A model generated the notes under the pieces. It worked only from the letters and a program-made list of their open reading frames with translations. It ran no database searches and was not told the DNA's origin. 64,000 nt of DNA from assembly GCA_947441615.1 (NCBI GenBank), contig CANEUH010000006.1, positions 62,001 through 126,000 of the forward strand. Reading direction: 5' to 3'. Each line of letters starts with the position of its first letter. Position 1 is the stretch's first letter. Below, one piece after another: positions 1 to 64,000 of the stretch. Made by a program: the position numbers and the translations under genes. Source of the DNA: Bacteriovoracaceae bacterium. Its GTDB lineage: Bacteria > Bdellovibrionota > Bacteriovoracia > Bacteriovoracales > Bacteriovoracaceae.

Positions 1-20
1 AATGTTTTTTCGATGGCCAT
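1..20 (-). CDS. ndk: 5' end of a gene, probably nucleoside diphosphate kinase (partial)
   Basis: Only the first six codons are inside the window (M-A-I-E-K-T). The start is supported by an AAGGAG ribosome site (27-32) six bases upstream of the ATG. The opening residues match the usual start of nucleoside diphosphate kinase (MAIE-R/K-T), and the gene lies 25 bases after sucD on the same strand. I recall sucC-sucD-ndk order from some myxobacteria. The product is an inference from a very short stretch; the existence of a start here is well supported. Confidence 0.5.
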
Positions 21-45
21 AATAAGCTCCTTATAAATTTTATTC

Positions 46-918
46 TTACTTCTTTAATACTTCTGCAATCTTTTGTCCAAGTTCTGCTGGTGATCTAGCA
101 ATCGTAATTCCACATTCCTGTAGAATCTTGAACTTAGCTTCAGCAGAATCGTCCTCACCAGAAATGATCGCACCCGCATGACCCATACGTTTCCCCTTAG
201 GAGCAGCTGCACCAGCGATAAAGCTCACTACAGGTTTCGTCATATTGGCCTTAATCCAACGGGCAGCATCTGTTTCTGCTGTCCCACCGATCTCGCCGAT
301 CATGATCACTGCTTTGGTGTCTGGATCTTTTTGGAACATTTCAAGGCAATCGATAAAGTTCGTTCCATTAACTGGGTCTCCACCAATACCTACGCAAGTT
401 GATTGACCGATTTCACGCTGAGTTAGCTGATAAACGGCTTCATAAGTTAGAGTTCCAGAACGAGAAATAACTCCGACGTTCCCTGGCATATGGATGTGGC
501 CTGGCATAATTCCAATTTTACACTCACCTGGAGTAATGACTCCCGGGCAGTTTGGTCCAATTAAGCGAGATTTAGAACCTTTAAGGGCGGCTTTAACTTT
601 AATCATATCACCAACAGGAATTCCCTCTGTGATACAAATGATTAATGGAAGTTCAGCATCAATACACTCAATGATGGCGTCAGCTGCAGCAGGAGGTGGA
701 ACAAAAATCATTGCAGCATTTGCTTTAGTTTCTAAAACGGCTTCATAGGTTGTGTCGAAGACAGGAATACCTTCGTGAACAGTCCCGCCCTTACCCGGAG
801 TAACTCCCCCAACAACATTTGTACCGTAGTCACGAGATTGTAGAGTGTGAAATGTACCTTGCTTTCCAGTGATACCAATCGTGATAAGACGAGTGTTTCT
901 ATTAATAAGAATCGCCAT
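46..918 (-). CDS. sucD: Succinyl-CoA ligase, alpha subunit
   Basis: With SucC it converts succinyl-CoA to succinate in the TCA cycle with substrate-level ATP or GTP formation. The 290 residues are the normal length. Visible family features are the N-terminal CoA-binding fold with GITGKQG (15-21), GPNCPG at 121-126, [10 protein letters not shown] at 179-188, and the phosphorylated active-site histidine at about residue 247 in GKRMGHAGA. It starts one base after the sucC stop codon, so the two subunits are clearly co-transcribed and probably translationally coupled; the next gene downstream also lies on this strand. Confidence 0.97.
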
Positions 919-919
919 A

Positions 920-2089
920 TTATTTTCCTCCCTTAGCGGCTTCTACTGCTTTTTTAGCAGCATCAGCGAGGTCGTTGGCCGGAGTAATTTTTAGTCCGGA
1001 TTCAGCAAGAATTTTTTTACCAAGACTTACGTTTGTTCCTTCAAGTCTAACGACAAGAGGAACTTTAACACCAAGCTCTTTAGCGGCATCAACAACACCG
1101 TTTGCGATGATGTCACACTTCATGATTCCTCCGAAGATGTTCACTAAGATGGCCTTAACGTTTGTGTCTTGTAGAATAATGGTAAAAGCTTTTTGAACTG
1201 TTTCTTTAGTGGCACCACCTCCAACATCAAGGAAGTTTGCTGGGCTACCACCGTGGAGTTTTAAGATATCAAGTGTTGCCATCGCAAGACCTGCACCGTT
1301 CACGAGGCAACCAATGTTACCATCGAGAGAGATGTAAGAGAGACCATATTTTCCGGCCTCAAGCTCTTGTGCTGATTCTTCAGTAATATCTCTCATCGCT
1401 TCAATTTCTGGGTGACGGAAAAGAGCATTGTCATCGAAATTTAATTTCCCATCGAGGGCCAATACTTCTCCCTGCTTTGTTGTCACCAGTGGATTGATCT
1501 CGGCAATTGAGCAATCTTTAGAAACATAGAGTTTGTAAAGACCATCAAAAAAAGCCATCGCTTTCTTTAAAGTTTCGCCTTTAAGACCTAGAGCGTATCC
1601 AAGTTTTCTGCCGTGAGCCGCTGTAAAACCAGTAGCTGCATCCACATGACACTTAACAATTTTCTCTGGAGTTTCATGAGCAACTTTTTCAATTTCCATC
1701 CCGCCTTCAGTAGAAACCATCATACAGATTTTTCCAACTGAACGATCTAGGACGATACCGCAATAATACTCGTGGTCAATATCACAGCCCTGTTCAACAA
1801 GTACTTTTAGTACTTTTTTCCCTTCAGGTCCTGTCTGATGAGTCACTAGCTGCATTCCAAGAATTTCTTTAGAAAGTTTTTCAACTTCATCAAGCGAACG
1901 AGCAAGCTTCACTCCCCCACCTTTTCCACGGCCACCGGCATGAATCTGGGCCTTCACAACCCAAATATTTCCACCTAGTTTTTTTGCAACTTCTACTGCC
2001 TCAGCTGGAGTGTTTGCCACGCCACCTTTTAAGACTGCGATATTAAACTCTCGCATTAAGTCTTTGGCCTGGTACTCATGAACGTTCAT
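920..2089 (-). CDS. sucC: Succinyl-CoA ligase, beta subunit
   Basis: ATP-grasp subunit that binds nucleotide and succinate. At 389 residues it is full length. It has the opening MNVHEYQAK, the nucleotide loop with K46 and the glycine-rich [13 protein letters not shown] at 47-59, the NPLV metal/nucleotide site near residue 200, and [11 protein letters not shown] near 315. The ATG is preceded by AAGGAG. It is the first gene of the leftward sucC-sucD(-ndk) unit, and a convincing promoter lies at 2125-2152. Confidence 0.97.
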
Positions 2090-2124
2090 ACCTTCTCCTT
2101 AAAAACAACTATTGATTAGGCAAC

Positions 2125-2152
2125 ATTATAGGCATTTTCTGAGCTCAGACAA
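2125..2152 (-). promoter_or_regulatory. Sigma-70-type promoter of sucCD
   Basis: Read leftward: -35 TTGTCT (2152-2147), 16-base spacer, perfect -10 TATAAT (2130-2125). It would start a short leader before sucC. The spacer and -35 edge hold a 12-base palindrome (2138-2149). Confidence 0.6.
2138..2149. promoter_or_regulatory. Palindromic operator candidate in the sucC promoter spacer
   Basis: TCTGAGCTCAGA is a perfect 12-base inverted repeat overlapping the -35 box and spacer of the sucC promoter. A bound protein there would block RNA polymerase. The regulator is unknown. Confidence 0.35.
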
Positions 2153-2208
2153 TGAAAAGGTCTTGAAAAACGCGTCTGTCTATAGGCATGATGGAAGCGC
2201 GAGGTGTT

Positions 2209-3096
2209 ATGACAAAATATTTTATTCTTCATCCAGCGGTTTTCAAACTTGATGGTGGTGCAATGTTTGGCATTATTCCAAAGCCTTTATGGTCAAAATT
2301 AATCCCGGCCGATGAGCTAAATAGAATTCAATTGAGCCTTCGTGTCATGTTGATTCAAACTAAAAATAGAAACATTCTCATCGATACGGGAATTGGAGAC
2401 TATCATGGTGAGAAATTTGATCAGCGCTTTGGGATCATTGGTGAGAAAGGGCCTCTCGAAAATCTTTTAAAAAAGAATTTTAATTTGGCCTCAGAAGACA
2501 TAACGGACCTTATTCTCTCTCACCTTCATTTCGATCATGTCGGGGGTTTAGGGCATACTGGACAAGAACACGTCAGTGTTTTTCCTGACGCAACACTTCA
2601 TATTCATCGTCAACATTACAACTACTCTCTAAACCCAACTCAAAGGGATGCAGGCTCTTTTCATTCAAGTTACTTCAAACCAATTATTGAGAAGGCAAAT
2701 GATGACGGAAAAATAAATTGGTTAGACGGGGAAGAAGGAATGATCTTAATCGATAATGGTGAAGAGATTAAATTTAAATGCTCTCATGGCCATACACCTT
2801 GGTTAGTTCACGCCTATGATAAACATTTTATCTACATGGCAGACTTAGTTCCAACCAGTGCGCATATCTCTGTTCCTTGGGTTATGGGTTATGATATTTC
2901 TCCCGGACTGACCACGGTAAACAAGCTCGAGTTTTATCAATTTATTGCTGAAAATAACCTGACAATGATATTTGAGCATGACATGAATTACTGGGGAGCA
3001 AAAATTAAAAGGAAGTCTGAAACGGAGTTTGAGGCAGCAGAATTGTTTACTCCCGAATCTCTTGATCCTTTGAAATCTGAATTAATTTTTCACTGA
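2209..3096 (+). CDS. Metallo-beta-lactamase-fold hydrolase
   Basis: Zinc hydrolase of the MBL superfamily, in the group that includes lactonases and YtnP-like enzymes. The metal motif HLHFDHVGG is at about residues 105-113, followed by a conserved histidine in GHTPW and an Asp in the YMADLVP segment. About 295 residues. I prefer the ATG at 2209, which has GAGG four bases upstream, over in-frame ATGs at 2188 and 2191 that lack a ribosome site. No signal peptide is seen. Substrate cannot be told: lactone hydrolysis is possible but unproven. Its 3' end overlaps the convergent neighbour by 50 bases. Confidence 0.8.
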   Translation: MTKYFILHPAVFKLDGGAMFGIIPKPLWSKLIPADELNRIQLSLRVMLIQTKNRNILIDTGIGDYHGEKFDQRFGIIGEKGPLENLLKKNFNLASEDITDLILSHLHFDHVGGLGHTGQEHVSVFPDATLHIHRQHYNYSLNPTQRDAGSFHSSYFKPIIEKANDDGKINWLDGEEGMILIDNGEEIKFKCSHGHTPWLVHAYDKHFIYMADLVPTSAHISVPWVMGYDISPGLTTVNKLEFYQFIAENNLTMIFEHDMNYWGAKIKRKSETEFEAAELFTPESLDPLKSELIFH

Positions 3097-4411
3097 TTTC
3101 TATTTTTAAATCAGAAAATTTTTTCCGTACTTTTCTAGAAAAAGTAGTTAAATCTTTTCTGCTCAGTGTTTTTTTAACTGATAAAAATTCTTCTATGAGC
3201 TTCATCGATTCTAGTCCTATCTTTTTTGAGGTGAGTCTAACCATCAGCTCATAATTTCTTTTCCTCGATGACCCTTTTTCGTCTAAGTTTTTAAAATAAT
3301 TTTTATTCTCAACAACAAATGAAGTCAAAAAAGATCCAAATTTCTTAGAATATCCTTCCACCATTGTTTTTGTATTTCTCTTAAAAGATTTAGGTTCCCT
3401 TTCAAGAAAATCTAAAAGATGTTGTTCAATTTGAAGACTAATTGCCTCTAATGTCTGAAACTTTTGCGTCAAATCCTGCCAGAATAATGTTTCCTGACTT
3501 TTAGCTCTCTCTTTTAGTTCTACTTTTTTCCTAAGTAAATTTTCGATAGCAAGATTGTATTGTATTGCTCCCTTGGAAAACAGAATAACCTTTATTCTTC
3601 CAATGTATTCCTTTTCAGGTTCTTTAAAGAAATTCATTACTTTGGGTTTTACACCATCCCAAGTACAAGCAGTAGCCTTAATATCCATCTCATACAGACC
3701 CGGAACAATTTTATTTCCTTGAATAAAATCGAATGATGACAATTCGACCACATGACCAGAAAGACTTCCTTTTGTCTTAAAAGAAATTTTTTCTTCTTTA
3801 AACGTTAGAAGCTTATCAATAATAGAAGTAAAAGAAGCCTCCACTTCGCATTTTTGATATCCACTTGTCACAAGCCAAATATGAGAATGATCTAGCGGAA
3901 GATACTCTCGGAAAAATATATTTTTGCTCCATCCTTCGAATTCGTTTTCTTTTAATATCCTTTCATGGATTTCTAAACTCATTTTTGAAAGACGAGGGAT
4001 AGAAAACTGATCCTTTCTTAAAAATAAAAAAGTGCCCCCAATGAGGACAATAAATGGGATAAGAAATTTAAGTCCTGAGACCTGGAATGGTCTTAGTTTC
4101 TTCTCAACGGGTAAATCTGGAGGAGAAGTCTCTTCTACCTCTGGAATTGGAGGTAATTCGTCTATCGTTTCTGTTTGCTCTATTTTCTCAATTTCTTTTT
4201 CAACCTGAGGTAATTCATAACTTCGTTCGAGGACAATCTTTAATGAAATTGCTTCAGTTAATCCCTCTGCCCAAATTTTAACTTCATGTGAGATTTTTTT
4301 TCGTTCGAGTAAAGTCATTAACTTCTCAAGTGAATATGGACCTTCATGCCCACCGGGCATGAGGATAAACCATTTCACAGAATCCTTGTCAGTCCATTCA
4401 AAATTTGACAC
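3047..4411 (-). CDS. Membrane protein with N-terminal GYF_2-like domain
   Basis: Unassigned function. Residues about 11-60 (WFILMPGGHEGPYSLEKL...) resemble the GYF_2 (DUF4339) fold found at the N terminus of many Bdellovibrio-type proteins; an acidic proline-rich linker (70-105) follows, then one membrane helix at about 115-131 and a roughly 320-residue charged, probably periplasmic region with no recognised domain. The start codon appears to be GTG (4411), because no ATG lies further upstream in frame. It is divergent from the ureohydrolase gene across a 39-base gap and converges with the MBL gene. Confidence 0.65.
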   Translation of the reverse strand: MSNFEWTDKDSVKWFILMPGGHEGPYSLEKLMTLLERKKISHEVKIWAEGLTEAISLKIVLERSYELPQVEKEIEKIEQTETIDELPPIPEVEETSPPDLPVEKKLRPFQVSGLKFLIPFIVLIGGTFLFLRKDQFSIPRLSKMSLEIHERILKENEFEGWSKNIFFREYLPLDHSHIWLVTSGYQKCEVEASFTSIIDKLLTFKEEKISFKTKGSLSGHVVELSSFDFIQGNKIVPGLYEMDIKATACTWDGVKPKVMNFFKEPEKEYIGRIKVILFSKGAIQYNLAIENLLRKKVELKERAKSQETLFWQDLTQKFQTLEAISLQIEQHLLDFLEREPKSFKRNTKTMVEGYSKKFGSFLTSFVVENKNYFKNLDEKGSSRKRNYELMVRLTSKKIGLESMKLIEEFLSVKKTLSRKDLTTFSRKVRKKFSDLKIEISEKLIQISKDQEIRE

Positions 4412-4450
4412 TTTCTACTCACAACTTATTTTTATAAACAAGTAGATTTT

Positions 4451-5362
4451 ATGACGAAGAGTACTATCACTCAATCACAAAAACGATTTGAAGAGTCTGT
4501 GGGCAAATTATTTATACAGTCAGACTCCTATTTACATCATTGCGTCTTCCTAACAAGTTCAACTGACATCGGAGTGATAAGAAACGGGGGCCGAAATGGT
4601 GCTCGTTTCGCTCCAAAAGCTTTTTTGTCGACATTAAAAAAATTCAGCCTGGTTGAAAAGTTAATCCATTACCGATTTACCAACACTGAAGTTGGAAATA
4701 TCGAAGAAGAGGAAAAAGACTTTAAACATGCACAACAAGAAGAGGCGGCACGGATCAGTGAAATCATTGAATTAAATCCCTCATCCACATTAATCCATAT
4801 AGGTGGAGGCCATGATCACATTTATCCCCTCATGAAGGCACTCTCTAAGACTTTTCAAAAATTAGTGGTCATTAATATTGACGCCCACGCTGACACGCGG
4901 ACTGACCAAGAGTACCACTCCGGAACGCCTTTTCGACAATTTGGTGATGAGTTTCCAGGTAAATTGAGGTTATTCCAAATTGGACTAAATTCTTTTGCGA
5001 ATTCATTTTCTACGCTTGAACCGATCAAAGAGACAAAAATGAATATCCTCTGGAGTCACCAATTAAATTCAGAAAATCTTAAAAATTTATTTGCTGATAT
5101 TCAAAAAGAGATAGATGAAACGACGGCGGTTCTTTTCAGTTTAGATTCTGATGCAATTAATGGAGCAATTGTTCCAGGAGTTAGTGCAGTCAACCCATCT
5201 GGGCTCACGCTTTCTCAGTTAAATGAAATTTCAGGTCACTATAAAACTCTCAAGCTAACACACAAGCCTATTTTGGGAATTTATGAATTGAATCCAATTT
5301 ATGACACTTTGTCCGGACTAAGCATGAGAACCATGGGAAGCTTTGTCTTCGATTTTTTATAA
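4451..5362 (+). CDS. Ureohydrolase family protein, formimidoylglutamase-like
   Basis: Binuclear manganese hydrolase of the arginase/agmatinase/HutG fold. Metal motifs are GGGHD (118-122), DAHADTR (144-150) and SLDSDAING (230-238), giving ligands H121, D144, H146, D148, D232 and D234. The GGGHD form and the SGTPFRQF segment after the second motif are typical of formimidoylglutamase (HutG) rather than agmatinase. The third aspartate of the usual SxDxDxxDP signature is Asn here, which is not a metal ligand. First of three ureohydrolase paralogs in the window; no other histidine-degradation gene is nearby, so the substrate is uncertain. Ends inside a strong terminator. Confidence 0.75.
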   Translation: MTKSTITQSQKRFEESVGKLFIQSDSYLHHCVFLTSSTDIGVIRNGGRNGARFAPKAFLSTLKKFSLVEKLIHYRFTNTEVGNIEEEEKDFKHAQQEEAARISEIIELNPSSTLIHIGGGHDHIYPLMKALSKTFQKLVVINIDAHADTRTDQEYHSGTPFRQFGDEFPGKLRLFQIGLNSFANSFSTLEPIKETKMNILWSHQLNSENLKNLFADIQKEIDETTAVLFSLDSDAINGAIVPGVSAVNPSGLTLSQLNEISGHYKTLKLTHKPILGIYELNPIYDTLSGLSMRTMGSFVFDFL

Positions 5363-5396
5363 AAAAAAGCCCATCTGCAAGGATGGGCTTTTTTTT
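5361..5396. terminator. Bidirectional rho-independent terminator
   Basis: Stem AGCCCATC (5368-5375) pairs with GATGGGCT (5382-5389) around a six-base loop; a run of eight A precedes and a run of T follows, so it ends transcripts in both directions: the ureohydrolase mRNA rightward and a predicted small RNA leftward. Confidence 0.85.
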
Positions 5397-5453
5397 CGAG
5401 AGACACAAGAAGAAGCTAAAAAAATCCTTTCTTTAACTCCAACACACACACAT
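5361..5453 (-). ncRNA. Predicted sigma-54-dependent small RNA
   Basis: A leftward transcript starting about 12 bases past the -24/-12 promoter at 5464-5479 would run about 93 bases and stop at the hairpin plus eight T at 5361-5396. Between them there is no usable reading frame: the only ATG opens five codons before a stop. The body is GU-rich at its 5' end and holds two GGA triplets (one TTGGAG, one AAGGAT) before the terminator. Small size, own promoter and own terminator are what one expects of a trans-acting sRNA. No homology is known to me; the target is unknown. Confidence 0.45.
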
Positions 5454-5463
5454 AAATAGTTTA

Positions 5464-5479
5464 GCAATTCCTGTGCCAA
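5464..5479 (-). promoter_or_regulatory. Sigma-54 (-24/-12) promoter, near-consensus
   Basis: Read leftward, TTGGCACAGGAATTGCT matches TTGGCAC-N5-TTGCT exactly, with GG (5477-5476) and GC (5465-5464) ten bases apart as required. It lies in a 359-base intergenic gap and points at the terminator, not at any gene. Confidence 0.6.
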
Positions 5480-5481
5480 TA

Positions 5482-5638
5482 TAAAAGGCCAGAATGAATA
5501 AAGTATTCTACACGATTGCAAACACTTGATGCGCTATGTTGTTCTCAAGGGTGTCAAAAAATTCGTTTTACCAAAAAAGACATGTCGGCCAATTGACTCT
5601 TTTTCCTTTCTCTTCCGAGCTTTGTTCTCAGTTTTTGC
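5482..5638. other. Intergenic stretch without a supported gene
   Basis: Part of the 359-base gap between the ureohydrolase gene and pal. The only open frame over it (5536-5721) lacks a ribosome site and family resemblance. It may hold binding sites for the activator of the leftward sigma-54 promoter, since such sites usually lie 80-150 bases upstream; I could not identify a clear inverted repeat. Confidence 0.4.
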
Positions 5639-5667
5639 TTCAAAAAACACATCGTTCCGAGCATAAT
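5639..5667 (+). promoter_or_regulatory. Candidate promoter of pal operon
   Basis: -35 TTCAAA (5639-5644), 17-base spacer, -10 CATAAT (5662-5667). Leader of about 50 bases to the pal start, which has AAGGAG at 5709. Confidence 0.35.
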
Positions 5668-5721
5668 GCGAAAGTTAAATTTTCATATTTAGTTTTCATA
5701 TTACTTCAAAGGAGAAGTTAA

Positions 5722-6216
5722 ATGTTCACACGTGCTTTTTTCTCAACTCTTATGGTTGCTTTACTTGCTGTAGGCTGTGCTTCAAACAAACCAAAAAACA
5801 ACCAAGACGGTGCTAATGGTGCTGGTGCAAATGGTGGTTTAACTCTTGAGTTAAACGGTGATTCAGATAATGGTAAGGCCGGTGGACTTAAGACTGTCTT
5901 CTTTGGATTTGATTCTTCTAACTTAGAATCAGATACAAAAGATGCTTTAAAATCAAATGCTGACTATTTAAAGACGAACTCTAACGTTGACGTTCAAGTA
6001 GAAGGTCACTGTGACGAGCGCGGTGGACGTCAGTATAACTTAGCTCTAGGTGAGCGTCGTGCTAAAGCTGTACGCGAGTATTTAGTTGCTCTAGGTGTTG
6101 AATCAAAAAGAATTTCAACTATTTCTTACGGATCAGAGCGCCCTAAGGCCGAAGGTCATGATGAGTCTGCATGGACACAAAATCGTCGTGCAAACTTCGT
6201 TGTAACAGCTAAATAA
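5722..6216 (+). CDS. pal: Peptidoglycan-associated lipoprotein Pal
   Basis: Outer-membrane lipoprotein of the Tol-Pal system that binds peptidoglycan through its OmpA-like domain. A signal peptide ends in lipobox LAVGC with the lipidated Cys at 19; a Gly/Asn-rich linker follows (20-55), then the OmpA domain with the classic GHCDERG and YNLALGERRAKAV segments. 164 residues, normal for Pal. AAGGAG precedes the ATG. It opens a rightward gene run with a DUF4398 lipoprotein and a CpoB-like protein, but tolQRAB are not in the window. Confidence 0.95.
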   Translation: MFTRAFFSTLMVALLAVGCASNKPKNNQDGANGAGANGGLTLELNGDSDNGKAGGLKTVFFGFDSSNLESDTKDALKSNADYLKTNSNVDVQVEGHCDERGGRQYNLALGERRAKAVREYLVALGVESKRISTISYGSERPKAEGHDESAWTQNRRANFVVTAK

Positions 6217-6221
6217 GGCTA

Positions 6222-6524
6222 ATGAGACTACTCTCTTTTGTACTTTTACTTATTTTGGGTTCGTGTGGTTTAGCTACCACACGTCCCAAAGTTGAAATGA
6301 GCCTTGCTCAAGCTGCATTCATGGCAGCAAAAGAAGCTGCAGCAGATGTTCATGCTCCCAATATTTTCAGAAAAGCTGAGGATTTTTACCTCAAAGCAAA
6401 ATCAGCTTACAGAAGAAAATACTTCAACAAGGCCCAAGAATACGCTCTCCTCTCAAAAAAATATTCTGAACAAGCTGAATACCAGTCCCAGAGAAAAAAG
6501 GCACTGGAAGGTAATGCGGAATAG
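6222..6524 (+). CDS. Small lipoprotein, DUF4398-like
   Basis: 100 residues. Signal peptide ending in a lipobox LILGSC (Cys about 15), followed by an all-helical region with the pattern AxxAxxxAA...A..YxxKAxxAYxxKxYxxAxxYAxxSxxYSxxAE that is typical of DUF4398 proteins; these often sit beside Pal/OmpA genes in Gram-negative bacteria. It begins five bases after pal and is followed by the CpoB-like gene, so it is probably an envelope partner of Pal at the outer membrane. Molecular role not known. Confidence 0.75.
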   Translation: MRLLSFVLLLILGSCGLATTRPKVEMSLAQAAFMAAKEAAADVHAPNIFRKAEDFYLKAKSAYRRKYFNKAQEYALLSKKYSEQAEYQSQRKKALEGNAE

Positions 6525-6573
6525 ATAAAAATTCGCTAATATCATTCTATCAATCAATTGAGGCTCAGATTAT

Positions 6574-7347
6574 ATGATGAAACTAATCTTATATTTTTCT
6601 ATTCTTATCTTTTCTACGGCTTGCTTAAAAACTGCTGAACAAGTTCAACGTGAAAAGAAATTTGAAACAATGTCTGAACAAATGGGAGACACCCAGGGGC
6701 TGATGGCCAATATCGTCTCACAAATGAAAGATCTTCAAACTCAGATAAATGAAATGAATGGTCGACTAGAAGAACTTGAACACCGCCAAGGCCAAGTGAA
6801 TCCTGAACAATTTAATAAAATGAATGAAAATCTGAACCTTTTAAAAACTCAACAAGAATCTCAAACGACTCAACTTGCAAGTATTCAAAATGAATTAAAA
6901 GAACAAAGAGCTTTCATCGAAAAAGTAACCACAAGTCTCGCCTCTGTAAAAGAAGGCCCTTCAACAAAATCAGGTAAAAAAAAAAGCGTTAGGGACGATT
7001 TAGATAGTGGACTTAAACTTGTTAAGCAAAATAAGTTTGAGGAAGCGAGAAGAGAACTCGAGGTGCTAATTGATCACAATGAGCTTTCACCTGGGGATAA
7101 AAATAAAGTCCTCCATGGTCTTGGAAGAGTTGAGTATTTCACAGGAAATGCTGAAAAAGCACTCGTCTATTTTAGTAAAATCTATACAAAATATCCTAAA
7201 GCAACCCTCGCTCCTAGCTGTCTTCTCTTCATTGGAAGATCTTTAAATAAATTAGGCAAAAAGGAAGAGGCAAAACAGGCATTCCAAAAAGTGCTTGAAG
7301 ATTACAAAGGAACAAAAGAGGCAAATGAGGCTAAACACGAACTCTAA
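6574..7347 (+). CDS. CpoB/YbgF-like TPR lipoprotein
   Basis: 257 residues. The N terminus is a signal sequence with lipobox FSTAC (Cys about 17), then a long coiled coil (about 25-120), a short basic linker and TPR-type repeats (about 130-250, GLKLVKQNKFEEARREL and two more). This is the CpoB/YbgF layout: trimerising coiled coil plus TPR. Such proteins link Tol-Pal to peptidoglycan synthesis during division. The lipid anchor differs from E. coli CpoB, which is a soluble periplasmic protein. Two ATGs in a row occur at the start. The 3' end overlaps tsaD by 23 bases. Confidence 0.75.
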   Translation: MMKLILYFSILIFSTACLKTAEQVQREKKFETMSEQMGDTQGLMANIVSQMKDLQTQINEMNGRLEELEHRQGQVNPEQFNKMNENLNLLKTQQESQTTQLASIQNELKEQRAFIEKVTTSLASVKEGPSTKSGKKKSVRDDLDSGLKLVKQNKFEEARRELEVLIDHNELSPGDKNKVLHGLGRVEYFTGNAEKALVYFSKIYTKYPKATLAPSCLLFIGRSLNKLGKKEEAKQAFQKVLEDYKGTKEANEAKHEL

Positions 7348-8383
7348 TACTAAGAAGAGAATTATTCTTGGAGTTGAAACGAGTTGTGACGACACATCTA
7401 TCTGCATTCTTGAGGTAACCGATACAACGAAAATTCTATCTCTCAATAGCTACAATCAAGATTTTCTACTCGCCAAATGGGGGGGAGTTGTTCCGGAATT
7501 AGCTGCCAGATCTCACGTTAAAGCGATACCTCCGCTTTTAGATGTTTGTTTTCAAGAAGCGAAAATAAATCCAACAGAAATCACAGAAGTAGCAGTCACG
7601 ACCCATCCTGGTCTTGTAGGTTCTCTTCTTACTGGAATAAATCTTGCAAAAACTTTTGCTCTCATCAATGAGTTACCAATAACTCCAGTTAATCATCTCT
7701 TTGCTCACCTTGAAGCGATTCACTTAACTGAGCAAATCACCTATCCCTATTTAGGTCTATTGGTGAGTGGTGGACATACTGCCTTCATGTGGGTGAAAGG
7801 ACCTAATGAAATGGAAGTTTTGGGAACCACTCTCGATGATGCCGCTGGTGAAGCTTTTGATAAGGGAGGAAAACTCATGGGTGTTGGTTACCCTGCAGGC
7901 AGAATCATTGATGAACTCTCCAAAGCTGGAGACAGGAAAAAATTTGATTTTCCAATTTCTTACTTGAGAGACAGACCTGGAAAAATGAGTTACTCAGGAC
8001 TCAAAACGGCACTGAGGGTAAAACTTCAAAAGATGACTCCAGAAGAGATGAAAGCAGAACTTCCTCATATCGCTGCCTCTTATCAAGAAGCGATTATTCA
8101 AACTCTTAAAATTAAAACGAGCGAAATCATAGAAAAAGTTCTTAACCTTAATGTTAAAACATTTAATTATCCCATTATAATTGGTGGAGGGGTTGCCTGT
8201 AATTCAAGATTGAGATCATTAATGGAAGAAAGCTTTAAAAATGTCCATGTCGTTGCTCCCCGCTTTTGTACGGACAATGCTGCAATGATTGCCAACTGGG
8301 CAGCACGAGTGCCTGAACTTACAGTTCAGTTTCCTGAGTGTCTCACCTTAGATGCTCAATCTAAGTTTGTGGAGAAAAAATAA
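7325..8383 (+). CDS. tsaD: tRNA N6-adenosine threonylcarbamoyltransferase TsaD
   Basis: Transfers threonylcarbamoyl to A37 of tRNAs that read ANN codons, with TsaB/TsaE (not in the window). ASKHA fold; VETSCDDTS at the N terminus, the iron/metal histidines H124 and H128 in NHLFAHLEA, GGHT near 155, and RFCTDNAAMIA near the C terminus. I use the ATG at 7325 (352 residues, AGAGG three bases upstream); a longer frame from TTG 7295 would add ten residues lying inside the preceding gene. Immediately followed by rsmA with no gap. Confidence 0.93.
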   Translation: MRLNTNSNTKKRIILGVETSCDDTSICILEVTDTTKILSLNSYNQDFLLAKWGGVVPELAARSHVKAIPPLLDVCFQEAKINPTEITEVAVTTHPGLVGSLLTGINLAKTFALINELPITPVNHLFAHLEAIHLTEQITYPYLGLLVSGGHTAFMWVKGPNEMEVLGTTLDDAAGEAFDKGGKLMGVGYPAGRIIDELSKAGDRKKFDFPISYLRDRPGKMSYSGLKTALRVKLQKMTPEEMKAELPHIAASYQEAIIQTLKIKTSEIIEKVLNLNVKTFNYPIIIGGGVACNSRLRSLMEESFKNVHVVAPRFCTDNAAMIANWAARVPELTVQFPECLTLDAQSKFVEKK

Positions 8384-9166
8384 ATGGCCCATAAATTTCC
8401 TGAAGCGAATAAAAGCTTCGGTCAGCATTTTTTAAATAGTCCTACAGTTATTAATAAAATTACTTCCCCTCTCCCAGATGGCATAGATGCTATCGTTGAA
8501 ATTGGACCGGGACCAGCAGTCCTTACCCCACATCTCGCAAACTATCATCTTCCACTTTATGTTATCGAAATGGATGAGCGATTTGTTGAAATTCTAAGTC
8601 CCATTGTGGGTGCTGATTACATCTATCGCCAAGATGCTCTTTTGTTTGACTGGGAATCATTTCTAAAAAAACATAACTATAAATCTATTTGGCTGGTTTC
8701 AAATCTTCCGTATAACGTAAGCGTGCCGTTAACGACTTCCTTTCTCCGGATTCCAGAAATTAAGCACATGACTCTTATGTATCAAAAAGAAGTGGCACAA
8801 AAAATCCTTCCCAATGACCCAAGAAATGCCATGGGCTCACTTCATGCTCTCACGCTATCCCAATTTGAATTAAAGCATGTTATTTACGCTCCTCCAGGTG
8901 CCTTTGTCCCACCACCAAAAGTAGACTCACAAGTCTTGGGATTTAAGAGAAAAGACACGCCCGAAATACAGCTCACTCAGATTGATGAATTTGAAAAATA
9001 CCTGCGATTAATCTTTTCACAAAAAAGAAAACAACTTGGTGGAATCCTGAAAAACCAATGGGGAGAAGAAGAAACGAAAAGAAAACTTCAACTTGCCGAA
9101 ATTGATTCAAAAGTTAGGGCCGAAGCCTTAACTTACACTCAAGTTTTAAAATTATTCAGGGCCTAA
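8384..9166 (+). CDS. rsmA: 16S rRNA dimethyladenosine transferase RsmA (KsgA)
   Basis: Dimethylates two adjacent adenosines in helix 45 of 16S rRNA late in small-subunit assembly. SAM-dependent methyltransferase with SFGQHFL (11-17), the SAM loop VEIGPGPAVLT (38-48) and the catalytic NLPYNVSVPL (107-116). 260 residues, normal. The ATG directly follows the tsaD stop codon. The group tsaD-rsmA-smpB is a translation-quality cluster. Confidence 0.94.
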   Translation: MAHKFPEANKSFGQHFLNSPTVINKITSPLPDGIDAIVEIGPGPAVLTPHLANYHLPLYVIEMDERFVEILSPIVGADYIYRQDALLFDWESFLKKHNYKSIWLVSNLPYNVSVPLTTSFLRIPEIKHMTLMYQKEVAQKILPNDPRNAMGSLHALTLSQFELKHVIYAPPGAFVPPPKVDSQVLGFKRKDTPEIQLTQIDEFEKYLRLIFSQKRKQLGGILKNQWGEEETKRKLQLAEIDSKVRAEALTYTQVLKLFRA

Positions 9167-9214
9167 AGAATTCAGAGTCCTCTTTTTAATCAAACTGATA
9201 TACTGTCGGGATCT

Positions 9215-9664
9215 ATGGGTATCAAGATCATCTGCAAAAACCAGCGAGCGGGCTACGACTTCTACATAGAAGACAAGTACGAGTGCGGCATCGCATTACA
9301 AGGAACAGAAGTTAAGTCTCTAAGACTTGGTAAAGGCATGATCAATGAGGCCTTCGTCACCATAGATTCAAATGGTGAAGCGTGGCTCCAAAACTCCACC
9401 ATTCCTCATTATGAATTTGGGAATATTAATAATCACCCAGAGACAAGAAAGCGTAAGCTACTGTTAAAGCGTGAAGAAATCCATCAGATTGAAAAAAAAA
9501 TGGCTGCAAAAGGATTTACAATTATTCCTCTGGCCCTCTACTTCAAAGATAGTCTTGTTAAATGTGAAATCGCGTTGGCCAAAGGTAAAAAACTCTTTGA
9601 TAAACGTGACACAACTGCTAAAAGAGACGTCGAGCGTAAAATTAGACAAGGAACATTCGAATAA
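9215..9664 (+). CDS. smpB: SsrA-binding protein SmpB
   Basis: Binds tmRNA and delivers it to stalled ribosomes for trans-translation. 149 residues with the diagnostic GIALQGTEVKSLRLGK segment, KCEIALAKGKKLFDKR and the basic C-terminal tail (TAKRDVERKIRQGTFE) that enters the mRNA channel. Start chosen at ATG 9215 with GGGA upstream. The stop overlaps the next start as TAATG. The tmRNA gene itself is not in this window. Confidence 0.96.
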   Translation: MGIKIICKNQRAGYDFYIEDKYECGIALQGTEVKSLRLGKGMINEAFVTIDSNGEAWLQNSTIPHYEFGNINNHPETRKRKLLLKREEIHQIEKKMAAKGFTIIPLALYFKDSLVKCEIALAKGKKLFDKRDTTAKRDVERKIRQGTFE

Positions 9665-10002
9665 TGGAACCAACTTTCGAAAACGTAAGAAGTATCTATC
9701 CTTTGAATCAAACTAAGACTTTTTCAAATGAAGAAGCCTTGGAATTAGTTCCCTTATTGATGCATATTTCGGCGAAAACGAAGAGAGAGCTTAATATTCT
9801 TAATTCACAACTTTCATTTCATAAGACAAATTCCGATAAAGCGATTGCAATCCAAGAAAAAATTAACACCATCCTTCAAGGCTGGTCTGATAAAGTTCGT
9901 CGCCTCGGGGCCATTCCTGTTTCATTATGCAAAGTGAGAATACCTGGTGAGGAAGGCCAGTACCTTTGGGAATATCCTGAAAACCGCCTTTTCATGCACT
10001 AA
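9664..10002 (+). CDS. Small DUF2203-like protein
   Basis: 112 residues, coupled to smpB by a TAATG overlap. The layout (FSNEEALELVPLL at the N terminus, a helical middle, then GAIPVSLCKVRIPGEEGQYLWEYPE) resembles DUF2203 proteins, which start with a F-x-x-EEA-x-x-L-L-P segment and end with a short beta region containing W-x-x-PE. No catalytic residues are evident. The 3' end overlaps the convergent transporter gene by 11 bases. Function unknown. Confidence 0.55.
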   Translation: MEPTFENVRSIYPLNQTKTFSNEEALELVPLLMHISAKTKRELNILNSQLSFHKTNSDKAIAIQEKINTILQGWSDKVRRLGAIPVSLCKVRIPGEEGQYLWEYPENRLFMH

Positions 10003-10735
10003 AAAAAAGTTCACTTACCCCCTCATAAAGAACTTTTACAGAAATAAAACCTAAAAGAAGATTAACGGCGAGATTGAATCTCTGATCAGATATTTTTTTA
10101 CTAAGTGGAATTGAGAGGATCACTCCCAGTAGAGTTCCGCAGACTAAAATGCCAATATGATCTTTCATTGCAATAAAATCCACTCCGGCCGCACCTGTAA
10201 AGGCCAAGATCTTAGATAGCTGAAGAATCATCTGTCCCGCACTTTTTGTCGATAAGATACCATCGCGATTTAATTCTAATCGGTTAAAAAATGGAACTAC
10301 TGCAGGGCCAATGGCGCCAACAAAAACTCCCATAAACCCAGAAAGAGCTCCCAAGAGAACAAAGGTTTTTCTTTCTGGCTCACCTTTCGGTTTTATCTTC
10401 CATGGAATGATTGAGGCCAAAATAAAAATGCCAACGATAAGTTTAAGAGTACTAGGGTTCACGAGATGAAAGATCCTGGCCGCTAGCCAAGCAGACGGGA
10501 GCATCAAAAGGCCATAGGCCCCAACGACTCTCCAATTGACGTGCCTAAAAAAAAGTCCCGTTCTAAGTCCGTTTGCTGAAAATTGAGTAAAACTATGAAG
10601 TGGGATAGAAATCTCTGGAGGAAAGAAAAGAAGAAGTCCTGCCAGAATGAGAGTGCCTCCACCAAGACCAGTTAGGCTCGTGAGAAGTGAGCCAAGAGTC
10701 ACTAAAAGAAAAAGGAGAGAGATCGAAAGCATCAC
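9992..10735 (-). CDS. TauE/SafE-family membrane transporter
   Basis: 247 residues with seven or eight hydrophobic helices and the family's glycine-rich opening (SLTGLGGGTLILAGLLL) and internal repeat (GALSGFMGVFVGAIGPAVVPFF). Members export sulfite, sulfonates or other organic anions from the inner membrane; the substrate here cannot be read from sequence. It overlaps the DUF2252 gene upstream by four bases (ATGA), so the two form one leftward unit. Confidence 0.8.
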   Translation of the reverse strand: MMLSISLLFLLVTLGSLLTSLTGLGGGTLILAGLLLFFPPEISIPLHSFTQFSANGLRTGLFFRHVNWRVVGAYGLLMLPSAWLAARIFHLVNPSTLKLIVGIFILASIIPWKIKPKGEPERKTFVLLGALSGFMGVFVGAIGPAVVPFFNRLELNRDGILSTKSAGQMILQLSKILAFTGAAGVDFIAMKDHIGILVCGTLLGVILSIPLSKKISDQRFNLAVNLLLGFISVKVLYEGVSELFFSA

Positions 10736-11859
10736 CAGCTCCGATAAGCTTCATAAAGCTTAATCTTTCTTAGTGTCGCTTCAAAGGCCAAATTGAGTTC
10801 ATAAGTTAAAAGCTTACTTACTTTGTAGTAATTATCAAAATTGAGTAACAAGTCTTTTTCAATGAGTTCCGGACTCATAGAATCTCGTAAACCTTTCCTG
10901 TGACCTTTACCGAGCTCTGATCCAACAGAGTAAGCAAAATCACACTGCTCGTCTTTATCTAAAAACTTCTTTACCTTCACTGCAAAACTTGGAATCTGAC
11001 GACCCCAGTACTGTTTATTTTGATGGGTACAAAATCCCAATTTTTCTTCCATCCCATCAGCAAAGACTTTACTTGCGAGAATCATTCTCTCGCCATGGTG
11101 AAGAGTCGGTGAAAAGAAAAACTTGGTATTTTTCTCCTCATAAACTTCTTTGACATCTAAAATAATGGAATCCATATGAGAATCAGGATTTTTTGGACTC
11201 AATGAATAGATAAAATGCTTTTTCCCTAAACTTCCAGGAGTAAGTCCAACCTCACTCACCTGATAATCATTTAATAAATTGAGTTCATTTCTAGATTCTA
11301 AAAATTTTGTTAGTAGGATATTAATGGATTCAGTTTTAACCGGGATAGAGTGCTCCCGCATCTTTTTTGCCCAACGTTTATTTGAGCGTAGATAATCCTT
11401 AGTCGTCATCTGCCACTTTTCTGGCTCTACACTTTTTAGCATTTTGAGCTGCTTAGAGGGAATTTCCGAGTTTAAAAAATGCACTATATAAGCATCTAAA
11501 AAGTATTCAATGACTTTTTTATCTAGAAACCCATCAGGATCTTCTCTCCTTAATGAAAGGGAGCTTAAAAATCTAATAATATCCCAGCAATACGGCCCCA
11601 TCCGAGAGCGATCAAAATCCAACATGGCTGATCCACGAAAAGTCTTAACATAATTATCAATATGGGGGTTCCCGTGGATAAATGTCACTGGAACTTTAGA
11701 GAGATCAACGAACCGACTTACCTTACCTTGCATGAGGGGACAGGCCATTCGGAAAAATAAATAACGAGCCTCTCGTTTAGATAATGGGCCAATACCTAAG
11801 CGTTTTTGAAAGACTTGAGACTGTCGTAGATATTCTTCCATATAACCACTATAATTCAC
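10732..11859 (-). CDS. DUF2252-like, kinase-fold protein
   Basis: 375 residues. It has the aminoglycoside-kinase-like core of DUF2252: HGNPHIDNY at 62-70 and LDFDRSRMGPYCWDIIR at 80-96, corresponding to the GDxHxxN and DFDE...GPxxWD motifs of the family. The first motif carries Asn in place of the usual Asp, so phosphotransfer may be altered. The frame starts at GTG 11859; an ATG at 11841 is an equally good start, and neither has a clear ribosome site. No known substrate. Confidence 0.65.
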   Translation of the reverse strand: MNYSGYMEEYLRQSQVFQKRLGIGPLSKREARYLFFRMACPLMQGKVSRFVDLSKVPVTFIHGNPHIDNYVKTFRGSAMLDFDRSRMGPYCWDIIRFLSSLSLRREDPDGFLDKKVIEYFLDAYIVHFLNSEIPSKQLKMLKSVEPEKWQMTTKDYLRSNKRWAKKMREHSIPVKTESINILLTKFLESRNELNLLNDYQVSEVGLTPGSLGKKHFIYSLSPKNPDSHMDSIILDVKEVYEEKNTKFFFSPTLHHGERMILASKVFADGMEEKLGFCTHQNKQYWGRQIPSFAVKVKKFLDKDEQCDFAYSVGSELGKGHRKGLRDSMSPELIEKDLLLNFDNYYKVSKLLTYELNLAFEATLRKIKLYEAYRSW

Positions 11860-11891
11860 ATGTGGGAAAACTTGGGATAAAATTGAACTCT

Positions 11892-12407
11892 ATGATGGAA
11901 AAAATTAGAAAACACTTCACTGGCATCAATTCAAAATATTTTGTTATGGTAACTGTGATCGGACTTGTGGCCCTAGACCTGATTAATTGCTATTACCTGC
12001 GCATTTATTGGGTCCATAAAAATCTCTCCATCCTCTACGTTGAAAAAATTGCATTAACTCAAGGAGTGGATTTTGGACAACTTAGCCGGGATTCAATTCA
12101 AGAAGTGAAACAAGTTATTGATAATGGATTCTTTTTCTTCCTGTTTATCGTTTTTGCAAATAACCTCTTTTTCTATTTCTTCTATCTTCGCAAAAAATTG
12201 TGGGCACAAAGCTACGTACTCTTCTACACATTGACGAATTCTATTCTGGCACTACTTTTTATCATTGAAGGCCCGATCTTGGGAGTGCCGTGGTTTTTTT
12301 ATAACCTACTAACGATCTTCATTTATCTATATTTATATTTAGGAGTAAAATTTCTGAAAAATTCTTCGACCGGAACTATCCCTGTATATGAAAGGAAGGA
12401 ACAATAA
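11892..12407 (+). CDS. Four-helix membrane protein, unknown function
   Basis: About 172 residues from ATG 11892 or 11895. An open frame extends back to 11784, but that part runs through the start of the divergent gene and is not hydrophobic like the rest, so I do not use it. Four aromatic-rich membrane helices are visible (about 17-40, 75-98, 106-128, 135-158) with a basic N terminus. No family recognised. The 3' end overlaps the convergent gene by 32 bases. Confidence 0.55.
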   Translation: MMEKIRKHFTGINSKYFVMVTVIGLVALDLINCYYLRIYWVHKNLSILYVEKIALTQGVDFGQLSRDSIQEVKQVIDNGFFFFLFIVFANNLFFYFFYLRKKLWAQSYVLFYTLTNSILALLFIIEGPILGVPWFFYNLLTIFIYLYLYLGVKFLKNSSTGTIPVYERKEQ

Positions 12408-13341
12408 AGTTACCTCCGTCACTATTTCCCCATATTGGAATTTCACGTAGCCCGTTCATCAGCATTTTTTGACCAACGACCGACAATAGGAATGACTCGA
12501 AAGCTTGAGTATTCTTAATGATCGTTTCTAAATCATTATCATAAATAAATATCTCCATATGTCTTTCGATGTTTCTTACAATCTGCTCTCGAGCTAGACT
12601 TGCGAGATCAAGGTCAAACAATTGAAGAAGAAGAGATTTACTGACCACACGAGCGCGATAGAGCTCAATCAAACAAATATTTGTGTTTGATTCATACATC
12701 GTGAGATCTTTGGGAAGATGCCTTAATAAGTAATTTAATCTAGCAAGTAACATGACAGAGACATTCCCGAAAGACTCATATGATATTTTAAAAACGTCTA
12801 GTAACTGATCGTAATAATTTTTCCAAACCCAAAAATCTATTGGTCGGTGCCAATAGGGGGTAAAACCCTTTCGCAATTTTCTCTTAAAGGAACGGGAGAG
12901 CATGTGTTCATCAGTATTTTTTTTCAAGAGATTTTTTGAATAATCAACCTCAAGGGAGGAAACCCTTTCTTGCTCATATCTCTTTGGATTAGACTGATGA
13001 AACTTAGCATCTTCATTTAATAGCTTTTCCATTTCATTTCTAACAGCAATTACTGATGAGCGAGGACATTCTTTAGAGCTTTTACAATTTGAAAGACATG
13101 AGTCCTCACATGGGGGTCGGCTCAATGGAAAATCAACGACGAGCTGTTTTAGTCCGTAGGTTTCTACCCAGCTCGTAATGATTTCATCACGGTCTCGAAT
13201 CTCTTCGTCCTTAACTTGATGAAGGGATTTAAGGAACCATCGTTTTTTGTCAGGATAATACTCAAGAAGTGAAAAGAAGAAGTTCTCCCTTCTTCCCCCT
13301 CCTAAACTCATCCCCGCAACATTTTTAACCGTATTTGCCAA
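12376..13341 (-). CDS. Unknown protein with four-cysteine cluster
   Basis: 321 residues, not recognised with confidence. The N terminus (VAGMSLGGGRRENFFFSLLEYY ... LKQLVVDFPLS) has the strand pattern of an RNase H-like fold of the DUF429 kind, with D70 at the end of a strand. Directly after comes a compact cysteine group C78-x3-C82-x3-C86-x5-C92, which could bind zinc or an iron-sulfur cluster. The C-terminal half is helical. Start is TTG 13341, chosen because AGGGA lies five bases upstream; the first ATG (13311) would cut into the first strand. Last gene of the tdk-upp-hpt unit. Confidence 0.55.
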   Translation of the reverse strand: MANTVKNVAGMSLGGGRRENFFFSLLEYYPDKKRWFLKSLHQVKDEEIRDRDEIITSWVETYGLKQLVVDFPLSRPPCEDSCLSNCKSSKECPRSSVIAVRNEMEKLLNEDAKFHQSNPKRYEQERVSSLEVDYSKNLLKKNTDEHMLSRSFKRKLRKGFTPYWHRPIDFWVWKNYYDQLLDVFKISYESFGNVSVMLLARLNYLLRHLPKDLTMYESNTNICLIELYRARVVSKSLLLQLFDLDLASLAREQIVRNIERHMEIFIYDNDLETIIKNTQAFESFLLSVVGQKMLMNGLREIPIWGNSDGGNFIVPSFHIQG

Positions 13342-13352
13342 TTGAATCCCTA

Positions 13353-14366
13353 TTAAAGAGGTGCTTCAACTACGAATGGAAGAATTGTCATCCCGTGGGC
13401 CGTCACTTTATTCTCGATCACAGAACGATCTATGTCCTTGTGAACCAGGATAAAACAACCACCACCACCAGCACCACACATCTTCAATCCTAACACATTT
13501 CCATCTTTTTTTAGCTCTGCTGTAAATTGACGAATTTTATCAGTCGTAATTCCGGGAAATAACTTCTCTCTCTCTAGACCCTCTAAAGCAATAAGCCCTA
13601 GAACCTTGTCCCACTGTTTAGTTTTAAGAGCTTCATAGGTTTGGTGAGATATATCTGCAATAGCAGTAAGACCCTGAACGACCTCAGGCTTCTTATCAAA
13701 AAATGCTTTATAAACTTCCCAATTGTTAATCCCAGACTGACGAGACTGGCCTGATGATATGAGGGTCAGATGTTTTTCTAAAAATTCTTTGAGCTCATCC
13801 GTATAAAGTTGTTCGACCTTAATCTCTCCCTCAATTCCTTTAATCGCCAATATCCCCCCAGTAAGAGCAGGAAAATAATCCTGATAACCTGCCATGCCCT
13901 GGTTGAGAATTCGACTTTCAACTGCTTTAACTCTTAAAACTGCCGTATGACGGTCATAATTATGGCCGGTAAAATTACAGAGAGCTCTGTAAAGAGTCAC
14001 TCCCATAGCAGAAGATCCCCCGAGACCTGAACCAGCTGGTGCACCTGATGAAAGTTCTAATCTTATATGGGAATTAATACCAAAGAGTCTTAGGATCTGA
14101 AGAACAAAACTCATCTCAGCAAAATCTTTAGAATAAACAACACGGTCTTCAGTTAGTTCAGCAGAAGTATATTTATAATCTTTTTGATAATCGGCTGAAT
14201 GGATCTCTACACCATCAAAAGCTGTCTTCGTTAACTTTACAGAAGCCTTTAAACCCGTTGCCACATTTAAAGTCACTACGTTTTTTATAATGAGATTAAT
14301 TGGCTCAATATCAAGAGTTCCGCCTACAAGATCAACTCTCACACTTCCAGTATTAGTTACCTGCAT
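13353..14366 (-). CDS. GHMP-family sugar kinase, HddA-like
   Basis: 337 residues with the three GHMP kinase motifs: an N-terminal VRVDLVGGTLD, the ATP-binding loop PAGSGLGGSSAMG near residue 110, and a C-terminal KMCGAGGGGCFI near 305. The VGGTLD start is the form seen in D-glycero-D-manno-heptose 7-phosphate kinase (HddA) and related sugar kinases rather than in mevalonate or homoserine kinases. A heptose role would fit the hldD gene at 48 kb, though that gene belongs to the ADP-L-glycero branch. Overlaps hpt by 14 bases. Confidence 0.75.
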   Translation of the reverse strand: MQVTNTGSVRVDLVGGTLDIEPINLIIKNVVTLNVATGLKASVKLTKTAFDGVEIHSADYQKDYKYTSAELTEDRVVYSKDFAEMSFVLQILRLFGINSHIRLELSSGAPAGSGLGGSSAMGVTLYRALCNFTGHNYDRHTAVLRVKAVESRILNQGMAGYQDYFPALTGGILAIKGIEGEIKVEQLYTDELKEFLEKHLTLISSGQSRQSGINNWEVYKAFFDKKPEVVQGLTAIADISHQTYEALKTKQWDKVLGLIALEGLEREKLFPGITTDKIRQFTAELKKDGNVLGLKMCGAGGGGCFILVHKDIDRSVIENKVTAHGMTILPFVVEAPL

Positions 14367-14883
14367 TCAACATTCCTATGTATGGTAGTTCACGGTATCG
14401 GCCGGCGTAATCTAGGCCGTAACCGATGACAAATTTATCCTCTATTTCAAACCCTAAATAATCAATTTTAACTTTATGTTTTAACTTTGAGGGTTTAAAT
14501 AAAAGAGAGGCAAGTCTAATTTTCTTGGGATTTCGAACAGAAAGAAGCTCTAAAAGTGTTTTGATCGTTAAACCGGTATCAACGATGTCCTCGACGATGA
14601 GGACATTCTTACCTTCAATATTGGCCGTAATATCCATCTCGAGGCGAACGTTTCCTGAACTATTCGTAGAATCACCGTAACTTGATAATGAAATAAACTC
14701 TAATTTAAGAGGTCGATTTATTTTCTTTATTAAGTCGGAGCAAAACATGAACGATCCCTTGAGCACACATATCACGACGAGATCTTCATTTTCAAAATCC
14801 TGTGTGATTGCATTTCCAAGTGACTCAATCCTTAGTGATATTTCATCTTCAGTGATGAGGGCCTCAGGTGTATATAATTCCAT
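14353..14883 (-). CDS. hpt: Hypoxanthine phosphoribosyltransferase
   Basis: Salvages hypoxanthine (and often guanine) with PRPP. 176 residues. The PRPP-binding loop VLIVEDIVDTGLTIKTL is at about 93-109, the upstream VVICVLKGSFMFCSDL supplies the PPi loop, and KLEFISLSSYGDST is the flexible catalytic loop. Lies between upp and the GHMP kinase in a leftward salvage operon, so nucleobase recovery is the probable shared purpose. Confidence 0.93.
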   Translation of the reverse strand: MELYTPEALITEDEISLRIESLGNAITQDFENEDLVVICVLKGSFMFCSDLIKKINRPLKLEFISLSSYGDSTNSSGNVRLEMDITANIEGKNVLIVEDIVDTGLTIKTLLELLSVRNPKKIRLASLLFKPSKLKHKVKIDYLGFEIEDKFVIGYGLDYAGRYRELPYIGMLNAGN

Positions 14884-14895
14884 TTTTTCCTCTTC

Positions 14896-15714
14896 CTAAC
14901 AGTAGGAGTTATTCAGGATTTCTCCTAAACCGCCCGCTCCAGGGATAATATATTGATGATCATTTAATCCAATCTCTTGGTTCCAAAATTTTCCAGGGAC
15001 TTCGTTCAGAGCATTCACACTAGAAAGTCCGCGATCTAATCTTAACGCAAAAACTTGTAAATCAGGACACTGTGTTGTCACATTTTTTATATACTCAGGT
15101 GTGACAATTAAATGCAGAGCAATCATTTGGAGTGGACGCCCACCAACTTTAGATTTGTAGTGTTCTACAACTTCAACCATCGTGCCACCGGTTGCTCCCA
15201 TGGGATCAGGGAATATTACAATCGCATCTTGAATTCCACCGCCAATTTTTGATCCGGACACATTAACCCCAATAACTTGGCCACGCTCATCAACTTGTCT
15301 TGCGACATAAAAATGATCCTGCCTAACTTTATCAGGGTTCATCAGGATATTTAATTTTTCGTAACAAAGGTGCGAAGGATATGTGCCAGCACGTGCTAAA
15401 TCAACCGTCACACAAGGAATTTCTGGATCGATGACTTCTCCCTCGTAAATTCCTTCGGGGTGAGAACTCTTCATTCTCGTATCAATTCGACTTAGCTTTT
15501 TAGGAAAAAGAGAGTTGATTGAGTAATCAATTAAATGATTATAGAGAATTTCTATTAACTGATTAATCTCAGGTTGTTTCGTCGGTGGGGATCCAAGTTT
15601 TGCTAATAAACTAATCATCAAAGGCGAAGAAAGAATATGAATGTTCTTTCCATAGTGATGATTAATTTCACTGGGCTTAAAAATCAAACTCTGATGTTGG
15701 AAATCTTTGGCCAT
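14896..15714 (-). CDS. Uracil phosphoribosyltransferase-like protein
   Basis: 272 residues, longer than bacterial Upp (about 210). The PRPP loop FPDPMGATGGTM (near 168-179) and the uracil-binding C terminus GLNDHQYIIPGAGGLGE match the Upp family closely. The extra length is mainly at the N terminus and in the central part (RIDTRMKSSHPEGIYEGEVI). The change from the usual DPMLATG to DPMGATG lies in the PRPP loop. Probably UMP from uracil plus PRPP, in line with tdk upstream and hpt downstream, but the insertions leave some doubt on substrate. Confidence 0.78.
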   Translation of the reverse strand: MAKDFQHQSLIFKPSEINHHYGKNIHILSSPLMISLLAKLGSPPTKQPEINQLIEILYNHLIDYSINSLFPKKLSRIDTRMKSSHPEGIYEGEVIDPEIPCVTVDLARAGTYPSHLCYEKLNILMNPDKVRQDHFYVARQVDERGQVIGVNVSGSKIGGGIQDAIVIFPDPMGATGGTMVEVVEHYKSKVGGRPLQMIALHLIVTPEYIKNVTTQCPDLQVFALRLDRGLSSVNALNEVPGKFWNQEIGLNDHQYIIPGAGGLGEILNNSYC

Positions 15715-15765
15715 GCCTGTTCTCCGTGAGGAAAAATTCTAGCATGGCCCAGAAGTTTTTGTCTC

Positions 15766-16389
15766 TTAATTAGAAAGTTGACCAGCGAGAGGCTTAATCT
15801 CTTCCTCTAAAGGAAGGAGAGCTTGCTCTTCAGCATCATCATATTGGTAATGACCTCTACAACGCGCTTCATAAGCATCTGTCTCCCCAAGGAGAACTTG
15901 AGCTTTTGATTTCGTTAAACGCTGGGTTCTTGTTGCTTGGGCACCACAAACTGTACAGATAGCGTGAATTTTCATCACTTCGTCTGCAACGGCCAAAAGT
16001 GTTGGCATGGGTCCGAATGGCTGTGCCCGAAAATCAAGATCTAGACCAGCACAAATAACTCTATAACCTCTTGCTGCTAGCTTTACGACTACAGTTGTAA
16101 TGGCCTCATCAAAGAATTGAACTTCATCAATGGCCACGACTCGAGTTGAATCTTTTAAACGAATAAGAATATCAACTGCACTTTCTACTGGCTCGGCTTT
16201 AACTGATCGAGAAGTGTGAGAAACAACACCCTCTTTGTCATAACGAATATCAATCGCCGGCTTAAAAATTTGGACTCTCTGTTTTGCTATTTGAGCACGC
16301 TCAACTCTTCTAATAAGTTCAGAAGTCTTACCAGAAAACATTGGGCCGCAAACGACTTCAATCGATCCATGAAAATGATGATGCGTCAT
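15766..16389 (-). CDS. tdk: Thymidine kinase, type II
   Basis: Phosphorylates thymidine (and deoxyuridine). 207 residues. Walker A GPMFSGKT (15-22), Walker B-like [11 protein letters not shown] near 90, and the structural zinc site with CTVC near 142 and a second pair around CRGH near residue 180. The N terminus is histidine-rich (THHHFHGS). First gene of the tdk-upp-hpt salvage run; GGAG lies upstream of the ATG, and a duplicated 13-base motif sits in the leader region. Confidence 0.95.
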
Positions 16390-16406
16390 CTAGTGTGTCT
16401 CCTCGA

Positions 16407-16419
16407 AAAAAAGCGAAAA
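16407..16419. repeat. Direct repeat copy 1 upstream of tdk
   Basis: AAAAAAGCGAAAA on the plus strand; the same 13 bases recur at 16457-16469, exactly 50 bases away, in the 149-base gap upstream of tdk. Candidate operator. Confidence 0.4.
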
Positions 16420-16456
16420 CGTAACTACTATCTTGTGTGTGTGGTCTGATATTTTC

Positions 16457-16469
16457 AAAAAAGCGAAAA
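16457..16469. repeat. Direct repeat copy 2 upstream of tdk
   Basis: Second exact copy of AAAAAAGCGAAAA. Both copies face the same way; the 50-base offset (about five helical turns) would place bound proteins on the same DNA face. Confidence 0.4.
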
Positions 16470-16538
16470 GATGACAATCAGACAGGTCTAGTCAACAATC
16501 TGATTTCTCATGGCCGTAAGAAAATAACAGGGTAAAAA

Positions 16539-17189
16539 CTAGGAAACTAAATAAAAAACCATGAAAAAGACGGTACTTATGAACATCAAAAAGAGCAAAG
16601 TCGGAGTCAGTAATATAACCCATGCGAGTGAGCGGGAAGCCCCCAAATTTGATCTAAGACCAGCATAAAGGAGAAAATAATAAAGGAACCCCTGAACTAG
16701 ATCACCAATGAAAGGGATGATGCTAAAGACATTCGATGCAAGTGCATGAGTCGTAATCTGATCAGAAATTTCCTCATGAGGCAAACCAGGATTCAACCAT
16801 CCAGAGTACCTTTTGATAATCCAGGCCCAAACTTCAGTAACAACGATTGAGCTCACAGGAAAAAAGATAATGTCGAGTGCAGCTGAGAAGAGAAAAAAAT
16901 AATATGATGAAGCTCCGGAAGTTTTAATGAACTCTTGCAGGAAAGGGAAATTCTCACTTTGAAGTTTTAGGAGAGAACCTAGAAAAAAGTTCAGAACAAT
17001 AATTCTCGCGAGACCTCGGATCACTGCAAAGACCCAAGAAACTCCCAACGACTCGGCTAAAGTTAAAGGTCGATAGAGGTGCCCCTCGTGATTAGGGATT
17101 GGCAATTGATGTCGAAACTGATCGTGAATCCTAAAAGGATGCACTAAAACCATGAGATAAGTTTCAAAAATTTCAACCAATGTTTTCAT
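16539..17189 (-). CDS. Multispan membrane protein, Yip1-like
   Basis: 216 residues with a short amphipathic N terminus (MKTLVEIFETYLMVLVHPFR) and about four or five membrane helices, the layout of Yip1-family proteins, which begin with a stretch like P-x-x-xF and then several helices. It lies six bases after the DUF4340 gene and is the last gene of the Gld-type ABC unit, so it may be an accessory membrane component. Family assignment is tentative. Confidence 0.5.
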   Translation of the reverse strand: MKTLVEIFETYLMVLVHPFRIHDQFRHQLPIPNHEGHLYRPLTLAESLGVSWVFAVIRGLARIIVLNFFLGSLLKLQSENFPFLQEFIKTSGASSYYFFLFSAALDIIFFPVSSIVVTEVWAWIIKRYSGWLNPGLPHEEISDQITTHALASNVFSIIPFIGDLVQGFLYYFLLYAGLRSNLGASRSLAWVILLTPTLLFLMFISTVFFMVFYLVS

Positions 17190-17195
17190 GAGTAC

Positions 17196-18503
17196 TTACT
17201 TTAACACATCTTCAAATCTACCGCGAAATTTTTCATCCAGTAGAGTGAAATGGGCCTTAAATCCTTGAGTGAGATTGGCGACTATGAGCTCCTCAGTTTT
17301 TCTCCAAATGAGAAGTTCTTGATTCATAACTCTGATCTTTAAGTAATCCCCCGAAAGAAACTGAGTTCTCTCCGCCTTCGTGAGAATCGATACTCTTTCA
17401 GCTTGGTCACGTTGATCTAAATTAAAAATAATTTGAGTAAGTAATTCCATATTAGGAGTATCGATATTGAGTATTTTTGACTCAAATTCTAGGGGCTCCT
17501 TATTAACAATCGTAATTGTATCTCTTTTTGACCCCTGAATAAACTCAGCATTGACTTGAGTAAAGGAAGTAAAATCTTTAGAGGGAATAACCTTTTTATC
17601 CCAATAATCCTGGAGACGCACAAAGAATATTTTTAGAGTCCCCCCTACCATCAAAAAAGACTTTTTATGTAATGGATCAATAATAATGGCGTCCGCCGAT
17701 TTGTCACTTTTAAGCCAAAGCTCCCATTTAACATTTTGATTTCCACCCAAGAAATTAATCTCTCCTAATTTCTTAAATTTCTTTATTTCTGAAAGCGGAG
17801 TCACTTCTTTGATCGTCGCTTGGGTTAGGAGAGACATAAATTTATTTTTTAAATTTGAATGAACTTCGACTCCCGAAATGGGTCCGGGCTGAGTCATATT
17901 TGAATCTAAATTTAACTCAAAAGGTAGATCTCCATCATTGGATATCACGACACGACTTAAAGGAAGCGTTGGGAAATATCGAAACAATTGAAGCTCTACG
18001 AGATCATTTTTTTTCTTCGAAAGAAAATTTAAAAGTTCATTCAATTTTATTTCTTCTATTTCTTCTTCATGGGAGGTGAGATGATGACTTCCTCCCTCAA
18101 TGACGGCCAGGTAAATTTTGTCACCTTGCTTGATGTAAAAAGACTGTTTATCGAGTGAAAGATCCCCTATCGACCAATCCACACCATTGACCTTGAAAGG
18201 AAAAGAATAACGTGAGTAATTCGCCCAATCTCCAGATATTTCCTTGATCTTCATTATTTCAGAAATTTTCTTTTCAATCTGTTTAAAAGTATTGAATGAA
18301 AGTAATGTTTCGCCATCCATCCATTGTCCATTAATCTTTTCGGCTTTTATATTTGGCAGCTCTAATGTCAGGATCTCTCCTAATAAAAGTGCGCTCTCTT
18401 CCCTAGACTCTTTTAATTCGCGAGCTACTCTATTTTCCTGAAATATATAAGTTCCCAAAATAAGTGAAACGAGTACTCCAAGCAGGATGAGGTTATTCTT
18501 CAT
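17196..18503 (-). CDS. DUF4340-like ABC-associated protein
   Basis: 435 residues with one N-terminal membrane helix (about 5-22) and a large beta-rich extracytoplasmic part made of two or three similar units (LEL...INGQW...SF..., VVISNDGDLPFELNL, EFESKILNIDTPN). This is the pattern of DUF4340 proteins, which are usually encoded next to GldG-type proteins in bacterial ABC loci. It overlaps the GldG-like gene by four bases. Probably periplasmic, anchored beside the ABC permease; its precise role is unknown for the family. Confidence 0.7.
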   Translation of the reverse strand: MKNNLILLGVLVSLILGTYIFQENRVARELKESREESALLLGEILTLELPNIKAEKINGQWMDGETLLSFNTFKQIEKKISEIMKIKEISGDWANYSRYSFPFKVNGVDWSIGDLSLDKQSFYIKQGDKIYLAVIEGGSHHLTSHEEEIEEIKLNELLNFLSKKKNDLVELQLFRYFPTLPLSRVVISNDGDLPFELNLDSNMTQPGPISGVEVHSNLKNKFMSLLTQATIKEVTPLSEIKKFKKLGEINFLGGNQNVKWELWLKSDKSADAIIIDPLHKKSFLMVGGTLKIFFVRLQDYWDKKVIPSKDFTSFTQVNAEFIQGSKRDTITIVNKEPLEFESKILNIDTPNMELLTQIIFNLDQRDQAERVSILTKAERTQFLSGDYLKIRVMNQELLIWRKTEELIVANLTQGFKAHFTLLDEKFRGRFEDVLK

Positions 18504-20026
18504 AAGAGTCTTCTTCTTCTGTAAACAAAGATGGCGGTAGCGAAGAAAATAATTGGAATAATTAAAATTGCTATGATGAAGATCATTTGCAAGTGTTGAG
18601 AGCTAAGGATCACAGGAAATTCTTCTACCCCTGGCCGATTTAGAGAAATAATTCCTTCATCGTTAACAATCCAAGAAACTGAATTTAGAAAAAGTGTCGT
18701 GTTTCCCGATTGTGATTGATAGCCGTTAACAAGAAAAGAACTCGAACCGAGTAGAACAATTCTTGATGTCGACTGCCCAACTCCCTCTGCAACTCCCATC
18801 AAACCAACTGGGCCTTTCTGATCCGTTTTTTCATCAAATTTTGCCTTACCTAGAGTGACAGCTTTTAAATCGGTTTCTGCCCAACTTCCAGGGAATTGAG
18901 ATGTGTGAGCAATAATTTGAGCGGTATCTTTACCTACGATGGTAGACACAGAGGAACTAAGGGGAAAAACGGTTCTGAGACTAAATCCCTCAGTGATCGG
19001 ATGATTGGATTCATATTTGTTAATAATAGGAATGGTCGCTTCAGCTCCTTGAACAGTAGAAAGGCGGTCAATCACAATATCCTTACCTAGCACAAGGCCA
19101 AATGGCTTAACGAGGGAAGTTAGATTGTCATAAATTTCAGCTTTAAAGGCAGGCGCCAGAGCAAGAAAGAAACTTCCACCATTATCAACGTATTGTTTAA
19201 TAATCGCAACTTCACCTTTTAAGTAACCAGATATAGGACCTAGAACAAAAACTGCCGATGCATCACTGGGAATTCTATCAATTTTAGTAAGATCTAAATC
19301 CTTAAGCTCATAATTTAATGATTTTAATTTTTCACACAATACCGAAAGTCCTTCTTCCGAAGTTTCGTTACAGGAAATTTCCTGATGGCCAGTAATAAAG
19401 TATAAAACGATTTTGTCTGATCTTAGCGCCTTTAACAGACCATTGGTTAAAGATAACTCATCGATTAGCGGGAAAGAGGTTTCCTTACCTAAATATTCAA
19501 TAATCACAGTCCCGTTTTGGGTAATTTTTTTTGACTCGACAAGATCTCGGCGAACATCTGTGTCGATAGCATCTATCGAGATGAACTTACTCTGAGCACC
19601 GTAAAGCTTGAGAAGATTTAGCATGGATGACCACTCTTCTCTTCTAGAGAAAACAGAGATCCTAAGAGGAGATTTTATCATTTCAATCACTTTTAATGAC
19701 TGATCTGTAAGACTATTTCTTTTTTCAAGCGTGAGATCAAATTCTTTAAAGTTCTTATTTCCGAGATAATTCACCACTCCAAAGATACACAGGACGAGAA
19801 AAATATTAGTCAAATGTGAAACAATAGAATGGAAGTACTTGCTACGAATCAATTCTTTTATGTTCTCAAGCTTAATGACAACAAGTAAAAACCCCAAAGT
19901 TGAAGCAAAAACTGTCACGACAATATTAAGTGTTTTAAATTCGGGAGCTGTTATCCAGAGCCCAATGGCCGCAAGAAAAATTAAAATATCAATAATGACC
20001 CATAGAGGATAAAGCCAGTTTTTCAT
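18500..20026 (-). CDS. GldG-like ABC transporter accessory protein
   Basis: 508 residues. Three N-terminal hydrophobic segments (about 3-23, 31-50, 66-88), a large extracytoplasmic region with the GldG/ABC_transp_aux features (TLEKRNSLTDQSLKVI, LYFITGHQE, VFVLGPISGYLKGEVAIIKQYVDNGG, and a late VLLGSSSFLVNG), and a C-terminal membrane helix followed by RRRRL. In Flavobacterium, GldA-F-G are tied to gliding motility; in other phyla the same set occurs without known cargo. Overlaps the permease gene by one base. Confidence 0.8.
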   Translation of the reverse strand: MKNWLYPLWVIIDILIFLAAIGLWITAPEFKTLNIVVTVFASTLGFLLVVIKLENIKELIRSKYFHSIVSHLTNIFLVLCIFGVVNYLGNKNFKEFDLTLEKRNSLTDQSLKVIEMIKSPLRISVFSRREEWSSMLNLLKLYGAQSKFISIDAIDTDVRRDLVESKKITQNGTVIIEYLGKETSFPLIDELSLTNGLLKALRSDKIVLYFITGHQEISCNETSEEGLSVLCEKLKSLNYELKDLDLTKIDRIPSDASAVFVLGPISGYLKGEVAIIKQYVDNGGSFFLALAPAFKAEIYDNLTSLVKPFGLVLGKDIVIDRLSTVQGAEATIPIINKYESNHPITEGFSLRTVFPLSSSVSTIVGKDTAQIIAHTSQFPGSWAETDLKAVTLGKAKFDEKTDQKGPVGLMGVAEGVGQSTSRIVLLGSSSFLVNGYQSQSGNTTLFLNSVSWIVNDEGIISLNRPGVEEFPVILSSQHLQMIFIIAILIIPIIFFATAIFVYRRRRLL

Positions 20027-20781
20027 TACCAGTTTCTCCTTCCAAGACTTTTAACAGTTAAAAACCCAAATATAAAAATGAAACTCAAATAATAAATAAT
20101 ATCCTGAGTCCCCAACAATCCTCTCAGAATCCTTTCAAAATGGGAGGTGATACCGATGTAATTAAAAATTTCAGAAATCATGTAGTTGGAATTTAAATGC
20201 CCTCCCCAGGTAATCATCCAGAGAAAAAGAATTCCTAGGATTGATAAAAGACCAGAAATAATTTGATTACGCGTGATCGAAGAACAAAAAAGCCCCAGCG
20301 AAATGTAGCAGCATGCATTGAGAAGAACTGATAAGTATGAAGTTCCTAAGAGAGAAAGATCTTTGACTCCAACTCCCCAGATAATCAGAGGAAATATGAT
20401 TGTCATGAAAAGCATTGACACAACTAGACTGAGGGCCGACAAACCTTTCGCCAAAACAACTTGCCACTCTTTAGTTGGTGAAAGCCAAAAGAGATCAATT
20501 GTTTCTAAACGCTTTTCCTCAGAAAAAAGCTTCATTGTTAAAAGTGGAATAAAAATTAAGAAGAGAAAATTGATATTAGCAAATAGCTTTAATACCACTT
20601 CCTCAACAAAGGAAATATTTTGTGCCATATCCTGAGGAATCGCTTGAACTCCGTCGGTGTAAGTCACAAGTAAATTAAAAAACATAATTCCAGTAATGAG
20701 TGAAAAAAGTCCTATTAACACGTATGCTAGTGGTGAGGAGAAATATGATTCCACTTCTTTTTTCCAGATCGTCCAAATCAT
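20026..20781 (-). CDS. ABC-2 type permease, GldF-like
   Basis: 251 residues, six membrane helices. The N terminus (TIWKKEVESYFSSPLAYVLIGLFSLITG) is typical of GldF-type permeases, as is the cytosolic loop MKLFSEEKRLETIDLFWLSPTKEWQVVLAKG. Works with the ATPase just upstream, whose stop overlaps this start by four bases. Confidence 0.87.
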   Translation of the reverse strand: MIWTIWKKEVESYFSSPLAYVLIGLFSLITGIMFFNLLVTYTDGVQAIPQDMAQNISFVEEVVLKLFANINFLFLIFIPLLTMKLFSEEKRLETIDLFWLSPTKEWQVVLAKGLSALSLVVSMLFMTIIFPLIIWGVGVKDLSLLGTSYLSVLLNACCYISLGLFCSSITRNQIISGLLSILGILFLWMITWGGHLNSNYMISEIFNYIGITSHFERILRGLLGTQDIIYYLSFIFIFGFLTVKSLGRRNW

Positions 20782-21716
20782 TTTTTTGTCTCCGTAACTT
20801 GCAAGAATATATCTTCTAATTCAGGGGATTCTACCTGTAGAGTTAAGAGATTTAATCCACAGGAGATGAGGTATTTTCCCAGTTCTGACCTGCAATCAGC
20901 ATCATCTTCAAAGATGACATGAAACTGTTGCTCTTTTCCAACCAAGTGCTCTTGAGTAACATCATATTTCCCAAAATGAGAAAGATCTGGAAGATCTTCA
21001 CCCATTTTAAGTCCTATTTTTAAGACAAGTCCTTGTCTAAACTTTTTATGAATTTCAGTTAAGTTTCCTGTTGCGCGAACTCTGCCTTGGTGGATGATGG
21101 TAATTTGATCGCAAAGCTGCTCCACTTCAGGAAGAATATGAGATGAAAAAAGGATCGTTTTTTGAAGAGCAAGCCGTCTAATATAATCCCTTAACTCAAC
21201 TACCGTTTGGGGATCGAGCCCATTTGTTGGCTCATCCAAGATCAAAAAAGGTGCATCGTAGACCAAGGCTTGCGCCAAACCTACCCGCTGTTTATATCCT
21301 TTAGATAAATTTCCAATGAGTCTTCTTCGAACATCTATGAGGGATAGTTCGGTCATGACTCTTTCTACCTGTTCATTGAGATTTTTGACTCCATGAAGTT
21401 TGGCAACAAAATGAAGGTATTTCTCCACCGACATATCCAAGAAAAGAGGTGCATTTTCTGGAAGTAATCCAATTTTATTTTTAAGATTAGAGTTATCACC
21501 GAAGACTCGCTCACCTAATACTGTGATTTCTCCTGAAGTCGGTGGCAGAAGACCCGCAATCATCCTCATGGTTGTGGACTTACCGGCACCATTTGGGCCC
21601 AAGAATCCGTGGATAGATCCTTGTTTGACCTCAAAGGAGACATTTGTGACGGCTTTTCGGCCAGGAAATTCTCTAGAAACGTTGTCAACTACTAGTATTT
21701 TATCAATATTGATCAT
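20778..21716 (-). CDS. ABC transporter ATPase, GldA-like
   Basis: 312 residues. Walker A GPNGAGKST (40-48), signature LSKGYKQRVGLA (near 137), Walker B LILDEPTNGLDP (near 158) and switch His in FSSHILPEVE. The extra C-terminal domain (about 220-312) is the sort found in GldA and ABC-2 exporters. First gene of the leftward Gld-type unit. Divergent from nrnA across a 58-base gap that must hold both promoters. Confidence 0.9.
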   Translation of the reverse strand: MINIDKILVVDNVSREFPGRKAVTNVSFEVKQGSIHGFLGPNGAGKSTTMRMIAGLLPPTSGEITVLGERVFGDNSNLKNKIGLLPENAPLFLDMSVEKYLHFVAKLHGVKNLNEQVERVMTELSLIDVRRRLIGNLSKGYKQRVGLAQALVYDAPFLILDEPTNGLDPQTVVELRDYIRRLALQKTILFSSHILPEVEQLCDQITIIHQGRVRATGNLTEIHKKFRQGLVLKIGLKMGEDLPDLSHFGKYDVTQEHLVGKEQQFHVIFEDDADCRSELGKYLISCGLNLLTLQVESPELEDIFLQVTETKK

Positions 21717-21774
21717 ACAATTTTACTTCGCTCTCTAGTTAACAGATTTAAATTCCGAGAAGATATTAAAAACT

Positions 21775-22779
21775 ATGACTATTTTAGATACTTTTAAGTC
21801 AAGAATTCAAGTAGCGAAGCGGATTCTCATCACAACGCATGAGTTTCCTGACGCTGATGGAATTGGCTCCGAAATTTCCTTATGCCTGGCCTTAAGAAAA
21901 TACGGTAAAGAATGCCACTGCGTTAACGAGGAACCTCTCCTTGAACGTTATCAGTACCTTGACTCTCAAAAGGTGGTTCATGGATTTGAGGAGTTTCAAA
22001 AATCACATTCAGATTATCATTCGGATTTAATCATAGTTGTCGATACCAATACAAAACAGCGAGTAGGACAACAATTAGGTCAATTTATAGGTGACACTCA
22101 GAATCTTTTATACATAGATCATCACCCTTGTCGAGGTCGGGATTTAAGTCAGCACTGTATCGACATCAACGCTGCAGCCACTGGACAAATCGTGGGTGAA
22201 ATTATTGAACACCTAGGAATTAAATTTGACAAAAATATGGCGCTTCCAATTTATACCGCCATCATAATTGACACAAGTTCATTTCGTTACCCCACAGTCT
22301 CTTCATCGACTCATAAGTTAGTTTCAAAACTCATGGATACAGGAATCAGTCCACCAGAAGCTTATAATGGGATTTACGGAACTAAGCGTGTTCATCATAT
22401 GCATATGCTCGCAACAATTCTGAATACTGCCTCAACGAATAAAGATGAGACAATTGCTTGGATTGTTCTAAAAAAAGAAGATATCGATCGCTTTGCTGGA
22501 GATGTAGAAGATACTCATGCCTTCATCAACAATTTACTCATTCTCAATAATATTAAAGTTGCCTGCATGTTTAGAGATGACGGAGATGTCGTAAAAATGA
22601 GTCTGCGCTCTTCAGGTGAGTATGATGTTGGAACCATTGCCGTAGCCTTGGGTGGAGGCGGTCACTCTCATTCTGCTGCAACGATCATTAACCGCGAAAA
22701 AAATGAGTCTATAGACCAAGTCATTTTGAAAACGATCTCACGACTTGAAGAGGCGCTTAGAAATCTTGAAAATGACTAA
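21775..22779 (+). CDS. nrnA: DHH-family oligoribonuclease / pAp phosphatase NrnA
   Basis: Degrades 2-5 nt RNA fragments and often dephosphorylates 3'-phosphoadenosine 5'-phosphate. 334 residues. DHH domain with DADGIGSE (26-33), VVDTN near 93 and DHHPCRG near 115; C-terminal DHHA1 domain with the substrate-binding GGGGHSHSAA. It could supply the oligoribonuclease role where Orn is missing. Divergent from the ABC operon and convergent with a glycosyltransferase, with only two bases between stop codons. Confidence 0.87.
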   Translation: MTILDTFKSRIQVAKRILITTHEFPDADGIGSEISLCLALRKYGKECHCVNEEPLLERYQYLDSQKVVHGFEEFQKSHSDYHSDLIIVVDTNTKQRVGQQLGQFIGDTQNLLYIDHHPCRGRDLSQHCIDINAAATGQIVGEIIEHLGIKFDKNMALPIYTAIIIDTSSFRYPTVSSSTHKLVSKLMDTGISPPEAYNGIYGTKRVHHMHMLATILNTASTNKDETIAWIVLKKEDIDRFAGDVEDTHAFINNLLILNNIKVACMFRDDGDVVKMSLRSSGEYDVGTIAVALGGGGHSHSAATIINREKNESIDQVILKTISRLEEALRNLEND

Positions 22780-22787
22780 TGTCATTT
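22770..22787. terminator. Palindrome across two convergent stop codons
   Basis: AAATGAC-TAAT-GTCATTT: seven-base perfect stem with a four-base loop covering the nrnA stop and the stop of the convergent glycosyltransferase. AT-rich and followed by TATTTA rather than a clean T run, so a weak shared terminator at best. Confidence 0.3.
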
Positions 22788-23822
22788 ATTTAGAAATTTC
22801 GCCATTTTTGATTTAAATAAACGCTCATTCCACTTAAGACCTAATCGTCTTAGCTTTTTCCTATCAAAATTGAGATAATTTTCCTCCACATCCTGATAGA
22901 CCTTTTGAATAAATTCTTGATGGAAATTCGCTAAAAAATACGCTCCATCAGTTAGAAACTCCCTGCGATTTGCTTCATCTCTTACGACCACGGGTCTACC
23001 CGTAGCGAGGGCCCCAAAAGATTTAGAAGGAAACAGAGATCGACTAAAATCCCAAACAACTTTCGCCTGATGAGAGTAAAGTGCATTTGTAGCCTCACAA
23101 TGATCCCCACCGAACTCGACTTTAGGAAACTCTTTTTTGATCGATTCAAGATGAGAATCAGGTCCTAAAACTCTGACAGTCTCCCCCTTGGAATCGAGAT
23201 AATAAATTATTTTTCGAAACTCTTCCACACTTAAATCATGGGTGTAAACGAGTTGATGAGTAAAGATAAAATGATGATCCTCATCACGAACGAAAGGATA
23301 TTCCTCTGTCTTGTAAGTGGGATGGATCACATCTGTATTAGGTAACTCTAATTTCAATTTTAGAGACTCCGAACTAACAGCAATTTTAAGATATTTCGTT
23401 AAAGCCTTCTCTCTCCATTCATTTACATAGGGAGTAAACATTTTTTGCCACCCTAAAGACTCTTGATCAACAAGATCCCAATCGAGAATATATAAATACT
23501 TTTCTACGTTTGTGGGCAGGTTTAAACCATGAATAAATCCTCGAGAAATAATAATCACTTTCTCGATCGATTTATGAATTGGAATTCCCTTTACGGCAGA
23601 TGGCATAATCCAAAAATTCTTTTTAAATACGGTGACATCTTTTGCTCTATGGGTAAGAAAAGAGGACACAATGGGTCTTGTTTCAATGGGACCCAAGATT
23701 GATCCCCTCTTATGGACAATTGTATAAATTTCAGAATTAGGAAAAAGATTTAAAATCATTTCTAAAAGAAAAACACTGTCATCTCTCAAGAGGAGAGAGT
23801 CAATAGCAATGGCCGTATTCAT
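22782..23822 (-). CDS. GT-B fold glycosyltransferase-like protein
   Basis: 346 residues. The C-terminal half has the group-1/GT4 pattern: FIFTHQLVYTHDLSVEEFRKII, then RVLGPDSH, and KSFGALATGRPVVVRDEANRREFLTDGAYF in place of the usual E-x7-E nucleotide-sugar site. The N-terminal half has the acceptor-domain strands (LYILDWDL, AVSSESLKLKL). The usual first glutamate is not obvious, so activity is uncertain. One base separates it from the EamA transporter gene upstream. Acceptor unknown. Confidence 0.65.
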   Translation of the reverse strand: MNTAIAIDSLLLRDDSVFLLEMILNLFPNSEIYTIVHKRGSILGPIETRPIVSSFLTHRAKDVTVFKKNFWIMPSAVKGIPIHKSIEKVIIISRGFIHGLNLPTNVEKYLYILDWDLVDQESLGWQKMFTPYVNEWREKALTKYLKIAVSSESLKLKLELPNTDVIHPTYKTEEYPFVRDEDHHFIFTHQLVYTHDLSVEEFRKIIYYLDSKGETVRVLGPDSHLESIKKEFPKVEFGGDHCEATNALYSHQAKVVWDFSRSLFPSKSFGALATGRPVVVRDEANRREFLTDGAYFLANFHQEFIQKVYQDVEENYLNFDRKKLRRLGLKWNERLFKSKMAKFLNK

Positions 23823-23823
23823 T

Positions 23824-24726
23824 TTAATACTTCTTTATCTGAATAATTAATGAACCAAAAATGAGTATTGCTCCGCCAATTAATTGAAGTTCACTCAACT
23901 GTTTCCCAAGGAAAATCCAATTAACAATGATCGCAAAAAATGGAAAAAACATTTCAGCAATCGCTGTGGTCTTAGCGGAAAGTTTTTTTAAACCTTGGTA
24001 ATAAAACCACATGGCAAGTGCACCGGAAATCATCACCATGATTAAGATTCGTAGGTAATCCTCTCCATGAGGTAGGATGAGACTCCTGTTCCACTGAACA
24101 AAAGGGACAAGAACTATTAAACCAGTAAAAAATCGACCGGCCATAATGGATTTTGTTTCAAATCCAACGATACTAAGTCTTTTCCCAAAGACTGTAGCCG
24201 CTCCCCAACCCAAGATAGAAATCCCAACAAGACCATATCCTTTGATTGCGACATCAGAAGTGACGGCACCAAAATTAGTAACCATAAGAGTATAAAATCT
24301 CTCAATATCGGGAGAACTAACGAGGAGTCCTCCAATAAGGCAAACTCCCGCCCAGGCCACAAATTGCTTCTGAATATCTTCTTTTAAGACGATGCTCGCC
24401 AAAATGATGGCCACGATTGGTTGGAGTTTTTGAAGTAGAATAACTAAAGAAGGATTTAAATACTGAAAAGACTCTGTAAATGCAACGGTCGCAATCGCAG
24501 ATCCAAGGCCTCCAACAACTAAGAAGCTAAAAACATCGGCAATTTTTAATTCACCTATTCTTTTTAGATTAGGAACCAGACTAAATGAAAAAATAAGAGT
24601 TAAAATACAATGCTCAAGAAAGACAATTGTAATGGGATTTATTCCACGCTCCACTAGCGGGTACCTAATTAAGGTATCCATTCCCCAAAGTAGACAAGCA
24701 AGTATAACTAAAAAGGTTCCTAACAT
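23824..24726 (-). CDS. EamA/DMT-family transporter
   Basis: 300 residues with ten membrane helices in two EamA repeats (first half about 1-140, second about 165-298, the latter with GALAMWFYYQGLKKLSAKTTAIAE). Inner-membrane drug/metabolite transporter; substrate not predictable. Four bases separate it from the trmFO stop upstream and one base from the glycosyltransferase gene downstream. Confidence 0.85.
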   Translation of the reverse strand: MLGTFLVILACLLWGMDTLIRYPLVERGINPITIVFLEHCILTLIFSFSLVPNLKRIGELKIADVFSFLVVGGLGSAIATVAFTESFQYLNPSLVILLQKLQPIVAIILASIVLKEDIQKQFVAWAGVCLIGGLLVSSPDIERFYTLMVTNFGAVTSDVAIKGYGLVGISILGWGAATVFGKRLSIVGFETKSIMAGRFFTGLIVLVPFVQWNRSLILPHGEDYLRILIMVMISGALAMWFYYQGLKKLSAKTTAIAEMFFPFFAIIVNWIFLGKQLSELQLIGGAILIFGSLIIQIKKY

Positions 24727-24730
24727 GACC

Positions 24731-26086
24731 TTATCTTAACGAAGATTGAAAGCTTTGAAAAACTTCTTGTGCTCTTCTGGCCACAAGTTCCTTTTTAAGC
24801 TTCTTTCCCCCAGCCTTTTTTTGCTCACGGGTAAATTCGATAGAAGGCAAGAGTCCAAAATTGATATTTGATGGACAAGGTTTTTCAATAGTCATGATGT
24901 AATTAACTAATGCCCCCATCGCTGTCTCAACCGGGAACTTAAAAGGTGCTTCACCCCTTATTCTTCTCAAGAGTTGAATCGCAACATAGAGCCCCATTGA
25001 GGCAGATTCTGTGTAGCCCTCAACCCCAGTGATTTGCCCAGCAAAATAGAATTCAGGATACTTTTTTGACTTAAGATCAAAATCCAGGAGCTTTCTGGCA
25101 TTAAGAAAAGAATTTCTGTGACACGACCCCAAGTGGATAAAACTCGCTTCTTCAAAACCAGGGATCATTCGGAATACACGAACTTGCTCTTTGTAAGTAA
25201 GTCTCGTTTGAAAACCGACAAGATTGTAAGCAGAGCCTAGGAGATTTTCTTTTCTGAGCTGAACCACAGCAAAAGGCCATTTCCCATTGATATCTGGCTC
25301 AAGCCCCACAGGTTTCATGCAAGAAAATCGCGCTGTGTCTGGTCCACGCTCGGCCATGAGATCAATCGGTAAACAAGATTCAAAAAACTTCCAATCCTCA
25401 AAATCTTTAGGTTTAACTTTCTCAGCGTTTTTTAATTCTTCAACAAATGCGTAGTACTGCTCTTTAGTCATGGCCGAATTAAGATAATCCCCGCCTTCTT
25501 CTATGTCTTTATGACGATCTTTGAAATACATCTTGGATAAATCCAAAGTATCAGCGTCTACAACGGGAGCAATTGCATCGTAAAAATAAAAATCATCTGA
25601 TGAGATTTCTTTTAGAATCCAATTCTCAAGATTTTTTGAAGTCAGAGGTCCAGTAGCAATAACTACGTAATCACAATGAAATTGTTTTTTTAATTCAAAA
25701 GGATCTGTCGCCTCTAAATCAACAACCTGGATGTGAGGATGATTTTTTAACTGATCAGTGACATCTAATGAAAAAAGGTCTCTATCAACTGCGAGCGCAT
25801 CACCGGCCGGAACAGCATTTTTCTCAGCAGTTTCTATAATAAAGGAACCAAAAGACTTCATTTCAGTCTTTAGGAGCCCATGCGCAGAATGAGGATCAAG
25901 AGATTTAAGAGAATTAGTACATACGAGTTCTGCAAAATTAGGATTTTTTTGAGCGGGATTGAGTTTAAGTTTTTTTGATTCAACTAAAACGACCTCAACA
26001 TGATTTTTTGCCAAATACATGGCAGCTTCGGAGCCCGCTAGACCCGCCCCAATGATCAATACTCGAGATTTCACCAAATTCTGCAT
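24731..26086 (-). CDS. trmFO: Methylenetetrahydrofolate-tRNA (uracil-5-)-methyltransferase TrmFO
   Basis: Flavoprotein that makes m5U54 in the T loop of tRNA using methylene-THF. 451 residues from the ATG at 26086 with GAGAG upstream; the frame can be extended two codons to GTG 26092. FAD-binding VLIIGAGLAGSEAA at the N terminus, family segments NFAELVCTNSLKS and RFSCMKPVGLEPD with the two conserved cysteines, and GYTESASMG near the C terminus. Divergent from the NAD synthetase gene. Confidence 0.93.
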   Translation of the reverse strand: MQNLVKSRVLIIGAGLAGSEAAMYLAKNHVEVVLVESKKLKLNPAQKNPNFAELVCTNSLKSLDPHSAHGLLKTEMKSFGSFIIETAEKNAVPAGDALAVDRDLFSLDVTDQLKNHPHIQVVDLEATDPFELKKQFHCDYVVIATGPLTSKNLENWILKEISSDDFYFYDAIAPVVDADTLDLSKMYFKDRHKDIEEGGDYLNSAMTKEQYYAFVEELKNAEKVKPKDFEDWKFFESCLPIDLMAERGPDTARFSCMKPVGLEPDINGKWPFAVVQLRKENLLGSAYNLVGFQTRLTYKEQVRVFRMIPGFEEASFIHLGSCHRNSFLNARKLLDFDLKSKKYPEFYFAGQITGVEGYTESASMGLYVAIQLLRRIRGEAPFKFPVETAMGALVNYIMTIEKPCPSNINFGLLPSIEFTREQKKAGGKKLKKELVARRAQEVFQSFQSSLR

Positions 26087-26178
26087 GAGCACTCTCTTTT
26101 TAGTCTCTTTTTCTGTATAATCGATAGGACATCAATTACCCCTAATTAAGGCAACGTGTCAAGTAAAGACGAGTACTT

Positions 26179-27930
26179 ATGAAAACCAATTTAATTCTCC
26201 ATCAAACTCACCACACTCTTGCAGACTTTGATGCCATTTTCCAAACATTGGTGAACGTTCTAAAGGGAGATGGTCTTCATCTTTTCCCAGAACTCTATCT
26301 CACTGGCTATCCGTTACAGGACCTCGTTCTCCAAAGACCTTTTATTGATAGTTATGAGTCGCATTTGAAGGATTTGGATCAATGGGCAAAAGGGCAAATA
26401 GGAAAATGGAAGGCGCTGGTGGGCGGACTTCATTATGAATACGAAAAAGATGGAATTCCCAAAAAAATACAAAATGTGATCTTTGAAATTAACCCAGGAA
26501 CAGGACTTAAGATTCTTTATTCCAAAAGACTTCTTCCCAATTATGATATTTTTGATGAACAAAAATATTTCAGTCCCGGGAAAGAAAATTGCTTCTACGA
26601 GTTTAATGATAAAACATTCGCCCTTCACATCTGTGAGGACATGTGGGCCTCTAGTTTTCATAGCTTAGACCCATGCGAATTAATGTTTCTTGAAGCAAAA
26701 GAAAAGAGTATTAAAGTCGATGCTCTGATTAACCTTTCGGCTTCCCCTTTTGAGGCGGCTAAAAAAGCAAAGAGATTTAATAGGGCCCAAACGATTTCAC
26801 TTCAATTCAAGTGCCCATTCTTTTACATCAATAGAGTTGGGGGAGAGGATGAAATTCTATTTGACGGTGGTAGTTTTGTGGCATCTGGAGACACTATCTT
26901 TACCGAGTTGAAATCTTTTGAAGCTGATTCAAAGAGCATAAAACTTGAAGAAATTTCAGGAAACTACCAAAAAGATCCTGTTAAGAACCAGGAAAATACC
27001 TGGGAAGGGCTTTTTAATCCAAGAATTGATGACTCTAAATCACCTCCCATATTAAAGACCTGGACTAATGAGGAGTGCGCGGAAGTCCTCAAAGCACTGA
27101 TTTTTGGGTTACAAGAATATGCTTCCAAAAATGGATTTAAAAAATTTCTGGTGGCACTCTCCGGTGGGATGGATTCGGCGCTCGTTCTAGCAATTGTTAA
27201 AATTGGACTTAAAGAAGGACAGTCCCTAGAGGCCATCTACATGCCTAGTATCTTTTCTTCATCAGTTTCCACAGAGTTATCTGAGGAGATATGTAAAAAA
27301 TTAAAAATATCCCTATCGTATTTTCCAATTAAGTTCCTTCACTCGGCTGTGAAAAATGCTTTTACTCAAAATTTCTCTGAGCCTTTTCAAGGACTTACTG
27401 ATGAAAATATCCAGAGTAGACTGAGAGGAACACTCCTTTACACGAGATCAAATCAAACCGGGGCCATGGTCATCAATACATCTAATAAATCTGAGCTTGC
27501 CGTCGGTTACTCGACTCAATATGGAGATTCTGTTGGAGCGATCTCTTTACTAGGAGATCTTTATAAAACAGAAGTTTATAGACTTTCAAAGTTTATAAAC
27601 GAGCAGTACGGCAATCTTATCCCCGAAGGCATTATTAACCGAGGACCTTCAGCAGAGTTGCGAACGGATCAACTCGATCAAGACTCCCTTCCACCCTACG
27701 AGAGACTAGATCCCATTTTAGAGGGAATCTTAAGCTTCAGAATGGGACGTAAAGAATTGTTAAGATTAGGTTATAACGATGGAGAAGTTACAAAAGTACT
27801 TCATCTCTACTTGAAATCAGAGTATAAAAGAATTCAGTTTTGCCCTATCCTCAAGGTTAAGGCAAAAAGTTTTGGTTTTGGCTATCGAGTCCCGATAAGC
27901 AAAAGCTTAAATTATCAACTGCAATCTTGA
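26179..27930 (+). CDS. nadE: Glutamine-dependent NAD+ synthetase
   Basis: Two-domain enzyme of 583 residues. The N-terminal nitrilase-type glutaminase domain carries the E38-K116-C152 triad (PELYLTGYP, YSKRLLPNYD, HICEDMW). The C-terminal synthetase domain has the PP-loop SGGMDSAL near residue 328 and the STQYGDSVG and RGPSAELR segments. It amidates nicotinate adenine dinucleotide to NAD. The start is supported by alignment to the family rather than by a strong ribosome site. A ribosome site for the next gene begins three bases past the stop. Confidence 0.95.
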   Translation: MKTNLILHQTHHTLADFDAIFQTLVNVLKGDGLHLFPELYLTGYPLQDLVLQRPFIDSYESHLKDLDQWAKGQIGKWKALVGGLHYEYEKDGIPKKIQNVIFEINPGTGLKILYSKRLLPNYDIFDEQKYFSPGKENCFYEFNDKTFALHICEDMWASSFHSLDPCELMFLEAKEKSIKVDALINLSASPFEAAKKAKRFNRAQTISLQFKCPFFYINRVGGEDEILFDGGSFVASGDTIFTELKSFEADSKSIKLEEISGNYQKDPVKNQENTWEGLFNPRIDDSKSPPILKTWTNEECAEVLKALIFGLQEYASKNGFKKFLVALSGGMDSALVLAIVKIGLKEGQSLEAIYMPSIFSSSVSTELSEEICKKLKISLSYFPIKFLHSAVKNAFTQNFSEPFQGLTDENIQSRLRGTLLYTRSNQTGAMVINTSNKSELAVGYSTQYGDSVGAISLLGDLYKTEVYRLSKFINEQYGNLIPEGIINRGPSAELRTDQLDQDSLPPYERLDPILEGILSFRMGRKELLRLGYNDGEVTKVLHLYLKSEYKRIQFCPILKVKAKSFGFGYRVPISKSLNYQLQS

Positions 27931-27941
27931 ATGGAGGGAAT

Positions 27942-28382
27942 ATGAGCGAAGAAACAAAAAACAAAGTTATGGGAAAAATTAACGAAATCAAATCCAACAT
28001 TGAAACATTTATTTCTGATGTTAATGTTAGTGATATCAAGTCTAGCATTAATGTGATGGTGAAGGATGCTCAAAAGGATTTTAACAAACTCGTTGATAAA
28101 GATCTTGATAACGTGAAGAAAAAACTTCAAAAAGAAAAAGAAGATTTCGAAGCGAAAGCAAAAAAATTTCTAGAAGGTCAAAAGAAAGAGCTAGCAACTC
28201 TTCAAGCAAAATTTGATAAGCTCGTTAAAGCAACTGCTAAACTCAAAGCTGCGAAATCAAGTTCAACTGCAAAAAGTGCAGCAACGACAACGTCAAAAAA
28301 GAAAGTGATGAAAAAAGTTTCAAAGGCAACAGCAAAGCCTGGTTTCAAGGCAAAATCGACAAAGAAATTAGCGAGTAAGTAA
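27942..28382 (+). CDS. Coiled-coil protein with lysine-rich, histone H1-like tail
   Basis: 146 residues from ATG 27942, chosen because GGAGGG lies four bases upstream. Residues about 1-98 are charged heptad-like helix with a phasin-like look; residues about 99-146 are low-complexity Lys/Ala/Ser/Thr (AAKSS, KKKVMKKVSKATAKP, KSTKKLASK) like eukaryotic H1 or bacterial Hc1/AlgP tails that bind DNA or polyphosphate. No signal peptide. Separated from nadE by 11 bases and closed by a clear terminator. Function unknown; nucleoid binding is an inference from composition. Confidence 0.65.
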   Translation: MSEETKNKVMGKINEIKSNIETFISDVNVSDIKSSINVMVKDAQKDFNKLVDKDLDNVKKKLQKEKEDFEAKAKKFLEGQKKELATLQAKFDKLVKATAKLKAAKSSSTAKSAATTTSKKKVMKKVSKATAKPGFKAKSTKKLASK

Positions 28383-28387
28383 TTCAA

Positions 28388-28413
28388 AAAGCCCCGGATA
28401 ACGGGGCTTTTTT
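28388..28413. terminator. Rho-independent terminator, bidirectional
   Basis: AAAGCCCCG (28388-28396) pairs with CGGGGCTTT (28402-28410) around GATAA, followed by a T run. It ends the lysine-tail gene and overlaps the stop of the convergent GGDEF gene. Confidence 0.85.
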
Positions 28414-29746
28414 ATGCTACGACTTCCGTAACGTGAAAGACCTTGCCCCTACCACTTTTCTTAGACATATACATCATTTTATCAGCAAATTCGATTATTG
28501 ATTTAGCGCTTGTGGCATCAGTTGGAAATTGTGCCACTCCAATTGAAAGTGAAAGTCGATATTTTTGATCTTGCCCGATACTAAATTCTTCCACTTTAAC
28601 GGCATCCGAAATTCTCAAAGCGATTTTTTTAGTCTCATCCACATTTGTTCGAGGAAGTAGTACAATAAATTCATCTCCCCCGTAACGATAGATCAGATCA
28701 GTGGAACGTAATTGATTTCTTAAGATTCTCGCCATATCAATCAACAACTGACTTCCTACGACGTGACCAAATTGATCATTCACATTTTTAAAATAATCTA
28801 TATCAATAAAGAGTAATGAGAAACCAACTTGCTCATGTTGATACCTTCCTACATGATACTCCAAATCCTCTACGAGTTTCCTTTGATTAAAAGCCCCAGT
28901 AACCTCATCCGTAAGAGAGAGCATTCTTATGTACTCTCTTTTTTTCGATTCAGTTAGGATTGTAAGTGTCGTCTTCAAAATATTTGCAAGATAGTTACTT
29001 AGTATGTCTTTAACTGAATAGTCTGAAATATTTTTTGCGACTAAATAAACGAATGTACCATCTCCTCTTTTGACTAAGAAATAACATCTTTCATTGATAA
29101 ATCTTAACCCAAAGATTAAACCAGTATCATCAGAAAGGAAGCGTTTAATCCTCTTGAGTTGCCTTTCAGAGAAATTAAGTTTTTCCTTTAAAGAATTAAG
29201 TTTCTTCGGATGTGATGAAAATTGAATCTCTTTTTCGACCTGAAAAAAAAGTGAAAGGTACTGGTTAAGAGCAGCTGCAACATCTCCCACCTTAATGAAA
29301 CTTTCAGGTCTAGAAAAGATATGCAAAACAGCTCGCTCAGGATTCCACTGCTTGCCCTGGACAGCGCCATGAATTTTTAATCGATAGATCACCGTTCTCA
29401 ATTCATTTTGATCAATCGGAAGTGTTAAAAAATCAAACAGACCTGCTCTAAATGCTCCAATTATTCCTGTATGCTCTGCCCTAGGAGATAAAAGCGTCAC
29501 ACCTGCTCCAGGCATGAGGAGATGAATTTTCCTGATATCATCAACTGTTTTCTGGCTCTGCCTATTAGAATAAAAGAAAACAGCATGGGTATCTTTTTTC
29601 TTAAAAGTCGCGAGTTCATCGATCGTTTGAATAAAACTAATTCTATTTTTGACTTTATTGTCTCGCAAAGATGCCTTGATGGCCTCAATTGCAACTGAAT
29701 CAAGCCCAATGGCAACAATATCTAAAACATCCGTTAGTTTTTTCAT
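28412..29746 (-). CDS. Diguanylate cyclase with degenerate receiver domain
   Basis: 444 residues. Residues about 1-125 follow the response-regulator fold, but the strand that should carry the phosphorylated Asp reads AVFFYSNR and the usual KP is LP, so it should not be phosphorylated. A middle region (about 140-265) of unknown fold follows. The C-terminal GGDEF domain (about 275-440) looks active: intact GGDEF (356-360), DIDYFKNVND metal/substrate site, and an inhibitory-site RSTD (347-350) exactly five residues before GGDEF. Predicted to make cyclic di-GMP. Coupled by TAATG to the acidic coiled-coil gene upstream. Confidence 0.85.
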   Translation of the reverse strand: MKKLTDVLDIVAIGLDSVAIEAIKASLRDNKVKNRISFIQTIDELATFKKKDTHAVFFYSNRQSQKTVDDIRKIHLLMPGAGVTLLSPRAEHTGIIGAFRAGLFDFLTLPIDQNELRTVIYRLKIHGAVQGKQWNPERAVLHIFSRPESFIKVGDVAAALNQYLSLFFQVEKEIQFSSHPKKLNSLKEKLNFSERQLKRIKRFLSDDTGLIFGLRFINERCYFLVKRGDGTFVYLVAKNISDYSVKDILSNYLANILKTTLTILTESKKREYIRMLSLTDEVTGAFNQRKLVEDLEYHVGRYQHEQVGFSLLFIDIDYFKNVNDQFGHVVGSQLLIDMARILRNQLRSTDLIYRYGGDEFIVLLPRTNVDETKKIALRISDAVKVEEFSIGQDQKYRLSLSIGVAQFPTDATSAKSIIEFADKMMYMSKKSGRGKVFHVTEVVA

Positions 29747-31452
29747 TACATATCTATATTTTTCTTAAGTGCATTTAAAGCATTTGTTCTATCTGTTTCA
29801 TCCTCAAGAACAGTAATCGCAGACCTTAATGTTTTAATGGCTTTTTCTAATTTATCCTCAAGCTCAAACCTAGACTCAACAGAACGTTTTTCTTGTTGAG
29901 AGATTGACTCCATATCGAACTCCATCCCATCAATTTTTCTTTTGAGTTCAAGTATCTTTAAATCTCTATGTCTAATCTGTGTTTCAGCATCAGATTTAAG
30001 CAATTCTAACTTTTGCTCTAACTCCCTTTCTCTCATTTGAACTTTTTTAACATCTATTTTGTTTTTTTGAGCTGATTTATCTAGCTCTTGCAATAATATT
30101 TTATTTTTCTCCTCAATAATGAGTCTCTTCTCTTCAAATAATTTTAATCTATCTTTTAACTCATTAATCTCTTCATTTAATTTTTTCCGAATGATGGTAA
30201 GCTCTATCTTTCTTTCATCTAGTTCTGCTCTAAGTGAAAGACTATTCCTTGATTGAATTAATTTTTCATCTTCCAGTTTTTGAATTTTTGCCAATAACTC
30301 TTCTCTGTCACCTCTTAGGTTTGAGATCGTGGCCTGCATCCGCTCCATTTCGATAGAGTAAGCGCCCGAAATCTCCCTAAGGTCTTGTCCAAGTTGTCTC
30401 TCTTCCTTAGGCTCTTTTGGCTCAACCGTTTCTTTTTTCTTTTTCTTTGGTTTCTCTTCTTTGACCTCAGGTATGATTTCAGCAGCATGATGTTTTTCTG
30501 GTTCTTCATCTGAACCAAAATTTATGCCTTCAAGGTTTATATCTTCTGAGACAAGTGACTCGTTTAGATCCTCATCATTATTAACCTTAATTTCTTTCTT
30601 TATATCGACTCTTGAAGCATCAATGACAAGAATTTCATCAATTTCCTGCAGCTTTTTCATAGCATCTTCTGAGAAATCGGCCCCCTCAGCATGATCTCCA
30701 AAAAGCAACTCACCATCATCAATCGCATCTAAATCCATGCCAATCTCAGGTGGTGAATCAATTGAGGCTTCTTTTTCTTGAGGCTGAGATTGTTTTAGGT
30801 TCAATTCATTGATGTCTTTAATTTTAGAATCTTCCAAACTAATAAGGTCAAAGCTATCTTCTTCTGATAAATTTAAACCACTCAAGTCATCTTCACTTAC
30901 AGACTCATCAACTTCATCGAAGTCTAGACTAGCGTCATTAAATTCACTTGAAGACTCTAAAGAATCTGCAGAACTTAGTTCGTCAAATGAAAGTTCACCT
31001 AAGTTTTCAATCACCTCATCTTCAGAATCAAGAGAGTCTCGATCACCAACAGTCACCTCCTCATCCTCAACTTCTTCAGTTGAATCGAGTGAGAGTTCAC
31101 CGTACTGGGAATTCTCTGCTGCTTCATTGTTGGATTCATTATCAACTTCAGACAATTGTAATTCTGCTCCCTCATCAAGTGAGAGTTCAAGACCACTTTC
31201 TAGAGGTGTTTCAGCTGGTGGAACATCATCATCAGGCTCTGAACCAAAATTTAAATCAAGCTCTTCAATCTCTCCTAAAGATAATTCACCATGGCCTGGA
31301 ACAGCAGGGGGTGGAGAATGCGTTGCAGATGCCACTTCAGGCTTTGAAGGAGTTTTGATACCACTCTTGAATGCTTCATCAATCTGAGAATTCACAGGAT
31401 TGGAAGACATGGACTTTAGTTTATTTAACTCAGTTGCATCGTCATCATTCAT
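29746..31452 (-). CDS. Acidic-repeat and coiled-coil protein, GGDEF partner
   Basis: 568 residues. Residues about 50-340 are extremely acidic and serine-rich with loosely repeated GELSL/GELSF/ELSLDE units (near 55, 87, 116, 152). A lysine-rich spacer (KPKKKKK) follows, then a continuous coiled coil from about 355 to 560. No signal peptide, so probably cytoplasmic, a scaffold of the kind seen in polar or motility complexes such as AglZ/FrzS of myxobacteria. That comparison is by architecture only. Its start has AGGA upstream, and its stop overlaps the GGDEF start, so the two products are likely made in fixed ratio. Confidence 0.6.
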   Translation of the reverse strand: MNDDDATELNKLKSMSSNPVNSQIDEAFKSGIKTPSKPEVASATHSPPPAVPGHGELSLGEIEELDLNFGSEPDDDVPPAETPLESGLELSLDEGAELQLSEVDNESNNEAAENSQYGELSLDSTEEVEDEEVTVGDRDSLDSEDEVIENLGELSFDELSSADSLESSSEFNDASLDFDEVDESVSEDDLSGLNLSEEDSFDLISLEDSKIKDINELNLKQSQPQEKEASIDSPPEIGMDLDAIDDGELLFGDHAEGADFSEDAMKKLQEIDEILVIDASRVDIKKEIKVNNDEDLNESLVSEDINLEGINFGSDEEPEKHHAAEIIPEVKEEKPKKKKKETVEPKEPKEERQLGQDLREISGAYSIEMERMQATISNLRGDREELLAKIQKLEDEKLIQSRNSLSLRAELDERKIELTIIRKKLNEEINELKDRLKLFEEKRLIIEEKNKILLQELDKSAQKNKIDVKKVQMRERELEQKLELLKSDAETQIRHRDLKILELKRKIDGMEFDMESISQQEKRSVESRFELEDKLEKAIKTLRSAITVLEDETDRTNALNALKKNIDM

Positions 31453-31634
31453 ATTGAAGTCCTATTGAATAAAGTTGTATCTATCTATCTCTTCGTTAAA
31501 TTGTCGAAATGAATGAGAAAAAAAATAAAGCTTTTTAAATACCTTGAGGGTGTAGTCAGGTATAAAGAGAAAATTTCTGTCATATTTAATAAAAAAGAGT
31601 GAATTCTCTGGGGGAATAATCCCTTACAACAGTA

Positions 31635-31663
31635 TTGCTTCCCTCTCTAGGTCATAATACAAT
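31635..31663 (+). promoter_or_regulatory. Candidate promoter of the L,D-transpeptidase operon
   Basis: -35 TTGCTT (31635-31640), 17-base spacer, -10 TACAAT (31658-31663); leader of about 18 bases ending in GGAGG. Confidence 0.35.
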
Positions 31664-31687
31664 CAGAAAGTACGACTTGGAGGATTT

Positions 31688-32668
31688 TTGAAAACGTTAA
31701 AACTTATTACTTGGGTTTTCCTGATTATTTCCGTCAGCTTTGTTTCTGCGGAAGAAAATTTCTATCCGTCTAATATCTTAATGATGGATCAAAAATTCTC
31801 ACATCACGTCATCTTAGTTGAGAAGGCCACACACAAGCTGCATCTTTACGAAAATAGAGGCTCCACTCCTAAGTTTGTAAAAACTTTTAGTACTGCGACT
31901 GGAAAATTTAAGGGTGATAAAACAGTCAATGGTGATCATAAAACTCCTGAAGGAATCTACACCATTTATGATTTTTTATCCAAAGAAGAACTCTTTAAAA
32001 GACATGGTAAGTACGCAGAGATTTATGGTTCTGGCGCCTTTCCTATGGATTACCCAAACTTCATTGACGTTCAGGAGGGTAAGAGTGGGGGCGGAATTTG
32101 GTTACACTCAACGGATGATGATAACAGAATTTCTAAGGGACTTGACTCTAGAGGCTGTGTCGTTGTGCAAAATCAAGACCTAAAAGATATTTCTCAGTAT
32201 ATCGAATTGAACCACACTCCAATTATTGTCGTTCAGGATGTTTTTTATTTATCAAAGACGACTTGGGAAAGGAACAGAAAGGATCTAAGTGAAGCTGTTC
32301 AAAAATGGGCAACCGCTTGGCAAAATAAAGATTTTAATAAATACATCTCGGCCTATGACTCATCTCGGTTTTATGATCGAAAGCATGGTAACTATGAAAA
32401 CTATAAATCTTACAAGAAAGCAGTTTTCTCAAGACCTGACGAACCTCAAATTAAACTAGACTTTATTTCAATATTTTCAAATGAAGAGTATGCCGTCGTT
32501 CATCTTCAGCAAGACTATCGATCAGTTGTAATAAATGATATTGGTAAGAAAACACTCTATTTGAAAAAAGACAAAAATTACGACTGGAAGATTGTTGGTG
32601 AAGTTTGGTCGAGAGTCGATGGAAGTGCTGTAGCTTTTTCTCCTTCTAAAAAATTCTTTAAAGAATAG
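31688..32668 (+). CDS. L,D-transpeptidase (YkuD) with C-terminal NTF2-like domain
   Basis: 326 residues, exported (signal peptide about 1-21). The YkuD domain (about 38-178) has H140 in WLHST and the catalytic SRGC with Cys157. It can form 3-3 peptidoglycan cross-links, attach proteins to the wall or exchange D-amino acids. The C-terminal part (about 195-315, VQKWATAWQNKDFNKYISAY...) resembles an NTF2/SnoaL fold. The start codon is TTG: GGAGG precedes it at 31679-31683 and any later ATG would remove the signal peptide. First gene of a unit with a membrane protein and a bactofilin. Confidence 0.87.
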   Translation: MKTLKLITWVFLIISVSFVSAEENFYPSNILMMDQKFSHHVILVEKATHKLHLYENRGSTPKFVKTFSTATGKFKGDKTVNGDHKTPEGIYTIYDFLSKEELFKRHGKYAEIYGSGAFPMDYPNFIDVQEGKSGGGIWLHSTDDDNRISKGLDSRGCVVVQNQDLKDISQYIELNHTPIIVVQDVFYLSKTTWERNRKDLSEAVQKWATAWQNKDFNKYISAYDSSRFYDRKHGNYENYKSYKKAVFSRPDEPQIKLDFISIFSNEEYAVVHLQQDYRSVVINDIGKKTLYLKKDKNYDWKIVGEVWSRVDGSAVAFSPSKKFFKE

Positions 32669-32670
32669 TG

Positions 32671-33411
32671 ATGAAAGAGTTTATACAAAAAAATGGGGAC
32701 GAGGTTGCAGTCGTTATTTATGACGCTCCCTTGCCTCCAAAGTATTTCAGGTTAACAAAAAGCTTTATTCGAACCATATTTGTTGTCGTACCAGTCATCT
32801 TTGTTTCAATCCTGGTAGTCTTTTTTTCATGGGGACTAGGGACAAGAATTAAAGAAGCACCTACTCCTACCTTACCAAGCTTGGGCCCAGTTTCTGATGG
32901 CCGTATCAATGGACTCGAATCAGAAATAAAATCTCTTAAGGATTCTAACAAAGCTTTAAGTGATAAACTTGCCCAGGCACCATCAGCGAGTGTCGTCGAT
33001 GACCCTCACCTCATGAACATTATTAAGCCTTATGGGATGCAAAATCTTGTTGAAGAAAATAAGGTAACTCTCGATCAGTTTGAATTGATTCAAGAGCCAA
33101 CTAAGACTAGCCTAAAATTTCAAATCATCAGCTCAACTCCTGAAAACAAAGTCATGGGTCACGTCATTGTTTTTATGATTTCTGAGTCTGGAGTTGTGGC
33201 CTACCCAAAAGATTCTAATCAAGCAATAGCTCTTGGAATGAAGTACTCTTCAGGAGAACCATTTTCCGTCTCTAGACTAAGACCTACAAATGCTGAATTC
33301 TTGACGCGTCCTCAGGGAAGTGAAGTCAAGTTTGTCGTCTATATTTTTAGTCGCGAAGGAGATCTTCTTCTAATAAAAGAAACTGAAGCATTTAAAGTGG
33401 GAACAAAATAA
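32671..33411 (+). CDS. Single-pass membrane protein between L,D-transpeptidase and bactofilin
   Basis: 246 residues from ATG 32671 (a GTG at 32668 is directly upstream and overlaps the previous stop). Layout: cytoplasmic N terminus of about 32 residues, one membrane helix (about 33-56), a proline-rich linker, a short coiled coil (about 82-108, GLESEIKSLKDSNKALSDKLAQ) and a beta-rich periplasmic domain (about 125-246). This is the topology of bactofilin-linked wall hydrolases such as LmdC, but the periplasmic domain lacks the M23 HxxxD/HxH residues. Coupled by TAATG to the bactofilin gene. Probably the bridge between cytoskeleton and wall enzyme (inference). Confidence 0.6.
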   Translation: MKEFIQKNGDEVAVVIYDAPLPPKYFRLTKSFIRTIFVVVPVIFVSILVVFFSWGLGTRIKEAPTPTLPSLGPVSDGRINGLESEIKSLKDSNKALSDKLAQAPSASVVDDPHLMNIIKPYGMQNLVEENKVTLDQFELIQEPTKTSLKFQIISSTPENKVMGHVIVFMISESGVVAYPKDSNQAIALGMKYSSGEPFSVSRLRPTNAEFLTRPQGSEVKFVVYIFSREGDLLLIKETEAFKVGTK

Positions 33412-33764
33412 TGATAGACGATAAAGACTTTAAAGATTTTCATTATAATGTCTTAGGCTCAAATTCAATGATTGTTGGTGACTTAACCCTGTCAGGTGAC
33501 TCGATCGTTAACTCGCATGTTCATGGCAGTATTGAAGTCAAAGAACATGGAAAGTTAATCTTAGAGAGAGGAAGCTTCGTTAAAGGTAAAATTAAGGCCA
33601 TTGATCTTGAGATTTTTGGCATAGTAGAAGGTGAAATCGATTGCTTGGGCCTCGTGTCCATTAGATCGAGTGCACAGGTCTTTGGGAAAATAAAATCAGG
33701 AAGGCTTGTCATTTATCCAGGTGCCATGGTTGAAATGCAGGCCGTTTCACAAGAAACGACCTAG
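33411..33764 (+). CDS. Bactofilin
   Basis: 117-residue polymer-forming cytoskeletal protein. The core is a series of short beta turns with regularly spaced glycines (NSHVHGSIEV, GKLILERGSFVKGKI, LEIFGIVEGEID, AQVFGKIKSGRLVIYPGAMVE) that form a right-handed beta helix. Bactofilins assemble on the membrane without nucleotide and position wall enzymes. Start overlaps the previous stop (TAATG). Confidence 0.9.
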   Translation: MIDDKDFKDFHYNVLGSNSMIVGDLTLSGDSIVNSHVHGSIEVKEHGKLILERGSFVKGKIKAIDLEIFGIVEGEIDCLGLVSIRSSAQVFGKIKSGRLVIYPGAMVEMQAVSQETT

Positions 33765-33770
33765 ATAACA

Positions 33771-35141
33771 TTATAAATAATCCTCATATTTAACAAGTCG
33801 TACAGGTCTAATTCTTGAAAGAGATTTTACAAGACTTTTATCTCCAACGACAACAATGGACAACTTCTCCCAAGGGAAAGCCTCCATATCGACTCGACCT
33901 AATTCAGACATGGTCATGTTACTAATCACTTGAGGAAAATTAACTAACTGACTCAAATCTCTTTTTTGATGATCATAAAGCATAATCTGACCTAGGAAGG
34001 CACTTGTTTCCTCAAAACCGAAAGCAAATCCACCTACGACGTGATTTTTCTGATGAATAAACTCTTTTTCTTCAAATTTACCTGAAGCAACGTCTGATAA
34101 TACGTCCCTTATTAAAGAGATCGTTTCAGCAGCAGTTTCATTCTTAGAGAACGTCACAATTCCTACTCTCCCGTAATCTCTTTGCATTGAAACGTAAGCA
34201 CCTGCAGAATAAGTTAAACCTCGCTTAACCCTTAGCTCCTGAACTAATTTTGAAGTAAAGCCTCCACCGAGGAAACTAGACATAAATGAAAAATGATCAA
34301 ATTTCCCAACGAACTCATTTGAAGTAAGGTATCTACCCACTCTTATTTGTGCCTGATTCGCAGATGGCACTTCGACAAGATAAATTGCGGACTCAGGAAG
34401 AGGTTTTTTGATTTCATATCTCTCGGCCTTGTTGGCATTAGACCAAGAACAATTTTTTGAAAGCACATCTTCAATCTCATAAATATCTGATGGCCCCGCC
34501 AGGTAAAGCACTTTTTTAGTCTTATTTAAATATTCAAGTCTCGTTTTTAATTTTATTTGGGTGATTTGATTAAGACCCTCAAGAGTGCCCTCTACAGGAG
34601 AAGCATAGGGAGTATCTTTGAATGTGATCCTTCTAAACACTCTATCCGCAAGTGATGAGTGTGAAGTCACTAAATTCTTTAATTGGCTTTTTGATCTACT
34701 TATATGGGAGTTTAATTCATTTTGTGGGAACTGAGCGTCTTTGAATAGTTCACAAACCTTTCCCATAACAGGCTTAATATCTTTCGTAAGTGCCTGAACA
34801 GTAAATATTGAATATTCATGAGTAACAGAGTGACGGAGATTGGCCCCGTAGAAATCAAAAAACTCTGAAATTTCTCTCTGGTTTTCTCTTGAGGTACCAG
34901 CAGAAAGTTGATCAAAGACTGTTTGTGTGATTCCTGAAATGGGATCACTGATAGCACCGTCTTGGAAGAATATTGATGCTGTAAATTTGGGGAATTTATT
35001 ATCCTCAATCCACACAACTTCAAGCTCTTCTTTTCCAATGTTCCAATTCATCCTTTTCACGGACGATAAAAAACCATCCTTAGCGTAGGCAGATGTCATC
35101 ACTAATAAACAAATCCATAAATATTTCATTTTAAATCTCAC
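33771..35141 (-). CDS. M16-family peptidase, non-catalytic partner
   Basis: 456 residues with an N-terminal signal peptide (about 5-20, ICLLVMTSAYA). It has the M16 fold and the C-half motif GGGFTSKLVQELRVKRGLTYSAGAYV that forms part of the substrate cavity, but the zinc motif HxxEH is absent from the N-terminal half (replaced by QTVFDQLSAGT). This is typical of the second subunit in bacterial two-gene M16 sets. Its start overlaps the stop of the active subunit by four bases, so they probably form a periplasmic heterodimer. Confidence 0.87.
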   Translation of the reverse strand: MRFKMKYLWICLLVMTSAYAKDGFLSSVKRMNWNIGKEELEVVWIEDNKFPKFTASIFFQDGAISDPISGITQTVFDQLSAGTSRENQREISEFFDFYGANLRHSVTHEYSIFTVQALTKDIKPVMGKVCELFKDAQFPQNELNSHISRSKSQLKNLVTSHSSLADRVFRRITFKDTPYASPVEGTLEGLNQITQIKLKTRLEYLNKTKKVLYLAGPSDIYEIEDVLSKNCSWSNANKAERYEIKKPLPESAIYLVEVPSANQAQIRVGRYLTSNEFVGKFDHFSFMSSFLGGGFTSKLVQELRVKRGLTYSAGAYVSMQRDYGRVGIVTFSKNETAAETISLIRDVLSDVASGKFEEKEFIHQKNHVVGGFAFGFEETSAFLGQIMLYDHQKRDLSQLVNFPQVISNMTMSELGRVDMEAFPWEKLSIVVVGDKSLVKSLSRIRPVRLVKYEDYL

Positions 35142-36493
35142 TTGTGTTTATCCCATACAGAAACAAAAACTCCATTCTTGGAAAATGTTTCATGACATAA
35201 TTCTTTCACATCACTTACTTTAACTTTTTCGTACATGAGGAGCTCCTGTTTGTAGAATCTCCAATCCCCATAAAGCCATTGTCTATCCCCAATAAATTGC
35301 GCCAATCCTGCATTCGTATCTAATCCTGAATATAGGTCAACGAGATAATTATTTTTTATCTTTTGGATATTCCTCTCAGTGATTTCTGTTTCACAATAGC
35401 TCTTTAATTTTTTTTGAAGATCTAGCCTGAAGTCATCCAACTTTATTCCCCTGACGAGTTCTCCCCCAATAAAAAAGAAACCATTCTTTTCTAGCTGTTG
35501 GTGAGCGGCATACATAGAAGTTGCGACAGGCCGTGAAACTAATATGTATTCATTGATAAGTGTTGAACTTTTTCCAGAGCCTAGTATGGACGAAAGCACA
35601 TCGAGTGCAAAACCTTTTTGGTGACCAGCTTTATAAGTTGGATAAGCGAGCATAAAGATAGGGCTAGGAGATTCACCTTTTCGCTTAATCACTTTTTGTT
35701 CTTTTAAAGAAACCTGAAATGCTTCTTCTTTTAATTCAGCATGAGCTTCGATAACAGAGGGAGATGATTTTATTTTCCCAAACTTTTCACGAATAATGTC
35801 TTTTGCTTTTTTTGTATTTATATCACCCACAATAACAAGAACCACATTGTTTGGAGCATAGAATCGCTTAAAGTAAGCATGGATTTGCTCTCTCGTTACT
35901 GACTTTAGATCTGGAATGTCTCCAATAACAGATCTTCCATATGGTGTTCCCGTAAAAAGATTTTCCATTAAAAGTTGATAGAGTTGACCCTTAGGTGAAT
36001 TTTCATAACGCATTTTTCTTTCTTCAAGAACAACCGCTCTCTCCTTATTAAAGTCCTCCGGATCAAGAGCAAGATTTTCCATTCGATCAGCTTCAATGTC
36101 TAGAATTTGCACAAGCTCTGAAGAAGGCAAGTTTTCATAATAAACAGTAGAGTCATTTGTCGTATAGGCATTTGTAGATCCCCCACTACCTTCGATAATA
36201 AAATCGATGGTATTCTTTCCATACTTTTTTGCCCCTTTAAACATCATGTGCTCTAAAAAATGTGATGCTCCAGTAATCCCTGGAACTTCATTTTTTCCAC
36301 CTACTTTATAAAAGAAATAAAGTGAAAAAATAGGCAACTTTGAATTATTAACGAGGAGGGCGGTCATTCCGTTATCGAGTTTTAATTCCTCAACATCAAG
36401 CTGAATACTCTCAGCTAAATTTTTATTCTTCTTTGTTGTAGAGCATCCATTAATGAAAACGAAGAGGACAAGTAGCGAAAACAAAAACTTCAT
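35138..36493 (-). CDS. M16-family zinc peptidase lipoprotein, catalytic subunit
   Basis: 451 residues from ATG 36493, chosen because AAGGA lies seven bases upstream; the frame extends to TTG 36508 but that would hide this ribosome site. Lipobox FINGCS (Cys about 17). Catalytic HFLEHMMFKG with HxxEH near residue 80 and the second zinc glutamate about 75 residues later (EERKMRYE). Likely an outer-membrane-attached or periplasmic peptidase, working with the inactive paralog downstream. Divergent from the next gene with just 15 bases between starts. Confidence 0.9.
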   Translation of the reverse strand: MKFLFSLLVLFVFINGCSTTKKNKNLAESIQLDVEELKLDNGMTALLVNNSKLPIFSLYFFYKVGGKNEVPGITGASHFLEHMMFKGAKKYGKNTIDFIIEGSGGSTNAYTTNDSTVYYENLPSSELVQILDIEADRMENLALDPEDFNKERAVVLEERKMRYENSPKGQLYQLLMENLFTGTPYGRSVIGDIPDLKSVTREQIHAYFKRFYAPNNVVLVIVGDINTKKAKDIIREKFGKIKSSPSVIEAHAELKEEAFQVSLKEQKVIKRKGESPSPIFMLAYPTYKAGHQKGFALDVLSSILGSGKSSTLINEYILVSRPVATSMYAAHQQLEKNGFFFIGGELVRGIKLDDFRLDLQKKLKSYCETEITERNIQKIKNNYLVDLYSGLDTNAGLAQFIGDRQWLYGDWRFYKQELLMYEKVKVSDVKELCHETFSKNGVFVSVWDKHK

Positions 36494-36508
36494 AGTAGCA
36501 TCCTTCAA

Positions 36509-37318
36509 ATGAACAAAATCACAATTTTGGGTTCTGGAACTAGCACGGGAGTACCTATTTTAGGTTGTAAGTGCCAGGTTTGCCAGTCAAACGACGTAAG
36601 AAATAAAAGGTTCCGCACTTCTGCTGTGTTAGAACTTCCAAATGATAAAAAAATTCTTATTGATGCCTCACCTGATCTGCGCACTCAGTTACTGCTTAAT
36701 AAAATAGATCGGCTAGATGCAGTCATCATTACCCACGATCATGCAGATCACACGCATGGAATGGATGATCTTAGACCTTTTGGCCTTAAATCAAAAAAAG
36801 CTCTCCCGGTCTATTCGACTCATCAAGCGGCCCATGATCTAAAAAGAAAATTTCCATATATCTTTGATCGTCAGCAGTATTTTTCAAATAAAGTGATTCT
36901 TGGTGGAGGAATTCCACTTCTTGATCAATTTCCAATTGAAGAAGGAATGACAAAAATTCTAGACCATGAATTTGAATTTTTCTTCATGCCCCACGGCCAT
37001 GAAGAAACACTTGGTATCAGGCATGGTAAATTGGCCTACATTGTAGATTGTCGAGAGATCCCTAAAAATATTACAGACAGGCTTTCTAACGCTGAGCTTG
37101 AAATCATGGTAATCGACTGTTTACGCCCTACTCCTCATCAAACTCACCTTCATTTGGAGCTAGCACTCGATTATATCCAAAAAATTCGTCCTAAAATGGC
37201 GCTTCTAACCCACATGGGACATGAGTGGGACTACCTTGAGCTTACTAATGAACTCAGGAGGCGCGGTGTAAAAAATACATTCCCGGCCACAGATGGGGCC
37301 TCCTTCCTCTATTCTTGA
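36509..37318 (+). CDS. PhnP-like MBL-fold phosphodiesterase
   Basis: 269 residues. Opens with ITILGSGTSTGVPILGCKCQVC, the family N terminus with a Cys-x-Cys-x2-Cys zinc site, followed by THDHADHTHGMDD (metal motif near 76-88), later FFMPHGH and the terminal THMGHEWDY. This is the PhnP/RNase Z-like subgroup that cleaves cyclic phosphodiesters. No phosphonate genes are nearby, so the native substrate is open. The ATG has no evident ribosome site and is only 15 bases from the divergent start, so the mRNA may have a very short or overlapping leader. Confidence 0.83.
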   Translation: MNKITILGSGTSTGVPILGCKCQVCQSNDVRNKRFRTSAVLELPNDKKILIDASPDLRTQLLLNKIDRLDAVIITHDHADHTHGMDDLRPFGLKSKKALPVYSTHQAAHDLKRKFPYIFDRQQYFSNKVILGGGIPLLDQFPIEEGMTKILDHEFEFFFMPHGHEETLGIRHGKLAYIVDCREIPKNITDRLSNAELEIMVIDCLRPTPHQTHLHLELALDYIQKIRPKMALLTHMGHEWDYLELTNELRRRGVKNTFPATDGASFLYS

Positions 37319-37336
37319 AACTAAAAACCGTGTATA

Positions 37337-37366
37337 TTGGGTGAAATTTTTTACTGAATTTATAGT
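37337..37366 (+). promoter_or_regulatory. Candidate promoter of ald
   Basis: -35 TTGGGT (37337-37342), 18-base spacer, -10 TATAGT (37361-37366). Leader of about 14 bases with AAGGGAG before the ald ATG. Confidence 0.35.
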
Positions 37367-37386
37367 CAATTATAAAGGGAGTCCCG

Positions 37387-38505
37387 ATGAAAATTGCAGT
37401 TCCTAAGGAAATTAAAAACAACGAAAACCGTGTTGGTCTAACTCCAAGTGGTGCTCGTCAACTAGTTCAAGACGGTCACGAAGTTTACGTTCAACACAAT
37501 GCTGGAATGGGCATTGGTATTTCTGATGAAGAGTATATTAAAGCTGGAGCGAAAATTGTTCCTTCACTTGAAGATGCCTACAATACAGGTGAAATGATCA
37601 TAAAAGTTAAAGAGCCACAACCAAATGAGATCGCTCTTCTTAAACCTCACCACATTCTTTATACATATCTCCATCTTGCTGCTGACAAACCTCAGACTGA
37701 AGGTCTGATGAAATCTGGTGCAACTTGTATTGCCTATGAAACAATTCAACTTGATGACGGTTCACTTCCACTCTTAGTTCCAATGTCGGAAGTCGCTGGA
37801 AGAATGTCTGTTCAGGTGGGAGCGACTTACCTTCAACTGGACAAAGGCGGAAAAGGAATTCTTCTTGGTGGAGTTCCAGGAGTTCGTCGTGCGAAAGTCA
37901 CAATCATTGGTTGTGGTATTGCTGGAACAAACGCTGCTCAAATGGCCGTTGGAATGGGAGCCGATGTCACTCTCATAGACCTATCAACGAAGCGCCTAGC
38001 AGAGCTTGATCAACTTTTTGAAAATAAAGTACACACTATTTTCTCTAATTCACACAATATTGAAGAAACAGTTCTTCAGTCTGACCTTGTGATCGGTGCT
38101 GTCTTAGTTCCGGGTGCCAAAGCGCCGAAACTCGTTACCCGTGACATGATTTCTAAAATGCAAAAAGGTTCTGTTGTGGTTGATATCGCTGTTGACCAAG
38201 GTGGTTGTATTGAAACTTGTAAGCCAACAACTCACGAGAATCCGACATTCGTTGTTGATGGTGTTGTTCATTACTGTGTGGCCAATATGCCAGGGGCAGT
38301 TGCTAGAACTTCAACCTTCGCACTTACAAATGTAACTTTAAAATACGCCCGTATGCTTGCCCGCGATGGTGTGGATAGAGCCATTATGAAAGATAAACCA
38401 CTTCGCTTGGGTGTAAATATCTACAAGGGTAAACTCGTTTACGAGCAAGTGGCACGAGATTTAGATCTTCCATTTACTCCGCTACAACTAGATAAATATC
38501 TTTAA
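37387..38505 (+). CDS. ald: Alanine dehydrogenase
   Basis: NAD-dependent oxidative deamination of L-alanine to pyruvate. 372 residues, standard length. N terminus [20 protein letters not shown] with the substrate-binding Arg, KVKEPQ near 74, the Rossmann [20 protein letters not shown] near 175, and DQGGC...E plus [16 protein letters not shown] near 300. Monocistronic with its own promoter candidate and a strong terminator. It would feed alanine from degraded protein and peptidoglycan into the TCA cycle. Confidence 0.96.
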
Positions 38506-38513
38506 TCAGGAAT

Positions 38514-38538
38514 GGGGGCCCTTGTGGCCCCCTTCTTT
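38514..38538 (+). terminator. Rho-independent terminator after ald
   Basis: GGGGGCC (38514-38520) pairs with GGCCCCC (38526-38532) around CTTGT, followed by TTCTTTT. Confidence 0.8.
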
Positions 38539-38555
38539 TGTGTTATCATTAATTC

Positions 38556-39014
38556 ATGCTTCAAAAGATCCTTATCCTTACTAATCTCGTTGTTGTCTTA
38601 GCAGGTGCAGGCCTCGTTTATTATTCTCATAATATGATAAAACCCCCACCTATAGACCAAGCCGCTGAAGCTGAGGCACTGAAAACCAATGCAGTGGCCT
38701 CCACACAAATTCAACCACAGCCCATAAAAAAGTTTGTCGTAAATCTTTATTCAAAGAGTTCCCGACTCCGCTACTTAGATATTGAAATGAATGTTTTGAC
38801 TTTCACTGAAGAACAGAAAGCTACCGTGAAGGCGAACGAGCACCTGTTTAAGGATACCTTGATTGAACTTGGCTCACACTTAAACCCTGAGGACCTTGAA
38901 TCAGTGACAGGTAAAATGCTTTTGGAAAATAGAATCAAAAAACAGGTGAACTCCAAACTTGGAGATCCACCTGTGATTAAGCAAATTTATTTTTCTGGAT
39001 TTATTGTTCAGTAA
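38556..39014 (+). CDS. FliL-like flagellar basal-body-associated protein
   Basis: 152 residues: short cytoplasmic N terminus, one membrane helix (about 5-24), a variable linker, and a periplasmic domain with the FliL pattern RYLDIEMNVLTFTEEQ ... LFKDTLIELGSHLNPEDLESVTGK ... QVNSKL ... IKQIYFSGFIVQ. FliL forms rings around the stator units and supports torque. No other flagellar operon genes are adjacent, so this could be a second FliL, as in Bdellovibrio, which has more than one. Starts 24 bases after the ald terminator. Confidence 0.82.
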   Translation: MLQKILILTNLVVVLAGAGLVYYSHNMIKPPPIDQAAEAEALKTNAVASTQIQPQPIKKFVVNLYSKSSRLRYLDIEMNVLTFTEEQKATVKANEHLFKDTLIELGSHLNPEDLESVTGKMLLENRIKKQVNSKLGDPPVIKQIYFSGFIVQ

Positions 39015-39018
39015 GAAA

Positions 39019-39192
39019 TTACTGAATATTTTTTGGTTCTTCGTGATCTAAAGGGACTGCGTTTTTAGTTTCATCATTAAGAGTATCTAAGTATTTCTTA
39101 ACTTCCTCTTTAGAAATTTTTCCTTCAGCAAGAAGGCGGTCACGAACTCTAACATCCATTAATTTTTCTTCAAGAGCTAATCTTAATTTCAT
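39019..39192 (-). CDS. Small 57-residue charged protein
   Basis: Starts at ATG 39192 with GAGG upstream (TGAGGACTT-ATG) and reads M-K-L-R-L-A-L-E-E-K-L-M-D-V-R-V-R-D-R, then LLAEGKISKEEVKKYLDTL and a polar tail ending NIQ. Mostly helical, highly charged, no membrane segment. The middle (EGKISKEEVKKYLDTL) resembles the short helix pair seen in many small regulators. It sits alone between fliL and the rhomboid gene, converging on fliL with stops four bases apart. Good ribosome site and coding-like composition argue that it is real. Function unknown. Confidence 0.65.
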   Translation of the reverse strand: MKLRLALEEKLMDVRVRDRLLAEGKISKEEVKKYLDTLNDETKNAVPLDHEEPKNIQ

Positions 39193-39267
39193 AAGTCCTC
39201 ACTTTAATTCGAGAAATCGTTGTACCACTGCACCTGAAGTTCGGCAAGGTTTAACGCAATAAGTTAT

Positions 39268-39987
39268 TTATTGCCAATACTTTGGAGGCTTTTGGTCATC
39301 ATCTTTAACAACGTAGAGATGCTTTTTCTTGGTTGAGCGCGGTTTCCAGGTCGCATTTAACGCCTTACTGATCAGTGGGTTATTTTGGAAATGAATGATC
39401 ACAAAACTAATTCCCATTGCTAAAAGATGCGCCCAAGAAGCAGTAAATGAGGAGAAGATTGCGAGATAGGCCTCTATTGCGGCCAAGATCCAACAAAAAG
39501 TTTTAGCCTTCATTGGAAAAACCATCATGAACGCCATTGGCCTATCTGGAAACAATAAAGAATAAGCGATGAGAAGGGCAAAGTTTATACCAGAGAGTCC
39601 ATGAATAGGAGTTAGATAGAATTGAGTTCCAAAGAAAAACAAAAGATTAACAACCGCGTAAATTATCCCTACTGCTACAACTGTCAAAAGAAGAAACCGG
39701 AGGTAAATTTTTTGTCCCCACTGACCCTCTAATTCTGAGCCAATAAACCATACAACGAGTCCATTAAATATAAAATTCATCAGCTGAACTTCTACAAATG
39801 GATAGGTGAACATTTGATAAATGTGCCCATGAAATAAACCATTTGCTGACAGACCAAGTAAACCAACAAGTGAGAAAGCACCGATCGCTTTCAAGATCGA
39901 TACAACCAAAAAACAAATTCCTGCCGTTACTAAAATAATTTTATTAATTTTTGTTAGAGGTGGAGCATGAAACTGGGAATAAGACAT
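39268..39987 (-). CDS. Rhomboid-family intramembrane serine protease
   Basis: 239 residues with six membrane helices. Catalytic dyad Ser132 in GLSG and His187 in SWAHLLAMG; the N-terminal GHIYQMFTYPFVEVQLMNF and NGLVVWFIGSELEGQWG correspond to the family WR...T..FxH and NxxxLWxxGxxxE segments, although the usual WR is IY. The C-terminal cytosolic tail is basic. Cleaves membrane-spanning substrates; target unknown. Three bases from the epimerase gene upstream, so co-transcribed. Confidence 0.82.
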   Translation of the reverse strand: MSYSQFHAPPLTKINKIILVTAGICFLVVSILKAIGAFSLVGLLGLSANGLFHGHIYQMFTYPFVEVQLMNFIFNGLVVWFIGSELEGQWGQKIYLRFLLLTVVAVGIIYAVVNLLFFFGTQFYLTPIHGLSGINFALLIAYSLLFPDRPMAFMMVFPMKAKTFCWILAAIEAYLAIFSSFTASWAHLLAMGISFVIIHFQNNPLISKALNATWKPRSTKKKHLYVVKDDDQKPPKYWQ

Positions 39988-39990
39988 TTT

Positions 39991-40425
39991 TTACTTCTCC
40001 TCAACAGGTTTTTGAGACAACTCAATTAAAACCCCGCCTGTTGACTTCGGATGGATAAAATTAACTAAACAACCACCTGCTCCTATTTTAGGGCCGGGAT
40101 AGATAAATCGATAGCCTTTATCTGTTAACTCTTTTGTTTTTGAAACAACATTAGAGACCTTGAAACATAAGTGATGAATGCCTTCACCTTTAGACTCAAT
40201 AAATTTAAAGATCGTGCTTTCCTCAGATGTTGGTTCAAGAAGTTCAATGTGGGCATTTTGATCAATACTAGCAAACGCAGTGAATACTTTTTGCTCCTTA
40301 ACTTCCTCCACAAGTGGAGAAAACTTAAGTCCTAAGTCTTCATAAATCTTTTTTGAAGCTGGGATATTTTTAACGGCAATTGCAATGTGATCGAGAACGC
40401 AATCATCCAGTTCAGGTAAAGACAT
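39991..40425 (-). CDS. mce: Methylmalonyl-CoA epimerase (VOC family)
   Basis: 144 residues. Two VOC betaalphabetabetabeta units; LDHIAIAVKN with metal His near the N terminus, HIELLEPTSEEST near 70, EGIHHLCFKV near 90 and a C-terminal VLIEL glutamate complete the metal site of methylmalonyl-CoA epimerase. It converts (S)- to (R)-methylmalonyl-CoA during propionate or odd-chain degradation, ending in succinyl-CoA, the substrate of SucCD in this window. AAGGAG precedes the ATG. Confidence 0.88.
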   Translation of the reverse strand: MSLPELDDCVLDHIAIAVKNIPASKKIYEDLGLKFSPLVEEVKEQKVFTAFASIDQNAHIELLEPTSEESTIFKFIESKGEGIHHLCFKVSNVVSKTKELTDKGYRFIYPGPKIGAGGCLVNFIHPKSTGGVLIELSQKPVEEK

Positions 40426-40479
40426 ATCAAGACTCCTTAAGCCTTTATTATGCCCTGAAAAGCTTGAACTCTACAATCC

Positions 40480-42495
40480 TTAAAAATTGGGCGCAGGAAC
40501 GGCATTGTTACATGCATTAGGATCATTAGGATCAAACGGGGCGATTGTATCTTGAAGTGGTGAAACACAAATGCCATTCTTGCAATCCCCAAACTGTTCA
40601 ACGTTATAGCACTGCTGCCGACAGGTCGTGTTCCCTAACGAGTCTGTACCTGTCTTGATAACGAAGCATTTTACGATGGTTGTTTTCTGACACCACTCTT
40701 TAGCAATACAACTGTCTCCAATCGGTTTACTACAAAGAACTGCTGGTGCTAAAAGTGTATTGTGAGGGGCACATAATCCAGATGTTCGATTACAGCAAAG
40801 ACTTGAGCATTCAAGATCAGTGGAACAAGTTTCACCGATGATTTTATTTCCCTGAGTGCTTGTAGAGTCCATACATTGAGAAACGAGTGTCTGATCCCAA
40901 CACCTATTATTATAACAGCACTCCGAACTCGAGCAGCCAGTACTTGCCGTACAACTTTTAAAATTCGTATATAGGACTTCGTTCCCTGAATCTGTTTTAT
41001 ATTGTGTCGGTCTTACGAGTTGAAGTTTCACGTCTTTTGAAAGAGCAATGACAAATTCATTATTACTATCATCTTTCGCAACAATATCTATCGTCGCTGA
41101 AACATTACATGAACCCATATGCTCTAAATCATAGTTCTTACTCTGTGCCCGAGCGTTCGAACCATCCATCCATAATGTCTTCCCAGGAGCAGATAAATTT
41201 TGTTCAGTCCTTACTCCATCAACTTCATTCGATGCCAGGTGAGTGACATTAGTCACAAGATCTAATTTTGTTGCCAGAGGGAACATATAGGAATTGTAGT
41301 AGAGTCTATTCTGCTCTGGGTTTGTGGATGAATCGTCAGGAAGAGGATCAGAAGAGAAGTCCGTATAAGAAACCCAAGAATTTTCTTTAAAAAGTCTATT
41401 TTTGCCATCAATTTTGTCATACGGAAAAGCAAATTGCCAATTCGCTCGATTCACTAATCGGTAAGGGCCACGGTAATAGTAATAACTTCCCAAAATGGTT
41501 ACAGGATCCCAAATCGTAGCAGGATTAAAAATAATAGAGACTGAGTTAGAGGAATTAAGCGGGAATGCAGCATCACTAAATTTAATCTGCCCAATAGTAT
41601 TTGGGGCACTTGTGGGAATGCTGTCCGATAAAGGTTTGAGTAGCTTATCTGCCATACTATCTTGAAAATAATTTGATCCTGTGACACTTTTTATTTGAGG
41701 AAATGATGGCGCCAACGGAACCTTGATGCCACCTGAAACCTTCACTAAGCCCTGATCTAAAACTTTAGCGTAGGCGTAAAGACACTCTTCAGCGGTACCA
41801 GTTGTTTGAACCCCATCACAGGCCCCCACTCCTTCAAAAGTTGAGTCGTCTTCGATTCTTAAACCACGGCAATAAAGGCCAGTGTCTCTATTATCTTGAG
41901 TCGGTTCAACTCCACTTGCAAAAAATCCATTCGAATCGAGATCATATTCGTTGTAATCAAAAAGGTCATAAGGAAGACGAATATTTCTAAATGGTTCAGA
42001 TCGAAGATCCATCACCAAAACACTGATAGGAGTCTGAGGGGTAATTCCAGGGGCCTGAGAAACGGTTGCAGGAATAGTGACCATTTCTCTATTCACTCCG
42101 AATTTAAAACGAACCTTCACATGCCTTGAGGAAAGTGAACCGATATTAATTCCGGCCAGGTATAATCGACCTGCAAAATTTTTAGGTATCGTTAATTTAC
42201 GAACGTAACTCCCTCCTGCCGCTTGACCAGTACCAGTTGAATATGTGAGGTCAGTGGAAAGATTGGGCTCGATTAAGTGTCTTATTTCAACTTTGGGAGG
42301 TAGTGAAGTGCCAGTTCCAATTGTGGTGGTGGATTCCCCGCCAGCGCACTGAGAACCTGTTGGACAATTAACTCCGCCGCCGGCTTGAGAAGCATAATTT
42401 GATGTGGGGATATCAGAGGATAGACATCCGGAGATGATAAATATCATCACTAGTAGCTGACTTAGTATTTTCTTCCCTAATAAAAACTTATCCAT
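40480..42495 (-). CDS. Large cysteine-rich outer-membrane lipoprotein, unknown
   Basis: 671 residues. Lipobox IISGC with the lipidated Cys at 24, followed by a Gly/Thr-rich region with CPTGSQC, a roughly 450-residue beta-rich body without a recognised domain, and from about residue 510 a cysteine-dense tail with repeated units such as CSSSECCYNNRCWD and CSSLCCNRTSGLC, like small disulfide-knotted modules. Many cysteine pairs imply oxidative folding outside the cytoplasm. Proteins like this occur in Bacteriovorax-type genomes as surface lipoproteins; no function is assigned. The ATG is preceded by a small GGTC-TTA-GACC hairpin overlapping its ribosome site. Confidence 0.65.
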   Translation of the reverse strand: MDKFLLGKKILSQLLVMIFIISGCLSSDIPTSNYASQAGGGVNCPTGSQCAGGESTTTIGTGTSLPPKVEIRHLIEPNLSTDLTYSTGTGQAAGGSYVRKLTIPKNFAGRLYLAGINIGSLSSRHVKVRFKFGVNREMVTIPATVSQAPGITPQTPISVLVMDLRSEPFRNIRLPYDLFDYNEYDLDSNGFFASGVEPTQDNRDTGLYCRGLRIEDDSTFEGVGACDGVQTTGTAEECLYAYAKVLDQGLVKVSGGIKVPLAPSFPQIKSVTGSNYFQDSMADKLLKPLSDSIPTSAPNTIGQIKFSDAAFPLNSSNSVSIIFNPATIWDPVTILGSYYYYRGPYRLVNRANWQFAFPYDKIDGKNRLFKENSWVSYTDFSSDPLPDDSSTNPEQNRLYYNSYMFPLATKLDLVTNVTHLASNEVDGVRTEQNLSAPGKTLWMDGSNARAQSKNYDLEHMGSCNVSATIDIVAKDDSNNEFVIALSKDVKLQLVRPTQYKTDSGNEVLYTNFKSCTASTGCSSSECCYNNRCWDQTLVSQCMDSTSTQGNKIIGETCSTDLECSSLCCNRTSGLCAPHNTLLAPAVLCSKPIGDSCIAKEWCQKTTIVKCFVIKTGTDSLGNTTCRQQCYNVEQFGDCKNGICVSPLQDTIAPFDPNDPNACNNAVPAPNF

Positions 42496-42641
42496 GGTCT
42501 AAGACCTCGTAGGTTTTATCGGCTCCACTCATACAAATTCTTAAAATTATTATCAGGGAGAAAAAACTTCCTGGGAACAGAGACCGCTACAAGATAATCA
42601 ATTCAGCAACTTAGCGCTGATTGCAACAAAGCCTGACTATT

Positions 42642-42665
42642 AAAATCGCCCACAATCGAAGGCGA
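42642..42665 (-). terminator. Weak terminator after the S1/P1 nuclease gene
   Basis: Read leftward, TCGCC (42665-42661) pairs with GGCGA (42650-42646) and is followed by TTTTA. Five-base stem with a long loop, so low confidence. Confidence 0.3.
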
Positions 42666-42671
42666 GAGACC

Positions 42672-43502
42672 CTATTTAAATGTGTTGTTTAGAACAACGG
42701 CAAGCCTAAGACCCGCCTGAAAAATTCTTTGCTCAAGAACAGGCACAAATTTGTAACTATACTCATAGGCAAGCTTAGGCATTGATTCCGATGTGACTAC
42801 AATATCACTTCGGCAATACTGCTTTATAGAAGCTGGTGTTTCAGAAGGAGTCACATCACTTGGATAAATTGATGCCCTTAGAATTTTTGATTCAAGTGCC
42901 CAGTCAATAACATCACCACTTTTCCAGGATTGAACCTCCTCAGAGGTTCTTCCTTGAGACACATAATGAGCGAGTTCAGTAAAACTAAGATTAGTGAACT
43001 CAATCATCCCCTCATCCCACAAAGCGTGAAGATTTGTTTCTCTCCTATGAAATTGAACTTTGCACTTATTGCCCCCCATATCTAAACCATTTCCAACATG
43101 AAGAGGCTGATGAAGATCCCCAATAAGATGAACAATAAATTTTAAAGCAAAAACTTTCTTATCATCAGCTGATTGAGCATCTTTTAAAACATTTATTTGT
43201 TCTTTAATTGCAGACAGAAGCTTTCCTGAAGAATTGGTTTCATCGTGTTGATGATCCTCATCTTTCCAATCAGTATAATGCCAATTGAAAGTATAGGAAT
43301 AATTATCAGGATCCGATTTTATTTCATCTGACCAATTAGAAACTCTTGATAATGAGTTCCCCCCTAAAATTTTAAAAATTTTTGCAGCAACGAAAGGATC
43401 CAAAAATTTTTCGGCAACAGCACCCACGGCCCTATGTCCAGTCGGGCCCCAAGCATGAACTTGAGATGTAAATAGGATCAAAAGGAAAATAAAATTTTTC
43501 AT
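42672..43502 (-). CDS. S1/P1-family zinc nuclease, secreted
   Basis: 276 residues. Signal peptide about 1-17; cleavage leaves an N-terminal Trp (WGPTGH), as in nuclease P1, where that Trp binds zinc through its amino group. Further zinc ligands are visible: H23, the Asp in WSDEI, the His in FNWHYTDW, the HLIGDLHQPLH motif and NLHALWDEG. Single-strand DNA/RNA nuclease acting in the periplasm or outside. In a predator it would help digest prey nucleic acids, feeding the salvage enzymes tdk, upp and hpt (inference). It starts at the asparaginase stop. Confidence 0.92.
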   Translation of the reverse strand: MKNFIFLLILFTSQVHAWGPTGHRAVGAVAEKFLDPFVAAKIFKILGGNSLSRVSNWSDEIKSDPDNYSYTFNWHYTDWKDEDHQHDETNSSGKLLSAIKEQINVLKDAQSADDKKVFALKFIVHLIGDLHQPLHVGNGLDMGGNKCKVQFHRRETNLHALWDEGMIEFTNLSFTELAHYVSQGRTSEEVQSWKSGDVIDWALESKILRASIYPSDVTPSETPASIKQYCRSDIVVTSESMPKLAYEYSYKFVPVLEQRIFQAGLRLAVVLNNTFK

Positions 43503-44023
43503 TACTCGATCTCCTCAAAAGTGCCGCGCTGTTTATTTTTTCTAAAATTTGGAACTGTAAAAAGTTTTCCGTGAAAGGTTACATAATAACCAGGAGACAA
43601 GATCCTCGCCGCAAAGATTGCTTCAATCACATTTTGAGCAGCATCTGAGTCATCAAAACCGAGTGGTTTCATGGCCCCAGTGAAAACGACCGGCACTGAG
43701 ATCGTTGAGTAGTGATCGTGACAATATTTACTACTTAAGTCCATTGTATCTGTGCCGTGAAGGATAATGATAGGTTTTTTAACCTGCTCATAATGTTTAA
43801 TTGAATTCAGAATAAACTCACGATCAAGATCGTCCATGTACAGAGAATCTTTCGACATGATTTGCTTCACCGAAATGTCAGTGTACGGAAGACGCAATTT
43901 TTGAAGGATCTTATTTTTTACTATCGTATCTCGATTTTGAAGGGATCCCTCAAATTCGTCATAAATTTTTTCAATGGTTCCTCCAGTTGCTAAAATCTGG
44001 AGAGACAAAACTTCGTTAGACAT
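43502..44023 (-). CDS. Half-length asparaginase-like protein
   Basis: 173 residues, against about 330 for L-asparaginase. It matches only the N-terminal domain: ATGGTIEK (12-19) with the nucleophile Thr, HGTDTM near 98 with the second catalytic Thr-Asp, and VFTGAMKPL near 131. The C-terminal domain is absent and the frame ends naturally with GTFEEIE, so this is a single-domain family member rather than a recent truncation. Such short proteins are known in several phyla with no clear activity. Coupled to the S1/P1 nuclease gene by a one-base overlap. Confidence 0.8.
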   Translation of the reverse strand: MSNEVLSLQILATGGTIEKIYDEFEGSLQNRDTIVKNKILQKLRLPYTDISVKQIMSKDSLYMDDLDREFILNSIKHYEQVKKPIIILHGTDTMDLSSKYCHDHYSTISVPVVFTGAMKPLGFDDSDAAQNVIEAIFAARILSPGYYVTFHGKLFTVPNFRKNKQRGTFEEIE

Positions 44024-44038
44024 AATATTCTTTCAACC

Positions 44039-44066
44039 CTTGACGTTTATCACTTAGTGCCCATCT
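44039..44066 (+). promoter_or_regulatory. Heat-shock (sigma-32-like) promoter of htpG
   Basis: CTTGACG (44039-44045), 13-base spacer, GCCCATCT (44059-44066), close to the RpoH consensus CTTGAAA-N13-CCCCATNT (12 of 14 defined bases). Leader of about 55 bases to the ATG at 44127. Confidence 0.5.
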
Positions 44067-44126
44067 TTTTATGGATATTTACGCTAAATGACAAGACGAC
44101 ATTATGACACCAGCTTTGGAGGACTT

Positions 44127-46004
44127 ATGAGTAACCGTAAAGGTTCGATTTCAGTAAAAACCAATGATATTTTTCCTATTATTAAAAAATGGCTTTACTC
44201 GGAGCATGATATTTTTATCCGAGAGCTGGTTTCCAATGCCTCTGATGCCATCACAAAAAGGCAAACAATTGCTCGATCCCAAGGACATGAAACACCTGAA
44301 GGTAAGGTTAAAATAGAAGTCAACAAGGCTGAACGAACCATCACGATCGAGGACAATGGTATTGGATTAACAGAATCTGAGGTTGAAAAATACATTGCCC
44401 AGCTCGCCTTTTCAGGAGCGGAGGAATTTGTTCAAAAGATGAAGGACATGGGGAACAACAACTCCAAAGATGAAATCATTGGGAAGTTCGGTCTAGGTTT
44501 TTATTCAGCATTTATGGTCGCAGAAAAAGTTGAAGTCGACTCTTTGTCGATGACACCAGGATCGACTCCAACAAAGTGGACCTGCATGGGGGACACTGAT
44601 TACACTTTCTCAGATTCGGCCAGGACTGAAATCGGAACAAAAATCACTCTCTTCATTTCAGGCGACGGAGAAGAATTTTTAGATAAGTGGAAATTCCAGG
44701 AAACACTTACTCATTATTGCGACTTCATGCCGTATCAAATCACGCTGAAAGACGTGAATGATAAAGAAGGTAAAGAAGAAACGATCAATGACACTCAACC
44801 ACTTTGGAGAAAGGACCCGACATCGCTTAACGATGAGGATTATAAATCTTTCTATAAAAAAATGTTTCCGATGGAATCTGAGCCATTATTTTGGCTACAC
44901 TTAAATGTTGATCACCCTTTTACTCTTCAAGGAATTTTATTTTTTCCCAAACTTAATCCTAATAAGCCGATCCAAGAGAACGGGATAAAACTTTATTCAA
45001 AACAAGTATTTGTTTCAGACAATGTAAAAAACGTTGTTCCAGATTTCTTGGGACTTCTTAAGGGGGCGATCGATTCAACTGATATTCCTCTTAACGTATC
45101 TCGCTCTGCCCTTCAAGGGGATCCGAATGTAAAAAAAATCTCAAACTATATTATTAAAAAGGTTTCTGAGTCATTGAAAAAGCTTTTTAACAATGAGCGA
45201 GAACGCTATGAGAAGGTTTGGGAGGACATCGGTCTTTTTGTTAAATATGGATGCATGCAGGACGAGAAATTCGATGAAGTCATGAGAAAGTTTGTTCTCT
45301 TTAAGAACAGTGAATCAAAACTTGTAACCCTAGAAGACTATCAAGCTTCGATTCCAGAGATCTATAAGGATAAATTAAAAGATAGCTATATTTACTTTGA
45401 AAAGAATTTAAGTGATGAATCCTTAAGAAAGCAGCTCCTAGCAGAGCACGTTCAAGTTCTAGAAACAGATCAGTATATTGATCCTCATTTTACGCAACAT
45501 TGTGAATACAAAAAGCTTGGGGACACGACATGTAAATTCAGTGCGATTGATTCAATCATCGAAACCATTCTAGAAAGCAGCGAAACAACTCCTGATGACA
45601 TCAAAATTAAAGATTTTTTCAAGCACGTCCTCATAGGTGACAATAAGGAGCTCGAAACGAAGCTTGATGTCGAAGTAAAGGGTTTTAAAAACGCATCTTC
45701 TAGTGCCTATTTTAAAGTTGACGAAAGCATGAAGCGATTTCAGCAAATGACAAAGGCGATGGGCCAATCTAGCTTTGCTATGCCTTTAAAGAAGACTCTC
45801 ATTGTTAACCCAAGAAATCCTCTTATACAAAATGCTTTAAAGATCTGGGAAAAAGGTGAGAAGAAAGATTTAGCAGAAAAGATTTGTCACCACGTTCAAG
45901 ACCTTGCTTCAATTTCATCAGAAGGCTTAACATCTGAAGAAAAAGAAAAATTTGTCACAAGATCTCAATCTCTAGTTCAAGAACTTTCACAATTTATCGT
46001 TTAA
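44127..46004 (+). CDS. htpG: Chaperone HtpG (Hsp90)
   Basis: 625 residues from ATG 44127, chosen because GGAGG lies four bases upstream and the length then equals typical HtpG; the frame also opens at 44088. GHKL ATPase motifs ELVSNASDAI (near 30), DNGIGL (near 82) and GKFGLGFYSAFM (near 118), then the middle domain with NVSRSALQGD near 335 and the dimerisation domain. ATP-dependent cytosolic chaperone. A heat-shock-type promoter lies upstream. Confidence 0.96.
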   Translation: MSNRKGSISVKTNDIFPIIKKWLYSEHDIFIRELVSNASDAITKRQTIARSQGHETPEGKVKIEVNKAERTITIEDNGIGLTESEVEKYIAQLAFSGAEEFVQKMKDMGNNNSKDEIIGKFGLGFYSAFMVAEKVEVDSLSMTPGSTPTKWTCMGDTDYTFSDSARTEIGTKITLFISGDGEEFLDKWKFQETLTHYCDFMPYQITLKDVNDKEGKEETINDTQPLWRKDPTSLNDEDYKSFYKKMFPMESEPLFWLHLNVDHPFTLQGILFFPKLNPNKPIQENGIKLYSKQVFVSDNVKNVVPDFLGLLKGAIDSTDIPLNVSRSALQGDPNVKKISNYIIKKVSESLKKLFNNERERYEKVWEDIGLFVKYGCMQDEKFDEVMRKFVLFKNSESKLVTLEDYQASIPEIYKDKLKDSYIYFEKNLSDESLRKQLLAEHVQVLETDQYIDPHFTQHCEYKKLGDTTCKFSAIDSIIETILESSETTPDDIKIKDFFKHVLIGDNKELETKLDVEVKGFKNASSSAYFKVDESMKRFQQMTKAMGQSSFAMPLKKTLIVNPRNPLIQNALKIWEKGEKKDLAEKICHHVQDLASISSEGLTSEEKEKFVTRSQSLVQELSQFIV

Positions 46005-46009
46005 ATAGA

Positions 46010-46040
46010 GAGGGCCCTCAATCAAGAGGGCCCTCCATTT
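46010..46040. terminator. Hairpin between htpG and the convergent DksA-type gene
   Basis: GAGGGCCCTC (46010-46019), itself palindromic, is repeated at 46026-46035 after AATCAA, giving a ten-base stem. The T run is short (ATTTATT), so strong pairing but imperfect tail. Serves both convergent genes. Confidence 0.65.
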
Positions 46041-46052
46041 ATTAATCCTGAA

Positions 46053-46529
46053 TTATCCTACAATATCTTGGTAATCCATATGTCTAACATGGAAGTTCGA
46101 AGTTCCAGTTTCGTCAGCTTTAAATCCTCTTTCAAGTTGCTCAATAGGTAGAACTTTACCATTCTTGATCGACTTTTTGTTTCTATGAAAAAGCTGATTC
46201 TCTTCTTTTTCTTCTGCTTCTTTACAATGGATACATAAATCAGCTGTTGGTCTTGCGATTAATCGATTTTGATTGATCTCAGCACCACACTCCTCACACT
46301 CACCAAAGGTACCATCTTCTATCTTTTGAAGAGATTTTTTAACTTTTTTTAGATAAATCGCGTTTCTTGCTTTCAATCGAAAATCCATTTGATTTTCTTT
46401 TTCAACTGAGACGATATCAACTTCATCGCCTTCAAGGCTTACAGGATAGAGTTTACCTTCAGACACTTCTTCTTCAGAGAGAATCTCTAAAAATAGGTTT
46501 TTGAAATTTTCTAAATTTGCCTTTTCCAT
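46053..46529 (-). CDS. DksA/TraR-family zinc-finger transcription regulator
   Basis: 158 residues from ATG 46529, preceded by AAGGAG at six bases; an upstream in-frame ATG (46544) is rejected because it would place this ribosome site inside the gene. Helical N-terminal part, then the C4 zinc finger GECEECGAEINQNRLIARPTA...CIHC typical of the DksA/TraR family. Such proteins enter the RNA polymerase secondary channel and reset promoters, often with ppGpp. The gene has an unusual leader with a sigma-54 promoter and three GGA-loop hairpins. Confidence 0.88.
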   Translation of the reverse strand: MEKANLENFKNLFLEILSEEEVSEGKLYPVSLEGDEVDIVSVEKENQMDFRLKARNAIYLKKVKKSLQKIEDGTFGECEECGAEINQNRLIARPTADLCIHCKEAEEKEENQLFHRNKKSIKNGKVLPIEQLERGFKADETGTSNFHVRHMDYQDIVG

Positions 46530-46675
46530 GAAACTCTCCTTCATTGTGTTATCTTCCTTGAGTCATTATTTCGGTTTCAAATCCTTTGAAACTGAATGCT
46601 AGTCCTTAGCATGGAGACCAGAGGGAGAATTCCTTTTCAAGATCACTCATCCTTGAGTGGCCCCCTTTCTCTTGG
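46530..46675 (-). promoter_or_regulatory. Long leader with tandem CsrA/RsmA-type GGA hairpins
   Basis: Read leftward, the predicted RNA from about 46675 to the dksA-type start contains three perfect hairpins with GGA in the loop: CACTCA-AGGA-TGAGTG (46659-46644), ATGCTA-AGGAC-TAGCAT (46612-46596) and GTTTCAAA-GGA-TTTGAAAC (46592-46574). Two more GGA triplets lie between (46633-46631, 46557-46555) and the ribosome site AAGGAG is itself a GGA site. CsrA binds exactly such loops, as in CsrB, RsmY and RsmZ. No T-rich terminator separates the hairpins from the gene, so this is either a CsrA-controlled mRNA leader or a CsrA-sponging 5' region. Confidence 0.55.
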
Positions 46676-46686
46676 AATCCCTTTCA

Positions 46687-46701
46687 GCAGGAATCATGCC
46701 A
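46687..46701 (-). promoter_or_regulatory. Sigma-54 (-24/-12) promoter upstream of the hairpin leader
   Basis: Read leftward, TTTTGGCATGATTCCTGCTG: GG (46700-46699) and GC (46688-46687) are separated by exactly ten bases, with TTGGCA and CTGCT close to TTGGCAC-N5-TTGCT. Start expected near 46675, just before the first hairpin. Confidence 0.55.
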
Positions 46702-46889
46702 AAACAAAACCTCTGTAATTTCAGCAAGTTTAAAAACATTCATTCGATTTTTTTGGTCCTATTAAGATGGAAGTCATTCATTAAGAGGTCAAATTAGCTC
46801 CTCTGTCGGAGTCACTTCGTCCCTTAAGGGGTGCCACAACTACAGTCTCACGCGATGACCTTAATAGACCGTGTAAGATTTTCGGCCAG
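46702..46889. other. Intergenic region upstream of the sigma-54 promoter
   Basis: No reading frame with a ribosome site. Some short repeats are visible read leftward (TCTTAAT twice, and two copies of TTAAGG followed by a GTGA-containing stretch), which could be activator sites at the expected distance, but they are imperfect. Confidence 0.3.
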
Positions 46890-46918
46890 TAGACACAAAG
46901 AATTCAAATTCATGTAAT
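46890..46918 (+). promoter_or_regulatory. Promoter of the secreted cysteine-containing protein gene
   Basis: -35 TAGACA (46890-46895), 17-base spacer, -10 TGTAAT (46913-46918), ten of twelve consensus bases; AAAGGA precedes the ATG at 46947. Confidence 0.55.
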
Positions 46919-46946
46919 AAGACTCAACATTTTAAAAGGATGAAAT

Positions 46947-47567
46947 ATGAAAAAATTCAGCTGTACTGCGTTTCTCATACTCTTATTTGCATCAATCGCT
47001 AATGCTTCTGAAGTTCTTCTTAATAATGAAAAAATTGATATTCAAAACTCATCCGCAACGGTCATCAGAACCAATCAAACTCCAGAGACTGTTGAAATTT
47101 CCTTTTTAGTTCCAATGGAAAATTCAATTTGTGAAAGATATGAGACGAGAATGGTTCTAAGAACATCTGGCCTTGAGTGCGGTTACGATGTTTATACAAG
47201 AACGGTCAGTACGGGAAGGACTTGCATCAGAATGAATCCTCAAGGTCAGTGTCAAAGATGGGCCGATAACTATAGAACTGAAACAGTCCGCCGCCCAAGA
47301 ACTTGCATGGTTCCAGAAACATTCTGCGCTCAATATGGAACAGCAACGACATTTGAAAAAGATTCTATGAAAATTAAGTTTAAAAATTTACCGGCACTTG
47401 GTGATTCAGAATCAGAAAAGTTTACCATTGCCGCTAAACAAAAGTCTTATGGAAGTGGAAATGTTAATTATGATGTAAAAGCCTTAGAAACCATCAGAGA
47501 ATATAAAGTCACTCAAAAGAAATTCTTATTCTGGAAAAGAGACTTCTATATTGTTGAAGAAAAATAA
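46947..47567 (+). CDS. Secreted protein of unknown function with paired cysteines
   Basis: 206 residues. Signal peptide about 1-20 (AFLILLFASIANA). The mature part is beta-rich with six or so cysteines grouped between residues about 65 and 130 (ICERYET, LECGYDVY, TCIRMNPQGQCQRW, RTCMVPETFC), suggesting two or three disulfides. The C terminus is basic and aromatic (QKKFLFWKRDFYIVEEK). No family recognised. Monocistronic, with its own promoter and terminator, and divergent from the leader region of the DksA-type gene. Confidence 0.65.
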   Translation: MKKFSCTAFLILLFASIANASEVLLNNEKIDIQNSSATVIRTNQTPETVEISFLVPMENSICERYETRMVLRTSGLECGYDVYTRTVSTGRTCIRMNPQGQCQRWADNYRTETVRRPRTCMVPETFCAQYGTATTFEKDSMKIKFKNLPALGDSESEKFTIAAKQKSYGSGNVNYDVKALETIREYKVTQKKFLFWKRDFYIVEEK

Positions 47568-47577
47568 TTAAAATCAG

Positions 47578-47613
47578 AAGGGGCCAATTTTTGTTTGAGG
47601 CCCCTTATTTTAT
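47578..47613 (+). terminator. Rho-independent terminator
   Basis: AAGGGGCC (47578-47585) pairs with GGCCCCTT (47599-47606) around a 13-base loop, followed by ATTTTAT. It also lies at the end of the convergent FliG-like gene. Confidence 0.7.
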
Positions 47614-48041
47614 ACATATTTTTCTGATTTATCTTTGGATAAAATGATCTCCCCTTTATCCCTCAGCTTATGAACCACATCCATAATTTTTTTCTGAGCT
47701 TCCATCACTTCACTCAAGGGACGAGGCTTACCTTTTAAAATATCCTCAACATCATTTTTCATATTTGTAGAGAACATATTTAGAAGATGATTAACCGTTT
47801 CTTTATTCGCACCACGAAGGGCAAGACCCAAAACATTGAGATCAATATCCTGAAGAAGCCTTTTCATCATTGTCACTGTTAGAAACTGAAGGTCATCAAA
47901 TGTAACGAGATTTTGTTTTAACTTAATCGCCATCTCAGGATCTCTTCTCGCTATTTCTGCAATCAATGATTGCTGTGAGGCAAGATCAAGTCCCTGAAGC
48001 ATTTCAATTGCTTGCTTTAGACCATCAATTTTCTTATTCAT
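47610..48041 (-). CDS. Stand-alone FliG C-terminal-domain protein
   Basis: 143 residues. After a short helical N terminus it follows the FliG C domain closely: DPEMAIKLKQNLVTFDDLQFL, RLLQDIDLNVLGLALRGA, NHLLNMFSTNMKNDVEDIL, PRPLSEVMEAQKKIMDVVHKLRDKGEIIL. FliG is normally about 335 residues with N and middle domains that bind FliF and FliM; both are missing here. The segment after FxD-L that in FliG carries paired acidic torque residues (LDDR) is LTVT. Thus fold kept, torque surface changed. Overlaps hldD by four bases. Confidence 0.75.
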   Translation of the reverse strand: MNKKIDGLKQAIEMLQGLDLASQQSLIAEIARRDPEMAIKLKQNLVTFDDLQFLTVTMMKRLLQDIDLNVLGLALRGANKETVNHLLNMFSTNMKNDVEDILKGKPRPLSEVMEAQKKIMDVVHKLRDKGEIILSKDKSEKYV

Positions 48042-49030
48042 TGATGATCTAAGTATTGGTCTGATGCTGCGAGATGACCCCTAACGTAATCATGAACAGC
48101 ATCTTCAAGTTTCATAAATCTGAATTTTGGAAGAGCTTTTTTAAGCTTACCCATATTTGCCTGAGTAAAATACTGGTACTGGTTTCTAAGTTCACTTGGC
48201 ATATCAATGAATTTGATTTTAGGAGTTATATCCATAGAACTAAATGTGCTTTTTACAAGGTCATGAAAGCTTCTCGCCTCTCCTGTACCGAGATTATAGA
48301 TTCCTGAAATCGAAGGTTTCTTTTTGCCAGCTTCAATGAGTTCAATCATGGCACGGACAACATCTTTTACATAAACGAAGTCTCTCAACTGCTCGCCATC
48401 CTTAAAATCAGGTCGATGGGACTTAAAAAGTTTTACCTCTCCCACGTCTTTAATCTGATTGAAAGATTGAAAGACGACAGAACTCATCTTCCCTTTGTGA
48501 TATTCATTTGGACCAAAAACATTAAAAAACTTAACCCCAAACCAAACCTTTGGTTTTTTCTTTTGCTTTAGTATCCATTCATCACTTAATTGCTTTGAGT
48601 ATCCATATTTGTTTAAAGGTCTTAATTGAGAAATGCCTTTGTGATCGTCAGAGTAACCCTGTTCTCCGGCCCCATAAGTGGCCGCACTAGAGGCGTAAAC
48701 AATGGGTATATTTTTTGAAGTCGCCAGAGCTAAAAGTTTATTCGTGTACTCAGTGTTATTTTTATAAAGGAAATCCATATTAAGCTCAGTCGTATCTGAA
48801 CAGGCCCCCATATGATAAATGGCCTTGAGTCCCCCCTGTTTTTTCCAAACAGGATGATCAAATAAGTCCTCAACTTGAATAAATGAATCGTATTTGAGGC
48901 CACGAAGATTTTTCCATTTATCCCCGCTTTCAAAATGATCACAAACAAGGATCTCTTCCACCCCTCTAGAGTTGAGTTCTTTAACGATCACGCTACCTAT
49001 GAACCCGGCCGCACCAGTCACTAAAATCAT
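48038..49030 (-). CDS. hldD: ADP-L-glycero-D-manno-heptose 6-epimerase
   Basis: 330-residue extended short-chain dehydrogenase. Rossmann TGAAGFIGS at 5-13, catalytic YGYSK (YxxxK) near 140, and the HldD-type segment FFNVFGPNEYHKGKMSSVVFQ plus LFKSHRPDFKDGEQLRDFVYVKD. It makes the heptose precursor for LPS inner core, indicating a Gram-negative outer membrane with heptose. Its stop overlaps the FliG-like gene start. Confidence 0.93.
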   Translation of the reverse strand: MILVTGAAGFIGSVIVKELNSRGVEEILVCDHFESGDKWKNLRGLKYDSFIQVEDLFDHPVWKKQGGLKAIYHMGACSDTTELNMDFLYKNNTEYTNKLLALATSKNIPIVYASSAATYGAGEQGYSDDHKGISQLRPLNKYGYSKQLSDEWILKQKKKPKVWFGVKFFNVFGPNEYHKGKMSSVVFQSFNQIKDVGEVKLFKSHRPDFKDGEQLRDFVYVKDVVRAMIELIEAGKKKPSISGIYNLGTGEARSFHDLVKSTFSSMDITPKIKFIDMPSELRNQYQYFTQANMGKLKKALPKFRFMKLEDAVHDYVRGHLAASDQYLDHQ

Positions 49031-49135
49031 TGAAATTCCTCTCTAAGTTAATCCTCTCCATCATAATCTCAAACGAGGTTTTCGTCACCAACCCACATTT
49101 CTAAGTTTTTTAGGTAGCTACGTGTCAATTAGCCC

Positions 49136-49163
49136 TTGGAAAAGCCTCCTTTTTAGGTTAAAT
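49136..49163 (+). promoter_or_regulatory. Candidate promoter of speE-speB
   Basis: -35 TTGGAA (49136-49141), 16-base spacer, -10 TTAAAT (49158-49163). AAGGAG (49179-49184) precedes the ATG. Confidence 0.3.
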
Positions 49164-49188
49164 AAGTCCATCATTTGTAAGGAGTTTT

Positions 49189-50046
49189 ATGAACGTGCCA
49201 GGTTGGATGATAGAGGAATCTTTTCGTAATACTTTCGCCATGGGCTTTAAAATAAATGCTCACCTTCACTCGGAGCAATCAAAATATCAAAAAATTGATG
49301 TCTATGACACTGAATCAGTAGGACGTCTTCTTCTCCTTGACGGAAAAACCATGGTGTCTGATAAAGATGAGTTTGTTTATCATGAAGTCGTCTCACACAT
49401 TCCGTATATGGTTTCAAGAAACTGTAAAAATGTACTTATCATTGGTGGCGGAGATGGCGGAGTTGTTCGTGAATTCGTTAAACACCCAGACATAGAAAGA
49501 ATTGATCTCGTCGAAATCGATGAAAGAGTTATTGAAGTCTCTAAAATCTATTTCCCTGACTGCACAAGTGGATTAACCGATAAGAGGGTGCGCGTTCTAC
49601 CTCAGGATGGTTTTGCTTATATAAAAAAAGCAAAAAAAGAATATGATATCATCGTGGTTGACTCCACGGATCCAGTCGATTTTGCGTCAGGACTATTTAC
49701 CGATGAATTTTATCAAGACGTTTACAACGCTCTTACAGATGAAGGGATTATGATGAATCAAACAGAAAATCCTTTTCTGGATGAGTGGGGAGTTAAAAAT
49801 ATTTATAATAACATGAGGAAAATTTTCCCTGTGGTAAATTCCTTCAATGCTCCCATGCTTATTTATCCAGGGGTTTATTGGACTTTTGGTTTCTCGTCTA
49901 AAAAGTACCGTCCAACAGATCTAAACCCAACGAAGATTCAGCACATGAACTCACTTCAGAGAAATCTTAAGTGGTACAACATGGATTGGCACAAGGGAAC
50001 ATTCTCAATTTCAAATTTTCATAAAAATATGATCGGCCAGGAGTAA
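49189..50046 (+). CDS. speE: Spermidine synthase
   Basis: Transfers aminopropyl from decarboxylated SAM to putrescine. 285 residues. Family motifs: GKTMVSDKDEFVYHEVVSH (near 51-70), the SAM-binding IIGGGDGGVVRE near 85, DLVEID near 106, and VVDSTDPVD near 157 with the catalytic aspartates. Excellent ribosome site. Three bases upstream of speB, so the pair forms a putrescine-to-spermidine unit; SAM decarboxylase and arginine decarboxylase are not in the window. Confidence 0.95.
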   Translation: MNVPGWMIEESFRNTFAMGFKINAHLHSEQSKYQKIDVYDTESVGRLLLLDGKTMVSDKDEFVYHEVVSHIPYMVSRNCKNVLIIGGGDGGVVREFVKHPDIERIDLVEIDERVIEVSKIYFPDCTSGLTDKRVRVLPQDGFAYIKKAKKEYDIIVVDSTDPVDFASGLFTDEFYQDVYNALTDEGIMMNQTENPFLDEWGVKNIYNNMRKIFPVVNSFNAPMLIYPGVYWTFGFSSKKYRPTDLNPTKIQHMNSLQRNLKWYNMDWHKGTFSISNFHKNMIGQE

Positions 50047-50049
50047 AAA

Positions 50050-50946
50050 ATGAAAGAACCACGCCTTATTAAAGAAGTTGAGGGATTAGAACATGCTCGC
50101 GCTTTTATTGGCACTCAATACGCAGAAGCTATTTTTTCTCACTCTACACACATTATTGGGTTTTGCTTTGATGGAACAACCAGTTTCCGCCCAGGTGCTC
50201 GCTTTGCACCAGGTGCCATTCGTGAGGCTTCCTACGGGCTAGAAGATTTCTCACCCTACTTGGATAAAGATACCCAGGATTACAATATTATTACCATGGG
50301 AGATCTACCAGTTTATCCGTCAAAATGGCATATAACGAACGACTTCTTCATGGAAATGACGAAGGATCTTGATCTAAAAAAAGATGAAATTAAATTTGTT
50401 ACTCTGGGTGGCGAACATTCAATTTCATATGGGCCAATTGTTACTTATCTAAAAAACTATCCCGACATGGTCTTACTTCACCTTGACGCTCATACTGATC
50501 TTCGCGATGGTTATCTTGAAGAGAAGTACTCACATGCTTCTATTATTAGACGAGTTTTAGATCACTTCACTTCAAAGAATCGCCTCATTCAATATGGGAT
50601 ACGTTCAGGACCTAGAAGTGAATTTAACTGGATGAAGGAAAACAAAACACTCGCGACTTCTTTAAAAGAGTGTTGTGAGTGGCTAGAGGAAATTCCAAGT
50701 GATCGTCCCATTTATCTGACTCTCGACCTCGATTTCTTTGATCCTGGTTTTTTCCCCGGGACAGGAACTCCTGAGGCCGGAGGCGAAGACTTTCATGGAT
50801 TCATGAAGATTCTAAAAATACTAAATCGCAAAAACTTAGTTGGTGCCGATATTGTTGAACTGGCACCGATGCTGGATTCAACAAATAATTCGTCTTGTTT
50901 TGCTTCAAAAGTCACAAGAGAAGTTATTCTTGCTATGAACAACTAA
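50050..50946 (+). CDS. speB: Agmatinase
   Basis: 298-residue ureohydrolase, second of three in the window. Metal motifs GGEHSIS (near 119), HLDAHTDLRDGY (near 145) and LTLDLDFFDPGFFPGTGTPE (near 222) are complete and match agmatinases. Substrate-side FDGTTSFRPGARFAPGAIRE is also typical. It hydrolyses agmatine to putrescine and urea. The position directly after speE makes the assignment stronger than for the other two paralogs. Confidence 0.93.
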   Translation: MKEPRLIKEVEGLEHARAFIGTQYAEAIFSHSTHIIGFCFDGTTSFRPGARFAPGAIREASYGLEDFSPYLDKDTQDYNIITMGDLPVYPSKWHITNDFFMEMTKDLDLKKDEIKFVTLGGEHSISYGPIVTYLKNYPDMVLLHLDAHTDLRDGYLEEKYSHASIIRRVLDHFTSKNRLIQYGIRSGPRSEFNWMKENKTLATSLKECCEWLEEIPSDRPIYLTLDLDFFDPGFFPGTGTPEAGGEDFHGFMKILKILNRKNLVGADIVELAPMLDSTNNSSCFASKVTREVILAMNN

Positions 50947-50957
50947 TGACTTAGGAT

Positions 50958-50980
50958 GGGGGCACGACCTGCCCCCTCTC
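50958..50980 (+). terminator. Hairpin after speB
   Basis: GGGGGCA (50958-50964) pairs with TGCCCCC (50970-50976) around CGACC. No clean T run follows (TCTCCC), so termination strength is uncertain. Confidence 0.5.
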
Positions 50981-50995
50981 CCATATGAAAATTTT

Positions 50996-51024
50996 TTCAT
51001 ACTCTCCCGAATCCAATATATAAT
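50996..51024 (+). promoter_or_regulatory. Sigma-70-type promoter
   Basis: -35 TTCATA (50996-51001), 17-base spacer, perfect -10 TATAAT (51019-51024). Start near 51031, with AAGGA before the ATG at 51045. Confidence 0.6.
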
Positions 51025-51044
51025 GAGTTCTAATCAAGGAACTT

Positions 51045-51395
51045 ATGCGCAAACTCAGTCGGATGGAAGCGAATAAAGAAGTAAGACGAGTCTTAAACCG
51101 ACACAGTGTAGACTTGGGTTATACTCAATACAGTGTGGCCGGTATGGATGTGAGACTTACTGGCTGGCTTTGTAAAGTAGATACGACCGACTTTAATGCT
51201 TCTCAGATAGAAATCATGAACCAAGAATTTCAAAGAAGGCTCCCCGGTTACAGTGTCACGGGTGATTTTGAAAACTGGAACTTCAATACTGATCACATTG
51301 TTTACCTTGGTGACCGAACAACAGGAAATGACGAAAACGAAAAACATTTCACTGAGGAAGAACCTACTGATTTTGATCCTGAAGGGCAACAGTAG
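51045..51395 (+). CDS. Small conserved-looking protein, possibly BON-like
   Basis: 116 residues, cytoplasmic (no signal). The pattern NRHSVDLGYTQYSVAGMDVRLTGWL followed by ASQIEIMNQEFQRRLPGYSVTGDFENWNFNTDHIVYLG is a beta-alpha-beta arrangement reminiscent of BON domains (a Gly after a VxLxG strand), then an acidic tail (NDENEKHFTEEEPTDFDPEG). No function assigned. It has a very good promoter and ends inside the convergent tatC gene (32-base overlap). Confidence 0.6.
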   Translation: MRKLSRMEANKEVRRVLNRHSVDLGYTQYSVAGMDVRLTGWLCKVDTTDFNASQIEIMNQEFQRRLPGYSVTGDFENWNFNTDHIVYLGDRTTGNDENEKHFTEEEPTDFDPEGQQ

Positions 51396-52134
51396 TTTCA
51401 CCCATGTATTTTCGCTTTAAATAAGGGTGAACGATTAAGGCCACAGCAATAATCCCAATTTCATAAAGTAACATCATTGGAATCCAAACACACATCATAG
51501 ATAGTATATCTGGAGTTGGTGTAATGACTGCTGCTAGAACGGCAAAGGCAACAGCTAAATAACGACGCATGTTTCTTAGGGAGTACTTCGTTACAAGCCC
51601 CATAAAACCAAGAATAACGATGATATTCGGAAGCTGAAAGAGAAGACCCAGGAAGACTAAAACTTTCGAAGACAATAGAAGATAGTCCTGAAGGTTAAGC
51701 ATGGCCTCCACGTTAGCGACACCTGAATTAATTAATGTTTTAAAAGTGAAGGGAAAAATAACAAAATAACCAAAACAAACTCCAGTGATGAAAAGCATAA
51801 AACCAACAAAGATGAAGGGTCTAACTGCCTTAATTTCACCCTCATAAAGCCCAGGCTTAATAAACAACCAAACCTCTCTAAACCAAAGTGGACTTGCAAG
51901 GAAAACACAGGACCAAAAAGCTATTTGTAATTCAGCAAGAACCTTATCAAGGAGACCTGTAAAGATAACCTTACCATTTGTCCCCATGGCCTCTCTTAAC
52001 GGGGCGAGAAGAATTTCCTGGATGTAAGTAGAAAAATAGTAGCAAACGGCAAAAGAAACAACCAAGATGATTAAAATTCTTATTAATCTAGCTCGGAGCT
52101 CCTCAAGATGATCCATAAAACTCATTTCTTTCAT
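51364..52134 (-). CDS. tatC: Sec-independent protein translocase TatC
   Basis: 256 residues, six membrane helices. Diagnostic N terminus MSFMDHLEELRARLIRIL with the signal-binding HLEELR, and FVIFPFTFKTL plus the late YLAVAFAVLAAVITPTPDILSMM. Core of the twin-arginine pathway. tatA/B are not adjacent. Its C terminus (KYMGETTVALQDQNQ) is encoded across the end of the convergent small gene. Confidence 0.95.
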   Translation of the reverse strand: MKEMSFMDHLEELRARLIRILIILVVSFAVCYYFSTYIQEILLAPLREAMGTNGKVIFTGLLDKVLAELQIAFWSCVFLASPLWFREVWLFIKPGLYEGEIKAVRPFIFVGFMLFITGVCFGYFVIFPFTFKTLINSGVANVEAMLNLQDYLLLSSKVLVFLGLLFQLPNIIVILGFMGLVTKYSLRNMRRYLAVAFAVLAAVITPTPDILSMMCVWIPMMLLYEIGIIAVALIVHPYLKRKYMGETTVALQDQNQ

Positions 52135-52200
52135 ACTTACATCATAGCTTCTGGAGTATTTTCTGTCTTATCTTTTCTAATTTTGAGGTACAATTAACCT

Positions 52201-52824
52201 ATGAAATGGACTTACTTTCTCATTATTCTAACTTTTAACTCGGCTTTATGGGCCAGGGATCGTGAAATCCTAAAATGTCTTGGAGAAGAAGAAAAAAGGT
52301 TTCATCTTAAAAAAGAGACAGGGCCTATTTATGATCTCAATCAAAGACTGATTGCTGAAATCATTCAGGTACCAAAGGTTGAATTGGTTAAGGAGCACTT
52401 CCTAACTATTTGTTCCGGAGAAAATTTTTCTGAATCTTGGAAGCTTCTTGAATTATCTATCAAATTGGCCAGAAACATTTTTATCATCCCTTCGAATGTA
52501 ACGGGTATTCAAAGAAGTATGACAGAAGGGATGATTGAAGATTATGTTGAAGCAACAAGAGAGATTCTTCTGAGCTTTATCGCTCAAATCCAATCAATCT
52601 CCCCAACGCCAAATTGCCTTAAAGAAGAAATTCCAGAGTTGGATCAATTTTTTAATGAGATAAAATATCTTCAGGAGGATATTGATACAAAGAAAATTTT
52701 TGAAGGAAAAGATCAAAAAATCTTTGAAAGATTAAAGAACTATCCTCAAGCTTTTGAAAAATGCCGTGCTCGTCTTAAAAAGAAACTTAAGTCTGAGTCT
52801 AAGGCAGCTCCCAAGAAACGCTGA
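52201..52824 (+). CDS. Secreted helical protein, unknown function
   Basis: 207 residues. Signal peptide about 1-18 (YFLIILTFNSALWA), then an all-helical, charged body with four cysteines (LKCLG, TICSG, NCLKE, EKCRAR) that could form two disulfides, and a lysine-rich C terminus. No family recognised. Promoter not evident; a TACAAT lies only six bases before the ATG, which would give an almost leaderless mRNA. The 3' end overlaps the convergent NifU-like gene by 79 bases, one of the longest overlaps in the window. Confidence 0.55.
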   Translation: MKWTYFLIILTFNSALWARDREILKCLGEEEKRFHLKKETGPIYDLNQRLIAEIIQVPKVELVKEHFLTICSGENFSESWKLLELSIKLARNIFIIPSNVTGIQRSMTEGMIEDYVEATREILLSFIAQIQSISPTPNCLKEEIPELDQFFNEIKYLQEDIDTKKIFEGKDQKIFERLKNYPQAFEKCRARLKKKLKSESKAAPKKR

Positions 52825-53570
52825 AGTTCATGACCTGTGGCCTCTTCCTCTTTTTGAGAGACTTCTTTATTGTAGGAGATCATGACCACCCCTTGATTAA
52901 ATGAAATCACTTCCATCTTCCAATCAAGCGACTGGGGAAAGCATGATAATAAATAATCAATCTCAGTTACCCAATTGGCAGCAGATTTTTCTTTAAAAAA
53001 TCGTCCTTTTTTATCAGACCCATCAACCGCCAACCATCTTTTTAACTGTGGAACACAGGTCCGACATCCCATTCCTGCACTAGAACTATTGCCCAAAGTT
53101 TCTAAAGTAGGAATCTCTTCCTTTTGAAGATGCTCCAAGATGTCTTTTTCTCTAACGCCAAAACATCTACAGACCAACGGACTAGTCTCTTTGTACAAAT
53201 AGTCACGACCTCGGTAGGTATCAAGCGCGGCCTTTAATAACTCAGTCGGCCAGAAAACAAATTGTTCTTCCTCTTCCTGATAAAAATCCCAAAAAGATTG
53301 GTCATCTTTAAAGGATGCCTTCCAATTCTCTATAGAGAATTTGTTCAACTCACTTAAGGTTTTACCATGAATTAAATAACATAATGAAGACATCCATGGA
53401 CTTTGAGGTCCTTGATAGAAAGCTTGGTAAAGGATGTCTTTTGAATCAAAACGTAATTGGAGTGTATAAACCGAATGTTGGACCTCCGCTGAAGGAGTTT
53501 CAATCACGCGCTGATAGATTTGGTGCTCAAAAAATTCGTTAAATTTTTTCATCAGCTGGTGTCCACTCAT
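52746..53570 (-). CDS. NifU-like protein with only the central [2Fe-2S] domain intact
   Basis: About 274 residues from ATG 53570 (alternatives GTG 53597, ATG 53552; no clear ribosome site). The order mimics NifU: an IscU-like N-terminal part (QIYQRVIETPS..., HGKTLSELN, LLKAALDTYRGR), a BFD/ferredoxin-like centre LVCRCFGVREKDI...SAGMGCRTC with C-x-C-x32-C-x2-C intact, and an Nfu-like C-terminal part. The IscU scaffold cysteines and the Nfu CxxC are missing, so it should bind one [2Fe-2S] cluster but not build clusters. Overlaps map on the same strand. Confidence 0.7.
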   Translation of the reverse strand: MSGHQLMKKFNEFFEHQIYQRVIETPSAEVQHSVYTLQLRFDSKDILYQAFYQGPQSPWMSSLCYLIHGKTLSELNKFSIENWKASFKDDQSFWDFYQEEEEQFVFWPTELLKAALDTYRGRDYLYKETSPLVCRCFGVREKDILEHLQKEEIPTLETLGNSSSAGMGCRTCVPQLKRWLAVDGSDKKGRFFKEKSAANWVTEIDYLLSCFPQSLDWKMEVISFNQGVVMISYNKEVSQKEEEATGHELQRFLGAALDSDLSFFLRRARHFSKA

Positions 53571-54324
53571 CTTGTGAAAACTGAGTGAGGATTTCACATC
53601 CCTCTTCGGTTATAAGGACAGTATGTTCAAATTGAGCAGACCAAGATTTATCTTTTGTTACAACAGTCCATCCGTCGTCGAGTAATTTACAGTGACGTTT
53701 ACCGATATTGATCATTGGTTCGATGGTAAATGTCATACCCGGCCGAAGTTCCGCTCCAGTCCCCTTTTTCCCAACATGAACAATTTGAGGTTCCTCATGA
53801 AAGAGTCTTCCAATACCATGCCCACAGTACTCATGAACAACTGAGTAACCATGTCCATGAGCGAGTTCTTCAATAATTGCACCAATGTCACCAATTCGAG
53901 CACCCGGTCTACAGACTGAGATGCCGGCCTCAAGACATTTTTCGGTGACTTCAACCAACTTCTTTATTTCTGGTTTTACATTACCAATCAGAAACGTTTT
54001 ATTGGTGTCTCCGTGGAATCCTTTCCAGATTGTCGTAACATCTAAGTTTACTATATCACCGTTATTGAGGACGTCTTTTTCAGAAGGAATACCATGACAA
54101 ATAACTTCATTTTTGGATGTACATAAAGATTTTGGAAAACCATGGTAACCAAGAGTCGCAGGTATCCCACCTCTTTTGATAGTATACTCATGACACATTT
54201 GGTTAATTTCTTCGGTGGTCATGCCTGCCTTCAGATTTTGCCCCAAAAAATGGAGTGTCTTAGCGGCCATCTTTCCAACTTCTCTCATGATTTCAATTTC
54301 GCGTGCAGATTTAATATTTATCAT
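53539..54324 (-). CDS. map: Methionine aminopeptidase, type I
   Basis: Removes N-terminal Met from new proteins. 261 residues from ATG 54324, which gives the usual start MINIKSAREIEIMR; the frame can be extended three codons to GTG 54333. Metal ligands: D in NLDVTT, D in FHGDTNKT, H in GHGIGRLFHE, E in TIEPM and E in QFEHT. No ribosome site precedes the ATG, and a TATAAG lies 9-14 bases upstream, so a nearly leaderless message is possible. Same-strand 3' overlap with the NifU-like gene. Confidence 0.93.
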   Translation of the reverse strand: MINIKSAREIEIMREVGKMAAKTLHFLGQNLKAGMTTEEINQMCHEYTIKRGGIPATLGYHGFPKSLCTSKNEVICHGIPSEKDVLNNGDIVNLDVTTIWKGFHGDTNKTFLIGNVKPEIKKLVEVTEKCLEAGISVCRPGARIGDIGAIIEELAHGHGYSVVHEYCGHGIGRLFHEEPQIVHVGKKGTGAELRPGMTFTIEPMINIGKRHCKLLDDGWTVVTKDKSWSAQFEHTVLITEEGCEILTQFSQDEWTPADEKI

Positions 54325-54326
54325 AG

Positions 54327-54354
54327 GAGACACTTATACACTTTTGGCCATAAT
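54327..54354 (+). promoter_or_regulatory. Candidate promoter of the 2-hydroxyacid dehydrogenase operon
   Basis: -35 GAGACA (54327-54332), 16-base spacer, -10 CATAAT (54349-54354). It overlaps the opposite-facing upstream region of map. Confidence 0.25.
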
Positions 54355-54373
54355 TACGCTAGTTTTGATAGGC

Positions 54374-55339
54374 ATGAAAAGCATTCAGGTCATTAGAACA
54401 GGTGTTTCTCCCTACCAAGCTCAAAACTTTATTTCCCAAGAAAGGGAGATGGTCTCTTCTGTGCCATCTTTGGAATATCGAGAACTTGATAGTTTTTCCA
54501 AGGGGCCTGCAATTCTTATTACCAATACCCATACAAAACTGAGCTCATTGCCAGAAGGCCTTTTAGCACAAACAAAACTGATTATTCACCCCAATTCTGG
54601 ATATGATCATTTCGGAAAAGAAATTGAAAAATGGCGAAATATTCCAACCATCATCGGACATAAAATTAGGGCACAAGCGGTCGCAGAATATTCCTTAAGT
54701 GCTCTTTTTCAAGGCCTATCTGAGTTACCTCAACACATCCAATGGGACTCCAAAAGAAAATGGAATAGAAACCTTATTGGAGAAAAAAATGTTTGGGTAT
54801 TTGGCCATGGCCACATTGGAAAAATCCTATCCGACACTTTAGCAAAACTTGGAACGCGAGTGACAGTGGTTGACCCTTTTATAAAAGACTGTCCGCACAC
54901 TCATGTTAATCAATGGAAAGAAGCCAATTTAAATGAAGCAGATGTCGTTATCTCCACGATGAGTTTAAACCAGAGCTCAGAATTATTGTTTAACAAAGAT
55001 TTTTTTTTCAATGCTAACCCCAAATTACTTTTCATCAATGGCGCAAGAGGACAACTTGTTGAAGAAAAAAGCTTAAGAGAGTTTCTCCTTTCAAATCCAG
55101 AAGCGATGGCATTTCTTGACGTCTTTCAGAATGAACCCTTTGGAGATGAATGGATTGGCTTTCCTCAAGTCTGGAAAACTAGTCATATTGCAGGAGTCGA
55201 AAATCAACTTGATCAAAAGATTCTAGATTTTGAAAAAGAAGTTTTAGAAGATTTTATAAATCTTAAGGAGAATGATTTTCATTCACATTATGAAAAACAG
55301 ATTCTCCAAAACAAATGGATAAAAGGGATTTTAGTTTGA
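54374..55339 (+). CDS. D-2-hydroxyacid dehydrogenase family protein
   Basis: 321 residues from ATG 54374; the open frame extends back to 54215 through map and is not used. NAD-binding VFGHGHIGKILSDTLAKLG near 140 followed by VVDPF, and the catalytic residues Arg in NGARGQLVEE, Glu in NEPFGDEW and His in TSHIAG. Members act on glycerate, lactate, phosphoglycerate or 4-phosphoerythronate; the length is like PdxB or glyoxylate reductase but the substrate is unclear. It overlaps the following ureohydrolase gene, so operonic with it and aat. Confidence 0.82.
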   Translation: MKSIQVIRTGVSPYQAQNFISQEREMVSSVPSLEYRELDSFSKGPAILITNTHTKLSSLPEGLLAQTKLIIHPNSGYDHFGKEIEKWRNIPTIIGHKIRAQAVAEYSLSALFQGLSELPQHIQWDSKRKWNRNLIGEKNVWVFGHGHIGKILSDTLAKLGTRVTVVDPFIKDCPHTHVNQWKEANLNEADVVISTMSLNQSSELLFNKDFFFNANPKLLFINGARGQLVEEKSLREFLLSNPEAMAFLDVFQNEPFGDEWIGFPQVWKTSHIAGVENQLDQKILDFEKEVLEDFINLKENDFHSHYEKQILQNKWIKGILV

Positions 55340-56409
55340 AAAATATTTCAGAATTACTTACACGACCAGGTAATGGCGTCTTTACTGTTAATACAGCAAA
55401 AGAAAAAAAAGAATCTCTTCTATTAAGCTATTATGGGACAAAAGATGAAAAGAAATCCCATGATAAATGGCTTAAAGATTTAAATCATTTAAATACCTCT
55501 AGGCCCTGGGTGATTGGTATTCCTTCTGATAATGGAGGAGGTATTCAAAGAGGGGCAAATTGGGGACCACTCATATTAAGAAAAGAAATGATTCCATCAA
55601 AAGAGAATTTTACGGACCTAGGAGATGTGAGAGTCATTCCTCACTTACTTCACGACAAATATTTAAACAATGAAACGATTAAGGAATGCAGAAAAGCTTT
55701 ATACGGAAAAAATAAAAATTTACCCGTTTCTCCGCTTAGTATCACTGAAGAGGTGCTCTCTCGAATTTATAAAACATATCCAGAAGCAACAATTTTCGGA
55801 TTAGGTGGGGACCATTCCGTTAGTTATCCATTAGTTAAAACATGGCTTAGATCGAGAAAATCTTTAAAGAAAGCTGCTATTCTACACTTTGATGCACATA
55901 CGGATCTTCTGGATAAAAGACTAGGTATTGATCTGTGTTTTGGTACATGGACTCATCAAATATTAAAAGAATTAGAATCCTCGGATCACATCATACAAGT
56001 TGGCATCCGATCATCCGGTAAAACAAAGAGATACTGGAAGAAAACCTTGGGTGTCGAGCAAATTTGGGCCAGTGAAGTTCTTAAGTTTGGTGCCATGAAA
56101 ACATTTCAAAAGATCTGTCGCCACTATAAAAAAATGGGGATTGAAGAAATTTATATTAGTTTTGATATCGATGCTCTCGATGAAAAATATGCTGCGGCGA
56201 CAGGAACTCCTGAAAAGAATGGGCTCATTCCCACTGATTGTGTAGCAATCATACAGATGCTTTCAAGAGAGTTTAAGGTTACTGGTGCAGACATCATGGA
56301 GGTTGCTCCATTTGTTATACCCGAGGGAGTCAATCAAAGGGATCAGCAAAGCTCAATCATTGTCGCAGGCGATGTTGCCCGATCACTCCTTCAAGTACTA
56401 GGCTTATGA
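55315..56409 (+). CDS. Third ureohydrolase (arginase/agmatinase family)
   Basis: 364 residues, longer than agmatinase because of about 60 extra N-terminal residues and an insertion before the first motif. Metal motifs are complete: GGDHSVS near 163, HFDAHTDLLD near 187 and SFDIDALDEKYAAATGTPE near 280. The segment GGGIQRGANWGPLILRKEM replaces the usual GxRxGPxAIR. The start at ATG 55315 overlaps the previous gene; TTG 55336 with AAGGGA upstream is an alternative. ATGA overlap with aat. Substrate (arginine, agmatine, guanidino acid) not predictable. Confidence 0.83.
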   Translation: MDKRDFSLKNISELLTRPGNGVFTVNTAKEKKESLLLSYYGTKDEKKSHDKWLKDLNHLNTSRPWVIGIPSDNGGGIQRGANWGPLILRKEMIPSKENFTDLGDVRVIPHLLHDKYLNNETIKECRKALYGKNKNLPVSPLSITEEVLSRIYKTYPEATIFGLGGDHSVSYPLVKTWLRSRKSLKKAAILHFDAHTDLLDKRLGIDLCFGTWTHQILKELESSDHIIQVGIRSSGKTKRYWKKTLGVEQIWASEVLKFGAMKTFQKICRHYKKMGIEEIYISFDIDALDEKYAAATGTPEKNGLIPTDCVAIIQMLSREFKVTGADIMEVAPFVIPEGVNQRDQQSSIIVAGDVARSLLQVLGL

Positions 56410-57083
56410 AAAGACAAATTGTATTTCCACCTGTGGAAACTGCAGATGACGATGGGCTTGTTGCAGTCGGAGGAGATCTTCAAGTTGATACACTTATTGA
56501 AGCTTATAGGAGGGGAATTTTCCCCTGGCCCATTTCAATTGATCCATCGAATACTGAAATTCCGAACACCTGGTTCTCCCCAGACCCTAGAGGTATCCTT
56601 GATTTTCAAAAGATTCATCTTTCCCATTCATTTCAAAAGTTTTTGAAAAAAAATCCGTTCAAAGTAACCTTTAACAAATCCTTTCAAGAGGTCATTACTG
56701 AATGTTCTCAAACACCCAGAAAAGATCAACCTGGAACATGGATCAACCAGGACATCATTCATGCTTATACAGAAATGTTTAAAGCGGGCCACGCTTACTC
56801 TGTGGATGTATGGAGGGAAGACAAGCTTGTGGCAGGTATCTATGGCGTGAGTCTAGGAAGTTTCGTTTCCGGAGAATCAATGTTTACTCATGAAGATAAT
56901 GCTTCAAAATTTGGTCTTTATTCTCTGACCCAGCATTTAAAAGAAAAAGGTATCCATTGGCTAGATACTCAAATGGTAACAAAAATTGTTTCACAATTTG
57001 GTGGCGAATATATTTCTCGGTCAGTCTTCCTCAGAAAATTATCTGAGGTTGACTGGACAAGAAGTAGATCTGAAATATTTTAA
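56406..57083 (+). CDS. aat: Leucyl/phenylalanyl-tRNA--protein transferase
   Basis: Adds Leu or Phe to proteins starting with Lys or Arg, marking them for ClpAP by the N-end rule. 225 residues; FPPVETADDDGLVAVGGDL, YRRGIFPWP, TWFSPDPRGIL and the catalytic VAGIYGVSLGSFVSGESMF are diagnostic. Overlaps the ureohydrolase stop (ATGA) and ends four bases into the convergent desaturase. clpA/clpS are not in the window. Confidence 0.95.
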   Translation: MKRQIVFPPVETADDDGLVAVGGDLQVDTLIEAYRRGIFPWPISIDPSNTEIPNTWFSPDPRGILDFQKIHLSHSFQKFLKKNPFKVTFNKSFQEVITECSQTPRKDQPGTWINQDIIHAYTEMFKAGHAYSVDVWREDKLVAGIYGVSLGSFVSGESMFTHEDNASKFGLYSLTQHLKEKGIHWLDTQMVTKIVSQFGGEYISRSVFLRKLSEVDWTRSRSEIF

Positions 57084-58156
57084 GAATAAGAGAGTTTCAA
57101 TTTCTGATTGGCAATATAAGTCCTGCGCACTTCATCCATGAATTCCTTCACTGACTTTTCGAGCTTAACTTTTTCACCACGATAATAGGCCTCAATTCTT
57201 AACTTGAGTTCTTGGTATCCAAGATTCATTTCATTGGCCAATTCTTCACAACGTTTTTTGAAACGGTAGTCTTTTTCTATCAACTCAAGAAATTTCATAC
57301 CGAATTCTTGTTTTAGTGTCGCTGGAGAATAAACATTTTTTAATTCAGCTAGTTGAAACCAACTCAAGATTTTTAGATAGAAGAAACCAATATCAAATTC
57401 AAACCAGCGGTGGCGAAAAGAACACGAACGCATGTGAGCATGGTGATTATTGTGATCAAGTTCTCCGCAGATGATAAAATTCAAAGGGACGATGAATCCT
57501 AAGTTTCTACTGTTATCAGTCGTTACGTGGTTTCGATAGCCCCACCAGTGAGCCAGAGCATTGACTCCGCCAATAGCAAATATGGGAGACACAAGAAAGT
57601 TAAGTACTGCAACAAGCAATCCCCAAACCGGGCCAAACATAACAAGTGTTATTGCTGATAAAATCACTGGACCAGTAAAAGAATGATTGAACATGTACGA
57701 CTCCAAACGGTTTGTTGGAATCGTCTTCTTGATTTTTTCAACTTCGGGCCATGACTTCGCCTTAGAGTAATCAAAAACGCCTAGAAACAAAGCGTGCCAA
57801 AGACCTTTATGAAGCGGGCTATGTGGATCTTTCTCAAGGTCAGAGTGAGCATGGTGCCAAATATGTACAGCAACCCAATCTACCTTTGAAAGAGAAGTCA
57901 CCATCCAAAGCCAAACCTGCATAGGAATATCGATCCACTTGTTAATCACCACTCCCTTGTGTGTATGATAACGGTGAAATGATAAACTCATCGCCGTTAT
58001 GGTGATGTGAGATATCGCAACTAAATAGATCATTAGGAAAATGATTGGGTGTGCTTCTAGTGCATCCCCAAATAAACCATTCATTCCGATCGTACTTTTA
58101 ATCACTAAAAAGAAGAGCGCATAGAGAGCAGTAAAAAGAGTCATGAGTTTAAGCAT
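57080..58156 (-). CDS. Acyl-CoA/acyl-lipid delta-9-type fatty acid desaturase
   Basis: 358 residues, four main membrane helices. Three histidine boxes bind the di-iron centre: HRYHTHKG, HIWHHAHSD and DHNNHHAH. Spacing and WLWMVTSLSKVDWVAVH follow the stearoyl-CoA desaturase group of bacteria. It inserts a double bond using O2 and electrons from a ferredoxin or similar. Last gene of the leftward operon, 16 bases after a small ferredoxin-like gene that could supply electrons (inference). Confidence 0.9.
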   Translation of the reverse strand: MLKLMTLFTALYALFFLVIKSTIGMNGLFGDALEAHPIIFLMIYLVAISHITITAMSLSFHRYHTHKGVVINKWIDIPMQVWLWMVTSLSKVDWVAVHIWHHAHSDLEKDPHSPLHKGLWHALFLGVFDYSKAKSWPEVEKIKKTIPTNRLESYMFNHSFTGPVILSAITLVMFGPVWGLLVAVLNFLVSPIFAIGGVNALAHWWGYRNHVTTDNSRNLGFIVPLNFIICGELDHNNHHAHMRSCSFRHRWFEFDIGFFYLKILSWFQLAELKNVYSPATLKQEFGMKFLELIEKDYRFKKRCEELANEMNLGYQELKLRIEAYYRGEKVKLEKSVKEFMDEVRRTYIANQKLKLSYS

Positions 58157-58172
58157 GAGAAACCAATCCTTA

Positions 58173-58550
58173 TCAAGACCGGTGTAAGCGATTCGGCTCC
58201 CATGAAGTTTCTAAAAGCCCAGGCGGAGCAAGTTCAACACAAAGACCACACGCAATACACCCACGATCATCAATAATGAATGCGTTTGCAGACACTTTGA
58301 TCGCTTGAGTCGGACAAAGTGTCTCACAAATTTCTTTGTCTTTCCAGTTTCTTAATAAATCTGTATTTCCCGTAAATCGTGGAATTCTCTTGAGTCTTGG
58401 CGAATAAAAATATAATTTATCGGGCCATTCGGTCCTGTGTAATTTGAAAGCTTTAAATACTTTCTCACTTAATAATTTTCTCACTTGTCGATTGTGCCAC
58501 AGGCCCTTAATAAGTGAGATCTTTGAATAAAAACTTCTATTTAAGATCAT
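58173..58550 (-). CDS. Ferredoxin-like protein related to NuoI, one complete [4Fe-4S] site
   Basis: 125 residues. Cysteines C98, C101 and C104 (CIACGLC) plus C79 (CP) make one full [4Fe-4S] site. The second site is destroyed: of its ligands only C75 remains, and the closing CP is AP. The N-terminal 70 residues are basic with no membrane helix. NuoI and HycB-type proteins have two clusters, so this is a reduced relative. It begins right after the NuoCD-like stop and belongs to a Nuo-like gene trio. Confidence 0.8.
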   Translation of the reverse strand: MILNRSFYSKISLIKGLWHNRQVRKLLSEKVFKAFKLHRTEWPDKLYFYSPRLKRIPRFTGNTDLLRNWKDKEICETLCPTQAIKVSANAFIIDDRGCIACGLCVELAPPGLLETSWEPNRLHRS

Positions 58551-60176
58551 CTAACGATCCATTTCCCAGCGGGATATTCCTAAACTCACTAAACTTGTTG
58601 AGATCTGCTCTTCCCTTAATCCTCTTACAAAAACTGACAACGCTTGTACCATGGTAAAACTAGGGGTTTTGATCTTAATTCTAGCAGGTTTCAAAGCTTC
58701 TTCAAATTTTACTATAAATCCTGCCTCACCCGCGGGAGTTTCTAAGGCGCTATAGTGCCAATCTCTAACTTGTTCGAGAGAGGTCATCGTTCTACGCCAT
58801 TCGACATATCCTTTATCAAACAAAGGGGAAATCACTTCACCAAGCGGTAAATTATCCAGAACTTGGGTCATGATCCTAAGACTCTGAAAAATCTCTTCGT
58901 AACGAATAAGATAACGATCATAAGTTGAACCATTAATTCCGACCGGTATATCGAAATCGATGTCTTGATAGAAGTAAAAGGGTTGAGATTTTCTAAGATC
59001 GAAGTTCAAACCTGCTGCTCTCATAGCGGGTCCACTGACTCCCCACTGTAAAATGGACTGTGCATCCACTGGTTCACCCTCAAGATGGTGACGAAAATTT
59101 CGCTGCCCAACGAGTGAATGATGAATCAGTCTTAAATTTTTAGATAGAACATCTACAACAGCTTGGTATTCAACGATCCAGCCATGGGGAAGATCTTCCT
59201 TTACTCCGCCAATGACTGCTGCCCCCAAACCAAAACGATGACCGATATACTTCTCAATCAATTCGTAAATTTTCTCGCGAGCATTTAGATAAAGTTTATA
59301 TTCATCTTGCTTACTTTCTAAGCAAATTGAAGAAAGGACCGTCAGGTGATCAGCAACTCTCGCTAGTTCAAGTAGCACTAACCTCAAAGCCTGAGCACGT
59401 TCAGGTATTTTAATCCGGAACAACTCTTCGACTGTTTTTGCCCAAGCAATTGAAAAATGAGGAGCAGATGATAGATTTATTTTGTCCACCAGATGAAGAA
59501 TCTGAACAATATCCTTGCCCTCGAATAACTTTTCAAGACCTTGATGATGATAACCAATAAAAGTTTTAGATTGGACTACTTTTATAGGATCAAAGCAAAC
59601 CATCCATTCAAAATTTCCCATCGTATTGGCCGAAAATAGATCATAGCTCTTCCAGAGATAGCTTTCCTCAGGATAAGGAGCTTCTGATTTATTGGGATTA
59701 TAATTTGTTTTGGGGACTTTTCTCTCCTCATCTTTAGGCCAGGATGAATACGTCGCATCTTTTTTTAAAGGAAAGTTTTTTTGAGACTTCGGGAGGAGTA
59801 GTGCCTCTTTTTCTGACTGAAAGCAGAGATTCAACATTTCTGCTTGTTCTCTTTCCATCCAGTCAGCATTTGAAAAGAATGAAACGACAGAAGGGATTAC
59901 TTCTCGATGACTCACAAACAAATGAATATTTAGTCTTTGATGTGACCCCATGTTTAGGACATGGTATACAATTTCAAAATTATTCTGTTCTAGATCAAAG
60001 CCAGCAATATCTACAAGTGTAAAGAAACCGAGATCTTCTTTTATAAATTCAATCCACTCTAACATCTCTGTCGGTCTAAGATAGATATGGTGCTGACCTA
60101 AGTCATCTTTGTATTTTAATCCACCACTATGTGAGAGAAGATCTTTAGTCTTCTCAAATTCTTTCCAGTTAAACAT
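58551..60176 (-). CDS. NuoCD-like fusion protein
   Basis: 541 residues. Residues about 1-150 resemble the 30-kDa NuoC subunit (DLGFFTLVDIAGFD, FEIVYHVLNMGSHQRLNIHLFV); from about 180 to the end it follows the 49-kDa NuoD subunit (FIGYHHQGLEKLFEGKD, ERAQALRLVLLELARVADHL, ILQWGVSGPAMRAAGLNFDLRK, and the closing ISRWEMDR like NuoD's FGEVDR). NuoD's HRGxE is HQGLE here. There is no N- or C-terminal CxxC, so it is not a NiFe hydrogenase large subunit. Partner genes on both sides are Nuo-like too, but the rest of complex I is absent from the window. Confidence 0.8.
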   Translation of the reverse strand: MFNWKEFEKTKDLLSHSGGLKYKDDLGQHHIYLRPTEMLEWIEFIKEDLGFFTLVDIAGFDLEQNNFEIVYHVLNMGSHQRLNIHLFVSHREVIPSVVSFFSNADWMEREQAEMLNLCFQSEKEALLLPKSQKNFPLKKDATYSSWPKDEERKVPKTNYNPNKSEAPYPEESYLWKSYDLFSANTMGNFEWMVCFDPIKVVQSKTFIGYHHQGLEKLFEGKDIVQILHLVDKINLSSAPHFSIAWAKTVEELFRIKIPERAQALRLVLLELARVADHLTVLSSICLESKQDEYKLYLNAREKIYELIEKYIGHRFGLGAAVIGGVKEDLPHGWIVEYQAVVDVLSKNLRLIHHSLVGQRNFRHHLEGEPVDAQSILQWGVSGPAMRAAGLNFDLRKSQPFYFYQDIDFDIPVGINGSTYDRYLIRYEEIFQSLRIMTQVLDNLPLGEVISPLFDKGYVEWRRTMTSLEQVRDWHYSALETPAGEAGFIVKFEEALKPARIKIKTPSFTMVQALSVFVRGLREEQISTSLVSLGISRWEMDR

Positions 60177-60561
60177 GTTTAAGCTTTTTGTAACAATTTT
60201 CTAGGGCAGCAAGAATTTCTTCCGGAAGAATACTCCAACTAGAGAGTTCAACGACATTTAAATTTTCTGTATTTAGTATTTTAACTCCTGGACGCTCTTT
60301 ATGCAGAGTCTGAGATTCTCCAAGGAGCAAGAGCACTTTACCTGACTTTATATCATCGAGGATCTTATCTACAATTTTTTGATTCTTAGGAGTGATGATT
60401 CCATCCCATAGAACGATTTCTGAACTAGCGTAGTCTTTTGAGAGTTCCCATTCAAATGGTAGACTGGCCGCAAACTTATCACCCAAGACTGACAAGACTT
60501 CCGTCGCCATAAGAGGATTAGAAAAGTTAAAAACTTTGATCGGTTCAATTTTTTGTTTCAT
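60169..60561 (-). CDS. Cysteine-less NuoB-like protein
   Basis: 130 residues, tentative. The order of segments resembles the second half of NuoB: SSEIVLWDGIITPKNQKIVDKI for VSGTLTNKM, KVLLLLGES for WVISMGSC, and a final VELSSWSILPEEILAALENCYKKL for VPGCPPxAEALLxGLxxLQ. None of the four N2-cluster cysteines is present; the sole Cys (123) is elsewhere. Overlaps the NuoCD-like gene by eight bases and follows the lipoprotein gene with a one-base overlap. If the relation is right, the protein keeps the NuoB position while having lost its cluster. Confidence 0.45.
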   Translation of the reverse strand: MKQKIEPIKVFNFSNPLMATEVLSVLGDKFAASLPFEWELSKDYASSEIVLWDGIITPKNQKIVDKILDDIKSGKVLLLLGESQTLHKERPGVKILNTENLNVVELSSWSILPEEILAALENCYKKLKHV

Positions 60562-62054
60562 CAGTATATAATCTTCATATCCTTACTAAGATCTTGGATA
60601 GATCGATCCTTCCACTTTATCTCTTCAGGAAAAACCCTTACCTTATTTATTATTTTTGTGTTTGGATCATGACTGCAGTCTAAACGGGCAGATTTTAACT
60701 TAACCCAAGAGTACATCTTTTGATGGCTACCAAATTCATGATTATCATAATCTATAAATCGGTAAAAGTGACTCTCGCTTTTAAGACTTGTCAAAAAATT
60801 TGGTAAGTATCCCATAGCTTTATCAATATGTTCTTCTTTGCAGTTTGAAAAATCTCTCTTGATGTTGTGAATTGGTCTACCATTCTCATCTAAGGAGTTT
60901 TTTTGCCAAGAACCATTTTTACAATCGAAAAAGAATCCATCTCTATTGAGTCGATAAAAAATTCCGATATAGCTTAAGAACCAAAATGACTCCGGATCCT
61001 GATTGATATTCCCATGGTACACAAATTTTTCACAAGTCGTGATTTGATTAAAATATTTTTGAGTAAACTTCCCCATTCTCTGAGCAAATCCAACGGGGAT
61101 ATTTTTCTCTTTTAAAGATTTTTGTAGTTTTATCTTATCGTTCAACTCTTGAGGTGTTTTTGAAGGCAAGTCTTCTGGTTTTGTTACACTAACCTCTGAT
61201 AACATCTGATCATAAAGTGCGTGACAACCATTCTGAATCTTTTTTAACTCATCGTCCGTAAATAGAATGGAGCGTTTTTTTAAATAATTAAAGGCATCCT
61301 TGAATTCAAGGAGCTCACCCACTTTTGTCATTGGATATGCAACATCACCTATAAAATTATGCCCATCCATATTTCCAATATAGGCCTTGGATTTTGGCCA
61401 ATCGATCGCTTTCTTAAATTGATCGGTATTCTGTATTTTATTCAGAGACTCGTCCTCGGCATCAACTCCAATAAAAACAAGCTTAGAAAGCCAATTACTT
61501 CTTCCCAAACAATTTCCTTCAGGACAAACCTGTTCAATGAAAGCACCTACGAGCTTAACTTTTTGGAATTTATTTAGGTTATTCTTATTAAAATAATCTC
61601 TATTGGACCAGATAAGCACCTTTTGAGGTTGCCCCAACTGGTCAAGTACTCGGGGGATAAATCCTGAAGAAAATGGAGGTCGATTCAACGTGAGATCATA
61701 TGATTTCCAAATATCCTTATGAGGACAAAAGCTGTGCGAGAAATGTCTTTGACCGGAGTTTAAGTCAATCGTATAGGCATGGGGAGAGCCTTGTGGTGTC
61801 GCGACTAAGACATTCACAAATTGCTGTCTTAAACTAAAATCGATCGTTGTATCAAAAAACAGATGCGCAGCAGGATTGCCGTCATTATCAAGGAGCGAGT
61901 GTTTTGGATTTACCTTGAACCAGCCAACGGGAAAAGTTCTAAGAATCTCTACCGTGCGCTCTTCCTGCTCCTTCTGTAAAGAACATGAAACAAGAAGATT
62001 TAAAATCAGAATGGCAATCCAAGGGCTTTTCAATTGACATAATCTCAATACCAT
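60561..62054 (-). CDS. Lipoprotein of unknown function heading the Nuo-like operon
   Basis: 497 residues. Signal sequence with lipobox LLVSC (Cys about 24). About a dozen cysteines in the mature part (FCPHKD, QVCPEGNC, NGCH, TTCEKF, FDCKNG, SNCKEE, LDCSHD), no CxxCH so not a cytochrome c. Aromatic-rich segments and HxxxC elements suggest a disulfide-stabilised extracytoplasmic protein. It is the first gene of the five-gene leftward operon, with stop and start codons overlapping the NuoB-like gene. No ribosome site is obvious before its ATG. Confidence 0.6.
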   Translation of the reverse strand: MVLRLCQLKSPWIAILILNLLVSCSLQKEQEERTVEILRTFPVGWFKVNPKHSLLDNDGNPAAHLFFDTTIDFSLRQQFVNVLVATPQGSPHAYTIDLNSGQRHFSHSFCPHKDIWKSYDLTLNRPPFSSGFIPRVLDQLGQPQKVLIWSNRDYFNKNNLNKFQKVKLVGAFIEQVCPEGNCLGRSNWLSKLVFIGVDAEDESLNKIQNTDQFKKAIDWPKSKAYIGNMDGHNFIGDVAYPMTKVGELLEFKDAFNYLKKRSILFTDDELKKIQNGCHALYDQMLSEVSVTKPEDLPSKTPQELNDKIKLQKSLKEKNIPVGFAQRMGKFTQKYFNQITTCEKFVYHGNINQDPESFWFLSYIGIFYRLNRDGFFFDCKNGSWQKNSLDENGRPIHNIKRDFSNCKEEHIDKAMGYLPNFLTSLKSESHFYRFIDYDNHEFGSHQKMYSWVKLKSARLDCSHDPNTKIINKVRVFPEEIKWKDRSIQDLSKDMKIIY

Positions 62055-62062
62055 AACATCAT
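62034..62062 (+). promoter_or_regulatory. Promoter of tRNA-Leu
   Basis: Perfect -35 TTGACA (62034-62039), 17-base spacer, -10 CATCAT (62057-62062), putting the start about 12 bases before the tRNA. It overlaps the start codon region of the divergent lipoprotein gene. Confidence 0.45.
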
Positions 62063-62081
62063 TACTCTACTTTTCATGCTT

Positions 62082-62168
62082 GCCCGGGTGGTGGAATGGT
62101 AGACACAAGGGATTTAAAATCCCTCGGATGAATAATCCGTACGAGTTCGAGTCTCGTCTTGGGCACCA
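62082..62168 (+). tRNA. tRNA-Leu (anticodon UAA)
   Basis: 87 bases including an encoded CCA. Acceptor stem GCCCGGG (62082-62088) pairs with CTTGGGC (62158-62164) with two G-U pairs; discriminator A at 62165. The anticodon stem AGGGA/TCCCT encloses TTTAAAA with TAA at 62115-62117. The variable arm is long (class II), and the T arm carries GTTCGAGTC, as expected for leucine. It reads UUA and UUG. Confidence 0.97.
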
Positions 62169-62247
62169 CTAATTTTCAGTTATTTTACCGTTGAATGAGC
62201 CGATTAAACAAACCTAAAAAACAAGAAAAACTCGCCGCGTCACAGGA

Positions 62248-62652
62248 TTAATTGACTTCCTCTTCTGGAATAAAGTGATCTAAGAAGTCATAAATTAATA
62301 ATTTGTTACCAATTAATTTAAGCTGGAACCACTTATCACCAAGAGGCTTTTCTGTTTCCGATTTTTTTCTGAAATTAAATCGAGCATAATAACGCCCTTT
62401 AAACTTCTTTAATTCAACTTGAACAACCCTAGCACCTTTATATTCATGTCCAAGCATCTCAATCACTTCTTTCCAATGATCTTTTCCGCCTGTTTCTTTT
62501 ATAAAATGATCATCCATGGTACTTAAAAGGGCGGATAAATCCTTGTTTTCGATGGAGGAAATATATTTTTGAAACAGTAACCTTGCAGAAGCTTCGTTGC
62601 TTGCAGAAACTGATAGAGAGAAGAACAAAAATAAAATTAAAAATATTTTCAT
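62248..62652 (-). CDS. Small exported NTF2-like protein
   Basis: 134 residues. Signal peptide about 1-17 (MKIFLILFLFFSLSVSA), then a SnoaL/NTF2-like pattern: ASARLLFQKYISSIENKDLSALLSTMDDHFI, a beta sheet with VVQVELKKFKGRYYARFNFRKK and a final FQLKLIGNKLLIYDFLD. Such folds serve as binding domains; no catalytic residues are evident. It overlaps the amidase stop by four bases, so it may assist that enzyme in the periplasm. A similar NTF2-like part ends the L,D-transpeptidase at 31.7 kb. Confidence 0.6.
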   Translation of the reverse strand: MKIFLILFLFFSLSVSASNEASARLLFQKYISSIENKDLSALLSTMDDHFIKETGGKDHWKEVIEMLGHEYKGARVVQVELKKFKGRYYARFNFRKKSETEKPLGDKWFQLKLIGNKLLIYDFLDHFIPEEEVN

Positions 62653-64000
62653 AGTCCTTCCGCATTTAATTTTTTAACTAAAAGAAGTCCACCGTAACCA
62701 GGACAGTCTGTATGCTGTCCACTAAAGTGAACCTTCTTAGTATGGTTCCAATTATTCCAGCTCGATCTAGAGCCAGGTGAAATACTGTATTTATGAGGAA
62801 TGATTGGTTGTAATTTTGTATACTTTTTCTTTAGCATCTTAACGAGTTTGCGAACAGTATCTACCTGATAGGCAGTTGGTGGTAAACTTTTTGCTGAGCC
62901 TTTGGGGTTGACTGCCGGGTCAAAGATATTAATATTTCCCAAGAGTGCAATTCCTATATTCCCTGTATTATTTCCAGCTGCGTGCTGACCCTTATTCGTT
63001 ATCGGAGCCCCTTCGAACACACCCTGAGCGCCACCAACAGGCTCCCTTGGAACAAGATAATGATATCCAACATCTGACCAACCATTCTTCTTGATGTGTG
63101 TATCTCTTGCCGTTTTAAGACTACTCATGTCTGACGCTTTTGGATTTCCCTCTGTATGGTGAAGGGTTACGCGAGAGACTGGACCAAGTGACCCCCATTT
63201 TCCTGAAGGTCCATATTTATTTTTCCAACCTGGATCCCATTCTTGGCGGCCAATAATTTTGACGTTATCTCTCTCATCAAATGTGGGTTGGGTATTGAGA
63301 GGCGGTTTAGATGATCCTGGAGGTGTACTTTCAATAAGGAGAACATCGGCCCCTGTCGTCGTTGTAATTTGTCTTAATTGAAGACCCGGGTCGTTGACTC
63401 CATCCTGCTTACTTTCAACCCTGATACCTCGTGAAGGACCATCACTACCAATAACTGGTGGTGATGTATCTGGTTTTTTTGTTTCCGTCTGAGCCGTGCC
63501 AGTATCGCTTCCACTATTACTTCCTTGCTCTGGCTTCACAGTACTATCATTTTTTGAATCAACAGAAAGTCCAGGCGTATCTTCTCCTAAAGTCGAACTG
63601 TCTTTTTCTTCCTTAAGTGAAAGACACAGTTTTTCCTGATTCTTAATAATTGAGTTAAATAACAACTGGCAGGATGGTTTTGGGGATGGTTTTGATTGAT
63701 CATCTCTAAGAGGTCCCTGGTGCTGCTTGTTTGTACGAGTGATTGCAGCCCCATACTTTACTGAAAACCCAGGACAGTTCTTGTGTAATTCTTTATAACA
63801 TCCAATGATATCAGAGCTAGTATCTGAAACTGTAAATGCTCCGTTTACTTTGTTAACAATTTTTTTACAGGTACTCGATTCGTTACTAAATAATTCATTA
63901 AGTTTCTTCCCTTCATGATCAAATGGTATGGGTCTACCTTGCCCTTTAGAATCGTTTTCAATTAATCGTGTTTGATTGTTGCCTTCAAGTTTATCATTCA
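62649..64000 (-). CDS. N-acetylmuramoyl-L-alanine amidase (Amidase_2), 5' end beyond window
   Basis: The frame is open to the right edge, so the gene is at least 450 codons and its true start lies outside. C-terminal domain (last about 195 residues): zinc ligands His in RVTLHHTEG, His in GQHAAGNNTGNIGIALLGN and Cys in HTDCPGYG, plus the catalytic Tyr in GYHYLVP; this is the Amidase_2/PGRP fold that cuts the MurNAc-L-Ala bond. The N-terminal part is low-complexity (Pro, Ser, Thr, Gly) preceded by a cysteine-containing region (STCKK, IIGCYKELHKNCPGF, PSCQLL, KLCLSL). A TTG at 63665 could be mistaken for the start but lacks a ribosome site. Confidence 0.88.
   Translation of the reverse strand, partial: NDKLEGNNQTRLIENDSKGQGRPIPFDHEGKKLNELFSNESSTCKKIVNKVNGAFTVSDTSSDIIGCYKELHKNCPGFSVKYGAAITRTNKQHQGPLRDDQSKPSPKPSCQLLFNSIIKNQEKLCLSLKEEKDSSTLGEDTPGLSVDSKNDSTVKPEQGSNSGSDTGTAQTETKKPDTSPPVIGSDGPSRGIRVESKQDGVNDPGLQLRQITTTTGADVLLIESTPPGSSKPPLNTQPTFDERDNVKIIGRQEWDPGWKNKYGPSGKWGSLGPVSRVTLHHTEGNPKASDMSSLKTARDTHIKKNGWSDVGYHYLVPREPVGGAQGVFEGAPITNKGQHAAGNNTGNIGIALLGNINIFDPAVNPKGSAKSLPPTAYQVDTVRKLVKMLKKKYTKLQPIIPHKYSISPGSRSSWNNWNHTKKVHFSGQHTDCPGYGGLLLVKKLNAEGL

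Follow-up and report, generated by a model that had tools for sequence, protein, structure and literature searches.

The DksA-like gene of the window, the stretch of 64,000 nucleotides from a Bacteriovoracaceae bacterium analysed here, was preceded by what we can predict with strong confidence to be a conserved structured RNA leader, displaying the loop signature of CsrA-binding sites and situated behind a sigma-54 promoter element. CsrA likely binds this leader, and joint titration of CsrA by the leader and a second RNA, termed RNA B, is plausible. For the proposal as a whole, namely that the sigma-54 leader and RNA B titrate CsrA and that CsrA controls the DksA-like protein, we consider the case a good one and the proposal probable. 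Transcription, the activator, CsrA binding, translational control and titration are what we infer from the following elements.

46808..46822, minus strand: activator-like box 1, GGACGAAGTGACTCC (PWM score 16.8; conserved block in the promoter alignment)
46787..46801, minus strand: activator-like box 2, inverted, GGAGCTAATTTGACC (PWM score 17.3; conserved block)
46687..46702, minus strand: sigma-54 -24/-12 promoter, TTGGCATGATTCCTGC (sequence; exact GG-N10-GC)
46530..46676, minus strand: predicted untranslated leader of about 146 nt; from the promoter spacing, transcription would start near 46676, about 11 nt past the promoter element
46661..46671, minus strand: 5' arm region of the long-range stem P1, which encloses H1 and H2 (swapped-arm test; covariation)
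46644..46659, minus strand: hairpin H1, CACTC[AAGGAT]GAGTG (alignment; covariation; swapped-arm test)
46627..46638, minus strand: hairpin H2, GAA[AAGGAA]TTC, in GAAAAGGAATTC (alignment; covariation)
46614..46625, minus strand: 3' arm region of P1 (swapped-arm test; covariation)
46596..46612, minus strand: hairpin H3, ATGCTA[AGGAC]TAGCAT (sequence; in the single-sequence fold)
46574..46592, minus strand: hairpin H4, GTTTCAA[AGGAT]TTGAAAC (swapped-arm test)
46553..46564, minus strand: GGA site outside hairpins, in GACTCAAGGAAG (sequence; alignment)
46534..46541, minus strand: ribosome binding site with GGA, AAGGAGAG (sequence; alignment)
46053..46529, minus strand: DksA-like regulator with a zinc finger; 158 aa when read from the conserved start (PF01258, 42.9 bits)
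46010..46035, minus strand: inverted repeat between the DksA-like gene and a convergent gene, terminator-like by score for the plus strand only

The preliminary description of this region had noted a -24/-12 element, three perfect hairpins with GGA in the loop, a GGA-containing ribosome site and no terminator ahead of a DksA/TraR-type gene. This observation was real: positions 46702-46687 of the minus strand match the GG-N10-GC element perfectly, hairpins H1, H3 and H4 as well as the ribosome site could be read directly, leader and gene were not separated by any terminator-like site on their strand, and the zinc finger PF01258 was matched by the gene product. The extra GGA triplets it mentioned were present as well, only their count, hairpins and ribosome site apart, has to be raised from two to three. 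It had also suggested looking for csrA and rpoN in the genome, and both were found, csrA in a single copy next to fliW and to a gene judged flgL-like by eye, rpoN with 213.6 bits. A further GGA lies in AAAGGGATTCC (46684-46674, minus strand), partly at the presumed start. H2, with a stem of 3 bp, has equivalents in relatives, and the stem of H4 could be extended up to a GGA triloop. The gene was taken to start at 46529 (ATGGAAAAG), not at the in-frame ATG at 46544, because ATGGA is invariant in 25 aligned leaders; its product scored below the curated cut-off of the DksA equivalog TIGR02420 (82.2 vs 115.5 bits).

Taken alone, the window leader was unremarkable. Its three GGA hairpins, for an expectation of 1.47, were equalled in about 19% of 300 shuffles, and its fold energy was ordinary (z -0.63; 48 of 200 shuffles as low), with H3 and H4 present in the minimum-energy fold and H1 absent from it. 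An Rfam scan of the window returned a single match, to a tRNA elsewhere, and no Csr/Rsm family; for seven other loci it gave only matches under the gathering scores, again without a Csr/Rsm family. Since the window leader by itself stays within chance in hairpin count and fold energy, the case rests on its relatives.

A protein search of 98 genomes, 97 of which matched, yielded the 30 best loci of the DksA-like gene (L003-L032, own locus included), 24 of them from the genus of the window's organism; two genomes of this genus, G007 and G010, gave no close orthologue in that search. TTGG[CT]A was correctly placed upstream in all 30 loci and GC stood at -12 in 29, L031 having GG. Among 35 more loci, 22 possessed a sigma-54-type element (18 of L033-L052, and L055, L063, L064 and L067 of L053-L067) and 13 did not (L046, L051 and 11 of L053-L067). 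The latter include two of the three DksA paralogues of the own genome, which showed neither promoter nor hairpins, and in 12 of the 13, the count covering all but L051, GGA hairpins of at least 5 bp were absent. The 52 loci with the element constitute our leader set. The pattern TTGGCAYNNNNNNTGC occurred at 29 sites in the own genome, as compared to two for the reversed control pattern. In the surroundings of the promoter, the window encodes at 47610-48041 (minus strand) a 143-aa protein with a match to the FliG C-terminal domain (77.1 bits), and in several relatives the end of an apparent FliG-like gene was seen by eye directly upstream of the dksA-like promoter.

CsrA sites follow a simple rule, an A(N)GGA-type loop at the top of a short stem, and conserved A(N)GGA motifs in hairpin loops, as expected of a CsrA leader, are what the relatives exhibited. 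Not counting the ribosome site, the 52 leaders had a mean of 5.1 GGA; their GGA hairpins averaged 2.9, as compared to 0.9 in shuffles (stems of at least 4 bp). When loop triplets were counted for stems of at least 5 bp in 51 leaders, L007 being left out as a near copy, GGA was the commonest, with 87 occurrences vs 9.7 expected. GGA loop hairpins amounted to 1.71 per leader vs 0.09 per stretch in a control of 510 stretches drawn at random from the same loci. The bases preceding the loop GGA were mostly AA and the following base mostly T. Under a strict definition (Watson-Crick stems of at least 5 bp, short loops), at least one such hairpin was present in 38/52 leaders and at least two in 16/52.

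Pairing was kept through sequence changes among relatives, in keeping with the compensatory changes that the preliminary description had named as a check on the stems. In the 24 leaders used for P1 (23 of the own genus and L027), pairs such as CGAAGG/CCTTCG, TAAAGG/CCTTTA and CGGAGG/CCTCCG were found, and a leader's own arms outpaired arms swapped between species, a result equalled in 0/2000 permutations. The same comparison gave 0/5000 for H4 in 21 of these leaders, the other three having no site under the rule used, and 0/5000 when 80 AGGA sites were compared across the 27 leaders from beyond the genus (L027 left out). For H1, which is nearly invariant, the preference was modest (53/5000), and we count this against our main reading. 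In a model-fitted alignment of 23 sequences, 96.8% of cells paired and 36 cells had changed on both sides; none of 500 shuffles attained its covariation, in an alignment that is biased towards structure. Seven sequences aligned without the model gave a weaker result, with the covariation score reached in 4/500 and the both-side changes in 200/500 shuffles, and this, too, speaks against our main reading. RNAalifold on a MAFFT alignment returned only H1 and four pairs within promoter DNA, the latter dismissed as an artefact.

Of 58 genomes, 23 matched the covariance model of the leader core, and each of them belongs to the own genus (23/26), where the leader of G004 is present under the model's threshold. 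The core occurred once per genome, one doubtful extra aside: a second match in G025 (L107, E 6e-4), weak and ahead of an unrelated gene, was rejected as chance-like. The exact pattern of promoter and H1 matched 16 contigs of a genome collection comprising, by its own description, 84,980 species. Ten of these are titled Bacteriovorax stolpii or Bacteriovoracaceae, a family that is part of Bdellovibrionota, four are titled 'Proteobacteria bacterium', and the remaining two, in Flavobacteriales and Nitrospira, were taken as chance.

In a second family, that of G093, the best DksA-like locus carried a sigma-54-type element in 13/13 genomes (those of G073 and G093 are also counted among the 52). Its leaders measured 58-132 nt with 2-9 GGA, and a GGA hairpin of at least 4 bp was found in 10/13, with none at that threshold in 3/13. 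The element was also present at one DksA-like paralogue of this family, L213, and absent at 15 others, L216 being left out of the count. Nine of these 15 had a GGA hairpin upstream nevertheless, which counts against our main reading, and GGA sites at DksA-like genes therefore extend beyond the sigma-54 form. GGA hairpins such as GCTCA[AGGA]TGAGC were observed at the element-less paralogues L223-L225 and L227-L229. The predicted arrangement of promoter and leader is thus, at the sequence level, common to much of Bacteriovoracaceae and to a second family of Bdellovibrionota.

Only two of the 29 sigma-54-type sites in the own genome had GGA hairpins of at least 5 bp within 200 nt, the leader and the following one.

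L140 1501-1680 (G000:C25:55000), intergenic: RNA B of the own genome, with sigma-54-type element, GGA and terminator-like hairpin

RNA B, newly found here, is predicted to be a second, stand-alone GGA RNA of the sigma-54 type. At L140 it would be about 139 nt long with five GGA, and its last part, TTGGTTC-AAGGAA-GAACCAA-T7, is a terminator-like hairpin whose loop contains GGA. A small frame lies on the upstream side of RNA B, followed by a gene for a sigma factor, which matches Sigma70_r2 and r4 and looks sigma-28-like by eye. RNA B was detected by BLAST in 15/58 genomes (13/26 in the genus, plus two weak matches elsewhere) and by a core model in 24/98 (23/26 in the genus and a weak match in G034). 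The RNA B loci scanned against Rfam had no match at gathering score. The script that located whole RNAs demanded a sigma-54-like element and placed 22 of 24 RNA B loci; all 22 elements read TTGGCAY-N6-TGCT, and the RNAs contained 4-7 GGA each. L178, a locus of 1568 bases, ends at its RNA B match, and the whole RNA could not be located there; at L199, TTGGCGCAGGTTATGC was seen by eye upstream of the match. The stems of RNA B covary (11 sequences; 0/500 shuffles as high), and at about 10 of the 22 loci the terminator-like hairpin is followed by a short frame (MEEMLVLGAVMISS-like, some 30 codons). To judge from sequence, RNA B at L140 and L176-L198 has what is expected of a sponge sRNA, being stand-alone, with several GGA and a terminator; the leader is not such a stand-alone transcript with its own terminator. 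Near RNA B, on the same contigs, we observed a third kind of locus, at L162 (reverse strand, near 1838), L168 (near 2144) and L170 (reverse strand, near 358); there, a short frame (MEMIFVLGGLMSMMFTSLVLQYSS-like, some 30 codons) is preceded by a sigma-54-type element and GGA motifs.

The promoters of dksA-like genes have two to three upstream boxes with the consensus GGCCTAAGTGGCCCC. Using a matrix trained on 24 of these promoters, with 4000 random stretches of own-genome loci as null, a score of at least 11.4 was obtained for 10/22 RNA B promoters vs 63/4000 random stretches; among the nine RNA B promoters scored first it was 7. These box scores make an activator common to the leader and part of the RNA B set likely, the window's genome excepted: its own RNA B scored a weak 9.3, with 209/4000 random stretches reaching 9, which again counts against our main reading. 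Sixteen PF00158 matches in the own genome provide a pool of candidate activators. One other of its 29 sigma-54-type sites, and only one, has a strong box: L120, around 1460-1516 (G000:C5:103234; score 14.1), where the downstream frame seems by eye to leave the end of the locus.

We propose that an enhancer-binding activator at the GGYC...GRCC-like upstream boxes would fire the sigma-54 promoter, and that the resulting transcript would be the mRNA of a DksA-like regulator of RNA polymerase. Its leader would act as a structured CsrA-binding RNA, the long-range stem displaying two GGA hairpins, followed by two more, one GGA outside hairpins and the GGA of the ribosome site. CsrA along the leader would repress translation of the DksA-like protein. 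At high sigma-54 transcription, leader and RNA B would sequester CsrA, and this may free further CsrA targets at the same time as the DksA-like protein. The preliminary interpretation is supported in that the checks on csrA, rpoN and stem pairing failed to refute it; the two readings initially offered, control of the regulator by CsrA and titration of CsrA by the leader, are mutually compatible and may both hold. A wider view would be a sigma-54-driven Csr antagonist system of Bdellovibrionota's own, with one activator and at least two GGA RNAs (leader and RNA B) plus the related leaders before tiny peptides, the same transcripts yielding Csr release and RNA polymerase reprogramming. This we advance tentatively, giving it slightly less than even chances.

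Control in cis could suffice, CsrA repressing or activating translation of the DksA-like protein via the leader without meaningful titration. The GGA ribosome site and the sites upstream of it fit repression. E. coli dksA is reported to be repressed by CsrA after transcription, and among CsrA target leaders that of glgC has four sites and that of pgaA six (PMC7652899). A link between CsrA and DksA is therefore already known; the account of E. coli dksA makes no mention of a sigma-54 promoter or a multi-hairpin leader. However, the far-upstream sites and the enclosing stem are kept here, seemingly beyond what blocking a ribosome would need, and the co-existence of the sponge-like RNA B with its sigma-54 elements points to titration. 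We therefore hold control in cis alone to be rather unlikely.

Less probable still, the hairpins might serve another ligand, be it a different RNA-binding protein or the ribosome, as standby or decoy sites. GGA overlaps the Shine-Dalgarno core, and this resemblance to a ribosome site counts against our main reading. Four genomes (G013, G020, G054 and G057) have the leader and no credible csrA even by a loose search. Completeness is 59-84% for the first three, whereas G057 is estimated at 100% and carries two DksA-like loci with a sigma-54 GGA leader (L030 and L041); this, too, we count against CsrA as ligand. On the other hand, the preferred loop, A-A-G-G-A-T atop short stems, is that of the CsrA rule, and csrA was found in 82 of the 98 genomes examined, in 81 over the cut-off. 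G038 gave no csrA match. L059 and L062, from csrA-less genomes outside the family, had neither promoter nor hairpins upstream, and with only two such loci, too few, we claim no correlation between csrA and leader. Control through translation of an upstream open reading frame beginning in H1 (GGATGAGTG; 14 codons in the window, ATG included), the hairpins being incidental, was rejected as most improbable, with the ATG missing in 5/24 leaders and frames of 3-41 codons in the other 19.

Under CsrA binding and titration, leader and RNA B would join known sponges with some differences. CsrB-type sponges are under GacA/UvrY-type control, whereas leader and RNA B possess sigma-54 elements. RNA B resembles them in being intergenic with a terminator-like hairpin at its end; the window leader, in contrast, runs on into a coding gene. 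Pseudomonas CrcZ, a CbrB/sigma-54-driven sponge of Hfq/Crc, offers a precedent for sigma-54 and an activator making a sponge RNA, but for another protein and with another motif. The closer parallel may be the flaA mRNA leader of Campylobacter jejuni, described, along with FliW, as both a target and a sponge of CsrA (PMC4894983). Like the window leader it is an mRNA leader with GGA motifs in an organism encoding FliW, and it is able to titrate CsrA; it differs in having a sigma-28 promoter and in preceding flagellin instead of a DksA-like regulator. The present system, where CsrA binding is predicted, further differs from flaA by the stem around H1 and H2 and by the existence of RNA B as a separate RNA. 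Several GGA motifs and a regulated promoter are also shared with CsrB/CsrC and RsmX-Y-Z (PMC11882849); for Pf2/Pf3, the same paper used iodine staining of glycogen in E. coli as the read-out of relief from CsrA. The main text of a Bdellovibrio attack-phase transcriptome paper contains neither csrA nor dksA (PMC3627812). In the open-licence literature, the matches listed included neither a sigma-54-driven Csr sponge nor CsrA in Bdellovibrio or Bacteriovorax, and of the 10 papers there that contain both CsrA and Bdellovibrio, none has CsrA in Bdellovibrio as its topic by title or abstract opening.

In conclusion, leader and RNA B are named RNAs on which it can be tested how predatory bacteria change programme. 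If our proposal holds, a sponge-like mRNA would exist far from the gammaproteobacterial Gac/Rsm systems. The arrangement suggests an unstudied switch that would join three global control systems, sigma-54, CsrA and a DksA-like regulator.
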